A stretch of DNA of 43,378 nucleotides, taken from positions 1 to 43,378 of the forward strand of contig JAUIHI010000045.1 of NCBI GenBank assembly GCA_030432295.1, written 5' to 3'. The DNA comes from Anaerolineae bacterium (GTDB taxonomy: Bacteria > Chloroflexota > Anaerolineae > Caldilineales > Caldilineaceae). Shown here in pieces: positions 1-43,378 of the stretch; position 1 is the stretch's first letter; the number at the start of each line of letters is the position of its first letter. The notes beneath the pieces were generated by a model, which saw only the letters and a program-made list of their open reading frames with translations, was not told the DNA's origin and made no database searches. The translations under genes were made by a program, and so were the position numbers.

Positions 1-127
1 CACGGCTGTGGTTGCCGCCACCTCCCCGCTGGCGTCCAGCAGGTTGACATTCAGTCCACCCGCGTCCGTGCCCAGCTCACTTCCGTTCTGCACTTGGGAA
101 CCGTCCCCGTCGTCAAAGACACTCCCT
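1..127. repeat. Exact 127-bp copy of 706-832 (235-codon repeat unit of the giant protein)
   Basis: Bases 1-127 are identical to 706-832, an offset of 705 bp or 235 codons, with the first mismatch at 128/833. The repeat continues past the left edge, so its full length is unknown. The unit encodes SVFDDGDGSQVQNGSE and onward. Identity at the DNA level implies recent duplication or gene conversion. Confidence 0.95.
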
Positions 128-3100
128 CTCAGCCCGATTGTACCAAAGGGCATCGTCACTGTGGCAGGCGTCGGGTCGCTCTGGCCTGCGGCGTCCTGCA
201 CCGCATAGCCAAAGCTGACTGTCACTGCCCCGTCGTTCGGGTCCACTGTCAGTTTGGTCGGGTCGTAGTCGGTAATCACCTGATTCAGTGTCACCGGGCT
301 GCCGTCGTAGTAGAGGCTGCCATTCGTGGCCAGGCTGGTAATCGTCAAAGTCATGCCTGTGCTCAGGCTGCCATCCTCCGGGTCTGTGCCCGATAGGCTA
401 GGGGCCTGGACCTGGGATGTGCCACCCGGATTCACCTGGGATGGGGCGCTCTTGCCGTCGCTGTCGGGCAACTGCTCGATGCCGAAGTTCTGGCCGCTCA
501 CATCTGTGCTGCCCACAGAGACGGCCAGACGGCTGTCCGGTGTGCCGTCGGGTGTGCCGCCCGCATTCTCGCCGGTCGTCACCCAGCCGCTGGGCAGGTC
601 GGTGGCCGGGGCCAGTTGCCCGATTGTGCCTGCATTCGTCGTCAGTTGCAGGCTGTAGCTGCTGTTCGGTGTCACACTGGTGAAGGTGTACTGGCCGTTG
701 GCGTCCACGGCTGTGGTTGCCGCCACCTCCCCGCTGGCGTCCAGCAGGTTGACATTCAGTCCACCCGCGTCCGTGCCCAGCTCACTTCCGTTCTGCACTT
801 GGGAACCGTCCCCGTCGTCAAAGACACTCCCTGTCAGGTTGATAGGAAGAATATCCAGAAAATCGTTGTTGCTACTGGTCTGGCCGGAAGCGAGACTCAG
901 GACGATCTGTTCGTCGTTTCCACCGTCCACATCGCCCGTGCTAGTGTAGCCGCTGGCGTTCGTCTCGGTGACGGTGTATGTGCTCGGCACAGTCAGCGTG
1001 AATGTGTAGAGTCCGCTGGCGTCGGTGGTCGTCGTCATCCCATTGCTGAGGGAAATCAACACACCAGCAATGCCTGGCTCACCGGCATCCTTCACCCCAT
1101 CGCCGTTTGTGTTGTCGTTGTAGACTCCGCCACTGATGACCGACGGTTGAATGTCCAGGAAGTCGCGGCCGCTGACGGTCTGGCCCGCGCTGACTGTGAC
1201 ACTGATGCTGTCAGCGTTGCCGCCGTCCACATCGCCCGTGCTGGTATATCCCGCCGGATTTGTTTCGGTGACAGTGTATGTGCCCGGCACAGTTAGCGTG
1301 AATGTGTAGAGTCCGCTGGCGTCGGTGGTCGTCGTCATCCCGTTGGAGAGGGAAATCAACACACCGTCAATACCTGGCTCGCCGGCATCCTTCACCCCAT
1401 CGCCGTTTGTGTTGTCGTTGTAGACTCCGCCGGTGATATAGGACTTTTGAACAACCTGCACATCCGCCTGACCAGTAGTTGGCGCGGTGGGTCGGTCAAA
1501 GGCATCTGTGCCTGTGGCGGTGATGACATTTGTCGTGCTGGCTGTCGCTGCTGTGGCGGTAAAACTCAATGTGAGGGTCATACTCCCATTGACCAGCAGG
1601 GGCGGCTGGGTCGGAATCAACGGATTCCACACGGCCAGGCCGCTGCTTGTGCTGGTCGGCGCGACCGGTTGGGCGGTCGCCAGATTCTGGAAGCCGCTGT
1701 CGTAGGTGTCGGTCAAGACCAGCCCGGTAATAGCTGTTTCGCCGGTGTTGGTGATGCGCACGCTATAGGTAATGACATCGCCCAATTCGGCCACGCCGCT
1801 GGCTGGGGAGAGCAGTTGCTTGCTCACCTCCAGGGTCGGCGGGGCTACATTCGTCGTCACGGTGGCGTCGTCCTGGGAAGCCGGGACCGGGTCGCCGTTC
1901 ACATCGCTGGCAGAATCCACAATGGCTGTGTTGGTAGCCGGATCGCAGGGGCCGATGACTGTAAAGTTGACAGTCACAGTTGTGTTGCCGCCGCTGGCTG
2001 CCAGGTCACCGATGTCATCCCAACTGACAGTGCCACCGCCCGCGGATGTCTGGGTCGGTGTGGCCGAGGCGAATTGGAGACAGGTGGCTGGATAGCTGTC
2101 GGTCAAGGGCAGATTGTTGATTTGGGTATTGCCCGTGTTCGTCACCAGAATCTCGAAGGTGACGGTCTCGTTCAGATTGGCTGTGGCCGCCGAAGTGCGT
2201 GTCTTGGCGACAGTCAGGGCCGGGGCTGTGACTGTGACATTGGCGCTGCTGGTCTGGGGACCCACCGCCGCACCGTTCTGGTCCACACCCGTAGTGCTGA
2301 CGTCGTTTTGGGCCGGGCTGGCCGGGGCTGTGGCCCGATAGAATACAGTGATGCTGCGCTGGCCGCCGGACGCCAGGCTGGTCAGATCCCATTGCAGGGT
2401 GGGGGTGGCAATGCTGGTCGGCGTGATAGAGGCCGAGACATAGGCCAGGCTGGCCGACGGGAAGGTGTCGGTGAGAATATACGTCGAAAGGTCTGTGTCG
2501 CCCGGATTGCTGACCTGAATGCGGAACTCCACCAGATCGCCGACAAGGGCTGTGCCGTCGCTGGGGCTGATGAGGCTCTTGCTGATGCTGATGGCCGGGT
2601 TGGTGGCGATGATGACCGCGTCGTCGTGGGAGGTGTCGCTGGGGTCGTCCGGGTCTGTGTAATCCGCAGTCAGACTGTCGCCGGGGCTGAAGGGATCGCT
2701 GGTCGGGTCGCCAAAGCAGTAGCGGAAGACGCCCGTGTCGGCGCCGGTCTCTGTGAAGGTGTAGAGTGCGCTGGCCCCGCCTTGAACGCCCACTATGGCG
2801 TCGAGGGTCTCCGGCGCGCCGGCATTCGTATTCTGGTCCGAATCCGCAATCTGGACACAGACTTCCTGGGCCGGGTCATAGCTGCTGACCAGATTGTCGC
2901 TGGTGTCGATGAATTCGATGACGCCTGGCGTGCCCAGGTCCAGGAAGGAGAGGACGAGGGGTGTGCTGGCGCTGTCGCTGATGCCTTCGTAGCCCTCGTG
3001 GGCAGTCAGATTAATGTCATATGTACCCTGAGTTCCCGGTGTGCTCCAGGTGTATTCGTAGGTTTTGCTGCCGGCGGTGGAGGCCACCACAAAGGTGTCG

Positions 3101-6100
3101 TCCAGAATGACATTTGTACCGCTCAGGTTGAGGGTGGCGCTGATAATATCGGCTGCGCCGAAGGGATCGTTGACTGTGGCCCGCACGTAGACGGTCTGGC
3201 CGTTGAAGCCGCCACTGATGGCGTTGCCGCCGCCGTTGGCGTAGCTGTCGTCGTAGACTGCCACGGAATCCACGGAAATGACGGTTGTGGTGGGCAGATC
3301 AATCTTCGACGGATAGGTGCTGCTGTCGTAACGAATCTGGAAGGGATCGCTCTCGGCGCTGGTCACGATCAAACTGACGGCTTTGCTTGCCAGTACAGTC
3401 GTATTGCTGCCCAGATTGCCCGTCCAGATCAGTGTGTTCGCTGCACTGTTGTAGGTTGGATTGCTGAGGGTGGCGAAGGTGGCGCCGTCGTTTTGCAGGG
3501 TGGCGGTGATGAGTTTTGTGCCGTCCACACCCAGGCTGCCGCTGATGTGGGTGGTGACGGTGATTTGTCCGCCCATGGGCATCTTGAAATCAGATGCCAT
3601 TGACAATGTCTGCGTGTAGGTGGTAGTCGGGCCGCCGTCCCCGCTGCCCGATGTGGCGGGCTTGATGGAAACAGCACCAATGGCCCAATCTTTGTCTGTG
3701 CCGCTGACCGACCAGGACATCGTGACTGTGGATGCGCCAGACTCTGTGCTGGCACCTCCCGCCGTCTTATCATCCTGCAAACGCCACAATTCGGTTTGCC
3801 CGGCTCCACTACTGGTCAACGTCTTGTTTTCTTCCATCACAGTGTCGAAAACCAACTCGCCTGTGGCCGAAGCAACGTCGATGGTTGGTGATCCAGAACC
3901 GGCACCTGCCGACTGAAAAGAACCGTGGGGTGTGGTCTGATCCACATTGTCAAAGGTGGCTGCACCGATCACCCAGCCCTTGTCCACATTGCCTGAAAAT
4001 GTGATGGTGAGTGTGTCAGTACCGGAGGCAGGATTGAGCAACTTCCATATCTCAACCCGAGCTTTGTCACTTTGCTGTCGATGATCGATCTTGGTGAGAG
4101 AGGCACTTCCGTATTGGATCGATGTGACCGTCTCGCCGGAACCCTCGTTGCCCCGGGGTTCAAAGGAGACGCCAACCAGCATCAAACGATTGTCGCCAGT
4201 TCCGACGGTGTGATCCAGGGTCTGGACATTGTCTCCGTCGCCAGCTTTGCTCGATTTGCTGTCAAAGATGATTGTATCCGATGTGCCGTTACTCAGCAGT
4301 GTGCTCAATTCGCTGCTGCTGTCCCCGGTCGCCACCGGGTCGATGCGGTCCAAGTCCTGGTCCGGGCTGCCACTGCCGTCCGCGCTTAGATAGAGCACTT
4401 TGGTCTGGCTGGGCGCAGTGATTGCAGGCGGCGTTGGGTCGGTGCAGGTGTCGCCGAAGAGGGGGTCCGTGTAGCTAACGCTCAAAGTCTGGCCGATCTG
4501 TGCGTAGAGGGTGCCGTCCTCTACGCTCTGTCCGCCTGTTGTGGACGAAGGCAGGCTACCCTCAAAGATGCCGCTGCTGCCGGTCGTCTCCGTCAGGGGA
4601 ACGGTCTCCCGATCATTGGTGGTCGGGTTGCGAACAGTCACATCGATCACTTCCTGGCTGCCAGAGGTATTCTTGTCACCGTCGTTCAGACGCAGGAAGA
4701 CCGTCCCGTTGGCCTGGTAGAAGGAAGTAGAACTTCCACCGAGTGCGGTCAGAAAATCAACCGAACAGGCAGTGACGTTGCCCTGATCCACAGGTATGAC
4801 CAATTGGGTGCTTAGCTGGAATACATTGGCTGTTGTCCCCGCCGTATTCGAAACACTGCTCACATTGCCCACAACAGCCTTGTAGGCAAAGACCACCGAC
4901 TGATCGACAGCCAATGTGCCAACAATTGTGCCACCTTCGTCTAATACAAAGCGGGTAGCGCCTGTCAAATCATCGGTCTGGGTGACGCCGTCGATTGTGG
5001 TGGAGTCATTGACATACGTGAGGCCAGCGGAAAAAGTGTCGCTCACCACCACATTGCCAGCCACTACAACGCCTGTATTCTTCAGGGTAACGGTGTAGAT
5101 CAGCGTGTCAAAGGGTGTTACATTCCCGCTGTTGTCCGCGTCATTGAAGAGCGCGTAGTCCTTTGTAAATTGCACACTGGGGAAGGGGAGTACGGTTGTG
5201 CCCATATCCAAATAGGGGTTGCCCGGTCCAGCCGTGGCCGGGTCTTGGCCCCAGGCCGCGGTGATGCGTGTACCGTCCACTGTAAAAATACGCATACCGG
5301 TCTGGTCTTTGTCGCCAGAAGTGTCGTAGACGGTTTTGGATTGGAGCGCGGAGAGGCTGAAACTGGTGTCGTAGCACTGGTTGTCGACTGTGTAGGTACA
5401 GCTAACATCGCTGCCGTCGTAGTCCACATAGACGGTCGTGGCTTTGGCGGCCATCACCCAAATCGGGCTGCCGTTTTGGGTTCCGTCGCCGCTGCCCGGT
5501 CCCCAGCCCACCACGACTACCGGCGTCAAATTGCTCTCGGGGACAAGGCTGTAGCCCCAGTCGTGGGTCAGGTTGCCGGTCCCGCTCTGGTCGCTGTCCA
5601 CTGTGCCGATGGCAAAGAAGGGTGTGCCACTGCTGGTGAAAAGATGTGCGCCGGAGTTGCTGGGCATCTGCACACGCACCGCGCTGTTGGCCCCCACAGC
5701 CACATTGCTGGAGCCGCTGAGCGTATCCACAGTCACATTGATGGACGAGGCGTCGCTGGGGTTGTAAATCCACACATCCGCCGGGTCGGAGGAGACAGTC
5801 GTGCCCACAGGTGCAAAATAGCTGCTGCTCCACTGGGCATCTGGCACAAGGGTAAACCAGCGGGATTCGTAGCTGGAACTCACATCGCCAGTGAGGAGAT
5901 GGGCCTGGACAGGTTTATCACAGACCAGACTGTCGCCTGCGTTTACTCCCCCGGCTTTGTGATAGTTCTGCCCCGCGTTCAGGTTGAAGTTGCTGCCGTC
6001 GAAGCTACAGGCTGTATTGTCGCTGCCAGCCATCACAAAAAGCGCCGAATATTCGAACATCTGATTGGAGGAGAGATTCTCGCCGACTGGCATCTCGTAG

Positions 6101-6702
6101 GAAGTGCCGTACTTGGCCACCGAGAGAACCTCGACCGCGCCGGCCAGCACAGTGCCGGGAGACACGCCCCATTCGGCCCGACTCACCGACACGGCCTGGG
6201 ATGTGGCTACTTTGTCCCGACCGTCGTAAAGAATTGTGCCACTGTTGCGGGGCAGGCTGACATCATTGCGCAGGGCAATCACATTTCCCGAGTTGATGAT
6301 GTCGCCGGAACAGGCCCCACCACAGACGGAAGTCGACGCCGCATTGCCATTGGAGGTGTTGCCGTCGCCCCAAACCTGTGTCGAGGACTGGGTTGGGTTG
6401 GAAATATCCAACTCATAGCCATCTTCCCAGTGGTCGTAATAGACAACAGTTCCATTGCCAGTCGAAACAATGGAAATCACACTGTCCATCACATTTCCCA
6501 CCCGGCCCCGGTTGTCAATACTGCTCAGGGATGTGCGGGTCTGTTGTTCGGGCAGAGGGATAAAAAATGTCTGCACGGGGGACGCGCTGACCGCATCCAT
6601 TGCGCGGACACTAACCAAAATCAGCAACAGTGCAAAAAGGGAGGGCAGCACTCGCCGGGCTGCTCTTCGCTGCAAAAAAGGAACGGTTTTTGAAGACATC
6701 AT
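1..6702 (-). CDS. Giant secreted repeat protein (DUF11 / SdrD-B-like domains), 3' end outside window
   Basis: One uninterrupted minus-strand frame of 2,234 codons runs from a double ATG at 6702/6699 (GAGGGAG just upstream) to the window edge; the C-terminus is not seen. Residues 1-40 form a signal peptide (Arg-rich start, hydrophobic LFALLLILVSV, likely cleavage after AVSA). An N-terminal domain (about 41-500) carries VYYDHWEDGYE at 87-97, a phrase I associate with large bacterial DUF11 surface proteins. DUF11-like blocks start near 510, 1368, 1495 and 1620 (for example ITYSVRITNTG). Between them (about 700-1350) lie unrecognised beta-rich segments, two of which share DK(G/D)W(V/A)IGA at about 100-residue spacing (near 907 and 1003). 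From 1755 come SdrD-B-like repeats (GGVYNDNTNGDGVKDAGEPG), then a 235-residue unit that restarts at the edge. Secretion is seen; cell attachment or adhesion is inferred. The anchor, if any, lies outside. Confidence 0.9.
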   Translation of the reverse strand, partial: MMSSKTVPFLQRRAARRVLPSLFALLLILVSVRAMDAVSASPVQTFFIPLPEQQTRTSLSSIDNRGRVGNVMDSVISIVSTGNGTVVYYDHWEDGYELDISNPTQSSTQVWGDGNTSNGNAASTSVCGGACSGDIINSGNVIALRNDVSLPRNSGTILYDGRDKVATSQAVSVSRAEWGVSPGTVLAGAVEVLSVAKYGTSYEMPVGENLSSNQMFEYSALFVMAGSDNTACSFDGSNFNLNAGQNYHKAGGVNAGDSLVCDKPVQAHLLTGDVSSSYESRWFTLVPDAQWSSSYFAPVGTTVSSDPADVWIYNPSDASSINVTVDTLSGSSNVAVGANSAVRVQMPSNSGAHLFTSSGTPFFAIGTVDSDQSGTGNLTHDWGYSLVPESNLTPVVVVGWGPGSGDGTQNGSPIWVMAAKATTVYVDYDGSDVSCTYTVDNQCYDTSFSLSALQSKTVYDTSGDKDQTGMRIFTVDGTRITAAWGQDPATAGPGNPYLDMGTTVLPFPSVQFTKDYALFNDADNSGNVTPFDTLIYTVTLKNTGVVVAGNVVVSDTFSAGLTYVNDSTTIDGVTQTDDLTGATRFVLDEGGTIVGTLAVDQSVVFAYKAVVGNVSSVSNTAGTTANVFQLSTQLVIPVDQGNVTACSVDFLTALGGSSTSFYQANGTVFLRLNDGDKNTSGSQEVIDVTVRNPTTNDRETVPLTETTGSSGIFEGSLPSSTTGGQSVEDGTLYAQIGQTLSVSYTDPLFGDTCTDPTPPAITAPSQTKVLYLSADGSGSPDQDLDRIDPVATGDSSSELSTLLSNGTSDTIIFDSKSSKAGDGDNVQTLDHTVGTGDNRLMLVGVSFEPRGNEGSGETVTSIQYGSASLTKIDHRQQSDKARVEIWKLLNPASGTDTLTITFSGNVDKGWVIGAATFDNVDQTTPHGSFQSAGAGSGSPTIDVASATGELVFDTVMEENKTLTSSGAGQTELWRLQDDKTAGGASTESGASTVTMSWSVSGTDKDWAIGAVSIKPATSGSGDGGPTTTYTQTLSMASDFKMPMGGQITVTTHISGSLGVDGTKLITATLQNDGATFATLSNPTYNSAANTLIWTGNLGSNTTVLASKAVSLIVTSAESDPFQIRYDSSTYPSKIDLPTTTVISVDSVAVYDDSYANGGGNAISGGFNGQTVYVRATVNDPFGAADIISATLNLSGTNVILDDTFVVASTAGSKTYEYTWSTPGTQGTYDINLTAHEGYEGISDSASTPLVLSFLDLGTPGVIEFIDTSDNLVSSYDPAQEVCVQIADSDQNTNAGAPETLDAIVGVQGGASALYTFTETGADTGVFRYCFGDPTSDPFSPGDSLTADYTDPDDPSDTSHDDAVIIATNPAISISKSLISPSDGTALVGDLVEFRIQVSNPGDTDLSTYILTDTFPSASLAYVSASITPTSIATPTLQWDLTSLASGGQRSITVFYRATAPASPAQNDVSTTGVDQNGAAVGPQTSSANVTVTAPALTVAKTRTSAATANLNETVTFEILVTNTGNTQINNLPLTDSYPATCLQFASATPTQTSAGGGTVSWDDIGDLAASGGNTTVTVNFTVIGPCDPATNTAIVDSASDVNGDPVPASQDDATVTTNVAPPTLEVSKQLLSPASGVAELGDVITYSVRITNTGETAITGLVLTDTYDSGFQNLATAQPVAPTSTSSGLAVWNPLIPTQPPLLVNGSMTLTLSFTATAATASTTNVITATGTDAFDRPTAPTTGQADVQVVQKSYITGGVYNDNTNGDGVKDAGEPGIDGVLISLSNGMTTTTDASGLYTFTLTVPGTYTVTETNPAGYTSTGDVDGGNADSISVTVSAGQTVSGRDFLDIQPSVISGGVYNDNTNGDGVKDAGEPGIAGVLISLSNGMTTTTDASGLYTFTLTVPSTYTVTETNASGYTSTGDVDGGNDEQIVLSLASGQTSSNNDFLDILPINLTGSVFDDGDGSQVQNGSELGTDAGGLNVNLLDASGEVAATTAVDANGQYTFTSVTPNSSYSLQLTTNAGTIGQLAPATDLPSGWVTTGENAGGTPDGTPDSRLAVSVGSTDVSGQNFGIEQLPDSDGKSAPSQVNPGGTSQVQAPSLSGTDPEDGSLSTGMTLTITSLATNGSLYYDGSPVTLNQVITDYDPTKLTVDPNDGAVTVSFGYAVQDAAGQSDPTPATVTMPFGTIGLRGSVFDDGDGSQVQNGSELGTDAGGLNVNLLDASGEVAATTAV
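841..1440. repeat. Two tandem 300-bp units (100 codons each) in the giant protein
   Basis: 841-1140 and 1141-1440 are near-identical over the parts 961-1140 and 1261-1440, and more diverged in the other third. Each encodes a 100-residue unit with GGVYNDNTNGDGVKDAGEPG, a strand-rich SdrD-B-like segment and GYTSTGDVDGGN. The acidic Asn/Asp/Gly stretch resembles calcium-binding loops of B-type repeats (inferred). Confidence 0.9.
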
Positions 6703-6795
6703 CTTCTCCCTCGGAAAACTTGGAATGTGCGCTTGCGCCCTAGACAAATGGGTACAAATAATCACTACTACACTACGACAAAAACATCGACAGCA

Positions 6796-6809
6796 AAATA
6801 GTACTATTT
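6796..6809. promoter_or_regulatory. 14-bp palindrome upstream of the giant protein gene
   Basis: AAATAGTACTATTT is a perfect palindrome in the AT-rich stretch 94-107 bp upstream of the start at 6702. Reading the minus strand, a weak TTGAAT / TATTTT pair overlaps it, so it could be an operator. The assignment is speculative. Confidence 0.3.
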
Positions 6810-6920
6810 GCTAGTAATTCAAATACGAACGATGCTGCCCACTGCCCTCACCCTAGAAAACGCGCATTACGCCGGACATTGCAAAGGGCTGAGTACCGCG
6901 ATAAATCGGCAAATTAACGC

Positions 6921-6960
6921 AAAAAAAGAGCCGACCTCACGTGGAGATCGACCCTCTTCT
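6921..6960 (-). terminator. Rho-independent terminator after the 7127-8798 operon
   Basis: Read on the minus strand, AAGAGGGTCGATCTCC pairs imperfectly with GAGGTCGGCTCTT and is followed by a run of seven T (6927 to 6921). It lies about 170 bp beyond the stop of the small membrane protein and shields the giant protein gene from read-through. Confidence 0.7.
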
Positions 6961-7029
6961 TCCCAACTCTCTATTTGTTTTTGTGTTGTGACGCTACTGC
7001 CCTGTCAACGGTCGTTTGATAGAAGCTCC

Positions 7030-7087
7030 GTAGGGGCGCTGCTTGCTGCGCCCGCAGTACGCCGGGCGCAGCAAGCAGCGCCCCTAC
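7030..7087. repeat. Large perfect hairpin, 25-bp arms
   Basis: Arms 7030-7054 and 7063-7087 are perfect reverse complements around an 8-base loop (7055-7062). The arm begins GTAGGGGCGCTGCTTGCTGC. The outer motif GTAGGGGCG also begins the nested inverted repeat at 10234. No T-run follows on either strand, so it looks more like a REP/MITE-type element than a plain terminator. Confidence 0.85.
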
Positions 7088-7126
7088 CCATCAAATTATG
7101 TGTGACGAGACACTACTTCCCCGACA

Positions 7127-7480
7127 TCATCTGCGCGACTCCAGATAGAGCAGCACAATCAGCGCCACCTCAATCGCCTTGTCGATCAGACCGGGCGCGC
7201 GGGTCAGCGCATCCGGGTTCATCACAAAATAGGCCACGATTGTCACCGCGGTAAAGGCCATCAGTGCCCAGCGTACCAGAGAGCGCATTCCCGCGAACTG
7301 GGGCAGGAAATAGAGCGCAGCCAGCAGGGCAAAGTAGCCCAGGCCGTTCAGGACAAAGAGCTTGCCCAGGGTATCCTGGAAGAAGCCGATGCCCAGGGCC
7401 AGGTGGAGCAGGGCGGTGAGAGTCGTCAGCACGATAATGCCGTACTGAAGCGGGCCAAAAACAGGTCGTGTACTCTTCAT
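7127..7480 (-). CDS. Small four-helix membrane protein, unknown function
   Basis: 117 residues starting MKSTRPVFGPLQYG. The start at 7480 is chosen over an in-frame upstream one because AAGGAGG sits six bases before it. About four hydrophobic segments are visible (around residues 12-32, 40-60, 66-85 and 95-112), so it is an integral membrane protein. It lies 28 bp downstream of the peptidase-like gene on the same strand and is probably co-transcribed with it. I do not recognise a named family with certainty; DoxX-like or DUF-type small membrane proteins look similar. Confidence 0.75.
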   Translation of the reverse strand: MKSTRPVFGPLQYGIIVLTTLTALLHLALGIGFFQDTLGKLFVLNGLGYFALLAALYFLPQFAGMRSLVRWALMAFTAVTIVAYFVMNPDALTRAPGLIDKAIEVALIVLLYLESRR

Positions 7481-7508
7481 TTGGTTCCTCCTTGGGAAAT
7501 AGGGTTGA

Positions 7509-8798
7509 TTAGCGTTCGCCACGCACCATCTGGATCAGTCGGTCCAGCACGACTTCGCCGTCGGCACGCAGCGCGTTGTGTTCGTATTCGTTGGTAATCC
7601 ACATACGCAGATTGGGAATCGTTCGGGCCGTCTCTTCCGAGAAGCTGCGCTCCACGTACATATCATCGTAGTAGACCGCGGCCGCGCCGGGGACGGGATT
7701 GCGGGCCAGCTTTTCCACATCGTACAGCGGCGGCCAATCGGTCTCCGCTGCCAGCAATTCCGCGGCCTCGCGCAAGGGCTGCAACTCGCCGTACTCCTCA
7801 AACATCCAGGGATAGATCATCTCGCCGGTGAAGTGTATCGGCCCCTCTGCGTCGATGGCAAAGGCAGGATACTCGTCCCGCACCCGATGGGCCGACCAGT
7901 TGGAGGCGCTCTGCTGGCAGTAGATTGACTCGTGCAGAATCGCGAAAATGGGATTTGTGTTGAAGGACTGGGCCGCTTCCACACCGGCCAGGAAGGCGTA
8001 GTTCAACTCCGGCCCGCGTGCGCCCTGGACAAATGCCTGCTCGAAGAGATAGTGGACCTGCTCCCGGCCATCGCTGGCCCCGAAGGCCAGTCCCAACTGT
8101 TGCAGGCGGCGAGGGGTGAGCAGATCCCCCGAAGGCAGCAGCACCTCCTGTGCGGTCAGCGCGTCCACCACCCGGCGCACACTCTCCGCGTCGCCCGGAT
8201 AGCGGCGATAGTAGCGCTCGTTCTGCTCCATCACCCGGCGATAGGTGGCCCGGTAGATGTCGTCGGCGTGGGCTGTCAATGGAGGCAGACCACCGGTGAT
8301 GAAGACTTCGCGCAGGCTTTCCGGCGCGGCGGAGAGATAGTGGACCGCGCAAAAGCCGCCGAAGCTCTGACCCAACAGACTCCACTGGCCCTCTTCCCCT
8401 ACCAGCCTGCGCCGAATCCACTCCGCGTCCTGCACAATCGCATCGGCCCGGAAGTGCTTCAGATAGTCGGCCTGCTGTCGGGGCGCTCCCAGCGCGGCCA
8501 GCGTCTGCCGGTTGACCGGTGTGCTGCGTCCCGTGCCCCGCTGGTCGAGCAGAAAGATGCGGAACTCCTGCATAGCCCGCTTCAGCCAGCCGCTGGCAGA
8601 GAGGGGCCGGGGTGCACCAAAGCCCGGTCCGCCCTGCAAGTAGAGCAGCCAGGGCAGATCGTCCTTCTGCTTCTGGGGGGCCACCACCTCCCGGCCATAG
8701 ACGGCAATCTTCGGGCCGTCGGGCTGGCTGTGATCCAGCGGCACATCGAACCAGTGGTCTGTGAGGACGAGGCCGGGCAGGGAATGAATTGTGCTCAT
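7509..8798 (-). CDS. Alpha/beta hydrolase, prolyl aminopeptidase (S33) type
   Basis: 429 residues from MSTIHSLPGL. The family removes N-terminal proline, or hydrolyses related small amides, in the cytoplasm. Visible features are the oxyanion motif GGPG (56-59; the usual HGGPG is QGGPG here), DQRGTG (85-90) and the nucleophile elbow GQSFGG (143-148, Ser145). A C-terminal ITNEYEHNALR supplies the likely catalytic His. The open frame extends upstream to 8960, but that part translates the GACGGCA repeat array. The start at 8798 has a weak AAAAGAG and matches the family N-terminus. No signal peptide. A small membrane protein follows 28 bp downstream. Confidence 0.88.
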   Translation of the reverse strand: MSTIHSLPGLVLTDHWFDVPLDHSQPDGPKIAVYGREVVAPQKQKDDLPWLLYLQGGPGFGAPRPLSASGWLKRAMQEFRIFLLDQRGTGRSTPVNRQTLAALGAPRQQADYLKHFRADAIVQDAEWIRRRLVGEEGQWSLLGQSFGGFCAVHYLSAAPESLREVFITGGLPPLTAHADDIYRATYRRVMEQNERYYRRYPGDAESVRRVVDALTAQEVLLPSGDLLTPRRLQQLGLAFGASDGREQVHYLFEQAFVQGARGPELNYAFLAGVEAAQSFNTNPIFAILHESIYCQQSASNWSAHRVRDEYPAFAIDAEGPIHFTGEMIYPWMFEEYGELQPLREAAELLAAETDWPPLYDVEKLARNPVPGAAAVYYDDMYVERSFSEETARTIPNLRMWITNEYEHNALRADGEVVLDRLIQMVRGER

Positions 8799-8840
8799 AT
8801 CTCTTTTCGCCTGAATGGTGTATGATTTTCTTTGTTCGCC

Positions 8841-8941
8841 GACGGCAGACGGCAGACGACTGACGGCAGACGAACGTATTGAGCCTGAACATTCCATCCG
8901 TTCGTCCTCCGTCAGCGGTCTTTGGTCCGCCGTCCGCCGTC
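8841..8941. repeat. GACGGCA heptad array forming an imperfect inverted repeat between divergent genes
   Basis: Five consecutive heptads occupy 8841-8875 (GACGGCA, GACGGCA, GACGACT, GACGGCA, GACGAAC). The reverse-complement pattern with changes lies at 8899-8941 (GTTCGTCC ... GTCCGCCGTCCGCCGTC). It sits in the divergent promoter gap of the hydrolase and the FAD oxidase and recurs as a tighter hairpin at 27439-27484. Confidence 0.85.
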
Positions 8942-8971
8942 CCATCCATTGCACACACAAGGAGTATACCG

Positions 8972-10237
8972 ATGAATGACCTTCGACACAACTGGGCCGG
9001 AAACATCGGCTATGGCTCGGCCCGCACCCACCAGCCCGAATCCGTCGAGCAACTCCAGGAAATCGTCGCCCGCAGCCACAAAGTGAAGGTCTACGGCTCC
9101 CGCCACTCCTTCAACGCCATCACCGACACCACCGGCGATCACATCGCCCTGGACAAAATGGACCGCAGCCTTTCGCTTGACCCGACCGCGGGTACAGTCA
9201 CCGTCAATGGCGGCATCACCTACGGGGAACTTTGCGCCCAACTCCACGCCGCGGGCCGGGCCATCCACAATATGGCCTCCCTCCCCCACATTACTGTAGC
9301 CGGGGCTGTCTCCACCGCCACCCACGGCTCCGGCGACCGCAACGGCGTTCTGGCTGCGGCAGTCTGCGGGCTGGAAATTGTGCGGGCCGACGGCGAGATT
9401 GTCCAACTTTCCAAAGAGAAAGACAGCGAGGAATTTCTGGGCGCGGTGGTGGGATTGGGCGCGCTGGGAATTGTGACACGCATCACCCTGGAGACCCAAC
9501 CGGCCTTTGTGATGCAGCAGGAAGTCTACGAAAATATGCCCATCGACCAGTCCGACGCCCATTTCGACGAGATTTTCGCCAGCGCCTACAGCGTCAGCTA
9601 TTTCATCGACTGGCAGACGGAACGGGTCAACGAAGTCTGGCTCAAGCGGCGGCTGCCCGATGGCGTGGTCCAGACACCCCCACCCACCTTCTACGGCGCA
9701 ACTCTCGCCAACCGCAACCTGCACCCTATCGCATCCTTCCCCGCAGATCCCTGCACCCCCCAGATGGGCATCCCCGGCCCCTGGCACGAGCGGCTGCCCC
9801 ACTTTCTGGTGGATTCGGTTCCCGCCAGCGGCGACGAATTGCAGACCGAATATTTTGTGGCCCGCAAGCACGCGGTGGGGGCAATGACGGCACTGGCCAG
9901 TCTGCGCCGGGAGCTGGCGCCTGTTCTGAAAATTTCTGAAGTGCGTTCGATGGCCGGGGATCAGCTTTGGCTGAGTATGGCCTATGGACAGGATACAGTG
10001 GCCCTGCATTTCTCCTGGAACAACGACTGGGATGCGCTGCAAAAGCTGCTGCCCCTGGTGGAAGAACGACTGGCTCACTTTAGCCCCCGTCCCCACTGGG
10101 GCAAACTTTCCACCCTCTCCGGTGTAGAGATTCAGGCCCAATATCCCAAAGCCAACGACTTCCGGGCGCTGGCCGAGCGCTACGATCCCCAGGGGAAATT
10201 CCGCAACGCCTATCTGGACGCAACAATTTTTGCGTAG
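8972..10237 (+). CDS. FAD-linked oxidase, alditol/xylitol oxidase-like
   Basis: 421 residues from MNDLRHNWAGN, with AAGGAG eight bases before the ATG. Earlier in-frame starts lie in the heptad repeat and are rejected. The N-terminal FAD-binding domain (about 10-180) includes VKVYGSRHSFN; in AldO-type oxidases the His of this motif carries covalent FAD. The C-terminus ERYDPQGKFRNAYL is the ending typical of the lactone/alditol oxidase family. Length matches AldO enzymes (about 420). The expected reaction is O2-dependent oxidation of a polyol or sugar lactone with H2O2 release; the substrate cannot be told from sequence. It is divergent from the hydrolase gene. Confidence 0.88.
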   Translation: MNDLRHNWAGNIGYGSARTHQPESVEQLQEIVARSHKVKVYGSRHSFNAITDTTGDHIALDKMDRSLSLDPTAGTVTVNGGITYGELCAQLHAAGRAIHNMASLPHITVAGAVSTATHGSGDRNGVLAAAVCGLEIVRADGEIVQLSKEKDSEEFLGAVVGLGALGIVTRITLETQPAFVMQQEVYENMPIDQSDAHFDEIFASAYSVSYFIDWQTERVNEVWLKRRLPDGVVQTPPPTFYGATLANRNLHPIASFPADPCTPQMGIPGPWHERLPHFLVDSVPASGDELQTEYFVARKHAVGAMTALASLRRELAPVLKISEVRSMAGDQLWLSMAYGQDTVALHFSWNNDWDALQKLLPLVEERLAHFSPRPHWGKLSTLSGVEIQAQYPKANDFRALAERYDPQGKFRNAYLDATIFA

Positions 10238-10414
10238 GGGCGTGTGGTTCATTGTCGTCGTCGAATGATCTTTACAAAACGAGAGGAGCGAGCACACCGA
10301 AAGGAGTGCCGCACGCCCTCGTGCGGCTTTGACTCGACTATACCCGGCACGAGGGCGTGCCTACTCCTCGTATCGAAATGTAAAGATTACGAACTGTCCA
10401 AATAAACCACGCCC
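10238..10414. repeat. Nested inverted-repeat element after the FAD oxidase
   Basis: Three paired layers are visible. The outer layer is 10238-10253 (GGGCGTGTGGTTCATT) with 10401-10414 (AATAAACCACGCCC). The middle is 10268-10276 (ATCTTTACA) with 10379-10387. The inner is a perfect 14-bp pair, 10311-10324 (GCACGCCCTCGTGC) with 10347-10360, flanked by AGGAGT (10302-10307) and ACTCCT (10363-10368). The oxidase stop codon at 10235-10237 overlaps the first bases of GTAGGGGCG. It fills the convergent gap to the GGDEF gene. Confidence 0.8.
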
Positions 10415-10458
10415 AAATTCTATAATCGCGTGAAAGCCCCCCACGGGGCACTAGATTC

Positions 10459-11541
10459 CTACGCTATCAATCCCTGCCCGGTGGGCATTGAGACGCGGTT
10501 GCGGCCCGCGTGTTTGCTTTCAAAAAGGCACTGATCCGCGGCCAGAAGTAGCTCCCTCATCGTGCGGGCGTCCTCCGGGAAGACGGCCAGACCGAAGGAG
10601 GCCGTCACCCGCACGTGGATATCCTCTTCGGCCAGAAAGGGTGTGGACTGGATGGCGTCCCGCATCTGCTCGGTCTTTGCCAGGCCGTCAACCCGGCCCT
10701 GCTCTGGCAGTACTACCACAAACTCATCGCCGCCGTAGCGGACAATCCGATCATCTTTGCCCAGCACGCCGTTTATAGTGTGGGCCACCTCGCGCAGCAC
10801 CTTTGATCCCATCTGATGGCCGTGGGTGTCCACCACCTGCTTGAATTTGTCCATATCGAAGAAGACGAGGGAAAGTTCATCGCCGGTCTCCAGCGCAGCT
10901 TTGAGCCACCTGTCCAGAAAGCGATGGAGAAAACGGGTGTTGTGGAAGCCGGTTACGTCATCAGTAATACTCTCTGTCTGCAAGCGGGCATTGGCGCTTT
11001 CCAGCCGGGCCTGGGATTCCTCCAGCCGTCGCTGGGTCTGCCTTTGCAGTTCCACCAGCCGACGCAATTCCAACTGGGCCATCACCTGGCGGGAGAGGGC
11101 GCGCAGGGAATTGGCCTGGGCGTCGCTCAGTGTGCGCTGCACCCGGTCGATAACGCAGACTGTGCCCAGGGCTTCCCCGGTCGGGGTGATCAGCGGTGCG
11201 CCCGCGTAGAAGCGGATATTCGGGTCGGCGGCCACCAGTGGATTGTCGACAAAACGCTCGTCGTCCAGTGTATTGGGCACCACCAACAGATCGTCGCCCA
11301 AAATGGCGTGGGCGCAGAAGGCCATCTCACGGCTGGAACCGGTCAGGTCTGTCCCCACTTTCGATTTGAACCACTGGCGCTCGGAGTCGATCAGACTCAT
11401 AGCCGCGATGGGTGTACCGCAAATCTGGGAGGCCAGGAGGGTGATGTCGTCGTAGGAGCTTTCGGGCAGAGTGTCGAGGATTTCGTAGCTTTGCAGCGCG
11501 GCCAGGCGCGTCGCTTCGTTGGCTGGAATGGGGACTGTCAT
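10459..11541 (-). CDS. GAF-GGDEF diguanylate cyclase
   Basis: 360 residues from [20 protein letters not shown]. The N-terminus (to about 150) is a GAF sensor of the common type starting with an ILDTLPE segment, followed by a helical/coiled linker (150-190, Gln/Arg/Glu-rich) and a GGDEF domain (about 191-355) with RYGGDEF at 268-274 and FFDMDKFK at 227-234. The intact GGDEF should make cyclic di-GMP from two GTP in the cytoplasm. The RxxD inhibitory site expected upstream of GGDEF reads GKDD, so product inhibition is probably lost. The start at 11541 is preferred over 11616 on GAF alignment and an upstream GAGAGAG. Confidence 0.92.
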
Positions 11542-11694
11542 AGACTCTCTCTCGGATTGTCGTGTGCGCTGCTTCCGGGCGAGACAGCGCACGCTGATTT
11601 GAACGCTCGGCAACACTTCGAGTATACACGGGACAGGTTACAGAGCAGATAACGCCGGGGAAAAGAGAGGCGGAATTTTGCTGTTGTTGTCTGC

Positions 11695-11735
11695 CGGGTA
11701 TCGGATAGAGCGAAGACCAGCCCATCCGATACCCG
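11695..11735 (-). terminator. Hairpin downstream of the epimerase gene
   Basis: CGGGTATCGGAT (11695-11706) pairs perfectly with 11724-11735. It begins about 10 bp beyond the minus-strand stop at 11746. There is no clear T-run, so the terminator role is inferred from position. Confidence 0.5.
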
Positions 11736-11745
11736 CCCGCTCCTC

Positions 11746-12525
11746 TTATTCTCTGGCCCGGGGATATTCTTTGTACCAGCGCTCCCCGTTCTGGATGCCC
11801 GCGTCGAAGAAGACGAAAGAGTCGTCATGGGGTGCATATCCGACTTTCTCCCGGGCCGATGTGATGTCCATACGCTTGAAGCGGTTGTCCGAGACGGCCT
11901 GGAAGATACCGAACTTCAGATCGTCCGGGGCTTCGACACAGCGCGCGATGAGCTGGTTCATATCCCGCTCGCTGATCCAGGCGCTGAGCCGCCGTCCGTC
12001 CGCATCCATCGAGTCCGAGTTGCCCTGGTAGTTGCCGATGCGCACCACCAGAGACGAGAGCTTCTCCACAGCGGCGAAGTAGTGGGCTGTGGCCTCGCCA
12101 AAGGCTTTGCACACGCCGTACATATTGACAGGCTTGACCGGCATATCGGGCATAGCCTGCACATCCAGGGGGTAGCCCTCGATAATCTGAATGCTGCTGG
12201 CATAGACCACCCGCTGGCAGCCCTGGTCCACGGCCGCGCGGAAGATGTTATAGGCCCCTTTGATGTTGTTGTCCAGCAGTGAGCCGTAAAAATCCGCCGC
12301 GGGTGAGGGATCCGCGGCCAGATGGACGACGGCGTCCATGCCCTGACAGGCGGCCTGGCATGCGTCCAGGTCCGCTGTGTCCAGGCTGATCGTTTCGTGT
12401 TCGCCGGGGTTTTCCATGCGTTCGATGCGCCGGGCGGCCAGGCGGAAGTGATATTTGTCCCGGGCGTATTCGAAAAAGGAAGCACCAACCCGGCCTGTGG
12501 CGCCTGTGAGCAGAATGTTTTTCAT
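11746..12525 (-). CDS. NAD-dependent epimerase/dehydratase (extended SDR)
   Basis: 259 residues with the Rossmann motif GATGRVG at 8-14, an AADPSP loop, the SSIQI segment and the catalytic YGVCK. This is an extended short-chain dehydrogenase. The short length and absence of a large sugar-nucleotide domain resemble uronate-dehydrogenase-type members, which oxidise hexuronates, but the substrate is not established. GAGG lies about eight bases before the ATG. It is divergent from the PucC-type transporter and followed by a hairpin and the GGDEF gene. Confidence 0.82.
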   Translation of the reverse strand: MKNILLTGATGRVGASFFEYARDKYHFRLAARRIERMENPGEHETISLDTADLDACQAACQGMDAVVHLAADPSPAADFYGSLLDNNIKGAYNIFRAAVDQGCQRVVYASSIQIIEGYPLDVQAMPDMPVKPVNMYGVCKAFGEATAHYFAAVEKLSSLVVRIGNYQGNSDSMDADGRRLSAWISERDMNQLIARCVEAPDDLKFGIFQAVSDNRFKRMDITSAREKVGYAPHDDSFVFFDAGIQNGERWYKEYPRARE

Positions 12526-12710
12526 GGGGTAGCCTCAATTTTGGAAGTGGGATAGGGGATGCACGGACCCGGTGTCATCTGGCCCGTGCAGACAGGATAG
12601 CCAAGAGTTGCGATCTGCGCAAGGGCGGGCAGAGCCGGGTCTGCTGCGGTCTGTTTCGAGAATCGGCCAAAATAGCCCTCGGCTTTCCGTCCAAATATAT
12701 CCTCAAATCT

Positions 12711-12740
12711 TTGCAAATCTAAGGAAACCGATGCTACACT
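12711..12740 (+). promoter_or_regulatory. Sigma-70-like promoter of the PucC-type gene (leaderless placement)
   Basis: TTGCAA (12711-12716), an 18-bp spacer and TACACT (12735-12740). The ATG at 12748 begins seven bases after the -10 box, where transcription would start, and no Shine-Dalgarno is placed to serve it. A leaderless mRNA is inferred. Confidence 0.45.
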
Positions 12741-12747
12741 ACCAGCC

Positions 12748-14052
12748 ATGAACTGGCGACGCATTGCCCAACTTTCCCTCGTCCATGTGGGCGTATCCAT
12801 CACCGTCGTGCCCGTGACCAGTACCCTGAATCGGGTGATGATTGCGGATTTGGGCATGTCTGCCCTCCTCGTCTCCCTGCTCATCGCCCTGCCCTATCTT
12901 CTTTCGCCCTTGCAGGTTCCCGTGGGGGCCTGGGCCGACCGCAATCCCATCGGTGGCCGCTACCGCACGCCCTGGATTGTGCTGGGCGGGCTGATGGCGG
13001 CGACCGGCAGCTACTTCACCGCCCACACAGCCTATTGGATCGATGCCAACTTCTGGCCGGGATTGCTGGCCGCGCTGGTGGCCTTTGCCGTGTGGGGTGT
13101 GGGCGTCAATATCGCGTCGGTCAGCTATCTCTCTCTGGTCACGGACCTGGCCGATGAGAACGGGCGCAGCCGGGCGGTCAGTGTGATGTGGACGGCGATG
13201 ATCCTCTCGACGATCTTTGTCAGTCTGGGCATCTCCCGTCTGGTCGATCCCTATACGGTAGAGGCACTCTACACAGCCTTTGGCGCGGTCTGGTTTGTGG
13301 CCGTCATCTTTGTGCTGGTGGGGGCCTACAGGCTGGAACCCCGGGTATCTGAACAGACAGCCCCCGTCCATCACAGCGCGGACAGCCCGGCCCAGGCTCT
13401 GCGTCTACTGGCCCTGAACCCCGTAGCCCGCCGCTTCTTCGTCTATTTGGTGCTGGTGCTGGTCAGCATCCACGCTCAGGATGTGCTGCTGGAACCCTTT
13501 GGCGCAGAGGCGCTGGGTATGCCTGTGGCGGCCACCTCCCGGCTTACTTCGGTCTGGGGTGTGGGTGTGTTGCTTACACTGCTGGGCAGTCTGCCTCTGG
13601 TGCGGCGCATCGGCAAAAAGCGCAGCGCCAATATCGGCGCGGTTGTGGCGGCGTTGGCATTTGGGCTGATCTCCCTCTCCGGCTGGATGGGGCTGACGGG
13701 TCTTTTTTGGGGTGCGGTCTTCCTGCTGGGTCTGGGCGGTGGACTGATGACTGTGAGCAATCTGAGCTTTATGCTGGATATGACTTTGCCCCAGGCCGCA
13801 GGTCTTTATGTGGGCGCGTGGGGTGTGGCGAACTTTGCCGGGCAGGCCATCGGCAACGTCATGAGCGGGCTGCTGCGCGACTTCTTCCTCTGGCTGACCG
13901 GCGCGCCGCTGGTGGGCTATATCGCCGTCTTTGGGATGGAAATCATTGGTCTGCTGGTGGCCGTCTGGCTCTTCCGCTCCATCGAAGTCGCCGACTTCCG
14001 CCGCCAGGCCGAGACCCGGTTGCAGGATATTCTCGCCCTGGCCGGGGACTGA
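12748..14052 (+). CDS. PucC-family MFS transporter
   Basis: 434 residues with about 12 transmembrane helices. The N-terminus, NRVMIADLGMSALLVSLLIA followed by LPYLLSPLQVPVGAWADRNP and GRYRTPWI, matches the PucC/LhaA branch of the major facilitator superfamily. Known members act in bacteriochlorophyll or light-harvesting complex assembly in phototrophs, but homologues also occur in non-phototrophs with unknown cargo. No photosynthesis gene is present in the window, so the role here is open. It is divergent from the epimerase and followed by a 16-bp inverted repeat. Confidence 0.85.
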   Translation: MNWRRIAQLSLVHVGVSITVVPVTSTLNRVMIADLGMSALLVSLLIALPYLLSPLQVPVGAWADRNPIGGRYRTPWIVLGGLMAATGSYFTAHTAYWIDANFWPGLLAALVAFAVWGVGVNIASVSYLSLVTDLADENGRSRAVSVMWTAMILSTIFVSLGISRLVDPYTVEALYTAFGAVWFVAVIFVLVGAYRLEPRVSEQTAPVHHSADSPAQALRLLALNPVARRFFVYLVLVLVSIHAQDVLLEPFGAEALGMPVAATSRLTSVWGVGVLLTLLGSLPLVRRIGKKRSANIGAVVAALAFGLISLSGWMGLTGLFWGAVFLLGLGGGLMTVSNLSFMLDMTLPQAAGLYVGAWGVANFAGQAIGNVMSGLLRDFFLWLTGAPLVGYIAVFGMEIIGLLVAVWLFRSIEVADFRRQAETRLQDILALAGD

Positions 14053-14065
14053 GCATTTGCTTCTA

Positions 14066-14126
14066 ATTCCGGGAATCGACCACACGAGCACTCTATGCCG
14101 GAGATCGCCCGGTCGATTCCCGGAAT
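14066..14126 (+). terminator. Inverted repeat after the PucC-type gene
   Basis: ATTCCGGGAATCGACC (14066-14081) pairs perfectly with GGTCGATTCCCGGAAT (14111-14126) across a 29-base loop. It starts 14 bp after the stop at 14052 and ends over 100 bp before the next gene. No T-run follows, so the function is inferred from position. Confidence 0.5.
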
Positions 14127-14242
14127 CGGTTGCTCGCTGTTGAACCACCCCTCTTTCATTCCCCTTGCGCTCCACCCCGATTTCCGATACACTGAACCCC
14201 AGAAACACATTTGGATACTGTCACCGTAGGAGGGTGTAGCCA

Positions 14243-14560
14243 ATGCTGCCTCTGGAACCAATTCGCCAACCCATCGCCCAACTGTGTAATGAATTGAATG
14301 TAGTCCATCTGGACATCTTCGGCTCGGCTGTCACTGACCGATTTACGCACGATAGCGATGTGGATGTGCTGGCCTCTTTTGCCGATAAAAGACGCAGTTT
14401 TGATCGCTATTTCACGCTAAAGGAGCGATTGGAAGAGTTGTTCCAACGCCCTGTCGATCTGGTCATTGAGGATGCAATTCGCAATCCCTATTTCCGAGAG
14501 GATGTGGAGGAGAACCGGGTTAATGTATACACCGCGCGGCACGAAGAAACACCTGTTTGA
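14243..14560 (+). CDS. MNT-type nucleotidyltransferase (MntA-like)
   Basis: 105 residues, minimal nucleotidyltransferase fold. The active site is complete: GS at 27-28, DSD...D giving D39 and D41 (GSx10DxD), and D72 in PVDLV. Family members paired with HEPN toxins act as antitoxins by AMPylating the toxin. No HEPN gene is adjacent. Instead the caspase-hydrolase gene begins 20 bp after the stop, with its own ribosome site, so co-transcription is likely. AGGAGG lies about nine bases before the ATG. Confidence 0.88.
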   Translation: MLPLEPIRQPIAQLCNELNVVHLDIFGSAVTDRFTHDSDVDVLASFADKRRSFDRYFTLKERLEELFQRPVDLVIEDAIRNPYFREDVEENRVNVYTARHEETPV

Positions 14561-14580
14561 TATACTCTAAGGAGTCCCCA

Positions 14581-17500
14581 ATGGCCGACCAACCTCAGTT
14601 CTACGCGCTTTTTGTTGGCATCGACAACTACCGCAGCCCGAATGTGACCGATCTGCGGGGCTGCGTCAATGATGTGACGGCGATGGCCCGCTTTGTCAAG
14701 ACAAAGCTCAATCTGCCCGACGCCAATATCCGCCTCTACACAGCCAACGAGCGGGGCGACGAACCCCCGGAGCAACTGGCCAGCCGGGCCAATATTTTGG
14801 CCGGTTTTGAGTGGCTGATGGGCCAGGCCAAAACCAAAGATCAGGTCTTCATCCACTACAGCGGCCACGGCTCCCAGGCCCCCACAGTGGACCCCAACAA
14901 CGAACCCGACGGCCTGGACGAGACAATTGTCCCCTGTGACAGCCGGATGGTCGGGCCAGATGGGCGACCGGTCTACGACGTGCTGGACAAAGAGATCAAA
15001 ACCTACATCGATCTCATCGAAGCCAGCGGTGCGTATGTGACCGTCTTCTTCGACTGCTGCCATTCCGGTTCCGGCACCCGGGGCGAGCAGAAGGTGCTGA
15101 CCCGCAAGACCCCCGAAGATAACCGGACCCGCAGCCTGGATACGCTGGAAGTCCGCACCGCGGCCCGGCTGGCCGAGCAGATCAAACTACCGCCCCAGCC
15201 GGTCACCGCCAGCGGCTGGCACATCTCCGGCGGCCACGTGCTATTGGCTGGCTGTCGTGACGAGCAACTGAGCCACGAATACCGGGACCCGGAAACAGGT
15301 ACCTGGCACGGGGCCACCACCTATTTTCTCCTGCGTGCTTTGGGCAGCGCCGACGACAGCACCACCTGGGGACAGGTCTACGACCGGGTGCGTACGCAGG
15401 TCAACGCCCAGTACAAGAATCAGATGCCCCAACTGGAAGGGCCGGAAAATAGGACAATTTTTGGCGGGTTGGCCGTGCCTGCCCAGCCCCATCTGCTGGT
15501 GGAAAAGGTGGAGAGCGACCCCAGCGCCCTCTTTGTCTACATCAACGGCGGTCCGCCGGTCGGCCTGAATGTGGGGAGCCGCATCGAGCTCTTCCCGCCG
15601 GGTGACGGCGATCTGAGCGGCACGCCCCTGGCCAAAGGCGTCGTCGAATCCCTGGATTTGGACAGCGTTGGCTATTGCTGGGCCAAAATCACAACCCCGC
15701 CCGCGGATGGGGTGATCCCCCCCTTCGCCCGCGTGAAGATTGCCGCGCAGAGCTACGACAGTCTGGTCTACCCCGTGGCCGCGGATGACCCGCTGGTGCG
15801 GGCTGCGCTGGTGAAGGTCAACGACGACGGCCAGGCCGAGAGCATCACCCCCTTCCTGAAACTGGTCGAGCCAGCCAGGCCGGGCGAGAGCGACGGCGCG
15901 ATCTTCCGGGTGGAGGCCGACGGCGAGAGCTTTGTGGTGCAGGATGGCAGCGGCGTGCAAATTGTGGTGGATCGCCCCCCCCGCACGGCGCAAGGCGCAC
16001 AGCAGGTCGCCAGCTATCTCGAACATCTGGCCGTCTACAACAATGTGCGCAATCTGCGCAACCCCAAACTTGCTTCCCGGCTGGCCGATAGCCTGACAGT
16101 GGAAGCCTTCAGCTACAGTCGGGCCGGTCGCACCCGCCCGGAGGATGGCATCCCCCTGGACAGCCCGAACGCGGTGCTGGAGCCGGGGCGCAAAGTCTGG
16201 TTGCAGATCAAGAACAGCGGCAGCCAGGACCTCTACCTCTCGATTTTTGTCCTGACCGCGGACTTCGGCATCAGCCGGCTCTATCCCCCGCGCATGACCA
16301 GCCAGCGGGTGACGGCGGGCAACGAATTTTCTATCCCCGGCATCACACCCCAGGTCAACAACCCCTTTCTGGGACGCAGCCCGGCTATTTTCAAAGTATT
16401 TGTGACCAGCGAGCCGATCAACTTCGACGTGCTGCGTATGGCGGAACTGAACGAGCCGCCCATCCCGGAAGCCGAGCGCACCCGCGGCACGGGAGATCCC
16501 CTGAGTCAATTGTTGAACGGCGTGCGCAGCAGCGGAACCCGCTCCGGCTTCACCATCGAAGAAGATGCGGGCGATCTCTGGTATACCCAGCAGATCGAAT
16601 TTACGGTGCTGGCGGCCAACTCGGCCCAGGAACTCACCCCCGGCACAACGACGGTGGAAATCGGCTCGCCCCTGGAGATGACACTGACCAAACCGGCAAA
16701 CTTCACCGGCCAGATTGTGGCCAGCAGTGTGGAGCAGGCCACCCGGGGCGCGGATGTGGACGCCACCCTTCAGCCGCCGCCGGGGCTGAGTTCAGCCGAG
16801 GCAATCGACGAGTCCTATGGAGCCTTCTTCCGGCCCGTCACCTTTGCCAGCGGGACCCGCTCGGCGATTGGCTCACCCGGTGTGCTGGCCCTCAATGCCT
16901 CCCCGGACGATCTGGCCCAGATCAGCGAGGAGAATCCCCTGCGCCTGGAGATGACAATGGACGAGGAGCCGGATTTGCAGGGCGTCATGCCCATCGCCTT
17001 CGACGGCGAGCATTACTTCCTGGCCGGGCAGATCGACGACGCCACCACCGGCTCCCGGGACCCCAACCGGCGACGGGTGGCTCTCTCCATCACCCATCTG
17101 CCCCTGCCCGCGGACGCAAACGCCAGCGGCGGAACCCGCACCGCCGGCGACGCGCCCACCCGTGACCTGAAACGGACGGCCCGCCTCTTTTTCTACAAAG
17201 TCTACAAAAAGGAGCTGCCCGCGGACACGGGTGTGCGCCGTCCGCTTTTCAACCCGGACCTGTCACCGGTTCGGGGCGAAGATGGCAAACCGGCTTATGT
17301 CCCGGCAACCCCGGCGGATGTGGCCGGAGCCAAGCGGGCTGCCCTGCTGGTCCACGGCTTCACCAGCGACACGACCTGGCTGGTGGAAAAAGCCTGGCCC
17401 CGCCTGGGCCAACTGGCCGACTACGATCTGGTCCTGACCTACGACTACGAATCCTTCAATACGGGGATGGGCGAGAACGGGATGCTCCTGGCCCGGCAAT

Positions 17501-18132
17501 TGACCGCACTGGGCTTTGGCCCGGACGACGGCATCCACTTTGACATCTTCTGCCACAGTATGGGCACACAGGTGGCCCGGGCGCTGGTGGAGTTGGAGGG
17601 CGGCCACGCTTATACAGACCAGGTATTTATGGCCGGCGCACCCAATGCAGGCACCCGAGTCGCCGACGCCAAGAGCGCCATCTTCTGGGCGGGAACGGTT
17701 CTGCTCAACCAGACGGGACTCGAAGCGCCCACAGTCATCGCCAACTGGTTCCTCAAGAAGGCGCTGGACAGTGCGGTCAGTGTGGGCGATCTGATGCCAG
17801 GTTCGGAACTGTATAAGAAGCTCAACAGCGGCAGCGCGCCCCTGGGGGTGAAATACTTCGTGCAGATTGGCACCAACAAACCGCTGGATGGGGGCGTGGA
17901 TTGGAACACCCTCTTCAGCAAAGCCGGTCTGGCCAAAGCTTTTGATAAAGGATTGGATGCACTGCTCGGTCCCAACGATCTGCTGGTGGGGGTATCCAGC
18001 GCGCGGGCCGTGCGCAGCGGCCACTGGCCGGATTTGCAGGTGGCAGAGTTAGACGGCCATCACTTCCAATATTTCTGGACGGATGAAAGTGTAGAAAAAG
18101 TGAAAGAGTGGATGGCGCAGACAGTCGCCTGA
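14581..18132 (+). CDS. Caspase-like protease fused to an alpha/beta hydrolase
   Basis: 1,183 residues, no signal peptide. The start at 14581 is fixed by AAGGAG seven bases upstream. The N-terminal caspase/metacaspase (C14) domain has YSGHGS (His96) and FDCCHSGSG (catalytic Cys160), ending near the MPQLEGPENRTIFGG phrase typical of bacterial caspases. A DUF4384-like beta domain lies around 538-640 (VWLQIKNSGSQDLYLSIFVL). The C-terminal part (about 915-1183) is an alpha/beta hydrolase of the type attached to CHAT/caspase proteins: LLVHGF (922-927), CHSMGTQ with Ser993, and DGHHFQYFW with the likely His. Both active sites look intact. Such fusions are plausible cell-death effectors, but no substrate is known. 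It follows the MNT gene by 20 bp. Confidence 0.88.
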   Translation: MADQPQFYALFVGIDNYRSPNVTDLRGCVNDVTAMARFVKTKLNLPDANIRLYTANERGDEPPEQLASRANILAGFEWLMGQAKTKDQVFIHYSGHGSQAPTVDPNNEPDGLDETIVPCDSRMVGPDGRPVYDVLDKEIKTYIDLIEASGAYVTVFFDCCHSGSGTRGEQKVLTRKTPEDNRTRSLDTLEVRTAARLAEQIKLPPQPVTASGWHISGGHVLLAGCRDEQLSHEYRDPETGTWHGATTYFLLRALGSADDSTTWGQVYDRVRTQVNAQYKNQMPQLEGPENRTIFGGLAVPAQPHLLVEKVESDPSALFVYINGGPPVGLNVGSRIELFPPGDGDLSGTPLAKGVVESLDLDSVGYCWAKITTPPADGVIPPFARVKIAAQSYDSLVYPVAADDPLVRAALVKVNDDGQAESITPFLKLVEPARPGESDGAIFRVEADGESFVVQDGSGVQIVVDRPPRTAQGAQQVASYLEHLAVYNNVRNLRNPKLASRLADSLTVEAFSYSRAGRTRPEDGIPLDSPNAVLEPGRKVWLQIKNSGSQDLYLSIFVLTADFGISRLYPPRMTSQRVTAGNEFSIPGITPQVNNPFLGRSPAIFKVFVTSEPINFDVLRMAELNEPPIPEAERTRGTGDPLSQLLNGVRSSGTRSGFTIEEDAGDLWYTQQIEFTVLAANSAQELTPGTTTVEIGSPLEMTLTKPANFTGQIVASSVEQATRGADVDATLQPPPGLSSAEAIDESYGAFFRPVTFASGTRSAIGSPGVLALNASPDDLAQISEENPLRLEMTMDEEPDLQGVMPIAFDGEHYFLAGQIDDATTGSRDPNRRRVALSITHLPLPADANASGGTRTAGDAPTRDLKRTARLFFYKVYKKELPADTGVRRPLFNPDLSPVRGEDGKPAYVPATPADVAGAKRAALLVHGFTSDTTWLVEKAWPRLGQLADYDLVLTYDYESFNTGMGENGMLLARQLTALGFGPDDGIHFDIFCHSMGTQVARALVELEGGHAYTDQVFMAGAPNAGTRVADAKSAIFWAGTVLLNQTGLEAPTVIANWFLKKALDSAVSVGDLMPGSELYKKLNSGSAPLGVKYFVQIGTNKPLDGGVDWNTLFSKAGLAKAFDKGLDALLGPNDLLVGVSSARAVRSGHWPDLQVAELDGHHFQYFWTDESVEKVKEWMAQTVA

Positions 18133-18152
18133 CACCTGGCCGGCAAGAGAGG

Positions 18153-18221
18153 TTGTATACACGGATAGGAAAGAACACGGATATTTGATTGATCCGTGTT
18201 CTTTCCTATCCGTGTATACAA
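18153..18221 (+). terminator. Perfect 30-bp-arm hairpin after the caspase gene
   Basis: Arms 18153-18182 and 18192-18221 are perfect complements around a 9-base loop. The outer end TTGTATACACGGAT is shared with the hairpin at 19329-19404 on the other side of the next gene. It starts 20 bp after the caspase stop and ends in AAAATG, 42 bp before the desulfhydrase start. Confidence 0.85.
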
Positions 18222-18262
18222 AATGTTCATCTATCACCACCCAACCCTACTTGGAGACCCCA

Positions 18263-19309
18263 ATGACCGACATCACTCCCACTGACCACGAAGCCCGTCT
18301 GCTGGCGGCCATCGACAGCCTGCCCCGCTACCGGCTGGGCTGGCTGGACACACCCCTGGAAGAAGCGCCTCGTCTGAGCGCGGCTCTGGGCGGCCCACCG
18401 ATTTTCGTCAAACGGGACGACCTGACCGGCCTCTCTTTCGGCGGCAACAAAACCCGGATGCTGGAATTCAGTATTGCCGATGCCCAGGCCCAGGGCGCGG
18501 ATACAATCGTCTACGGCGCGGCGGTGCAGAGCAACTATTGCCGCCAGTTAGCCGGGGCCTGCGCCAAAGCGGGCTTCGAGTGTCATCTGGTCATGCGCCC
18601 GGAGCGGGAGATCGACAGCACGCAGATCACCGGCAACGGGCTGGTGCAGCGGCTGCTGGGCGCGCACGTCACAATTCTGCCAGACAACGACCGGCCCCGC
18701 CAGCAGGCGGCTATCCAGGCCAAAGCCGCGCAACTGCGGGCAGCGGGCAAGAATGTCTACATTCCCCGGCAGCCGGACACTATCGATCTGGATACTCTGG
18801 CCTACGCCATCTCCGCGCTAGAGGTGGTGCAGCAGTGCCGTGCCCAGGGCATCGAACCCAAGTGGCTCTTCGTGGCCGCGGCGGACACGACCCAGGCCGG
18901 GCTGGTGTTGGGGCTGAAGGCGATCGGCAGCGGGCTGAAAGTGCGGGGCATCAATCCTTCCTTCAACAATGGCAACGAAGAGCGGATGGCCGCGATGGCC
19001 AACCAGGCCGCGGAACGGCTGGACCTGGACGTAACTTTCACCGCGGCCGACTTTGACAACGACGATTCCTACGTGGGCGAGCGCTACGGCGTGCCCACTG
19101 CCGAGGGGCTGGCCGCTGTGGCTACCGTCGCCCAGAATGAGGGGATTCTGCTCGACCCGGTCTACACAGGCAAAGCGATGGGCGCGCTCATCGACCAGAT
19201 TCGCTCAGGCAAAATCGGAGCGGACGAGCCGGTGATCTTCCTGCATACAGGCGGCGCACCCGCGCTCTTTGGCTATGCGGAGGATGTGGTGGGGAGTCTG
19301 GCAGGGTAG
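18263..19309 (+). CDS. D-cysteine desulfhydrase / ACC deaminase family PLP enzyme
   Basis: 348 residues from MTDITPTDHEARLLAAI; TTGGAGA lies six bases upstream, and the open frame further upstream only translates the hairpin. The phrase VKRDDLTGLSFGGNKTR (Lys63 binds PLP) is diagnostic for this fold-type II group, which converts D-cysteine to pyruvate, H2S and ammonia or opens ACC. The segment AAVQSNYCRQLAGACAKAG is also typical. Which substrate is used cannot be decided from sequence. Both sides carry hairpins with the same TTGTATACACGGAT end. Confidence 0.88.
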   Translation: MTDITPTDHEARLLAAIDSLPRYRLGWLDTPLEEAPRLSAALGGPPIFVKRDDLTGLSFGGNKTRMLEFSIADAQAQGADTIVYGAAVQSNYCRQLAGACAKAGFECHLVMRPEREIDSTQITGNGLVQRLLGAHVTILPDNDRPRQQAAIQAKAAQLRAAGKNVYIPRQPDTIDLDTLAYAISALEVVQQCRAQGIEPKWLFVAAADTTQAGLVLGLKAIGSGLKVRGINPSFNNGNEERMAAMANQAAERLDLDVTFTAADFDNDDSYVGERYGVPTAEGLAAVATVAQNEGILLDPVYTGKAMGALIDQIRSGKIGADEPVIFLHTGGAPALFGYAEDVVGSLAG

Positions 19310-19328
19310 AGGATCACCACAAATGAAT

Positions 19329-19404
19329 TTTGTATACACGGATTAAAAGGAACACCGAAGTTGTAGGTTCAAAATCTGTGTTCCTCTTAATCCGTGTATA
19401 CAAA
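19329..19404 (+). terminator. 27-bp-arm hairpin after the desulfhydrase gene
   Basis: Arms 19329-19355 and 19378-19404 pair with a single mismatch across a 22-base loop. The outer 15 bases are the same as in the 18153-18221 hairpin, but the inner arm and loop differ. It begins about 20 bp after the stop at 19309. Confidence 0.85.
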
Positions 19405-19444
19405 GCACAAAGAAGCGTGAAATCACTTGGATTGGAGAGAATAG

Positions 19445-20197
19445 ATGCTGCGTGACGAACTGGTATCCTACCTGGACAGCTACCTGCGGATTGGAGAGAT
19501 TGCCGACTACGGACCCCAGGGCTTGCAGGTGGAGGGCAAGGCAGAGGTTCGGAAGATTGTGGCCCTGGTGGACAGCCATCAGCCCTGTGTGGAGGCGGCG
19601 CTGGAACGGGGCGCGGACCTGATGCTCGTCCATCACGGCCTCTTTTGGGGACACGAAAAATGTATCGCGGGCAGCTTCGGCAAACTGGTGCGCACCTTTA
19701 TCCAGAACGATCTGAACCTCTACGCGGCCCATCTGGCCCTGGACGCCCACCCGGAGGTAGGCAACAACGCGGAATTGGCCCGGCTGCTGGGCGTGACTGT
19801 GACCGACTGGTGGGGCAATGCCAAAGGCACGCCGCTGGCCGCGCTGGGCGAGTTGCCCGAACCGATTTCGATGGACGAATTGACCGCCCGTTACACGAGA
19901 GCGGTGGGTTCGGTCAAACTGGCCCTGGCCCACGGACCGGCCACCATCCGCCGGGTGGGGATTCTGAGTGGCTTTGGCGCGACCAGCATTCAGCAGGCCG
20001 CGGACCTGGGCTGCGACGCTTTCGTCACCGGCGAGACCAGCCACGCCCAATACTACGAGGCCCTCAACGCGGGGATAAATGTCCTCTACGGCGGCCACTA
20101 CGGCACAGAGACCGTCGGCGTGCAGGCGTTGGGGCGTCATCTGGCCGAGAAGTTCGGGCTGGAATACGAGTTTGTGGATTTGCCGACGGGAATTTAG
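19445..20197 (+). CDS. Nif3-like dinuclear metal protein
   Basis: 250 residues of the Nif3/YbgI (GTP cyclohydrolase 1 type 2) family, cytoplasmic toroidal hexamers with two metal ions. Metal ligands are visible in LVHHGLFW (about 61-68), [10 protein letters not shown] (about 94-103) and the C-terminal [11 protein letters not shown]. The cellular reaction of the family is unsettled. GGAGAG lies six bases before the ATG. It follows the desulfhydrase after a hairpin and is convergent with the DUF5995 gene; the 49-bp gap has no visible feature. Confidence 0.9.
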
Positions 20198-20246
20198 ACG
20201 AAAACTCACCACAGGGCTGATGTGGGCTGCGGCGAGCGTTTCCCCT

Positions 20247-21029
20247 TCACTCCAAAATTTCGATAATTGTCGGCACAAAGCGCAGTTCGCCGATACGCAC
20301 CAGCCAGAGAAGAATTCGCAGCAGCCGACCCGGCGGCACAAGCAGACGGCCCAGCGCCGCCACGTCCCGGTCCAGCGCGGCGATGCGCACGGCCTGGGCA
20401 TCCGCCGGGAGCAGGGCCAGGTCTTCGGCAAGCAGCCAGGCGTGCCCCCGGCTCAGCCACATCCCCGCGTTCGTCAACCCCTCGTCGCTCTCCCCCACAA
20501 ATCGATCCAGCAGGCGCAGCCAGGGCCAGACAGCCGTCAATTCCTCCTGGGTTTCCTGGACCAGCGAAGCCAGAATGGCGTTGATTTTGAAGAAGTCCGC
20601 CTTCACCCCGGCCAACTCCCCCGGTGGCACACAGCCCACCGCGGCAATGCCCAAATCCATATTGATGTGGGCGTTCATCCCCAGCAGCAGGTGCTGGAGA
20701 ACAATCGGCCACCACGCCTCCGCGGTCTCGAAAGCCAGACGCCAGGCTTGGGGTGTGCTGTCCGGATCAGCCCGGTAGCGTTCCAGCGCGTCCAGATAGC
20801 GGTTGGCGAAGATCACATCCAGCCGCTCCATGCGCGGGCCATCCTCGAAAGTGCCGTCGGCGATGCCCGCTTTGACCGCCCGGGTCACTTTGCGATAGAG
20901 CGCGGCGAAGTAGCCCAGACGGCTGCTGTTCTGCTTGGACCAGTCGATCACCCGGTCCAGAGAGAGCAGCACGCCGTCGATGCTTTCGGCCTGTAGATCG
21001 GCGAGAGGGTCAGGGGGCATAGGCGTCAC
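20247..21029 (-). CDS. DUF5995 family protein
   Basis: 260 residues starting at GTG 21029; the start overlaps the stop of the upstream FAD oxidoreductase as GTGA, suggesting coupled translation. An ATG at 21020 is an alternative. LGMNAHINMDLGIA near residues 115-130 is the hallmark of DUF5995, a mainly helical family of unknown function whose conserved His/Asn/Asp could bind metal (inferred). No signal peptide is visible. The operon link with the oxidoreductase is the only functional clue. Confidence 0.82.
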   Translation of the reverse strand: MTPMPPDPLADLQAESIDGVLLSLDRVIDWSKQNSSRLGYFAALYRKVTRAVKAGIADGTFEDGPRMERLDVIFANRYLDALERYRADPDSTPQAWRLAFETAEAWWPIVLQHLLLGMNAHINMDLGIAAVGCVPPGELAGVKADFFKINAILASLVQETQEELTAVWPWLRLLDRFVGESDEGLTNAGMWLSRGHAWLLAEDLALLPADAQAVRIAALDRDVAALGRLLVPPGRLLRILLWLVRIGELRFVPTIIEILE

Positions 21030-22372
21030 CAGCGGGGATCGCCCACGGCCACATCCCCGGCTTCGGGCGCGGTCAGAATTCCTCCGGCTGCGGCGATTCG
21101 TTCCTGTAACTGAGCGATGTCGATTTCTCTGGGCATCCGTTTTCCCTGCACGGCCAAGGCGGCGGCTGTGCCCGCGGCCTGGCCCATTCCCATCGCCGTA
21201 GCTGTCACCCGGCTGGAGGCCAGGGCTTCGGAAGTGGCCGAGTGGCAGCGCCCGGCCACCAGCAGATTTTCCAGGGTGCGGGGCAGGAGGGTGCGGTAGG
21301 GGATGTCGTAGGGCGGTGTCCAGGGGATGTGGTGGTAGCCCGACTCTTTGGGCGGGTGTCGGTCCAGCCGCCAGGAGCCGAGGACCACCACATCGTCGTA
21401 ACGGCGACCCTCGGCCACGTCGTCGCCGGTGAGGACGTAGTCACCCACAATCCGCCGGGATTCCCGCGCGCCGGCAGTGGGGCCGCTGGTCATAAAATAG
21501 GCTTCGGCAAACTCCGGCAGCTCCGCCTTCCACAGTTCGTACATTGTCCAGGCGTCCTTGCGCCCCTGAATTTCGGCCGCGGTCCAGTCCAGCGGGTCTG
21601 TGCTGTCGCCGGGGTAGCGGGTGGCGTTGAAGTAGACATCCCGCCCGGAGAAGGTGGCGGGGTAGGGGCCGCCGTAGAGACCGATCTCCCCTCGCGCCTG
21701 GGCCGCCTGCAGGACAGCCGCGCAGCGTCGGCGCAGGTCGAAAGAGGGTTGCAGATAGGCAATGCGGAAGTGCAAGCTCATCGGTTGCAACGGCTCGGCC
21801 TTTTCCACCGGCGCGCCGCCCCAGGCCGCAATATCCCCGTCGCCGGTGCAGTCGATGACGATGCGGGGCTGGATCGCCACCAGACCGGCTTTGTTGCTGA
21901 CCAGCACTGTCTCCACCCGTCCGTCCCGGCTGACCACATCGCTTACCTGGCTGTGGAAGAGAATCTCCACGCCTGCCTCGCGCAGAATCTCGTCTGCGGC
22001 CCGCTTGAAGCGCTCCGGGTCGCAGCGAGGAATCACCCGCTCCGGGTGCATCTCCACAAAGGAGAGATCGCCGTTGACGTTGTAGCGCAGTTGCGACCCC
22101 TGGCCCGGCTGGATGACACCCATCCGTTCCAGCATCTCAAAGACAATCCCGCCCACAACCGGCGCGCCGGTACGTTCGTCCACAAAGCCGTCGAAAGCCG
22201 AGCCGATGATGGCGGTGAAGAAGCCGCCAGCAAAGCCCAGCCGCTCCACCAGCATTGTTTTGGCCCCGCCTCGGGCCGCAGCCACCGCCGCGCCGATCCC
22301 GGCCAGGCCGCCTCCGCAGACCAGCACATCCGGTGTGGCGACAACGGGAATCTGTTTTGAATAGGTGAACAA
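21026..22372 (-). CDS. FAD-dependent oxidoreductase (FAD_oxidored family), TTG start
   Basis: 448 residues if translation starts at TTG 22372 (LFTYSKQIPVVATPDVLVCG), which is preceded by GGAGGAG at six bases. The frame stays open to 22627, but the upstream part overlaps the start of the divergent gene and lacks family homology. The dinucleotide-binding motif is VCGGGLAGIGAAVAAARGG (about 18-36), and VIDCTGDGDIAAWGG is the second FAD motif. The family includes flavoenzymes acting on sugars or other small hydroxy compounds; the substrate is unknown. It is in an operon with DUF5995 and divergent from a deacetylase-fold gene. Confidence 0.87.
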   Translation of the reverse strand: MFTYSKQIPVVATPDVLVCGGGLAGIGAAVAAARGGAKTMLVERLGFAGGFFTAIIGSAFDGFVDERTGAPVVGGIVFEMLERMGVIQPGQGSQLRYNVNGDLSFVEMHPERVIPRCDPERFKRAADEILREAGVEILFHSQVSDVVSRDGRVETVLVSNKAGLVAIQPRIVIDCTGDGDIAAWGGAPVEKAEPLQPMSLHFRIAYLQPSFDLRRRCAAVLQAAQARGEIGLYGGPYPATFSGRDVYFNATRYPGDSTDPLDWTAAEIQGRKDAWTMYELWKAELPEFAEAYFMTSGPTAGARESRRIVGDYVLTGDDVAEGRRYDDVVVLGSWRLDRHPPKESGYHHIPWTPPYDIPYRTLLPRTLENLLVAGRCHSATSEALASSRVTATAMGMGQAAGTAAALAVQGKRMPREIDIAQLQERIAAAGGILTAPEAGDVAVGDPRW

Positions 22373-22535
22373 AGCTTTCTCCTCCGAGTCTGTGTGTGAA
22401 AAATGGACGAAGGGTATGATGCCATCATCCGGCGATTCATACAACTCACCCGAAACGGGCGCTTTCGCAGATGACGGGGCTGTGATAGAGTGGCGGCAGT
22501 GGAATCGCAAACCCGCACCGAAGGAAAACCGCCCG

Positions 22536-23843
22536 ATGGAAAACCCCAAAATTGCCGTCACCAATCCACTGCTGCGCACACCCCTCAGTCTGATTGTGGA
22601 TGACTCCTGCCCGGTCATCAATCTCACCCATTTCTGGATTCAACAGCGCCAGGCGTGGAAAGCCCAGTATGCGCCCGATGCCCCCTTCCGCGCCTCCGAC
22701 GGCGATCCGGCCAAGCTGAGCCGTGTGCCGGAGACGATCCCCGCCGACTTCGCGGTGAAGTGGGGCGAATGGTGCGGCGAGCAGGGCATCCGGGGCAAGT
22801 TCAGTCTGGTCCCCTATCCCGCGGGCGTGGCCCGGGTGGACGAGGGCTTCCCCGCCTATCCCCGCCAGGAATTCGAGAGTTGGATGCGGGCCTACCGGGA
22901 AGTCATCTGGCCCAACTTCGACCTGACCTGCGAGATGATCACCCACACCCACGTGCTGGACCTGCAAAGCGGGCAGATGACCCCGGCCTGGGAGCAGTAC
23001 GAGTGGGCCGATCCGCCGCTGGAACCCCTGACCGATTACATCGCCGAGGCAATGACGATCCTGCGCAATGTGGGCATCCCCTGCGAGGGCGTGACCAGCC
23101 CCGGCGGTTTCGGCTCCCGTCAGGAATCCGCCTACGCCCAGGCTACTCTGGACGCGGCCATCCGGGTCAACGGCAACCGCCGTCCCTTCTACTTTATGCG
23201 GGTGAATGTGGCCCCCGACGCCTGGCCGGATGTGCCCATCTGGCATCCACAGAAAGAGCAGGGCATCGCCATCGCCAGTATCATCGGCTGCACCGACGAC
23301 TGGTTTGGCAACTGGACTGGCTACGACGCCGGGGACCCGGACCGCTTCATCACCGAAGATTTGCAGGGGGGCTGTCTGCCACCGGTGCTGGAAAAGGAGC
23401 TGCCCTGTGTGCTGGTCAGCCACTGGCCGGGCTTCTACTTCGGCGGCGAAGAGGTGGGCTTTCGAGTGCTGCAAGAGGTGAAACGGCGTCTGGACCGCTA
23501 CGACCCGGACGGTTCACGCACCCGCTGGATGAAGACTTCGGAGATCGGCCACTATTGGATGGCCCGCCAACTGAGCGATCTGACGGTGACACCCCTGGGC
23601 GCAGGCGGCTGGCAATTGACCGTCGATACCCGCTTCCCTACGGCTGACTTTACCCTATCTGTAGACCGGGCACTGGTCCGGGTGCAGGTGAATGGCGCAG
23701 AACTGCACCCGGTCTCAACCCGTCGGGAGCTACGCGCAGGCACATTTTGGGTGGATGGACAGCGCACTGTGCTGGCATTTGATCTTCCGGAAGGGGTGAC
23801 GACAGTCGGCCTGTGGGAGGCTGCGGGCGCGGCTGAAGTGTGA
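22536..23843 (+). CDS. Protein with possible polysaccharide-deacetylase-like fold, unknown function
   Basis: 435 residues from MENPKIAVTNPLLRTPLSLI. The N-terminal two thirds resemble the glycoside hydrolase/deacetylase (beta/alpha)-barrel superfamily: SLIVDDSCP (first acidic motif, about 18-26), ITHTH (metal His pair), SPGGFGSR and LVSHWPG. The last ~100 residues look like a beta-sandwich domain (WQLTVDTRFPTADFTL). The assignment rests on motif order only. No signal peptide is seen, unusual for a cell-wall deacetylase. AAGGA lies upstream of the ATG. It is divergent from the FAD oxidoreductase across 163 bp, so the pair may share regulation and substrate. Confidence 0.6.
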   Translation: MENPKIAVTNPLLRTPLSLIVDDSCPVINLTHFWIQQRQAWKAQYAPDAPFRASDGDPAKLSRVPETIPADFAVKWGEWCGEQGIRGKFSLVPYPAGVARVDEGFPAYPRQEFESWMRAYREVIWPNFDLTCEMITHTHVLDLQSGQMTPAWEQYEWADPPLEPLTDYIAEAMTILRNVGIPCEGVTSPGGFGSRQESAYAQATLDAAIRVNGNRRPFYFMRVNVAPDAWPDVPIWHPQKEQGIAIASIIGCTDDWFGNWTGYDAGDPDRFITEDLQGGCLPPVLEKELPCVLVSHWPGFYFGGEEVGFRVLQEVKRRLDRYDPDGSRTRWMKTSEIGHYWMARQLSDLTVTPLGAGGWQLTVDTRFPTADFTLSVDRALVRVQVNGAELHPVSTRRELRAGTFWVDGQRTVLAFDLPEGVTTVGLWEAAGAAEV

Positions 23844-23868
23844 ATGCTGTCTTCCACATTCAAATCTG

Positions 23869-23909
23869 TGCAAAAGAGGCTGACGGGCACTCCGTCAGCT
23901 TCTTTTGCA
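23869..23909 (+). terminator. Hairpin terminator before the TetR promoter
   Basis: TGCAAAAGAGGCTGACGG (23869-23886) pairs with 23892-23909 with one mismatch across a 5-base loop, followed by a T-rich stretch. It lies 25 bp after the stop at 23843. Confidence 0.75.
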
Positions 23910-23918
23910 TTTCGCCTC

Positions 23919-23947
23919 TTGACAATTCTTGCCACCAGCGCGACAAT
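23919..23947 (+). promoter_or_regulatory. Promoter of the TetR gene
   Basis: TTGACA (23919-23924), a 17-bp spacer and GACAAT (23942-23947). The -35 is consensus and the -10 is partial. The palindromic operator begins three bases after it, so repressor binding would block initiation. Confidence 0.6.
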
Positions 23948-23949
23948 AA

Positions 23950-23969
23950 ATAAATGAACGTTCATTTAT
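23950..23969. promoter_or_regulatory. TetR-type operator palindrome
   Basis: TAAATGAACGTTCATTTA with one more pair each side is a perfect 20-bp palindrome between the -10 box and the TetR start at 23985. TGAACGTTCA-type sites are classical TetR-family operators, so autorepression is likely. Confidence 0.8.
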
Positions 23970-23984
23970 ACACGTGAAGACAAA

Positions 23985-24623
23985 ATGACCCAATCAACCA
24001 GTCAACCGCTCAACCAATACACATCCTTCGACGCCACTACCAAAGGCGACCGCACCCGCCAGGCTCTGCTGGAAGCTGCCTACGAGCAATTTATCCAGCG
24101 GGGATTCCACGCCGCGTCCATGCGCGCCATTGCCGATGGCGTGGGAATCACCCCCGGCGGCATCTACAATCACTTTGCGGGCAAGGACGAACTCTTTGCC
24201 GCGGTGGTGCTGGCCTATCACCCGTTGACCCGTATCTTTCCTCAACTGATCGCGGCCCCCGGCGACACAGCAGAAGAGCGGCTGCGCAATGCGGCCCAGG
24301 CGATTGCCACCGAATTGGAAAGCGATGAGGGACTGCTCAATCTCTTCTTTGCCGAGATGATCGAATGCCAGGGCAAGCATCTGGGCACCCTTTCCGAAGT
24401 GCTGATGCCCAAAGCACTGGCATTTATCACCGAACTCCACGCATCTGTGGAGACGCCGCCAGAGATCACCCCATTTGGCCTGTTGCAGACGTTTGTGGGC
24501 ACTGTGCTGGCGACGGTCTTCACCCGGCGTTTTCTGGCTTCTACAGGCGCGCCTCTGCCTGCCCTGGCTGGAATCGAGGAATTTATGGACATTTATTTGC
24601 ACGGAATTTTGCGCGGGGATTGA
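23985..24623 (+). CDS. TetR-family transcriptional repressor
   Basis: 212 residues. The helix-turn-helix domain is at about 22-68 (TRQALLEAAYEQFIQRGF, then MRAIADGVGITPGGIYNHFA) and the rest is a helical ligand domain. The first 13 residues (MTQSTSQPLNQYT) are encoded by an octad repeat array (CAATCAAC, CAGTCAAC, CGCTCAAC, CAATACAC at 23991-24022) and have no family counterpart. No alternative ATG lies between it and the HTH domain. The ribosome site is weak (GTGAAG). It most likely represses itself and the adjacent phosphotransferase-like gene, 43 bp downstream. Confidence 0.92.
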   Translation: MTQSTSQPLNQYTSFDATTKGDRTRQALLEAAYEQFIQRGFHAASMRAIADGVGITPGGIYNHFAGKDELFAAVVLAYHPLTRIFPQLIAAPGDTAEERLRNAAQAIATELESDEGLLNLFFAEMIECQGKHLGTLSEVLMPKALAFITELHASVETPPEITPFGLLQTFVGTVLATVFTRRFLASTGAPLPALAGIEEFMDIYLHGILRGD

Positions 24624-24666
24624 ATCCGCGGAAATCCGTGTCGTTTTGTAACAAAGGAGCTATCGA

Positions 24667-27435
24667 ATGCAAGCGACAGCAACGACCCAAATAGAAAGCC
24701 CCCTTTGCCTGCCCCTGAACGCACCCGGCGCGACATTGGCCGAGACCGGCGGCAAAGGGCTGAATCTGGCAAAGCTGGCCCAGGCCAGTTTCCCTGTGCC
24801 AGGTGGATTTATTGTGACCACCGCTGGCTATGACGCTTTTGTCACCGGCGCGGGGCTGGCCGGTTGGATGGCGGGTGAGGTGGCCGCTATCGATGCCAGT
24901 GACCCGGAGAGTCTGAACGCGCTTTCCGAACGCATCCGTACCCGCTTTCGGGAAAGCGCAATGCCCGCCGAATTGGTCGAGACGATCCGCGCCGCCTACG
25001 CTGGATTGGGTCAGCCGAAAGTGGCCGTGCGCTCCTCTGCCACCGCCGAGGACCTGCCCGATTTCTCCTTTGCCGGGCAGCAGGATACTTTTCTGAATAT
25101 CGCCGACGACGAAGCACTCCTGACCGCAGTGCGGGAGTGTTGGAGTAGCCTGTGGACGGCGCGAGCCATCGGCTACCGGGCGCGCAACGGCATCGATCAG
25201 TCGGCTGTCTCTCTGGCAGTGGTGGTGCAGGAGATGGTGCAGAGCGACACTTCGGGCGTACTTTTCACCGCCAATCCGCTGACCGGGCGGCGCACGGAGA
25301 CAGTCATCGATGCCATCTACGGCCTGGGCGAAGCGCTGGTCAGCGGCCAGGTGGAGCCGGACCACTACATTGTGGAGACGGCGACTGGACGCATTGTGGA
25401 AAAACAGTTGGGCGCGAAAGCGACGGTCATCCGGGGCGTGGCAGGGGGCGGCACTGTCACCGAGACCGAAAGCGCGGACGCTGCCAGCCAGCAGGCGTTG
25501 AGCGACGCGGCCATTAGGGAAGTCACAGCCCTGGGCAAGCAGGTGGCCGATTTCTACGGTTCCCCCCAGGACATCGAATGGGGCTATGCCGACGGCCAAC
25601 TTTATCTGTTGCAGTCCAGAGCTATCACTTCCCTCTTCCCTGTGCCGGAAGTGCCCGCCGATGAGAAGGCCGCTGAGAACTCTGGCGACCTGCGGGTTTT
25701 CTTCTCCTTTGGCGCGGTGCAGGGAATGCTGGACCCGATGACGCCCTTGGGCCGGGATGTCATCAAAGGCGTCTTTATCGGCGGTGGCAAGCTCTTTGGC
25801 TTTTATGGGAATACGCCGGAGAACCAAAAAGTGCTCTACGAAGCAGGCGGGCGGCTGTGGGCCGATGCGACGCCGATGCTCAACAACGAGCGGGGACGCA
25901 AAATGTATTTGGGTGTCGTCGGCGGCGTGGACCCAGGCGCGGCGACCGCCGTCAAACGACTGGTTTCCGAGCCTGGGGGGCTGCCCGAACCAGGTCCCCT
26001 GCGTCCCGAAACCGTACGCCGTGTGGTCCGTTTCGCCCTGCCCCGTCTGGCTCTCATCTTGCGTGCGCTGGTTCGCCCGGATCAGCACCGGGCCGAAGCC
26101 CAACAGGTTATCGACGAGACCCTCGCCCGCTTCACCGCCCGAGGCCAGGCGGCCAAAAGTATGCGGGAGCAGGTCCAATTGCTGGAGGATGCGGCCGATA
26201 CTGCTTTTCGGGTGATGATTCCCCAGTTGCTCCCCCGTATTCTGGCCGGGATGGCCGGTCTGCGCGGGCTGACGGTACTGGCCGAGAAGCTGACCGAAAT
26301 CGATCCCACCATCACCGGCCAAACGGCGATGGATGTGACCCGTGGCCTGCCCCACAATGTGACGACGGAAATGGACCTCTCCCTGTGGACGGTGGCCCAG
26401 GTGGTGCGGGATGATCCGGCTTCCGCGGCCCACTTTGGGGAGGCAGATGCCTCAACCCTCGCCTCGCAATATCTGGCCGGGACGCTGCCCTATCCGGCCC
26501 AGGCCGCGGTCGCCGGTTTTATGGACCGCTACGGAATGCGGGGTCTGGCCGAGATCGACTTTGGCCGTGTCCGCTGGCGGGAGCAACCGGCCCAGGTGAT
26601 GCAGATGGTGCAGAACTATCTGCGCATCGACGACCCCGCAATGGCCCCGGACGCGGTCTTTGGACGGGGGGAAGCAGCGGCAGAGGCGACGGTAGACCGG
26701 CTGGCCGCCGCGGCCAGGCAGTCGGGTCCGCTAGGCTCACTCAAAGAGCGGCTGGTGCGGGGGATGGCCTATCGGGCACGGGCGCTCTCTGGTCTGCGCG
26801 AAAGCCCGAAGTTTATGATTATCCGCCTCTTTGGCATTGCCCGCAGTGGGATTCTGGCGATGGGCGCAAGCCTGGCCGAAGCCGGTGTGTTGGCCCAGGC
26901 CGAGGACATTGTCTTTTTGCGGACGGCAGAGTTGCGGAACTTGGCGGCCACGCCCCTGGCGCAGATGGACAAAACGGCTTGGCAAGCACTGGTCGCCCAG
27001 CGTCGCCAGACGTATGACCGGGAGTTGGGTCGCCGCCAGGTTCCGCGCCTTCTTCTCAGCGATGGCACGGCCTTCTACGACGGATTTGAAGACAGCAGTG
27101 GCGAGGAAGAAGTGGAGGGTGTGCTGCGGGGCAGTCCCGTCTCGGCGGGGGTGGTGGAGGGGAACGTGCGGGTGGTCTTCGACCCCTACACCGCCCATCT
27201 GCTCCCCGGCGAAATTCTCGTCTGCCCCGGCACCGACCCGGCCTGGACCCCCCTCTTTCTCAGCGCGGGCGGGCTGGTGATGGAGGTGGGCGGCCTGATG
27301 ACCCACGGCTCTGTGGTGGCACGGGAGTACGGCATCCCCGCGGTGGTGGGGGTGGACCGGGCGACAGAACGCTTGCAGTCGGGAATGCGTATCCGGTTGG
27401 ATGGGAGCAGCGGGCGGATTGAGATTTTGGAGTGA
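24667..27435 (+). CDS. PEP-synthase-related phosphotransferase, rifamycin-phosphotransferase-like
   Basis: 922 residues; AAGGAG is eight bases before the ATG. The N-terminal ATP-grasp (PPDK_N) domain (about 20-330) begins with GGKGLNL (28-34) and includes VRSSATAEDL. A long helical middle domain (about 350-800) is followed by the swivelling phosphohistidine domain with THGSVVAREYGIPAVVG (His880) at the extreme C-terminus. Because nothing follows the His domain, the PEP/pyruvate TIM barrel of true PEP synthase is absent; the order matches rifamycin phosphotransferase, which phosphorylates rifamycins using ATP. The true substrate may be another compound. The adjacent TetR gene suggests inducible detoxification. 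Confidence 0.82.
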   Translation: MQATATTQIESPLCLPLNAPGATLAETGGKGLNLAKLAQASFPVPGGFIVTTAGYDAFVTGAGLAGWMAGEVAAIDASDPESLNALSERIRTRFRESAMPAELVETIRAAYAGLGQPKVAVRSSATAEDLPDFSFAGQQDTFLNIADDEALLTAVRECWSSLWTARAIGYRARNGIDQSAVSLAVVVQEMVQSDTSGVLFTANPLTGRRTETVIDAIYGLGEALVSGQVEPDHYIVETATGRIVEKQLGAKATVIRGVAGGGTVTETESADAASQQALSDAAIREVTALGKQVADFYGSPQDIEWGYADGQLYLLQSRAITSLFPVPEVPADEKAAENSGDLRVFFSFGAVQGMLDPMTPLGRDVIKGVFIGGGKLFGFYGNTPENQKVLYEAGGRLWADATPMLNNERGRKMYLGVVGGVDPGAATAVKRLVSEPGGLPEPGPLRPETVRRVVRFALPRLALILRALVRPDQHRAEAQQVIDETLARFTARGQAAKSMREQVQLLEDAADTAFRVMIPQLLPRILAGMAGLRGLTVLAEKLTEIDPTITGQTAMDVTRGLPHNVTTEMDLSLWTVAQVVRDDPASAAHFGEADASTLASQYLAGTLPYPAQAAVAGFMDRYGMRGLAEIDFGRVRWREQPAQVMQMVQNYLRIDDPAMAPDAVFGRGEAAAEATVDRLAAAARQSGPLGSLKERLVRGMAYRARALSGLRESPKFMIIRLFGIARSGILAMGASLAEAGVLAQAEDIVFLRTAELRNLAATPLAQMDKTAWQALVAQRRQTYDRELGRRQVPRLLLSDGTAFYDGFEDSSGEEEVEGVLRGSPVSAGVVEGNVRVVFDPYTAHLLPGEILVCPGTDPAWTPLFLSAGGLVMEVGGLMTHGSVVAREYGIPAVVGVDRATERLQSGMRIRLDGSSGRIEILE

Positions 27436-27438
27436 CCA

Positions 27439-27484
27439 CAGACGGCAGACGAACCAATTTGCGGATTGGCTCGTCTGCCGTCTG
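27439..27484. terminator. GACGGCA-heptad hairpin between convergent genes
   Basis: CAGACGGCAGACGA (27439-27452) pairs with TCGTCTGCCGTCTG (27471-27484), extended inward by CCAAT/ATTGG (27454-27458 with 27465-27469). It lies between the stops at 27435 and 27498 and probably ends transcription in both directions. The heptads match those at 8841-8875. Confidence 0.8.
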
Positions 27485-27497
27485 CCGTCCGTCGTCG

Positions 27498-28472
27498 TTA
27501 TTTCACCTGCTCTTCCAGCCGGTCCGTGGCCGGGGCCGGGGTGGGGCTGAAGGCACTGATCTCGGCCCGCATCTCCGGGGTGACGGGAATGTTTACGGCG
27601 TCCAGCGAAGGCTCCAACTGTTCCAGATTGCGTGCGCCGATGATAGGCGCGGTGACCGCCGGGTGGCTCAGCACCCAGGCCACGGCCAGGCTCACCGGGT
27701 TGTAGCCTTTATTACGGGCATAGGTGACGAAATCCTCGGCGGTGTCGTAGTACCAGTCCAGGCTGTAGCGGCGAACGTACATTGGATTCTCTTGCAGTCG
27801 CCCGCTGTCGGGCCGATCCTTGCGGCCATATTTGCCTGTCAGCAGCCCCGCACCCAACGGGCTGTAAGGGATAACGCCCATCTGCTCGGAGAGGGCCAGG
27901 GGCAGCACTTCCACCTCCACCTGGCGCTTGACCAGATTGTACATTGGCTGGATGCACTCGAAACGGGCCAGCAGTTCCCGCTGGGAGATGCCCAGGGCTT
28001 TCATAATTTGCCAGCTTGCCCAGTTGCTCACCGCGGGGTAGAGGATTTTGCCCGCTTTCACCAGATCGTCCAGGGCACGCACGGTCTCTTCGACGGGAGT
28101 GTCTGCGTCCATCTGATGCACAAAGTAGAGATCGAGCCGGTCTGTGTCCAGACGGCGCAGGCTGTCCTCGACGGCCCGCACAATGTGACGACGACTCAGC
28201 CCGCCGCCGTTGAGCGTGCCGCTCATATTGCCGAAGACCTTCGACGTAATCACCAGATCGTCCCGCTTGCCCTTCATCAGCCGCCCCAAAATTTCTTCGG
28301 AGACGCCGCCGTTGTAGACATTGGCACAGTCAAAAAAATTGATCTCTGCATCCAGACAGCGGTTGAACATCCGTTTCGATTCGGCTTCGTCTGCCGGACC
28401 GCCAAAAGTCATTGTGCCAAAACAGAGTTCAGATACGCGCACACCTGTGCGGCCAAGCAGTACGTGGTTCAT
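27498..28472 (-). CDS. Aldo/keto reductase
   Basis: 324 residues from MNHVLLGRTGVRVSELCFGT with AGGAGG six bases upstream. The catalytic tetrad is complete: Asp48, Tyr53, Lys78 and His119 (FFDCANVY, ITSKVF, YFVHQMD). It is an NADPH-dependent TIM-barrel oxidoreductase of the YhdN/Gsp69 type; the substrate is unknown. The open frame continues upstream to 28697 but there translates a heptad repeat and the promoter region. It is convergent with the phosphotransferase-like gene and divergent from the dipeptidase. Confidence 0.92.
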   Translation of the reverse strand: MNHVLLGRTGVRVSELCFGTMTFGGPADEAESKRMFNRCLDAEINFFDCANVYNGGVSEEILGRLMKGKRDDLVITSKVFGNMSGTLNGGGLSRRHIVRAVEDSLRRLDTDRLDLYFVHQMDADTPVEETVRALDDLVKAGKILYPAVSNWASWQIMKALGISQRELLARFECIQPMYNLVKRQVEVEVLPLALSEQMGVIPYSPLGAGLLTGKYGRKDRPDSGRLQENPMYVRRYSLDWYYDTAEDFVTYARNKGYNPVSLAVAWVLSHPAVTAPIIGARNLEQLEPSLDAVNIPVTPEMRAEISAFSPTPAPATDRLEEQVK

Positions 28473-28497
28473 TGGGGCCTCCTGTGGGGAAGAAAAT

Positions 28498-28525
28498 GGG
28501 TATTGGGTATTGGAGATTGGGTCAC
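28498..28525. repeat. GGGTATT heptad array upstream of the aldo/keto reductase
   Basis: Four 7-base units: GGGTATT, GGGTATT, GGAGATT, GGGTCAC. In the divergent gap 28473-28669. It lacks the long complementary arm found at the related loci 31108 and 39001. Confidence 0.8.
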
Positions 28526-28594
28526 TCGTCGTGTGTATAGTGACACAAAATGGGCCAGATTGCAATGTCGCGCGGATTTGTGCTCCCTCGCGAC

Positions 28595-28624
28595 TTGAAA
28601 GCGGTCGCCGTGTTCTTGTACTAT
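28595..28624 (+). promoter_or_regulatory. Possible promoter of the dipeptidase gene
   Basis: TTGAAA (28595-28600), an 18-bp spacer and TACTAT (28619-28624), 45 bp before the ATG at 28670. A consensus-like pair in a short AT-richer stretch; not verified. Confidence 0.35.
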
Positions 28625-28669
28625 AGATAAATCGTTTCGTTCCGCTATTTTTCAACGAAAGCAGCACCG

Positions 28670-29641
28670 ATGAGCAACTCCCTCCATTTCGACGCACTGG
28701 TCATCGACGGCCACTGTGACACCATCGGCGAACAACTCAGCGGCAAGCGCTGGCTGGGTGACCGCTCCAGCGAAGGCCACATCGATCTGCCCCGTCTGCG
28801 CGAGGGGGGTGTGGATGCCCAGTTCTTCGCCTGCTATGTGCCTGTGCCCTACCAGCGCCACGGCGCGGCTACCCACGCCATGGCCCGGCTGGATCAGCTG
28901 CATCTGCTGGCCGAGCGGTTGCCAGAGAAATTTGTGATTGCCCGCCGCGCCGACGACATCCGTCAGGCCAAAGCCGCTGGCAAAATTGCCGCCATCGCCG
29001 GGCTGGAAGGAGCCGAGGCACTGGACGGGGAGATCGGCCTGCTGCGCCAGTATCACCGGCTGGGGGTGCGCAATCTGGGGCTGGCCTGGAACTTCCGCAA
29101 TGCAGCCTGCGATGGCGTCTCCGAGCGGCGAACCGGCGGTGGGCTGACTGAATTCGGCGTCGCTGTCGTGCAGGAGTGCAACCGGCTGGGGATTACGATT
29201 GATGTGAGCCATCTGGCCCCGGCGGGTCTGGAAGATGTGCTGGCTCTCTCCGAAGACCCGATTATTGCCAGCCATAGCAACGCCTTTGCCCTCTGCGATC
29301 ACCCCCGCAACCTGACTGACGGCCAACTGGGCGCGATTGCGTCCAAAGGCGGGTTGATCGGCGTCACTTTCGTCAACTCCTTCCTGCGCCGGGAGCAGCC
29401 TGAACAGACGACAATCGACGACGTTTTGGAGCATCTGGAATATATGCTGGCAGTGGTCGGGGAAGATCACATCGCCATCGGCAGCGACTTTGACGGCTGC
29501 ACCCCGCCCAGGGATATGCCCGATACAACCGTCTATCCCCGAATTACGGAACTGTTGCAGGAGCGGGGGTACAGCGAGACGACTATCCGCAAAATTCTTG
29601 GCGGCAATTTCATGCGAATCTTCGAGAAGGTGTGGAAATAG
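28670..29641 (+). CDS. Membrane dipeptidase (peptidase family M19)
   Basis: 323 residues, a TIM-barrel zinc enzyme hydrolysing dipeptides. Metal ligands: His15 and Asp17 (DGHCD), Glu113 (GLEG), His181 (DVSHLAP) and His202 (IASHSN), then SDFDG near the C-terminus. No signal peptide, so it is probably cytoplasmic despite the family name. No strong Shine-Dalgarno precedes the ATG. Followed at 40 bp by the AI-2E-type permease, which has its own promoter. Confidence 0.92.
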
Positions 29642-29644
29642 GGG

Positions 29645-29673
29645 TTTTCATTCCCCGCCGCGGAATGTATAAT
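29645..29673 (+). promoter_or_regulatory. Promoter of the permease gene, leaderless placement
   Basis: TTTTCA (29645-29650), a 17-bp spacer and an extended -10 box, TGTATAAT, with TATAAT at 29668-29673. The ATG at 29681 starts seven bases after the -10 box and no ribosome site fits between, so the mRNA is predicted to be leaderless. Confidence 0.65.
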
Positions 29674-29680
29674 AGAGCTT

Positions 29681-31093
29681 ATGAGCGATTCGGAATCTAC
29701 TGTCGAATCAAATAGTCCCCAGCCTCTTGCGCCTCGTGAAAATGATGACGCTCCTGTGAGGCCGGTTGTTGAGGGTCCCGCACGCTGGCACCCGGCCACC
29801 AAACGAATGGTCGTCGTTGTGCTGCTGGTGGGCGCGGCCCTGCTCTTCTGGATCAGCCGCCCGGTGATGCCCCTGCTGGTCATCGCGGCGATGGTATCCT
29901 ATCTGCTCAACCCGATTGTGGATACCTTTGAGCGGCTGCGCATTCCCCGCAGCCTGAGTACAATTGTCCTCTATCTCTTCCTCCTCATCACAATTATTCT
30001 GACGCCGATTCTGGTCGTGCCGGTGCTGATCAAGCAGTTGGGCGAGCTATTCATCGACGTGCCAACCGTCACCCTGGAATTTTTGCGCTTTCTGCAAGGC
30101 TCTGTAGCCAGTCTCCCCCCCGCTGTCGAAATTCTCGGCTTTCAGTTCGACATCTCTGGGCCAGTGCTTCAACTCCAGTCCACAGTCAGCGGACAGGCCG
30201 CGGTGAGTATCTTCCCCAGCGCGGCCCAAATTCTCGACTACTTCAATCGCCTGCTCATTACCACAACCAATGTGGTCGGCAACACTGCGCTAATTGGGAT
30301 TAATGTGGTGGGCGGGCTTTTCAGCGTCCTACTCTCCCTGCTTTTTCTCTTTTTCCTCAGCCTCTATATGACAAAAGACGCCCCCCGCATCCGGGCCTAT
30401 GTGGAGGGAATCTTCCCCGTTTCCTATCAGTCCGAGGCCGCGCTTCTCTTGCAGGAGTTGGGGCGTATCTGGCAATCGTTTTTCCGGGGCCAAATCATTC
30501 TCTCCATTACCGTTGGCGTCGTCACCTATCTGGCGTTGAGCTTTCTCAATATGCCCGGCGCGCTGATTCTGGCGATTCTGGCTGGCGCGCTGGAGCTGGT
30601 CCCCAATATCGGCCCGATTCTGGCGATGATTCCCGCGGTGATTGTGGCGCTGATTCAGGGCAGCGACACTCTGGCCATCAGCAACTTCAATTTCGGGCTG
30701 CTTACTGTCGGTGTCTACTTTGTCATCCAGCAGTTGGAGAACCAGCTTCTGGTCCCGCGCATCATCGGCACAAGCGTCAATCTGCATCCGATTGTCGTAC
30801 TGTGTGGGGTTGTGGTCGGGGCCAGTGTGGGGGGGATTCTGGGGGCAATGCTGGCAGCGCCGACGATTGCCAGCGCGCGGGTGATCGTCCGTTACATTTA
30901 CGCCAAATTGTTGGACCAGCTACCCACCTATCCACTGGTGGAAGCAGCCCAGAGACGCAAGCGAACCTCCTTTTATCGCCGGGTCATCCGTGCACGCCCC
31001 GCGCCCGCAGAAGAGACAGCCGACGACGAAAACACCCCATCCGAAGTGCTGGCTCGCCGCAGCAGCGAATTGGGCCAGACGACTGCCGGTTAA
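29681..31093 (+). CDS. AI-2E family permease (PerM/YdiK type)
   Basis: 470 residues. A soluble N-terminus (about 1-45, Pro/Glu-rich) is followed by about eight hydrophobic segments in the family pattern: two pairs, a long loop, then GALELVPNIGPILAMIPAV near 305-325, the signature region. The C-terminal tail (about 410-470) is charged and disordered. The family exports autoinducer-2 or moves ions, including Na+/H+ antiport; the role here is unknown. It lies between the dipeptidase and a bidirectional terminator. Confidence 0.9.
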   Translation: MSDSESTVESNSPQPLAPRENDDAPVRPVVEGPARWHPATKRMVVVVLLVGAALLFWISRPVMPLLVIAAMVSYLLNPIVDTFERLRIPRSLSTIVLYLFLLITIILTPILVVPVLIKQLGELFIDVPTVTLEFLRFLQGSVASLPPAVEILGFQFDISGPVLQLQSTVSGQAAVSIFPSAAQILDYFNRLLITTTNVVGNTALIGINVVGGLFSVLLSLLFLFFLSLYMTKDAPRIRAYVEGIFPVSYQSEAALLLQELGRIWQSFFRGQIILSITVGVVTYLALSFLNMPGALILAILAGALELVPNIGPILAMIPAVIVALIQGSDTLAISNFNFGLLTVGVYFVIQQLENQLLVPRIIGTSVNLHPIVVLCGVVVGASVGGILGAMLAAPTIASARVIVRYIYAKLLDQLPTYPLVEAAQRRKRTSFYRRVIRARPAPAEETADDENTPSEVLARRSSELGQTTAG

Positions 31094-31107
31094 GATAGAA
31101 GGTATTG

Positions 31108-31168
31108 GGTATTGGATATTTCGTGGGGATGTCCCATCTCATCCCCACGAAATATCCAATACCTTTTT
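31108..31168. terminator. Heptad hairpin between the permease and tsaD
   Basis: Arms 31108-31130 and 31141-31163 pair perfectly (23 bp, 10-base loop), followed by TTTTT (31164-31168). The left side reads in heptads, GGTATTG, GGTATTG, GATATTT, then CG and a locus-specific part. The T-run makes it a good terminator for the plus strand; tsaD's stop codon begins at 31169 and overlaps the T-run on the other strand. Confidence 0.85.
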
Positions 31169-32219
31169 AGGTCAGCGGTAAACTGGCGTGTACATCCACC
31201 CCTAAATTGTGATAGGCAGAGAGTCCGCTCGGCTGCTGGCGGAAGTAGGCCGCAGCGCCGATCATCGCCGCGTTGTCCGTGCAGAGGGCAAAGGCGGGAA
31301 TGTGCAGGGGAATCCCCAGCCCAGCAAAACGTTCCTGGGCCGAGACACGCAGCGCCCGGTTGGCGCTGACCCCTCCGCAGATGCAGACCTGGCGTGCGCC
31401 ATATTCCTGGGCGGCGTCGGCTGTCTTCTCCACCAGCACCTCCACGGCCGCGGCTTGAAATTCCGCGCCAATCGCCGCCGCAGTCTCCGGCGCTTTGGGG
31501 TCAATCCCTTCCCGCTCCAACTGGCGGGTCAGGTTGAGGACCGCTGTTTTCAGCCCCGAATAGCTGAAGTTGAAGCGGTGATCGTTGTTGTGCAGCAGGG
31601 GCCGGGGCAGGGAAAATCGATCCAACGCCACCCCTTCCGCGGCTTTCTGAATGGCCGGCCCGCCGGGATAGCCCAGTTCCAGCAGCCGGGCTACTTTGTC
31701 AAAAGCCTCCCCCGCGGCGTCGTCTAACGTGCGCCCCAGCAGCCGATACTCCCCGTGACCGCTCATCAGCACCAGTTCCGTATGCCCGCCAGAGACGATC
31801 AGCACCAGCACTGGAAATTCGTCCGTCGCGCCGGGATTATTGGGCATATCGGCCCAATTGCTGTAGACGTGCCCCTCCAAATGGTTGACCGGAATTAGGG
31901 GCAGACCGCTGGCAAAGGCCAGTCCTTTGGCCGCGTTGACGCCGACGAGCAGACTGCCCGCCAGTCCCGGCCCGTGGGTCACGGCGATGGCGTCCAGATC
32001 GGCCACCCGCGCCACCCCGGCTTCGTCCAGGGCCTCCCGGATGACGGTCTGGATGGCGAGGACGTGCTGGCGACTGGCAACCTCCGGGAAGACGCCGCCA
32101 AAGCGCCGGTGCATCTCAATCTGGCTGGCGACCCGGTTGCTCAACACCCGGCGACCGTCCACCACAACCGCGGCTGCGGTCTCGTCACAACTGGTCTCAA
32201 TAGCGAGGATGTGGGTCAT
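31167..32219 (-). CDS. tsaD: tRNA N6-threonylcarbamoyladenosine transferase
   Basis: 350 residues from MTHILAIETSCDETAAAVV, the universal TsaD start. Metal ligands are in NHLEGH (His113, His117); SGGHTELV (143-150) and CTDNAAMIGAAAY complete the ASKHA-type ATP site. It transfers threonylcarbamoyl to A37 of ANN-decoding tRNAs, working with TsaB/TsaE. Its ATG overlaps the stop of the upstream transferase gene as ATGA, with AAGGAT five bases before, so the two are translationally coupled. Confidence 0.97.
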   Translation of the reverse strand: MTHILAIETSCDETAAAVVVDGRRVLSNRVASQIEMHRRFGGVFPEVASRQHVLAIQTVIREALDEAGVARVADLDAIAVTHGPGLAGSLLVGVNAAKGLAFASGLPLIPVNHLEGHVYSNWADMPNNPGATDEFPVLVLIVSGGHTELVLMSGHGEYRLLGRTLDDAAGEAFDKVARLLELGYPGGPAIQKAAEGVALDRFSLPRPLLHNNDHRFNFSYSGLKTAVLNLTRQLEREGIDPKAPETAAAIGAEFQAAAVEVLVEKTADAAQEYGARQVCICGGVSANRALRVSAQERFAGLGIPLHIPAFALCTDNAAMIGAAAYFRQQPSGLSAYHNLGVDVHASLPLT

Positions 32220-33295
32220 AATTGATCCTTTGAATGAGTTTGTGCAGCCCAAATTAACACCCCCAGCCCCACAATCCCCAGCCCAACCAGCGCGATGAGT
32301 TTATAAAGCCGATCGTCCAGAAAAAGTGTCAGCGCGCCGAAGACAGCGCAAAAGAGCCAGTAGACCAGCACAATTGTCCGCTCGCCCAGGCCGATGTCCA
32401 GCAGGCGAAAGTGGAGGTGATCCCGCCCGCCCTGGCCCGGCGAAACGCCCCGCCGCCAGCGGCTGTAGATCAGCCAGGCCACATCCAGCGCGGGCAGGCC
32501 GATCACCAGCAGGACAGTCGCCAGCCTCGCCCCACCGATGATGCCCAGAGCGGCCAGGGCAAAGCCGAGGAAGTAACTGCCGCTGCTCCCCATAAAGATA
32601 CGCCCCCGCAGGTTGGCGGGCAAAAAACCCAGGGCTGTGCCCAGCAACGCCACGGGCAGCACGGCTACGCTGGCCTGGGGCGGATCGGCCCAGAAGAGCA
32701 TATGCGCGGCCAGAATCGCGCAGACAATCGCAGTCACACCCGTGGCCAGCCCGCTCAACCCGTCCAGAAAGTTGACGGTATTCATCATCCCGACAAACCA
32801 GAAAATTGTCAACGGGACGACAATCCACCAGGGAAAGCCATCTTCCCCGAAGAAAAGGCCGGGTGCAAAGGGATTGTTGACGTGCTTGATGAAGATCAGC
32901 CCGGCAATGGCAATGAATCCGGCGGCGATTTGGATGGCGTATTGGGGTAGAGCAGAGAAGTGGAAGCGGTCATCCAGCAGACCAGCCACGGCACAGAAAA
33001 CGCTCCCAATCAGCAGCGCGGCCAGACGGCGGCCTTCGTTGGGATCATTGCGGGGGGGCAGCCAACGGGCCGCCAGATCTGCGGGCAACACCTCTGGCAG
33101 GAGGAGCACCAGAAGAACCGTCAGCGCAAACGCGCCGAAGAGCGCCAGCCCACCCGTGCGGGGAATAATCCCCCGATGGCTGCGCCGTCCGCCGGGCCGG
33201 TCCACCAGCCCCAGCCGGTGGCCCACAGCAGATGCGAGAGGGGTGAGCGCAAGGGCGAGGAGGGTGGAGGTGAGAAGGACGGTTAGCGTGAACAT
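32216..33295 (-). CDS. MraY/WecA-type polyprenyl-phosphate sugar-1-phosphate transferase
   Basis: 359 residues with about 10-11 membrane helices. Family motifs: VDRPGGRRSHRGIIPRTGG (31-49), LDD (107-109) and NFLDGLSGL (175-183); GRDHLHFRL corresponds to the His-rich cytoplasmic loop. It joins a sugar-1-phosphate (probably GlcNAc-1-P, WecA/TagO type) to undecaprenyl phosphate, starting a surface glycopolymer. No Shine-Dalgarno is visible before the ATG. It is coupled to tsaD downstream and follows asnS after an octad hairpin. Confidence 0.9.
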   Translation of the reverse strand: MFTLTVLLTSTLLALALTPLASAVGHRLGLVDRPGGRRSHRGIIPRTGGLALFGAFALTVLLVLLLPEVLPADLAARWLPPRNDPNEGRRLAALLIGSVFCAVAGLLDDRFHFSALPQYAIQIAAGFIAIAGLIFIKHVNNPFAPGLFFGEDGFPWWIVVPLTIFWFVGMMNTVNFLDGLSGLATGVTAIVCAILAAHMLFWADPPQASVAVLPVALLGTALGFLPANLRGRIFMGSSGSYFLGFALAALGIIGGARLATVLLVIGLPALDVAWLIYSRWRRGVSPGQGGRDHLHFRLLDIGLGERTIVLVYWLFCAVFGALTLFLDDRLYKLIALVGLGIVGLGVLIWAAQTHSKDQL

Positions 33296-33308
33296 GACAG
33301 GAGGAAGG

Positions 33309-33362
33309 GATGACAGGATGACAAGATGAAAAAAGAGTGTTTCATTTTGTCATCCTGTCATC
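33309..33362 (-). terminator. Octad hairpin between asnS and the transferase gene
   Basis: GATGACAGGATGACAAGATG and two further bases (33309-33330) pair with 33341-33362 with one mismatch across a 10-base loop. The arms are 8-base repeats (GATGACAG-type; on the right TGTCATCC, TGTCATCT, TGTCAAGA). It lies just after the asnS stop on the minus strand. Confidence 0.75.
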
Positions 33363-33372
33363 TTGTCAAGAA

Positions 33373-34716
33373 TTAGGGCCGCATGGATTGGAGCATCCGC
33401 GGAAAGGCAATCGCCTCGCGCAGGTGGCCGATGCCACATATCCACGAGACTGTGCGCTCGATGCCCAGGCCAAAACCGCTGTGGACGACCGAGCCGTACT
33501 TGCGCAGGTCCACATACCACTCGTAGGGTTCCATCGGCAGATTGTGGGCCTGAATCGCCGCGATCAGTTTCTCTGGGTCGCTCATGCGCTCGCTGCCGCC
33601 GGTGATCTCCCCGTAGCCTTCCGGCGCGAGCAGGTCCACGCTGCGACAGACCTCGGCCCGACCCGGCTCCGGCTCCATATAGAAAGCCTTTATCTGGGTG
33701 GGGTAGTGGTGAACAAAGACGGGCTTGTCGAATTGGGCCGCGATGTACGTCTCGTGGGGGCTGCCGAAGTCTTCGCCCCAGGGCATAGCTGGGACCGGAT
33801 CGTCGTAGCCGGGGACCAGTTCGCCCGCTTCCGCAGCAGCGTTGATCATCGCCACCGCTTCGTCGTAGTGGATGCGAGGGAAGGGGGCCATCACCCGTTG
33901 CAGCGAAGCCGTGTCCCGCTCCAGAACCTTTAGCTCCTCGGCATTTTCGGTCAGGCAGCGCTGGATGACGTAGCTGATCATCTCCTCCTCAATCTCCATC
34001 AACTGCTCCAGATTGCAGAAGGCGATCTCCGGCTCCAGCATCCAGAACTCTTGCAGATGGCGGCGGGTCTTGCTCTTTTCGGCCCGGAAGGTGGGGCCAA
34101 AGCAGTAGACTTTGCCAAAGGCGAAAATGTTGGCCTCGTTGTAGAGTTGGCCGGTCTGGGCCAGATAGGCCGGTTCGCCGTGGAAGTCGATCTCAAAGAG
34201 GGTCGTTGTGCCCTCGGCAGCCGCGGGAGTGAGGATAGGCGTGTCCATATTTAGAAAGCCGTGGCTGTCCAGCCAATCGCGCAGGGCGCGGATGACTGTG
34301 GCCCGCACCCGCAACACCGCCCACTGGCGAGAAGAGCGGATCCAAAGATGGCGGTTCTTCATCAGAAATTCCACCCCGTGCTCTTTGGGCTGGATGGGGT
34401 ACTCATCGGCAACCTGCACAACTTCCAGGCTGGTCGAATCCAACTCGTAGCCGCCGGGGATGCCGGGCGAGCGCTCGTTGGCGACCACTTTGCCCGTTAC
34501 CCGCAGGCTGCTCTCCTGGGTCAATTCTTTGGCCGCGGCGAAGTCCTCTTCGCTCACATTTTTCTTGAAAACCACTGCCTGACAGAGACCGGAGCCGTCC
34601 CGCACCTGCAAAAATTGAAGGCGGCCTTTGTTGGTTTTGGCGTAGAGCCAGCCCTGCAAAGTCACTTCTGCGCCGATATGCTCGGCCATTTCTCGGATTT
34701 GAATGATTGGGGCCAC
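33373..34716 (-). CDS. asnS: Asparaginyl-tRNA synthetase
   Basis: 447 residues, class II aminoacyl-tRNA synthetase. An OB-fold anticodon domain (about 10-105) is followed by the catalytic domain with [21 protein letters not shown] (motif 2, His/Arg loop), a [11 protein letters not shown] segment typical of AsnS rather than AspS, and motif 3 [12 protein letters not shown]. The start is GTG at 34716 with AAGGA eight bases upstream. It attaches asparagine to tRNA-Asn in the cytoplasm. Confidence 0.96.
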
Positions 34717-34744
34717 GTTGCCATTCCTTTATCAGCTTATGTAA

Positions 34745-34817
34745 CGCAAGCTGTCAGCTTGCGCTGGCACAAACTAACAGTTTGTGTTATGAACTGTACC
34801 GCAGGCTGCCAGCTTGC
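34745..34817. repeat. Three consecutive palindromes upstream of asnS
   Basis: CGCAAGCTG-T-CAGCTTGCG (34745-34763), CACAAACT-AAC-AGTTTGTG (34768-34786) and GCAGGCTG-C-CAGCTTGC (34801-34817, one mismatch). The first and third share the arm. They fill the 104-bp gap between the disordered-protein stop and the asnS start, and could form alternative or cruciform structures. Confidence 0.8.
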
Positions 34818-34820
34818 GCC

Positions 34821-35510
34821 TTATTCCTCGTCATCCCAGTCTTCATCCCCCGCCTCCCGCGTCACTTTGACCGGTGTGTTGGGCCTGTTGAAGTATTCGT
34901 CCAGATGACTGTTGATCTCTTCTTGCAGCCGTTCCATGTGGATGGAAAGCTCGGCAGGTGGCCGCTTGGTCAGAAAAGATGTCTCGGACACATAGTCGCT
35001 GCTCGCGTCCCGATAGGCCGGGCGCACAATGTGGCTGTGAACATAGACTTCCACCGGTTCCTGGTAGTGTTCGGTCTCCGGGGCCACGGGTGGCAGGACT
35101 TCCGGCTGCTCCTGGCGGCGCTGGCGGCGATTGGAGGAACGCCGTTTGTTGTTTCTACTGCTACGCCTGCTCCCGCCACCGGAATTTGCACCGCTGCTGT
35201 TTCCGCCGCTATTGCCACTGTTGTTGCCACCGCCGGAATTCGCACCGCCGGAGCTGCCGCCAGCATTGGAATTTTTATTGGAGCGACGGCGTCTGCGGCG
35301 ACTTTCCCGCTGCTCGGACGACGGCCCACTCTGGCCTTTGGCATCGGATTGAGAGCGATTCTCGTCCTTTGTCTGGCCCGACGCGCTCTGGCCCTGGCTG
35401 TCCGAATTTTTGTTTTTGCGCTTGCGGAAATAGCGCCGGTTGCTGCGTTTGCCGCCGCCACTGCTCCCACCAGAAGATTGATTGTTGTTCTGTGGCTGTT
35501 CGTCTGCCAT
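34821..35510 (-). CDS. Disordered basic Arg/Ser/Asn/Gly-rich protein, unknown function
   Basis: 229 residues from MADEQPQNNNQSSGG (AAGGGG about nine bases before). Residues 1-145 are low complexity: Asn/Ser/Gly tracts alternate with basic clusters such as KRSNRRYFRKRKNK, ESRRRRRRSNKN and SSRNNKRRSSNRRQRR. Residues about 150-229 are acidic and more ordered (EVYVHSHIVRPAYRD, IHMERLQEEINSHLDEYF), possibly helical. The composition suggests binding to RNA or DNA, but no domain is recognised. It lies in the run ATP-grasp gene - this gene - asnS, with a small hairpin after the preceding stop. Confidence 0.75.
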   Translation of the reverse strand: MADEQPQNNNQSSGGSSGGGKRSNRRYFRKRKNKNSDSQGQSASGQTKDENRSQSDAKGQSGPSSEQRESRRRRRRSNKNSNAGGSSGGANSGGGNNSGNSGGNSSGANSGGGSRRSSRNNKRRSSNRRQRRQEQPEVLPPVAPETEHYQEPVEVYVHSHIVRPAYRDASSDYVSETSFLTKRPPAELSIHMERLQEEINSHLDEYFNRPNTPVKVTREAGDEDWDDEE

Positions 35511-35528
35511 CGGTCTGTTCCCCTTCCA

Positions 35529-35547
35529 GTGCGGTTGCAAACCGCAC
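35529..35547. repeat. Short palindrome between ATP-grasp gene and disordered-protein gene
   Basis: GTGCGGTT (35529-35536) pairs perfectly with 35540-35547 around GCA. It sits directly after the minus-strand stop codon (35548-35550) and before the ribosome site of the next gene, so it could attenuate read-through. Confidence 0.6.
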
Positions 35548-36960
35548 CTACAAATCTACACGTTTCTCTGCCAAAAAGAGCGATGCCGCCGAACCGCCCC
35601 CCGCGCTCACATTCAACAATGCGCTTGTGCCCAGCCGCACCCCCGCGTGTTCCACCGAAGCACCCCGCCAGACATACGGGTCCAAATCCACCATCCGCGC
35701 GAGAAATTGCAGCCTATCCTCCTGCCACACAGGGAAAATCTCCCGGGGTGTGGGGACGCGGCGCTGGACTACGTGGGGTTCGGAGAGTGCCCGTTGCAAC
35801 GCACTTTCCCAGACCGCGGCGTCGGTCTCCCAGCCCAGCAAAACCCCTGTGCCGCCATATTCCCGGATGGGTTTCAGCACCAGTTCGTCCTTGCGCTCCC
35901 GAATCAACGCTACCAGTTCTACCTGCGTTCCCTCGAAACGGGTTGTCTGATCTGCCACCAGACGGCTCCAGGGAACGTACTTCTGGACGGCGGCCTGCTC
36001 CGCGGCGGTGAAGCGGTGCTGATTTTCTTCGTCGCTGATCAGGGCAAAGAGCGCTTTGTTGTAGAGCAACTGGCAGTTGAAATGGTTGGCCATGCAGACC
36101 GCGTTCTGGGCCACAGCCTGGACCAGCGGCTGGGCCATCAGTTCCACCGGGTCGGGATAGCGTTTGATCAGTTCGTTGACCACCACCCGTTTGTAGACAA
36201 CATCTACACGAAAATTATCCCCGGCCCACAGCCGCCCATCCCGCAGTGTCAGTTCGTCGGGATCGCAGATGATCACCCGGCTGCCCTCGGCTTCAAAGAC
36301 CTGCTGGGAAAGCAGGAATTCGTTGCGGGTGCGTACACTGCGCCAGTCTACAATCGCGATGTTGGGCCGCTCAACCGCGGTGTGGTCGGTGGCTGCACAC
36401 CAGTCCCGATAGGTCTCCACCAGCGTGCGGTGTACCCGGCTGCGTACAGGCGGGCGGGTCAGGTGATACTCCTGGGCGAAACGGCCCATCGGCTCGAATT
36501 CGGCGAAGAGGTCGCCCAACACATCGCCGTAGCCCAGACCGCCGGGGCTGTCTGCATTGTACTCCAAAAAGTGCAGATCGCCCTGATCCAGTGTGGGACC
36601 GGGCAGCCAGAAAGCATCCATCCGGGCCGAGACATCGGGTGCGCCGTAGACATCGGGCAGTTCCATCAGGCTGGCTTCGGCAGGTGAGAGATGGAGCAGC
36701 CGCTGGCTGTCCAGTTCGCCCGTGCGCAGGGCTGCGTAGATTTTGTGCAGCGCGCCGGTCACGTTCGCCGTGGCTTCGGCGATGAGGTCATATTCCTGGG
36801 GGTGCAGGAACTGGGGCCGCAGCACATTGCAGATGGCCCGGTCGCCAAAGTAGAGCAGATTTTCCCGCATCTGCTCCTGAAAGCGGCTCCACAGGCCAGG
36901 CGCGTCGCTTTCGCGCAGAAGTTGGTGATAGCGTTCAACGGCCAGGGCGGTAGGGTGCAT
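35548..36960 (-). CDS. Circularly permuted ATP-grasp-type protein
   Basis: 470 residues from MHPTALAVERYHQLLRESDA (ATG 36960; a TTG at 36999 is a weaker alternative). The sequence has the look of circularly permuted ATP-grasp enzymes: FLEYNADSPGGLGYGD (about 140-155), VVNELIKRYPD, ELVLKPIREYGGTGVLLGW (the glycine-rich ATP loop near 350) and C-terminal SALLNVSAGGGSAAS. Relatives include glutathionylspermidine-synthase-like and peptide-ligase enzymes joining a carboxylate to an amine with ATP. Substrates are unknown. The start is divergent from the DGPF gene across 312 bp. Confidence 0.78.
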   Translation of the reverse strand: MHPTALAVERYHQLLRESDAPGLWSRFQEQMRENLLYFGDRAICNVLRPQFLHPQEYDLIAEATANVTGALHKIYAALRTGELDSQRLLHLSPAEASLMELPDVYGAPDVSARMDAFWLPGPTLDQGDLHFLEYNADSPGGLGYGDVLGDLFAEFEPMGRFAQEYHLTRPPVRSRVHRTLVETYRDWCAATDHTAVERPNIAIVDWRSVRTRNEFLLSQQVFEAEGSRVIICDPDELTLRDGRLWAGDNFRVDVVYKRVVVNELIKRYPDPVELMAQPLVQAVAQNAVCMANHFNCQLLYNKALFALISDEENQHRFTAAEQAAVQKYVPWSRLVADQTTRFEGTQVELVALIRERKDELVLKPIREYGGTGVLLGWETDAAVWESALQRALSEPHVVQRRVPTPREIFPVWQEDRLQFLARMVDLDPYVWRGASVEHAGVRLGTSALLNVSAGGGSAASLFLAEKRVDL

Positions 36961-37272
36961 GGGACGCGATTTCTTTGGTGTCGCTTGGGGCGCGGCCAAG
37001 CGGAAAACGAGCGATTCTACAGGCGACCGGGGATTTCAGTCCGCTTTAGTATGCCACAGGAGAAAGCCATCTACGAGTTAGCAAACCGCATCGTCTGGAA
37101 TTTGTGGTTGACAATGCACCCATTATACATAAAACTTACTCAATAGAAAGCTGAACCGAAAATCTGTAAAAATTTGTCTTCCTTTGCTGTCGATCTTCAC
37201 TTGCCCCGTTCGTCGTATTATCAGAAGGGCGAAGGGTTCGCCCGCGATTCCATCCCAAAGGAGAGAATTTCT
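36961..37272. other. 312-bp divergent intergenic region
   Basis: No gene is supported. It contains the putative ECF42-type promoter (37188-37214) for the plus-strand pair, a lone TTGACA at 37108-37113 without a matching -10 at the right distance, and an AT-rich segment at 37095-37180. Short open frames here lack ribosome sites. Confidence 0.6.
37188..37214 (+). promoter_or_regulatory. Putative ECF42 sigma-factor promoter
   Basis: TGTCGA (37188-37193), a 17-bp spacer and CGTC (37211-37214), 58 bp before the DGPF start. As I recall the ECF42 literature, these sigma factors recognise TGTCGA at -35 and CG(A/T)C at -10 upstream of DGPF genes; this match is exact. Autoregulation by the sigma factor encoded two genes on is inferred. 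Confidence 0.6.
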
Positions 37273-37623
37273 ATGCGTTACATCTGTCTGATCTACACAA
37301 ACGAAGCCCAGGATGCCCAGGCGACCGAGGCCGAACAGCAGGCCAATATGGGAGCCTACTACGGCTTCACCGAGGCCATCAACAAAGCTGGTGTGAACAA
37401 AGGCGGTGACGCGCTGATGCCCACCAGTATGGCGACAACCGTGCGCGTGCGCGATGGCAAAACAGTTACCACCGACGGCCCTTTCGCCGAAACCAAAGAG
37501 CAACTGGGCGGTTTCTATATGCTGGAATGCGCCAATCTGGATGAGGCCATCGAATGGGCTGCCAAAATCCCCGGCGCGGCCATCGGATCGGTGGAAGTGC
37601 GCCCGGTGATGGAGTTCAACTAA
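37273..37623 (+). CDS. DGPF/YCII-related domain protein
   Basis: 116 residues from [13 protein letters not shown] with AAAGGAG about nine bases upstream; longer in-frame starts lack ribosome sites and run through the promoter. The signature [18 protein letters not shown] (about 75-92) places it in the YCII/DGPF family, small ferredoxin-like-fold proteins of unknown reaction. Genes of this family are characteristically beside ECF42 sigma factors, as here (79 bp upstream). The target promoter lies 58 bp before it. Confidence 0.93.
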
Positions 37624-37631
37624 AAGGGACC

Positions 37632-37688
37632 GGGGATTAGGGACTGGGGATTGGATATTCGACTGTCTGCTCCCAGTCCCTAATCCCC
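37632..37688 (+). repeat. Heptad hairpin between DGPF and sigma genes
   Basis: The left side is four heptads, GGGATTA, GGGACTG, GGGATTG, GATATTC (37633-37660). Its first 17 bases (37632-37648) pair perfectly with 37672-37688. The right arm ends 14 bp before the sigma ATG at 37703. It could be an intercistronic terminator or attenuator controlling how much sigma is made per DGPF message. Confidence 0.85.
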
Positions 37689-37702
37689 AATCACTAATCC
37701 CA

Positions 37703-38989
37703 ATGAACCTTTCCCACAGCCACCTGACTATCGAACAGACCTTCCGCCAGGAGTCGGGCCGGGTATTGGCCGGGCTGATTAGCTGGCTGGGCGGTGATTT
37801 TGAGATGGCGGAAGATGGCCTGCAGGACGCGCTGCTTGTGGCATTGGAGCGCTGGCCCACCGAAGGCATCCCCCGGGTCCCCGCGGCCTGGATCACAACG
37901 ACAGCCCGACGCAAGATCATCGACCGGCTACGGCGGCGAAAGACGCTGGCACGCAAAACCGAAATTCTGGCCCAGGAAGAGACGCGGCGACTGTCCGGTG
38001 GGAAGGAAGGCGAAGAGGACGTGAAACACTTCCCCGATGAGCGGCTGGCCCTTATCTTCACCTGCTGCCACCCCGCACTGGCCGAGGAAGCCCAGATCGC
38101 CCTCACCCTGCGCACCCTCGGCGGGCTGACCACCGACGAAATCGCATCGGCCTTTCTGGTCCCTGTGCCCACAATGGCCCAACGGCTGGTGCGGGCCAAA
38201 CGCAAGATCAGCAATGCGGGCATTCCCTTTCGGGTTCCTCCCGCGGCTGTGCTAAAAGAGCGGCTGGACGCGGTGATGAGCGTCATCTACCTCATTTTCA
38301 GCGAAGGCTACGCGGCCAGTTCCGGTGATGCACTGATCCGCCTGGAACTGTGCGCCGAGGCCATCCATCTGGCCCAAGTGCTGGCCCAACTCCTGGCCGA
38401 AGACCCGGCCCTGGACGAGGAACCGGAAGTGCTGGGTCTGCTGGCACTGATGCTCCTCCACGACTCCCGGCGAGATGCCCGTCTCGGCCCGGATGGGGAG
38501 ATGGTGCTGCTGGAGGAGCAGGAGCGATCCCTGTGGAAGCGGGAGCAGATTGGGCTGGGGATGGGTCTGGTGGAGCGGGCACTGCGTATGGGGCGGCCCG
38601 GCCCCTATCAGATCCAGGCCGCGATTGCCGCGCTGCACGGCGAGGCCCAAAGCGCAGCCGAGACCGATTGGCACGAAATTGCGCTGCTCTACGACGCACT
38701 CTACCGGATGCACCCGTCCCCTGTCGTCGAACTGAACCGGGCCGTGGCCGTGGCAATGGCGCAGGGTCCCCAGACCGGACTCGACCTGCTGGACGATCCG
38801 GGGCTGGCCCTGGCCCTGGACAGCTACCACTTCTACCACGCGGCCCGGGCCGATCTCCTGCGCCGGTTGGGTCAACAGGAGTTGGCGCGGGTAGCCTATC
38901 GCCGGGCGCTGGAACTGACCCAAAACGATGTAGAACGACGTTTTCTGCAACGCAGGCTGGTGGAAGTGGGGGAAACTGAACAGATGTAA
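37703..38989 (+). CDS. ECF42-type RNA polymerase sigma factor
   Basis: 428 residues. The sigma-2 region is at about 10-80 ([34 protein letters not shown]) and sigma-4 at about 115-185 ([33 protein letters not shown]). A long C-terminal helical extension (about 200-420), TPR-like, contains [15 protein letters not shown] and [14 protein letters not shown]. This layout and the DGPF neighbour define the ECF42 group, which has no separate anti-sigma factor and uses its extension for control. No Shine-Dalgarno precedes the ATG; a hairpin lies immediately upstream. Confidence 0.93.
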
Positions 38990-39000
38990 AAGAGAAAAGA

Positions 39001-39071
39001 GCTATTGGGTATTGGATATTTCGCAGTGAGGAGCGTCCGACGTCACTGCGAAATATCCAATACCCAATAGC
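39001..39071. terminator. 29-bp-arm heptad hairpin between convergent genes
   Basis: Arms 39001-39029 and 39043-39071 are perfect complements with a 13-base loop. The left side (GCTATTG, GGTATTG, GATATTT, CG...) shares GGTATTGGATATTTCG with the hairpin at 31108. It separates the sigma gene stop (38989) from the amidohydrolase stop (39074). Confidence 0.85.
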
Positions 39072-39073
39072 CA

Positions 39074-40702
<1,629 letters not shown>

Positions 40703-40708
40703 AGGTCA

Positions 40709-40732
40709 GTTGATTGGGTGATTGGTTGATTC
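40709..40732. repeat. GTTGATTG octad array upstream of the amidohydrolase
   Basis: Three 8-base units (GTTGATTG, GGTGATTG, GTTGATTC). Its reverse complement is the CAATCAAC type that encodes the N-terminus of the TetR protein at 23991-24022. Confidence 0.75.
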
Positions 40733-40896
40733 GATGTCGGGCGCGTGTAGGATACTCGATGGGACGGGGGAGTGCAAGGGAAGCAAGGCGGCAAGATGCA
40801 ATTCTGAGTGCGTTGACAGCGGGCTTCAGGCAGCGTACAATCAAATCACCATTTGAACAACTGAGGGTTCACGTCAATTATCCAAAGGAGGCGTTC

Positions 40897-41319
40897 ATGG
40901 ACTTCGCATCGATCAACTGGCTGGCTGTGGTAGTCTGTGTGGTGATGAGTATGATCAGCGGGACGCTCTGGTATAACCCCAAGACTTTCTTCCCCGTCTG
41001 GTGGAAAGGTATCGGCAAGACGGGTGAGCCGGGGATGGAAGGCAATATGGGGCTGACGTGGGGACTGACGATTCTCTCGTCGCTGGTGCAGGCGATCTTT
41101 ATGGCTCTGCTGGTCAATGCACTCGGCGGGGTGCTGGGCGGAGTATCGCTTGCATCCGGCATCACAACGGGCTTCCTTCTCTGGCTGGGCTTTGTGGCCC
41201 CGACCAATCTGGTCAACAAACTCTTTGCCGGGCACGGGCTGAAAGTCTGGGCGATTGAGGCGGGCAACCATCTGGTCAATCTTGTCCTCTTTGGCGCAAT
41301 TCTGGGGGTCTGGCGCTAG
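40897..41319 (+). CDS. DUF1761 family membrane protein
   Basis: 140 residues from MDFASINWLAVVVCVVMSM with AAAGGAG seven bases upstream. Four hydrophobic segments and the early GTLWYNPKTFFPVWWK phrase are typical of DUF1761, small inner-membrane proteins without known function. The upstream in-frame extension to 40714 is not credible. Next to EVE and nitroreductase genes on the same strand, 84 bp and 577 bp away. Confidence 0.85.
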   Translation: MDFASINWLAVVVCVVMSMISGTLWYNPKTFFPVWWKGIGKTGEPGMEGNMGLTWGLTILSSLVQAIFMALLVNALGGVLGGVSLASGITTGFLLWLGFVAPTNLVNKLFAGHGLKVWAIEAGNHLVNLVLFGAILGVWR

Positions 41320-41403
41320 ACGCGAGATGCAGCAATCCATCCCTTCTACTGCGACAAACGCCACTTCCGACCGGTCTCCTCGACCAGCCACAAAGGATCG
41401 CAG

Positions 41404-41850
41404 ATGTCCAACCACAACTATTGGATTGGCGTCGTCTCTCGCGCACACATGCAGATCGGCGTCCAGGGCGGCTTTATTCAACTCAACCACGGCAAGCGCG
41501 CACCCCTGCAAAAACTGCGCGCGGGCGACGGGCTGGTGATCTATTCTCCGCGCACAGATTACCCCGACGGCGCACCGCTGCAAGCCTTTACGGCTCTGGG
41601 TGTCATCACTTCCGGCGAAATCTACCAAGTGGAGATGAATCCCGACTTCAAACCCTATCGGGTGGATGTGAAATTTCTGGAATGCCAGGAAGCGCCCATC
41701 AGGCCGCTGATCGAAAAGCTCTCGTTTATCACAAACAAAACCCGCTGGGGGGCAGCCTTTCGCTTTGGCCAACTCAAAGTGCCAGGGGACGACTTCGCCC
41801 TGATTGCCGCTGCGATGGGCTGTCCAGAATTCCTCAACTACACTGCCTAA
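41404..41850 (+). CDS. EVE domain protein (UPF0310)
   Basis: 148 residues, nearly all one EVE domain: NYWIGVVSRAHMQIGVQGGF (aromatic cage start), LRAGDGLVIYSP and RWGAAFRFGQLKVPGDDF. EVE is a PUA-like fold that binds modified bases in DNA or RNA. Here it is a stand-alone protein with no restriction or helicase partner nearby. AAAGGAT precedes the ATG by about six bases. The nitroreductase follows at 46 bp. Confidence 0.9.
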   Translation: MSNHNYWIGVVSRAHMQIGVQGGFIQLNHGKRAPLQKLRAGDGLVIYSPRTDYPDGAPLQAFTALGVITSGEIYQVEMNPDFKPYRVDVKFLECQEAPIRPLIEKLSFITNKTRWGAAFRFGQLKVPGDDFALIAAAMGCPEFLNYTA

Positions 41851-41896
41851 ACCCCCTTTTCCAGGCAGCAAATCAACCCTTTTCAGGAGGTGACAA

Positions 41897-42403
41897 ATGG
41901 ACGTATTCACCGCTATCCAGACAGTTTTGGCCGTGCGCAGTTACCGGGACGAACCCGTGCCCCCGGAAATCATTCGGCGCATTGTGGAGGCGGGACGGCT
42001 CACCGGCAGCAGTATGAACGGCCAGCCCTGGCACTTTGTTGTGGTGGAAAACCGGGAGACCCTGCACAAATTGGGAAGTCTGGCCCGCAGCGGACCCTAC
42101 ACCGCGCAGGCGGCCTTCGCGATTGTCGTGGCCATGGAGGAATCGCGCTTTGCGGTCTCGGATGGCAGCCGGGCCATCCAGTCGATGGTGCTGGCGGCCT
42201 GGGCCGAAGGGGTCGGCTCCAATTGGGTCGGCTTCCGGGGAATGGACGAAGTGAAGGCGCTGCTGGGGATTCCCGGCGAAATGGATGTACTGGCGATCCT
42301 GCCCTTTGGCTATCCCGCCCAGGCCGTGGGCAAAGGCAAAAAGAAGCGCAAACCCCTGGCCGCGGTCGCCCACAGCGAACAGTTTGGGCAGCCGCTAGAC
42401 TGA
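41897..42403 (+). CDS. Nitroreductase family flavoprotein
   Basis: 168 residues with the strongest ribosome site of the window (AGGAGGTGA, five bases before the ATG). AVRSYRDEPVPPE (about 12-24) and NGQPWHFVVVEN (about 41-52) are the FMN-binding segments of the nitroreductase fold; the C-terminus is Lys-rich. The family reduces nitro compounds, quinones or flavins with NAD(P)H as a dimer; the natural substrate here is unknown. It is probably in the same transcript as the EVE gene. Confidence 0.9.
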   Translation: MDVFTAIQTVLAVRSYRDEPVPPEIIRRIVEAGRLTGSSMNGQPWHFVVVENRETLHKLGSLARSGPYTAQAAFAIVVAMEESRFAVSDGSRAIQSMVLAAWAEGVGSNWVGFRGMDEVKALLGIPGEMDVLAILPFGYPAQAVGKGKKKRKPLAAVAHSEQFGQPLD

Positions 42404-42408
42404 AGATA

Positions 42409-42489
42409 GGACGCTGATTTGCGCTGAAAAGAGTGATTGACGCAGATTTTATCAGCGCAAATCAGTTGTTTCTGCGCCAATCAGCGTCC
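42409..42489. terminator. Complex inverted repeat between convergent genes
   Basis: GGACGCTGATTTGCGCTGA (42409-42427) pairs with 42471-42489 at 17 of 19 positions, while CTGATTTGCGCTGA (42414-42427) pairs perfectly with 42452-42465. The two pairings exclude each other. It spans the gap between the nitroreductase and the acetyltransferase stops. Confidence 0.75.
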
Positions 42490-42494
42490 CATTC

Positions 42495-43199
42495 TTAAAG
42501 CCGGTTCATCTCCGTCAGCGACAGCCCCGTTTCGCCGCTGTAGAGCCAGCGCTCCAAATTGGCTTTGATGCGCGGCCAATCCCCATCGGTCATTCCGAAC
42601 CAGGCCGTGTCCCGGTTACGCCCCCGCACAATCAGATGCTGACGGAAGATACCCTCGAACTGGAAGCCCAGACGCAAGGCAGCCGCGCGGGAACGGGCGT
42701 TGAGACTGTCACACTTCCACTCCACCCGCCGGCAGTGCTGCTGGTCGAAGGACTCGCAGAGCATCAGATAGATGGATTCGGTGTTGACTTTTGTGCGCTG
42801 GGCTTCCGGCGCGTACCAGATGTGGCCCAACTCCACCCGGCGCTGGGCAGGCACGATATTGAGAAAGCTGACGATCCCAACTCTGCGTTGGGCCCCCACC
42901 CGACGCCCAGCAGCCCGATCCGTCACCGTGAAAAAGAGGGGTTCACTGGAAGTCTGACACTGCTCCAGCCAGCCCTGCATCGCCGCTTGATCCGCAAAGG
43001 GGCCGTTGGACATATACGTCCACAACTGCTCCCGAACCGGGTCGCCGTGGCTGGCTGCATAGAGTTCGGCGACATCTGCCGCGGCATCCACCGGCGTCAG
43101 GCTGACAAACTGGCCCTCGTACGATTGACGGCGAGGCGGGGTAGGATTGTCGATGGGTGTGACCGGCACACCGACGGGTAAAGAGACTGTGGACGTCAT
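42495..43199 (-). CDS. GNAT N-acetyltransferase (RimJ/RimL type)
   Basis: 234 residues from MTSTVSLPVG; GGAG seven bases upstream supports this start over 43253. The acetyl-CoA binding core includes ELGHIWYAPEAQRTKVNTES (about 140-160) and WKCDSLNARSRAAALRLGFQ with EGIFRQH, a pattern of RimJ/RimL-like enzymes of the GNAT_3 group. It acetylates an amino group, protein or small molecule. The first 45 residues look disordered. Convergent with the nitroreductase. Confidence 0.88.
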   Translation of the reverse strand: MTSTVSLPVGVPVTPIDNPTPPRRQSYEGQFVSLTPVDAAADVAELYAASHGDPVREQLWTYMSNGPFADQAAMQGWLEQCQTSSEPLFFTVTDRAAGRRVGAQRRVGIVSFLNIVPAQRRVELGHIWYAPEAQRTKVNTESIYLMLCESFDQQHCRRVEWKCDSLNARSRAAALRLGFQFEGIFRQHLIVRGRNRDTAWFGMTDGDWPRIKANLERWLYSGETGLSLTEMNRL

Positions 43200-43378
43200 A
43201 GATGGCTCCGGTGAAAAAACCGATTTTTTTGTGAAAGTTACTGGGGTTCCCAAGTAAAACCAACTAAGTTTTTAGAAATAGAAATCGGTCATCAGAAAGC
43301 AAATTGTTTTGGTTGCGAAGGCAGTTGGTGGCCGAAGCAAGTAGGTCCAAGACGGAAGCGAAAAGTTTGTTGGCACAG
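43200..43378. other. Intergenic region at the right edge
   Basis: 179 bp upstream of the acetyltransferase gene, AT-richer than the window average (notably 43215-43320). No gene, hairpin or clear promoter pair is seen. Confidence 0.5.

Follow-up and report, generated by a model that had tools for sequence, protein, structure and literature searches.

Surface proteins of the Sdr/Clf type are composed of a signal peptide, a stalk of tandem SdrD_B repeats and a C-terminus that carries an LPXTG wall-sorting signal. Giant proteins rich in DUF11 modules are known from the class Caldilineae, where the polar grappling hooks of Litorilinea aerophila are made from GhlA, a protein of 6,596 aa with 49 DUF11 domains that is described there as having no signal peptide (PMC13319060). 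In the sugar-binding-type ASRAH (ASRT-like) superfamily of beta-sandwiches, a Trp starts strand 1 and an Asn ends strand 2; the ASRT-like branch contacts its ligand through a His and a Cys, with other branches having residues of their own at these places, and secreted versions of the superfamily are reported from Chloroflexota (De Souza et al., PMC2739507). Regarding combinations of such modules, a literature search on YVTN together with DUF11 found nothing, a search on gene conversion in DUF11 proteins gave nothing relevant by title, no title among the matches listed linked IgGFc with DUF11 in bacteria, and the term SdrD B-like was absent among the matches listed for Chloroflexota or Caldilinea.

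The gene considered here lies at the edge of contig C50 in a Caldilineaceae genome (Chloroflexota) of 6.7 Mb in 61 contigs. The window, meaning the whole stretch of 43,378 bases that was analyzed, is this contig in its entirety, and position 1 is its first base. The encoded protein resembles other giant surface fibers in being assembled from many immunoglobulin-like modules. We consider it probable that the gene specifies a modular Caldilineaceae surface fiber, with a signal peptide, a head of about 475 residues, an Ig-like stalk, likely a propeller end, and repeats that recombine.

Gene organization and modules

On the minus strand, a reading frame is open from an ATG at 6702 (or a GTG at 6765) through position 1, and encodes 2,234 residues counted from the ATG. 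The preliminary description had announced a very large protein with a signal peptide, DUF11 blocks and 100-residue SdrD-B-like tandem repeats, and was right in all of these respects, as indicated by the length of the frame, the signal-type N-terminus read from the sequence, four DUF11 matches and two 100-residue SdrD_B copies. The protein is probably secreted. Its closest named relatives occur in Caldilineaceae metagenome genomes, one of them assigned to the same genus. Comparisons below refer mainly to paralogues on contig C20 of the source genome (own C20 genes 1 and 2) and to genes C12 and C45 of the Caldilineaceae isolate ACE_CHL8 (JAHBVF01), a metagenome-assembled genome hereafter called CHL8. 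The features are as follows, in the order of the protein.

6706..6712, minus strand: GAGGGAG, likely ribosome-binding site ahead of the ATG at 6702 (read from the sequence)
1..6702, minus strand: 5' part of the coding frame of the giant protein, with its 3' end past the contig (ORF reading)
6583..6702, minus strand: signal-peptide-like N-terminus, residues 1-40, with the hydrophobic stretch LPSLFALLLILVSV and a likely cleavage after VSA (sequence reading)
5158..6582, minus strand: conserved N-terminal head, residues 41-515, AlphaFold2 pLDDT 90.2, without Pfam match (AlphaFold2, Pfam)
5530..5838, minus strand: best-matched beta-sandwich of the head, model residues 257-359, TM1070 (1nc7)-like (VIA-align)
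4825..5127, minus strand: DUF11 module behind the head (domain match)
3523..4302, minus strand: module region, residues 801-1060, nearer to CHL8 gene C12 than to own C20 gene 1 or CHL8 gene C45 (sequence comparison)
1438..3522, minus strand: DUF11/DUF7507 block, residues 1061-1755, mostly the homologue of a tract common to the CHL8 paralogues (domain match and comparison)
2275..2565, minus strand: DUF11 module (domain match)
1864..2217, minus strand: DUF11 module (domain match)
1483..1794, minus strand: DUF11 module (domain match)
1138..1437, minus strand: SdrD_B repeat copy 1, 100 aa (repeat alignment, domain match)
838..1137, minus strand: SdrD_B repeat copy 2, 100 aa (repeat alignment, domain match)
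139..843, minus strand: 235-residue unit copy 1, made of an SdrD_B-like half and a half without Pfam match (repeat comparison)
1..138, minus strand: 235-residue unit copy 2, truncated by the contig end after 46 residues (repeat comparison)
1..127, no strand: 127 bases identical to 706-832, equal to the probable k of the assembler (sequence comparison)

Module assignments lay well above the curated cut-offs, with 89.8 bits against 24.6 for DUF11 (PF01345), 92.3 against 24 for TIGR01451, and 105.5 against 29.7 for SdrD_B (PF17210; three stretches, E 2.4e-30). A fimbrial isopeptide domain was also among the NCBIfam matches listed (33.4 bits, cut-off 30), and an NCBIfam nickel-transporter model reaching 25 bits against a cut-off of 100 was taken as a chance match. 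A promoter scan upstream of the gene gave 0 sites, and terminator-like sites numbered 1 against 1.0 expected. Synteny between the window flank and CHL8 was absent at E 1e-15, except for a single 28% match of the frame at 8864-10234.

The similarity to GhlA and to GhpA of Aureispira is a general one, as the window protein is likewise giant and built with DUF11 Ig-like modules, and GhlA comes from the same class (PMC13319060). It could therefore be asked whether this is a grappling-hook filament protein instead of a separate kind of surface fiber. We regard this as highly improbable, since only four DUF11 stretches occur in the 2,234 residues seen, as opposed to the dozens of consecutive modules (49) in GhlA, and since the N-terminus reads as a signal type, followed by a special head and by SdrD_B and 235-residue repeats, whereas GhlA reportedly lacks a signal peptide and has an N-terminal transmembrane stretch. 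The same genome moreover offers a better counterpart. On contig C3, at about 41.7-61.7 kb (L232, L233), a frame of 7,081 aa contains 31 DUF11 matches and internal repeats that are 87-88% alike in DNA, and is by its modules the genome's better candidate for the equivalent of GhlA. We accordingly keep the reading of the window gene as a modular surface fiber.

The N-terminal head

No Pfam family matched the window head up to E 10, and Foldseek found no match below 0.001. IgGFc_binding (PF17517) detected 7 of the 44 aligned head members at E<=0.01 (the window and 43 of 47 related loci) and 5 of 43 members of the sandwich profile in a Pfam scan, but the window head itself stayed below the cut-off of that family. 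By structure comparison, one beta-sandwich of the model was similar to TM1070 in VIA-align (Z 10.9, rmsd 3.2, 97 of 116 aligned), with the next row at Z 5.4; rows beyond TM1070, at Z 5.4 and less, were taken as reflecting a common arrangement. This listing concerned mainly model residues 254-356 and barely covered the rest of the head.

The two marks of the ASRAH superfamily were found in the head alignment, the Trp in 40 of 44 members (three residues before the modelled strand) and the Asn in all 44. Searches at the sequence level nevertheless brought out no relation to ASRT/ASRAH proteins: no ASRT family appeared in the Pfam scan, TM1070 was absent among the PDB sequence matches, and the best PDB sequence matches of the sandwich profile were designed Ig-like proteins (E 0.0009). 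The ligand signature of the ASRT-like branch was also absent, the positions that correspond to His and Cys being read as Pro and Trp in the window head, and glycan binding by the head is therefore a guess from fold and context. Within the head, comparison of the internal repeats by hhalign gave probabilities of 91.7% for R2-R3, 71.5% for R3-R4, 60.2% for R1-R2 and 33.3% for R2-R4, and of under 1% for R1-R3 and R1-R4. These profile comparisons are suggestive of adjacent sandwiches being related to one another.

The head was present in 10 of 46 genomes of the family and in 3 of 7 in the genus, and in at least 4 of 201 genomes drawn across the phylum when the best candidates, up to seven per listed genome, were scored; the source genome is included in each of these counts. 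Judged by such sequence searches, the head is accessory and patchy. Proteins that carry it ended with a stop within the locus in 24 of the 39 frames read, and ten of their C-terminal pieces included two with a Sortase domain (L074, L078) and four with Peptidase_C25 (L070, L075, L079, L083). Two head proteins of Acidimicrobiia displayed, by eye, LPxTG-like tails (LPRTG and LPVTG). The head is the newest part of the picture, and may deserve a family of its own.

Complete relatives and the C-terminal propeller

Three complete relatives, with stop-to-stop frames of 3,492 and 3,308 aa in CHL8 and of 3,224 aa on own contig C20, all end in a propeller-type domain of about 300 residues, 46-50% alike among them. 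For the 3,492-aa relative, this C-terminal domain was folded from four sequences with a pLDDT of 86.9, and Foldseek placed 1l0q first (E 3.9e-14), a YVTN propeller from a surface-layer protein of an archaeon; next came YncE of E. coli and many other propellers (1,643 matches below 0.001). By sequence, this propeller (L040) scored just under the cut-off of Pfam YNCE (26.7 against 27.1). Within a subtype, the C-terminal propellers cluster by genome. By analogy with these relatives, the window gene most likely continues past the contig end into a YVTN-type beta-propeller of about seven blades. The archaeal protein, with its YVTN propeller and PKD modules, is similar in having a propeller beside Ig-like modules, as in the C-terminus of the relative, but differs in the order and in the stalk modules, and the propeller on our side is known from relatives, outside the window.

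No sorting signal (LPXTG, hydrophobic stretch, basic tail) was seen by eye in the three complete Caldilineaceae relatives. In this respect the complete relatives depart from the Sdr/Clf type; the window protein has a different head, and resembles that type by its signal-type N-terminus and tandem SdrD_B stalk. Because its own C-terminus lies past the contig and the complete relatives show no anchor, attachment to the surface is something that we infer. Ahead of the propeller, the 3,492-aa relative has a short Pro/Thr linker. The related own gene of 3,224 aa (L109, 2233-11904) contains several hundred Thr/Pro-rich linker residues of the type TPTATPTHTE upstream of its propeller. Such a linker is likely another cause of assembly breaks; the end of contig C59 falls in a similar Thr/Pro-rich stretch.

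Inward-running 3' halves of genes of this kind are found at three contig ends (C59 end, C54 start, C31 start), and an outward-running 5' half at the start of C26. C59 is the best candidate for the 3' half of the window gene. In its favor, an HD-type gene (named by eye) lies downstream, as it does downstream of CHL8 gene C12 (82.7% aa), and the C59 propeller is nearer to the C12 propeller (59%) than to the other subtype (45-50%). Against it, the best CHL8 match of the whole piece is a 1,095-aa protein (57.5%, versus 45.5% for C12), and the propeller is nearest to that of an own protein on C20 (80%). As for the other ends, C26:1-228 pairs with C31:118-345 (L230, L231) over 228 bp at 98.7%, and these two ends probably belong to a single giant gene that contains a 363-bp repeat and was split at its repeat array.

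The contig edge

Positions 1-127 are identical, letter for letter, to 706-832, with the first mismatch at 128 and 131 of 132 bases identical overall. For 117 of the 122 contig termini of the source genome, the terminal 400 bases were compared, and exactly 127 bases were common to 38 pairs of ends, 58-126 to 26 pairs, and more than 127 to none. From this distribution, 127 is most likely the length of the words used by the assembler; the figure then gives a lower limit and does not measure the identity past the edge. The other end of the window tells the same story, as exactly 127 bases, 43252-43378, recur at the start of contig C11, which makes this a k-mer junction too. Most likely, the assembler failed to cross the repeat and the contig consequently ends inside the gene: it stops where the word occurs twice, and the edge, being caused by the repeat, is a biased place for judging recency. 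The edge sequence was absent from the other contigs of the genome (the two window copies matched at 100 and 99%, and on C20 the next match reached 85% over 93 bases). None of the 61 contigs is shorter than 4.1 kb, so the continuation may be a short contig that was dropped.

In the preliminary description, identity over at least 127 bp between copies of the 235-residue unit had been taken as a sign of recent expansion, and an artefact of assembly at the edge had been named as what would refute the idea. The identity is there, over exactly 127 bp, but its length is probably that of the assembler's k and its place is biased, and it does not show recent expansion. As far as it extends, the identity is real. 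The passage from unit 1 to unit 2 aligns at 72% with an inter-unit passage in the own paralogue C20 gene 2, a natural one, and the edge thus does not look chimeric.

A more skeptical view is that the identity is nothing but an overlap of 127 bases left by the assembler, and that the array consists of two ordinary diverged units without recent expansion. We take this view seriously, while leaning somewhat against it. The exact figure of 127, recurring in 38 terminus pairs, agrees with it, as does the fact that whole 235-residue units of own C20 gene 2 are only 70-78% alike in DNA (three of four compared). A 127-mer common at a graph junction should, however, reflect a true identity among the reads. 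Over the corresponding 132 bases, the three C20 units compared agree at 73-89%, so that a value of 131 of 132 stands out for this unit, albeit at a place picked by the break.

Repeat evolution and homogenization

Evidence on how the repeats evolve came from the SdrD_B copies of the family. By motif, copies of the searched type numbered two in the window, six in CHL8 C12, one each in CHL8 C45 and own C20 gene 1, and none in C20 gene 2. The window copies are 79% alike mutually and 66-71% alike to the eight copies in the three related genes; at the DNA level, 915-1151 and 1215-1451 agree at 87% ungapped, or at 90.4% over 218 columns. The six C12 copies are 85-90% alike mutually and 68-70% alike to those of the window, and one of them is 94% like the C45 copy. 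Copies thus cluster by gene, in both species. Synonymous divergence was 0.34-0.68 within genes (0.54 in the window, 0.36 over the first 216 bases), compared with 1.7-2.1, near saturation, between the window copies and the first C12 copy, and with 0.99 and 1.72 between the window copies and that of the own paralogue. Low divergence within genes and high divergence between them argue for amplification or homogenization after the split from CHL8. By the same estimate (0.36 over the first 216 bases), the window copies are not very young. The 235-residue unit, found in 3 of 46 family genomes (E 1e-6), also occurs four times in own C20 gene 2, a differently built gene, which indicates that modules move between genes.

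The clearest sign of exchange between genes came from CHL8, where C12 (L107) and C45 (L108) have in common a tract of 2,271 bp that is 98.4% identical and includes an uninterrupted 1,336 bp without a mismatch. In their N-terminal parts the two genes agree at 76%, the module that directly precedes the tract is not the same in both, and downstream of it their architectures diverge. A misassembly of CHL8 could imitate such a tract, and no homogenization between genes would then have occurred; CHL8 is metagenome-assembled, and a wrong join could give the perfect run. We think this unlikely, as the 37 mismatched columns of the tract, partly clustered, do not fit one collapsed sequence, and as, in both species, SdrD_B copies group with others of the same gene, and propellers of a subtype with those of the same genome.

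Homogenization between genes therefore stays our preferred reading of the tract, and informative sites were counted over four genes (window, own C20 gene 1, CHL8 C12 and CHL8 C45). Residues 37-800 gave 98 sites pairing the window with C12, 55 pairing by genome and 43 for the third pairing; residues 801-1060 gave 115, 6 and 15, and residues 1061-1755 gave 4, 204 and 6, respectively. In residues 801-1060, own C20 gene 1 and CHL8 gene C45 resemble each other. The switch of pairing along the gene is, on these sequence counts, driven mainly by the CHL8 pair; in the middle block, the window gene is only slightly closer to its own paralogue (79.3%) than to the CHL8 genes (75.5-76.6%). Third codon positions in the N-terminal block did not separate the pairings (38 window with C12, 40 by genome, 29 third), which is evidence against a clear signal of orthology in that block. 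The earlier idea of repeats still being homogenized consequently holds for the family, through the clustering by gene and the CHL8 tract, and shows weakly in the window genome. The exchange pattern is seen in CHL8, unless misassembled, and by analogy we infer it for the window genome.

Other giant genes of the source genome, on C3, C18 and C31, carry repeats 87-91% alike (12 pieces compared). Together with the C26/C31 break and the 113 DUF11 matches of the genome, they indicate that the window gene is no exception in its genome.

Proposed function and significance

From a mechanistic point of view, the order of parts would be a signal peptide, a head of consecutive beta-sandwiches, an Ig-like stalk of DUF11, SdrD_B and 235-residue modules, and a propeller. 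Such a protein would be exported by Sec and located at the cell surface or in an outer protein layer, where the head and the propeller would provide the contacts, in the case of the head perhaps to glycans, at a distance given by the stalk. The protein would most likely serve in adhesion or in building the cell envelope. Through gene conversion and unequal recombination, the repeats would grow, shrink and swap sequence, both inside one gene and from paralogue to paralogue.

As regards genome data, sequence that is repeated over exactly 127 bp where a contig ends should be read as most likely a mark of the assembly. Giant Chloroflexota genes with concerted repeats interrupt short-read assemblies, and both their number and their real length are thus easily underestimated. 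The head without Pfam match, with its sortase, C25 peptidase or propeller partners, is a target for the definition of a new domain family and for glycan-binding tests. More tentatively, and with doubts that outweigh our confidence, we propose that the head represents a family not yet described, with ASRAH-like sugar-binding sandwiches lined up in a row, which would start giant stalk proteins in several bacterial phyla, with exchangeable ends (propeller, sortase domain, C25 peptidase or LPxTG-like tail). In Caldilineaceae, gene conversion would then reshuffle stalk length and modules, and may thereby provide a reservoir for changing surface reach and binding.
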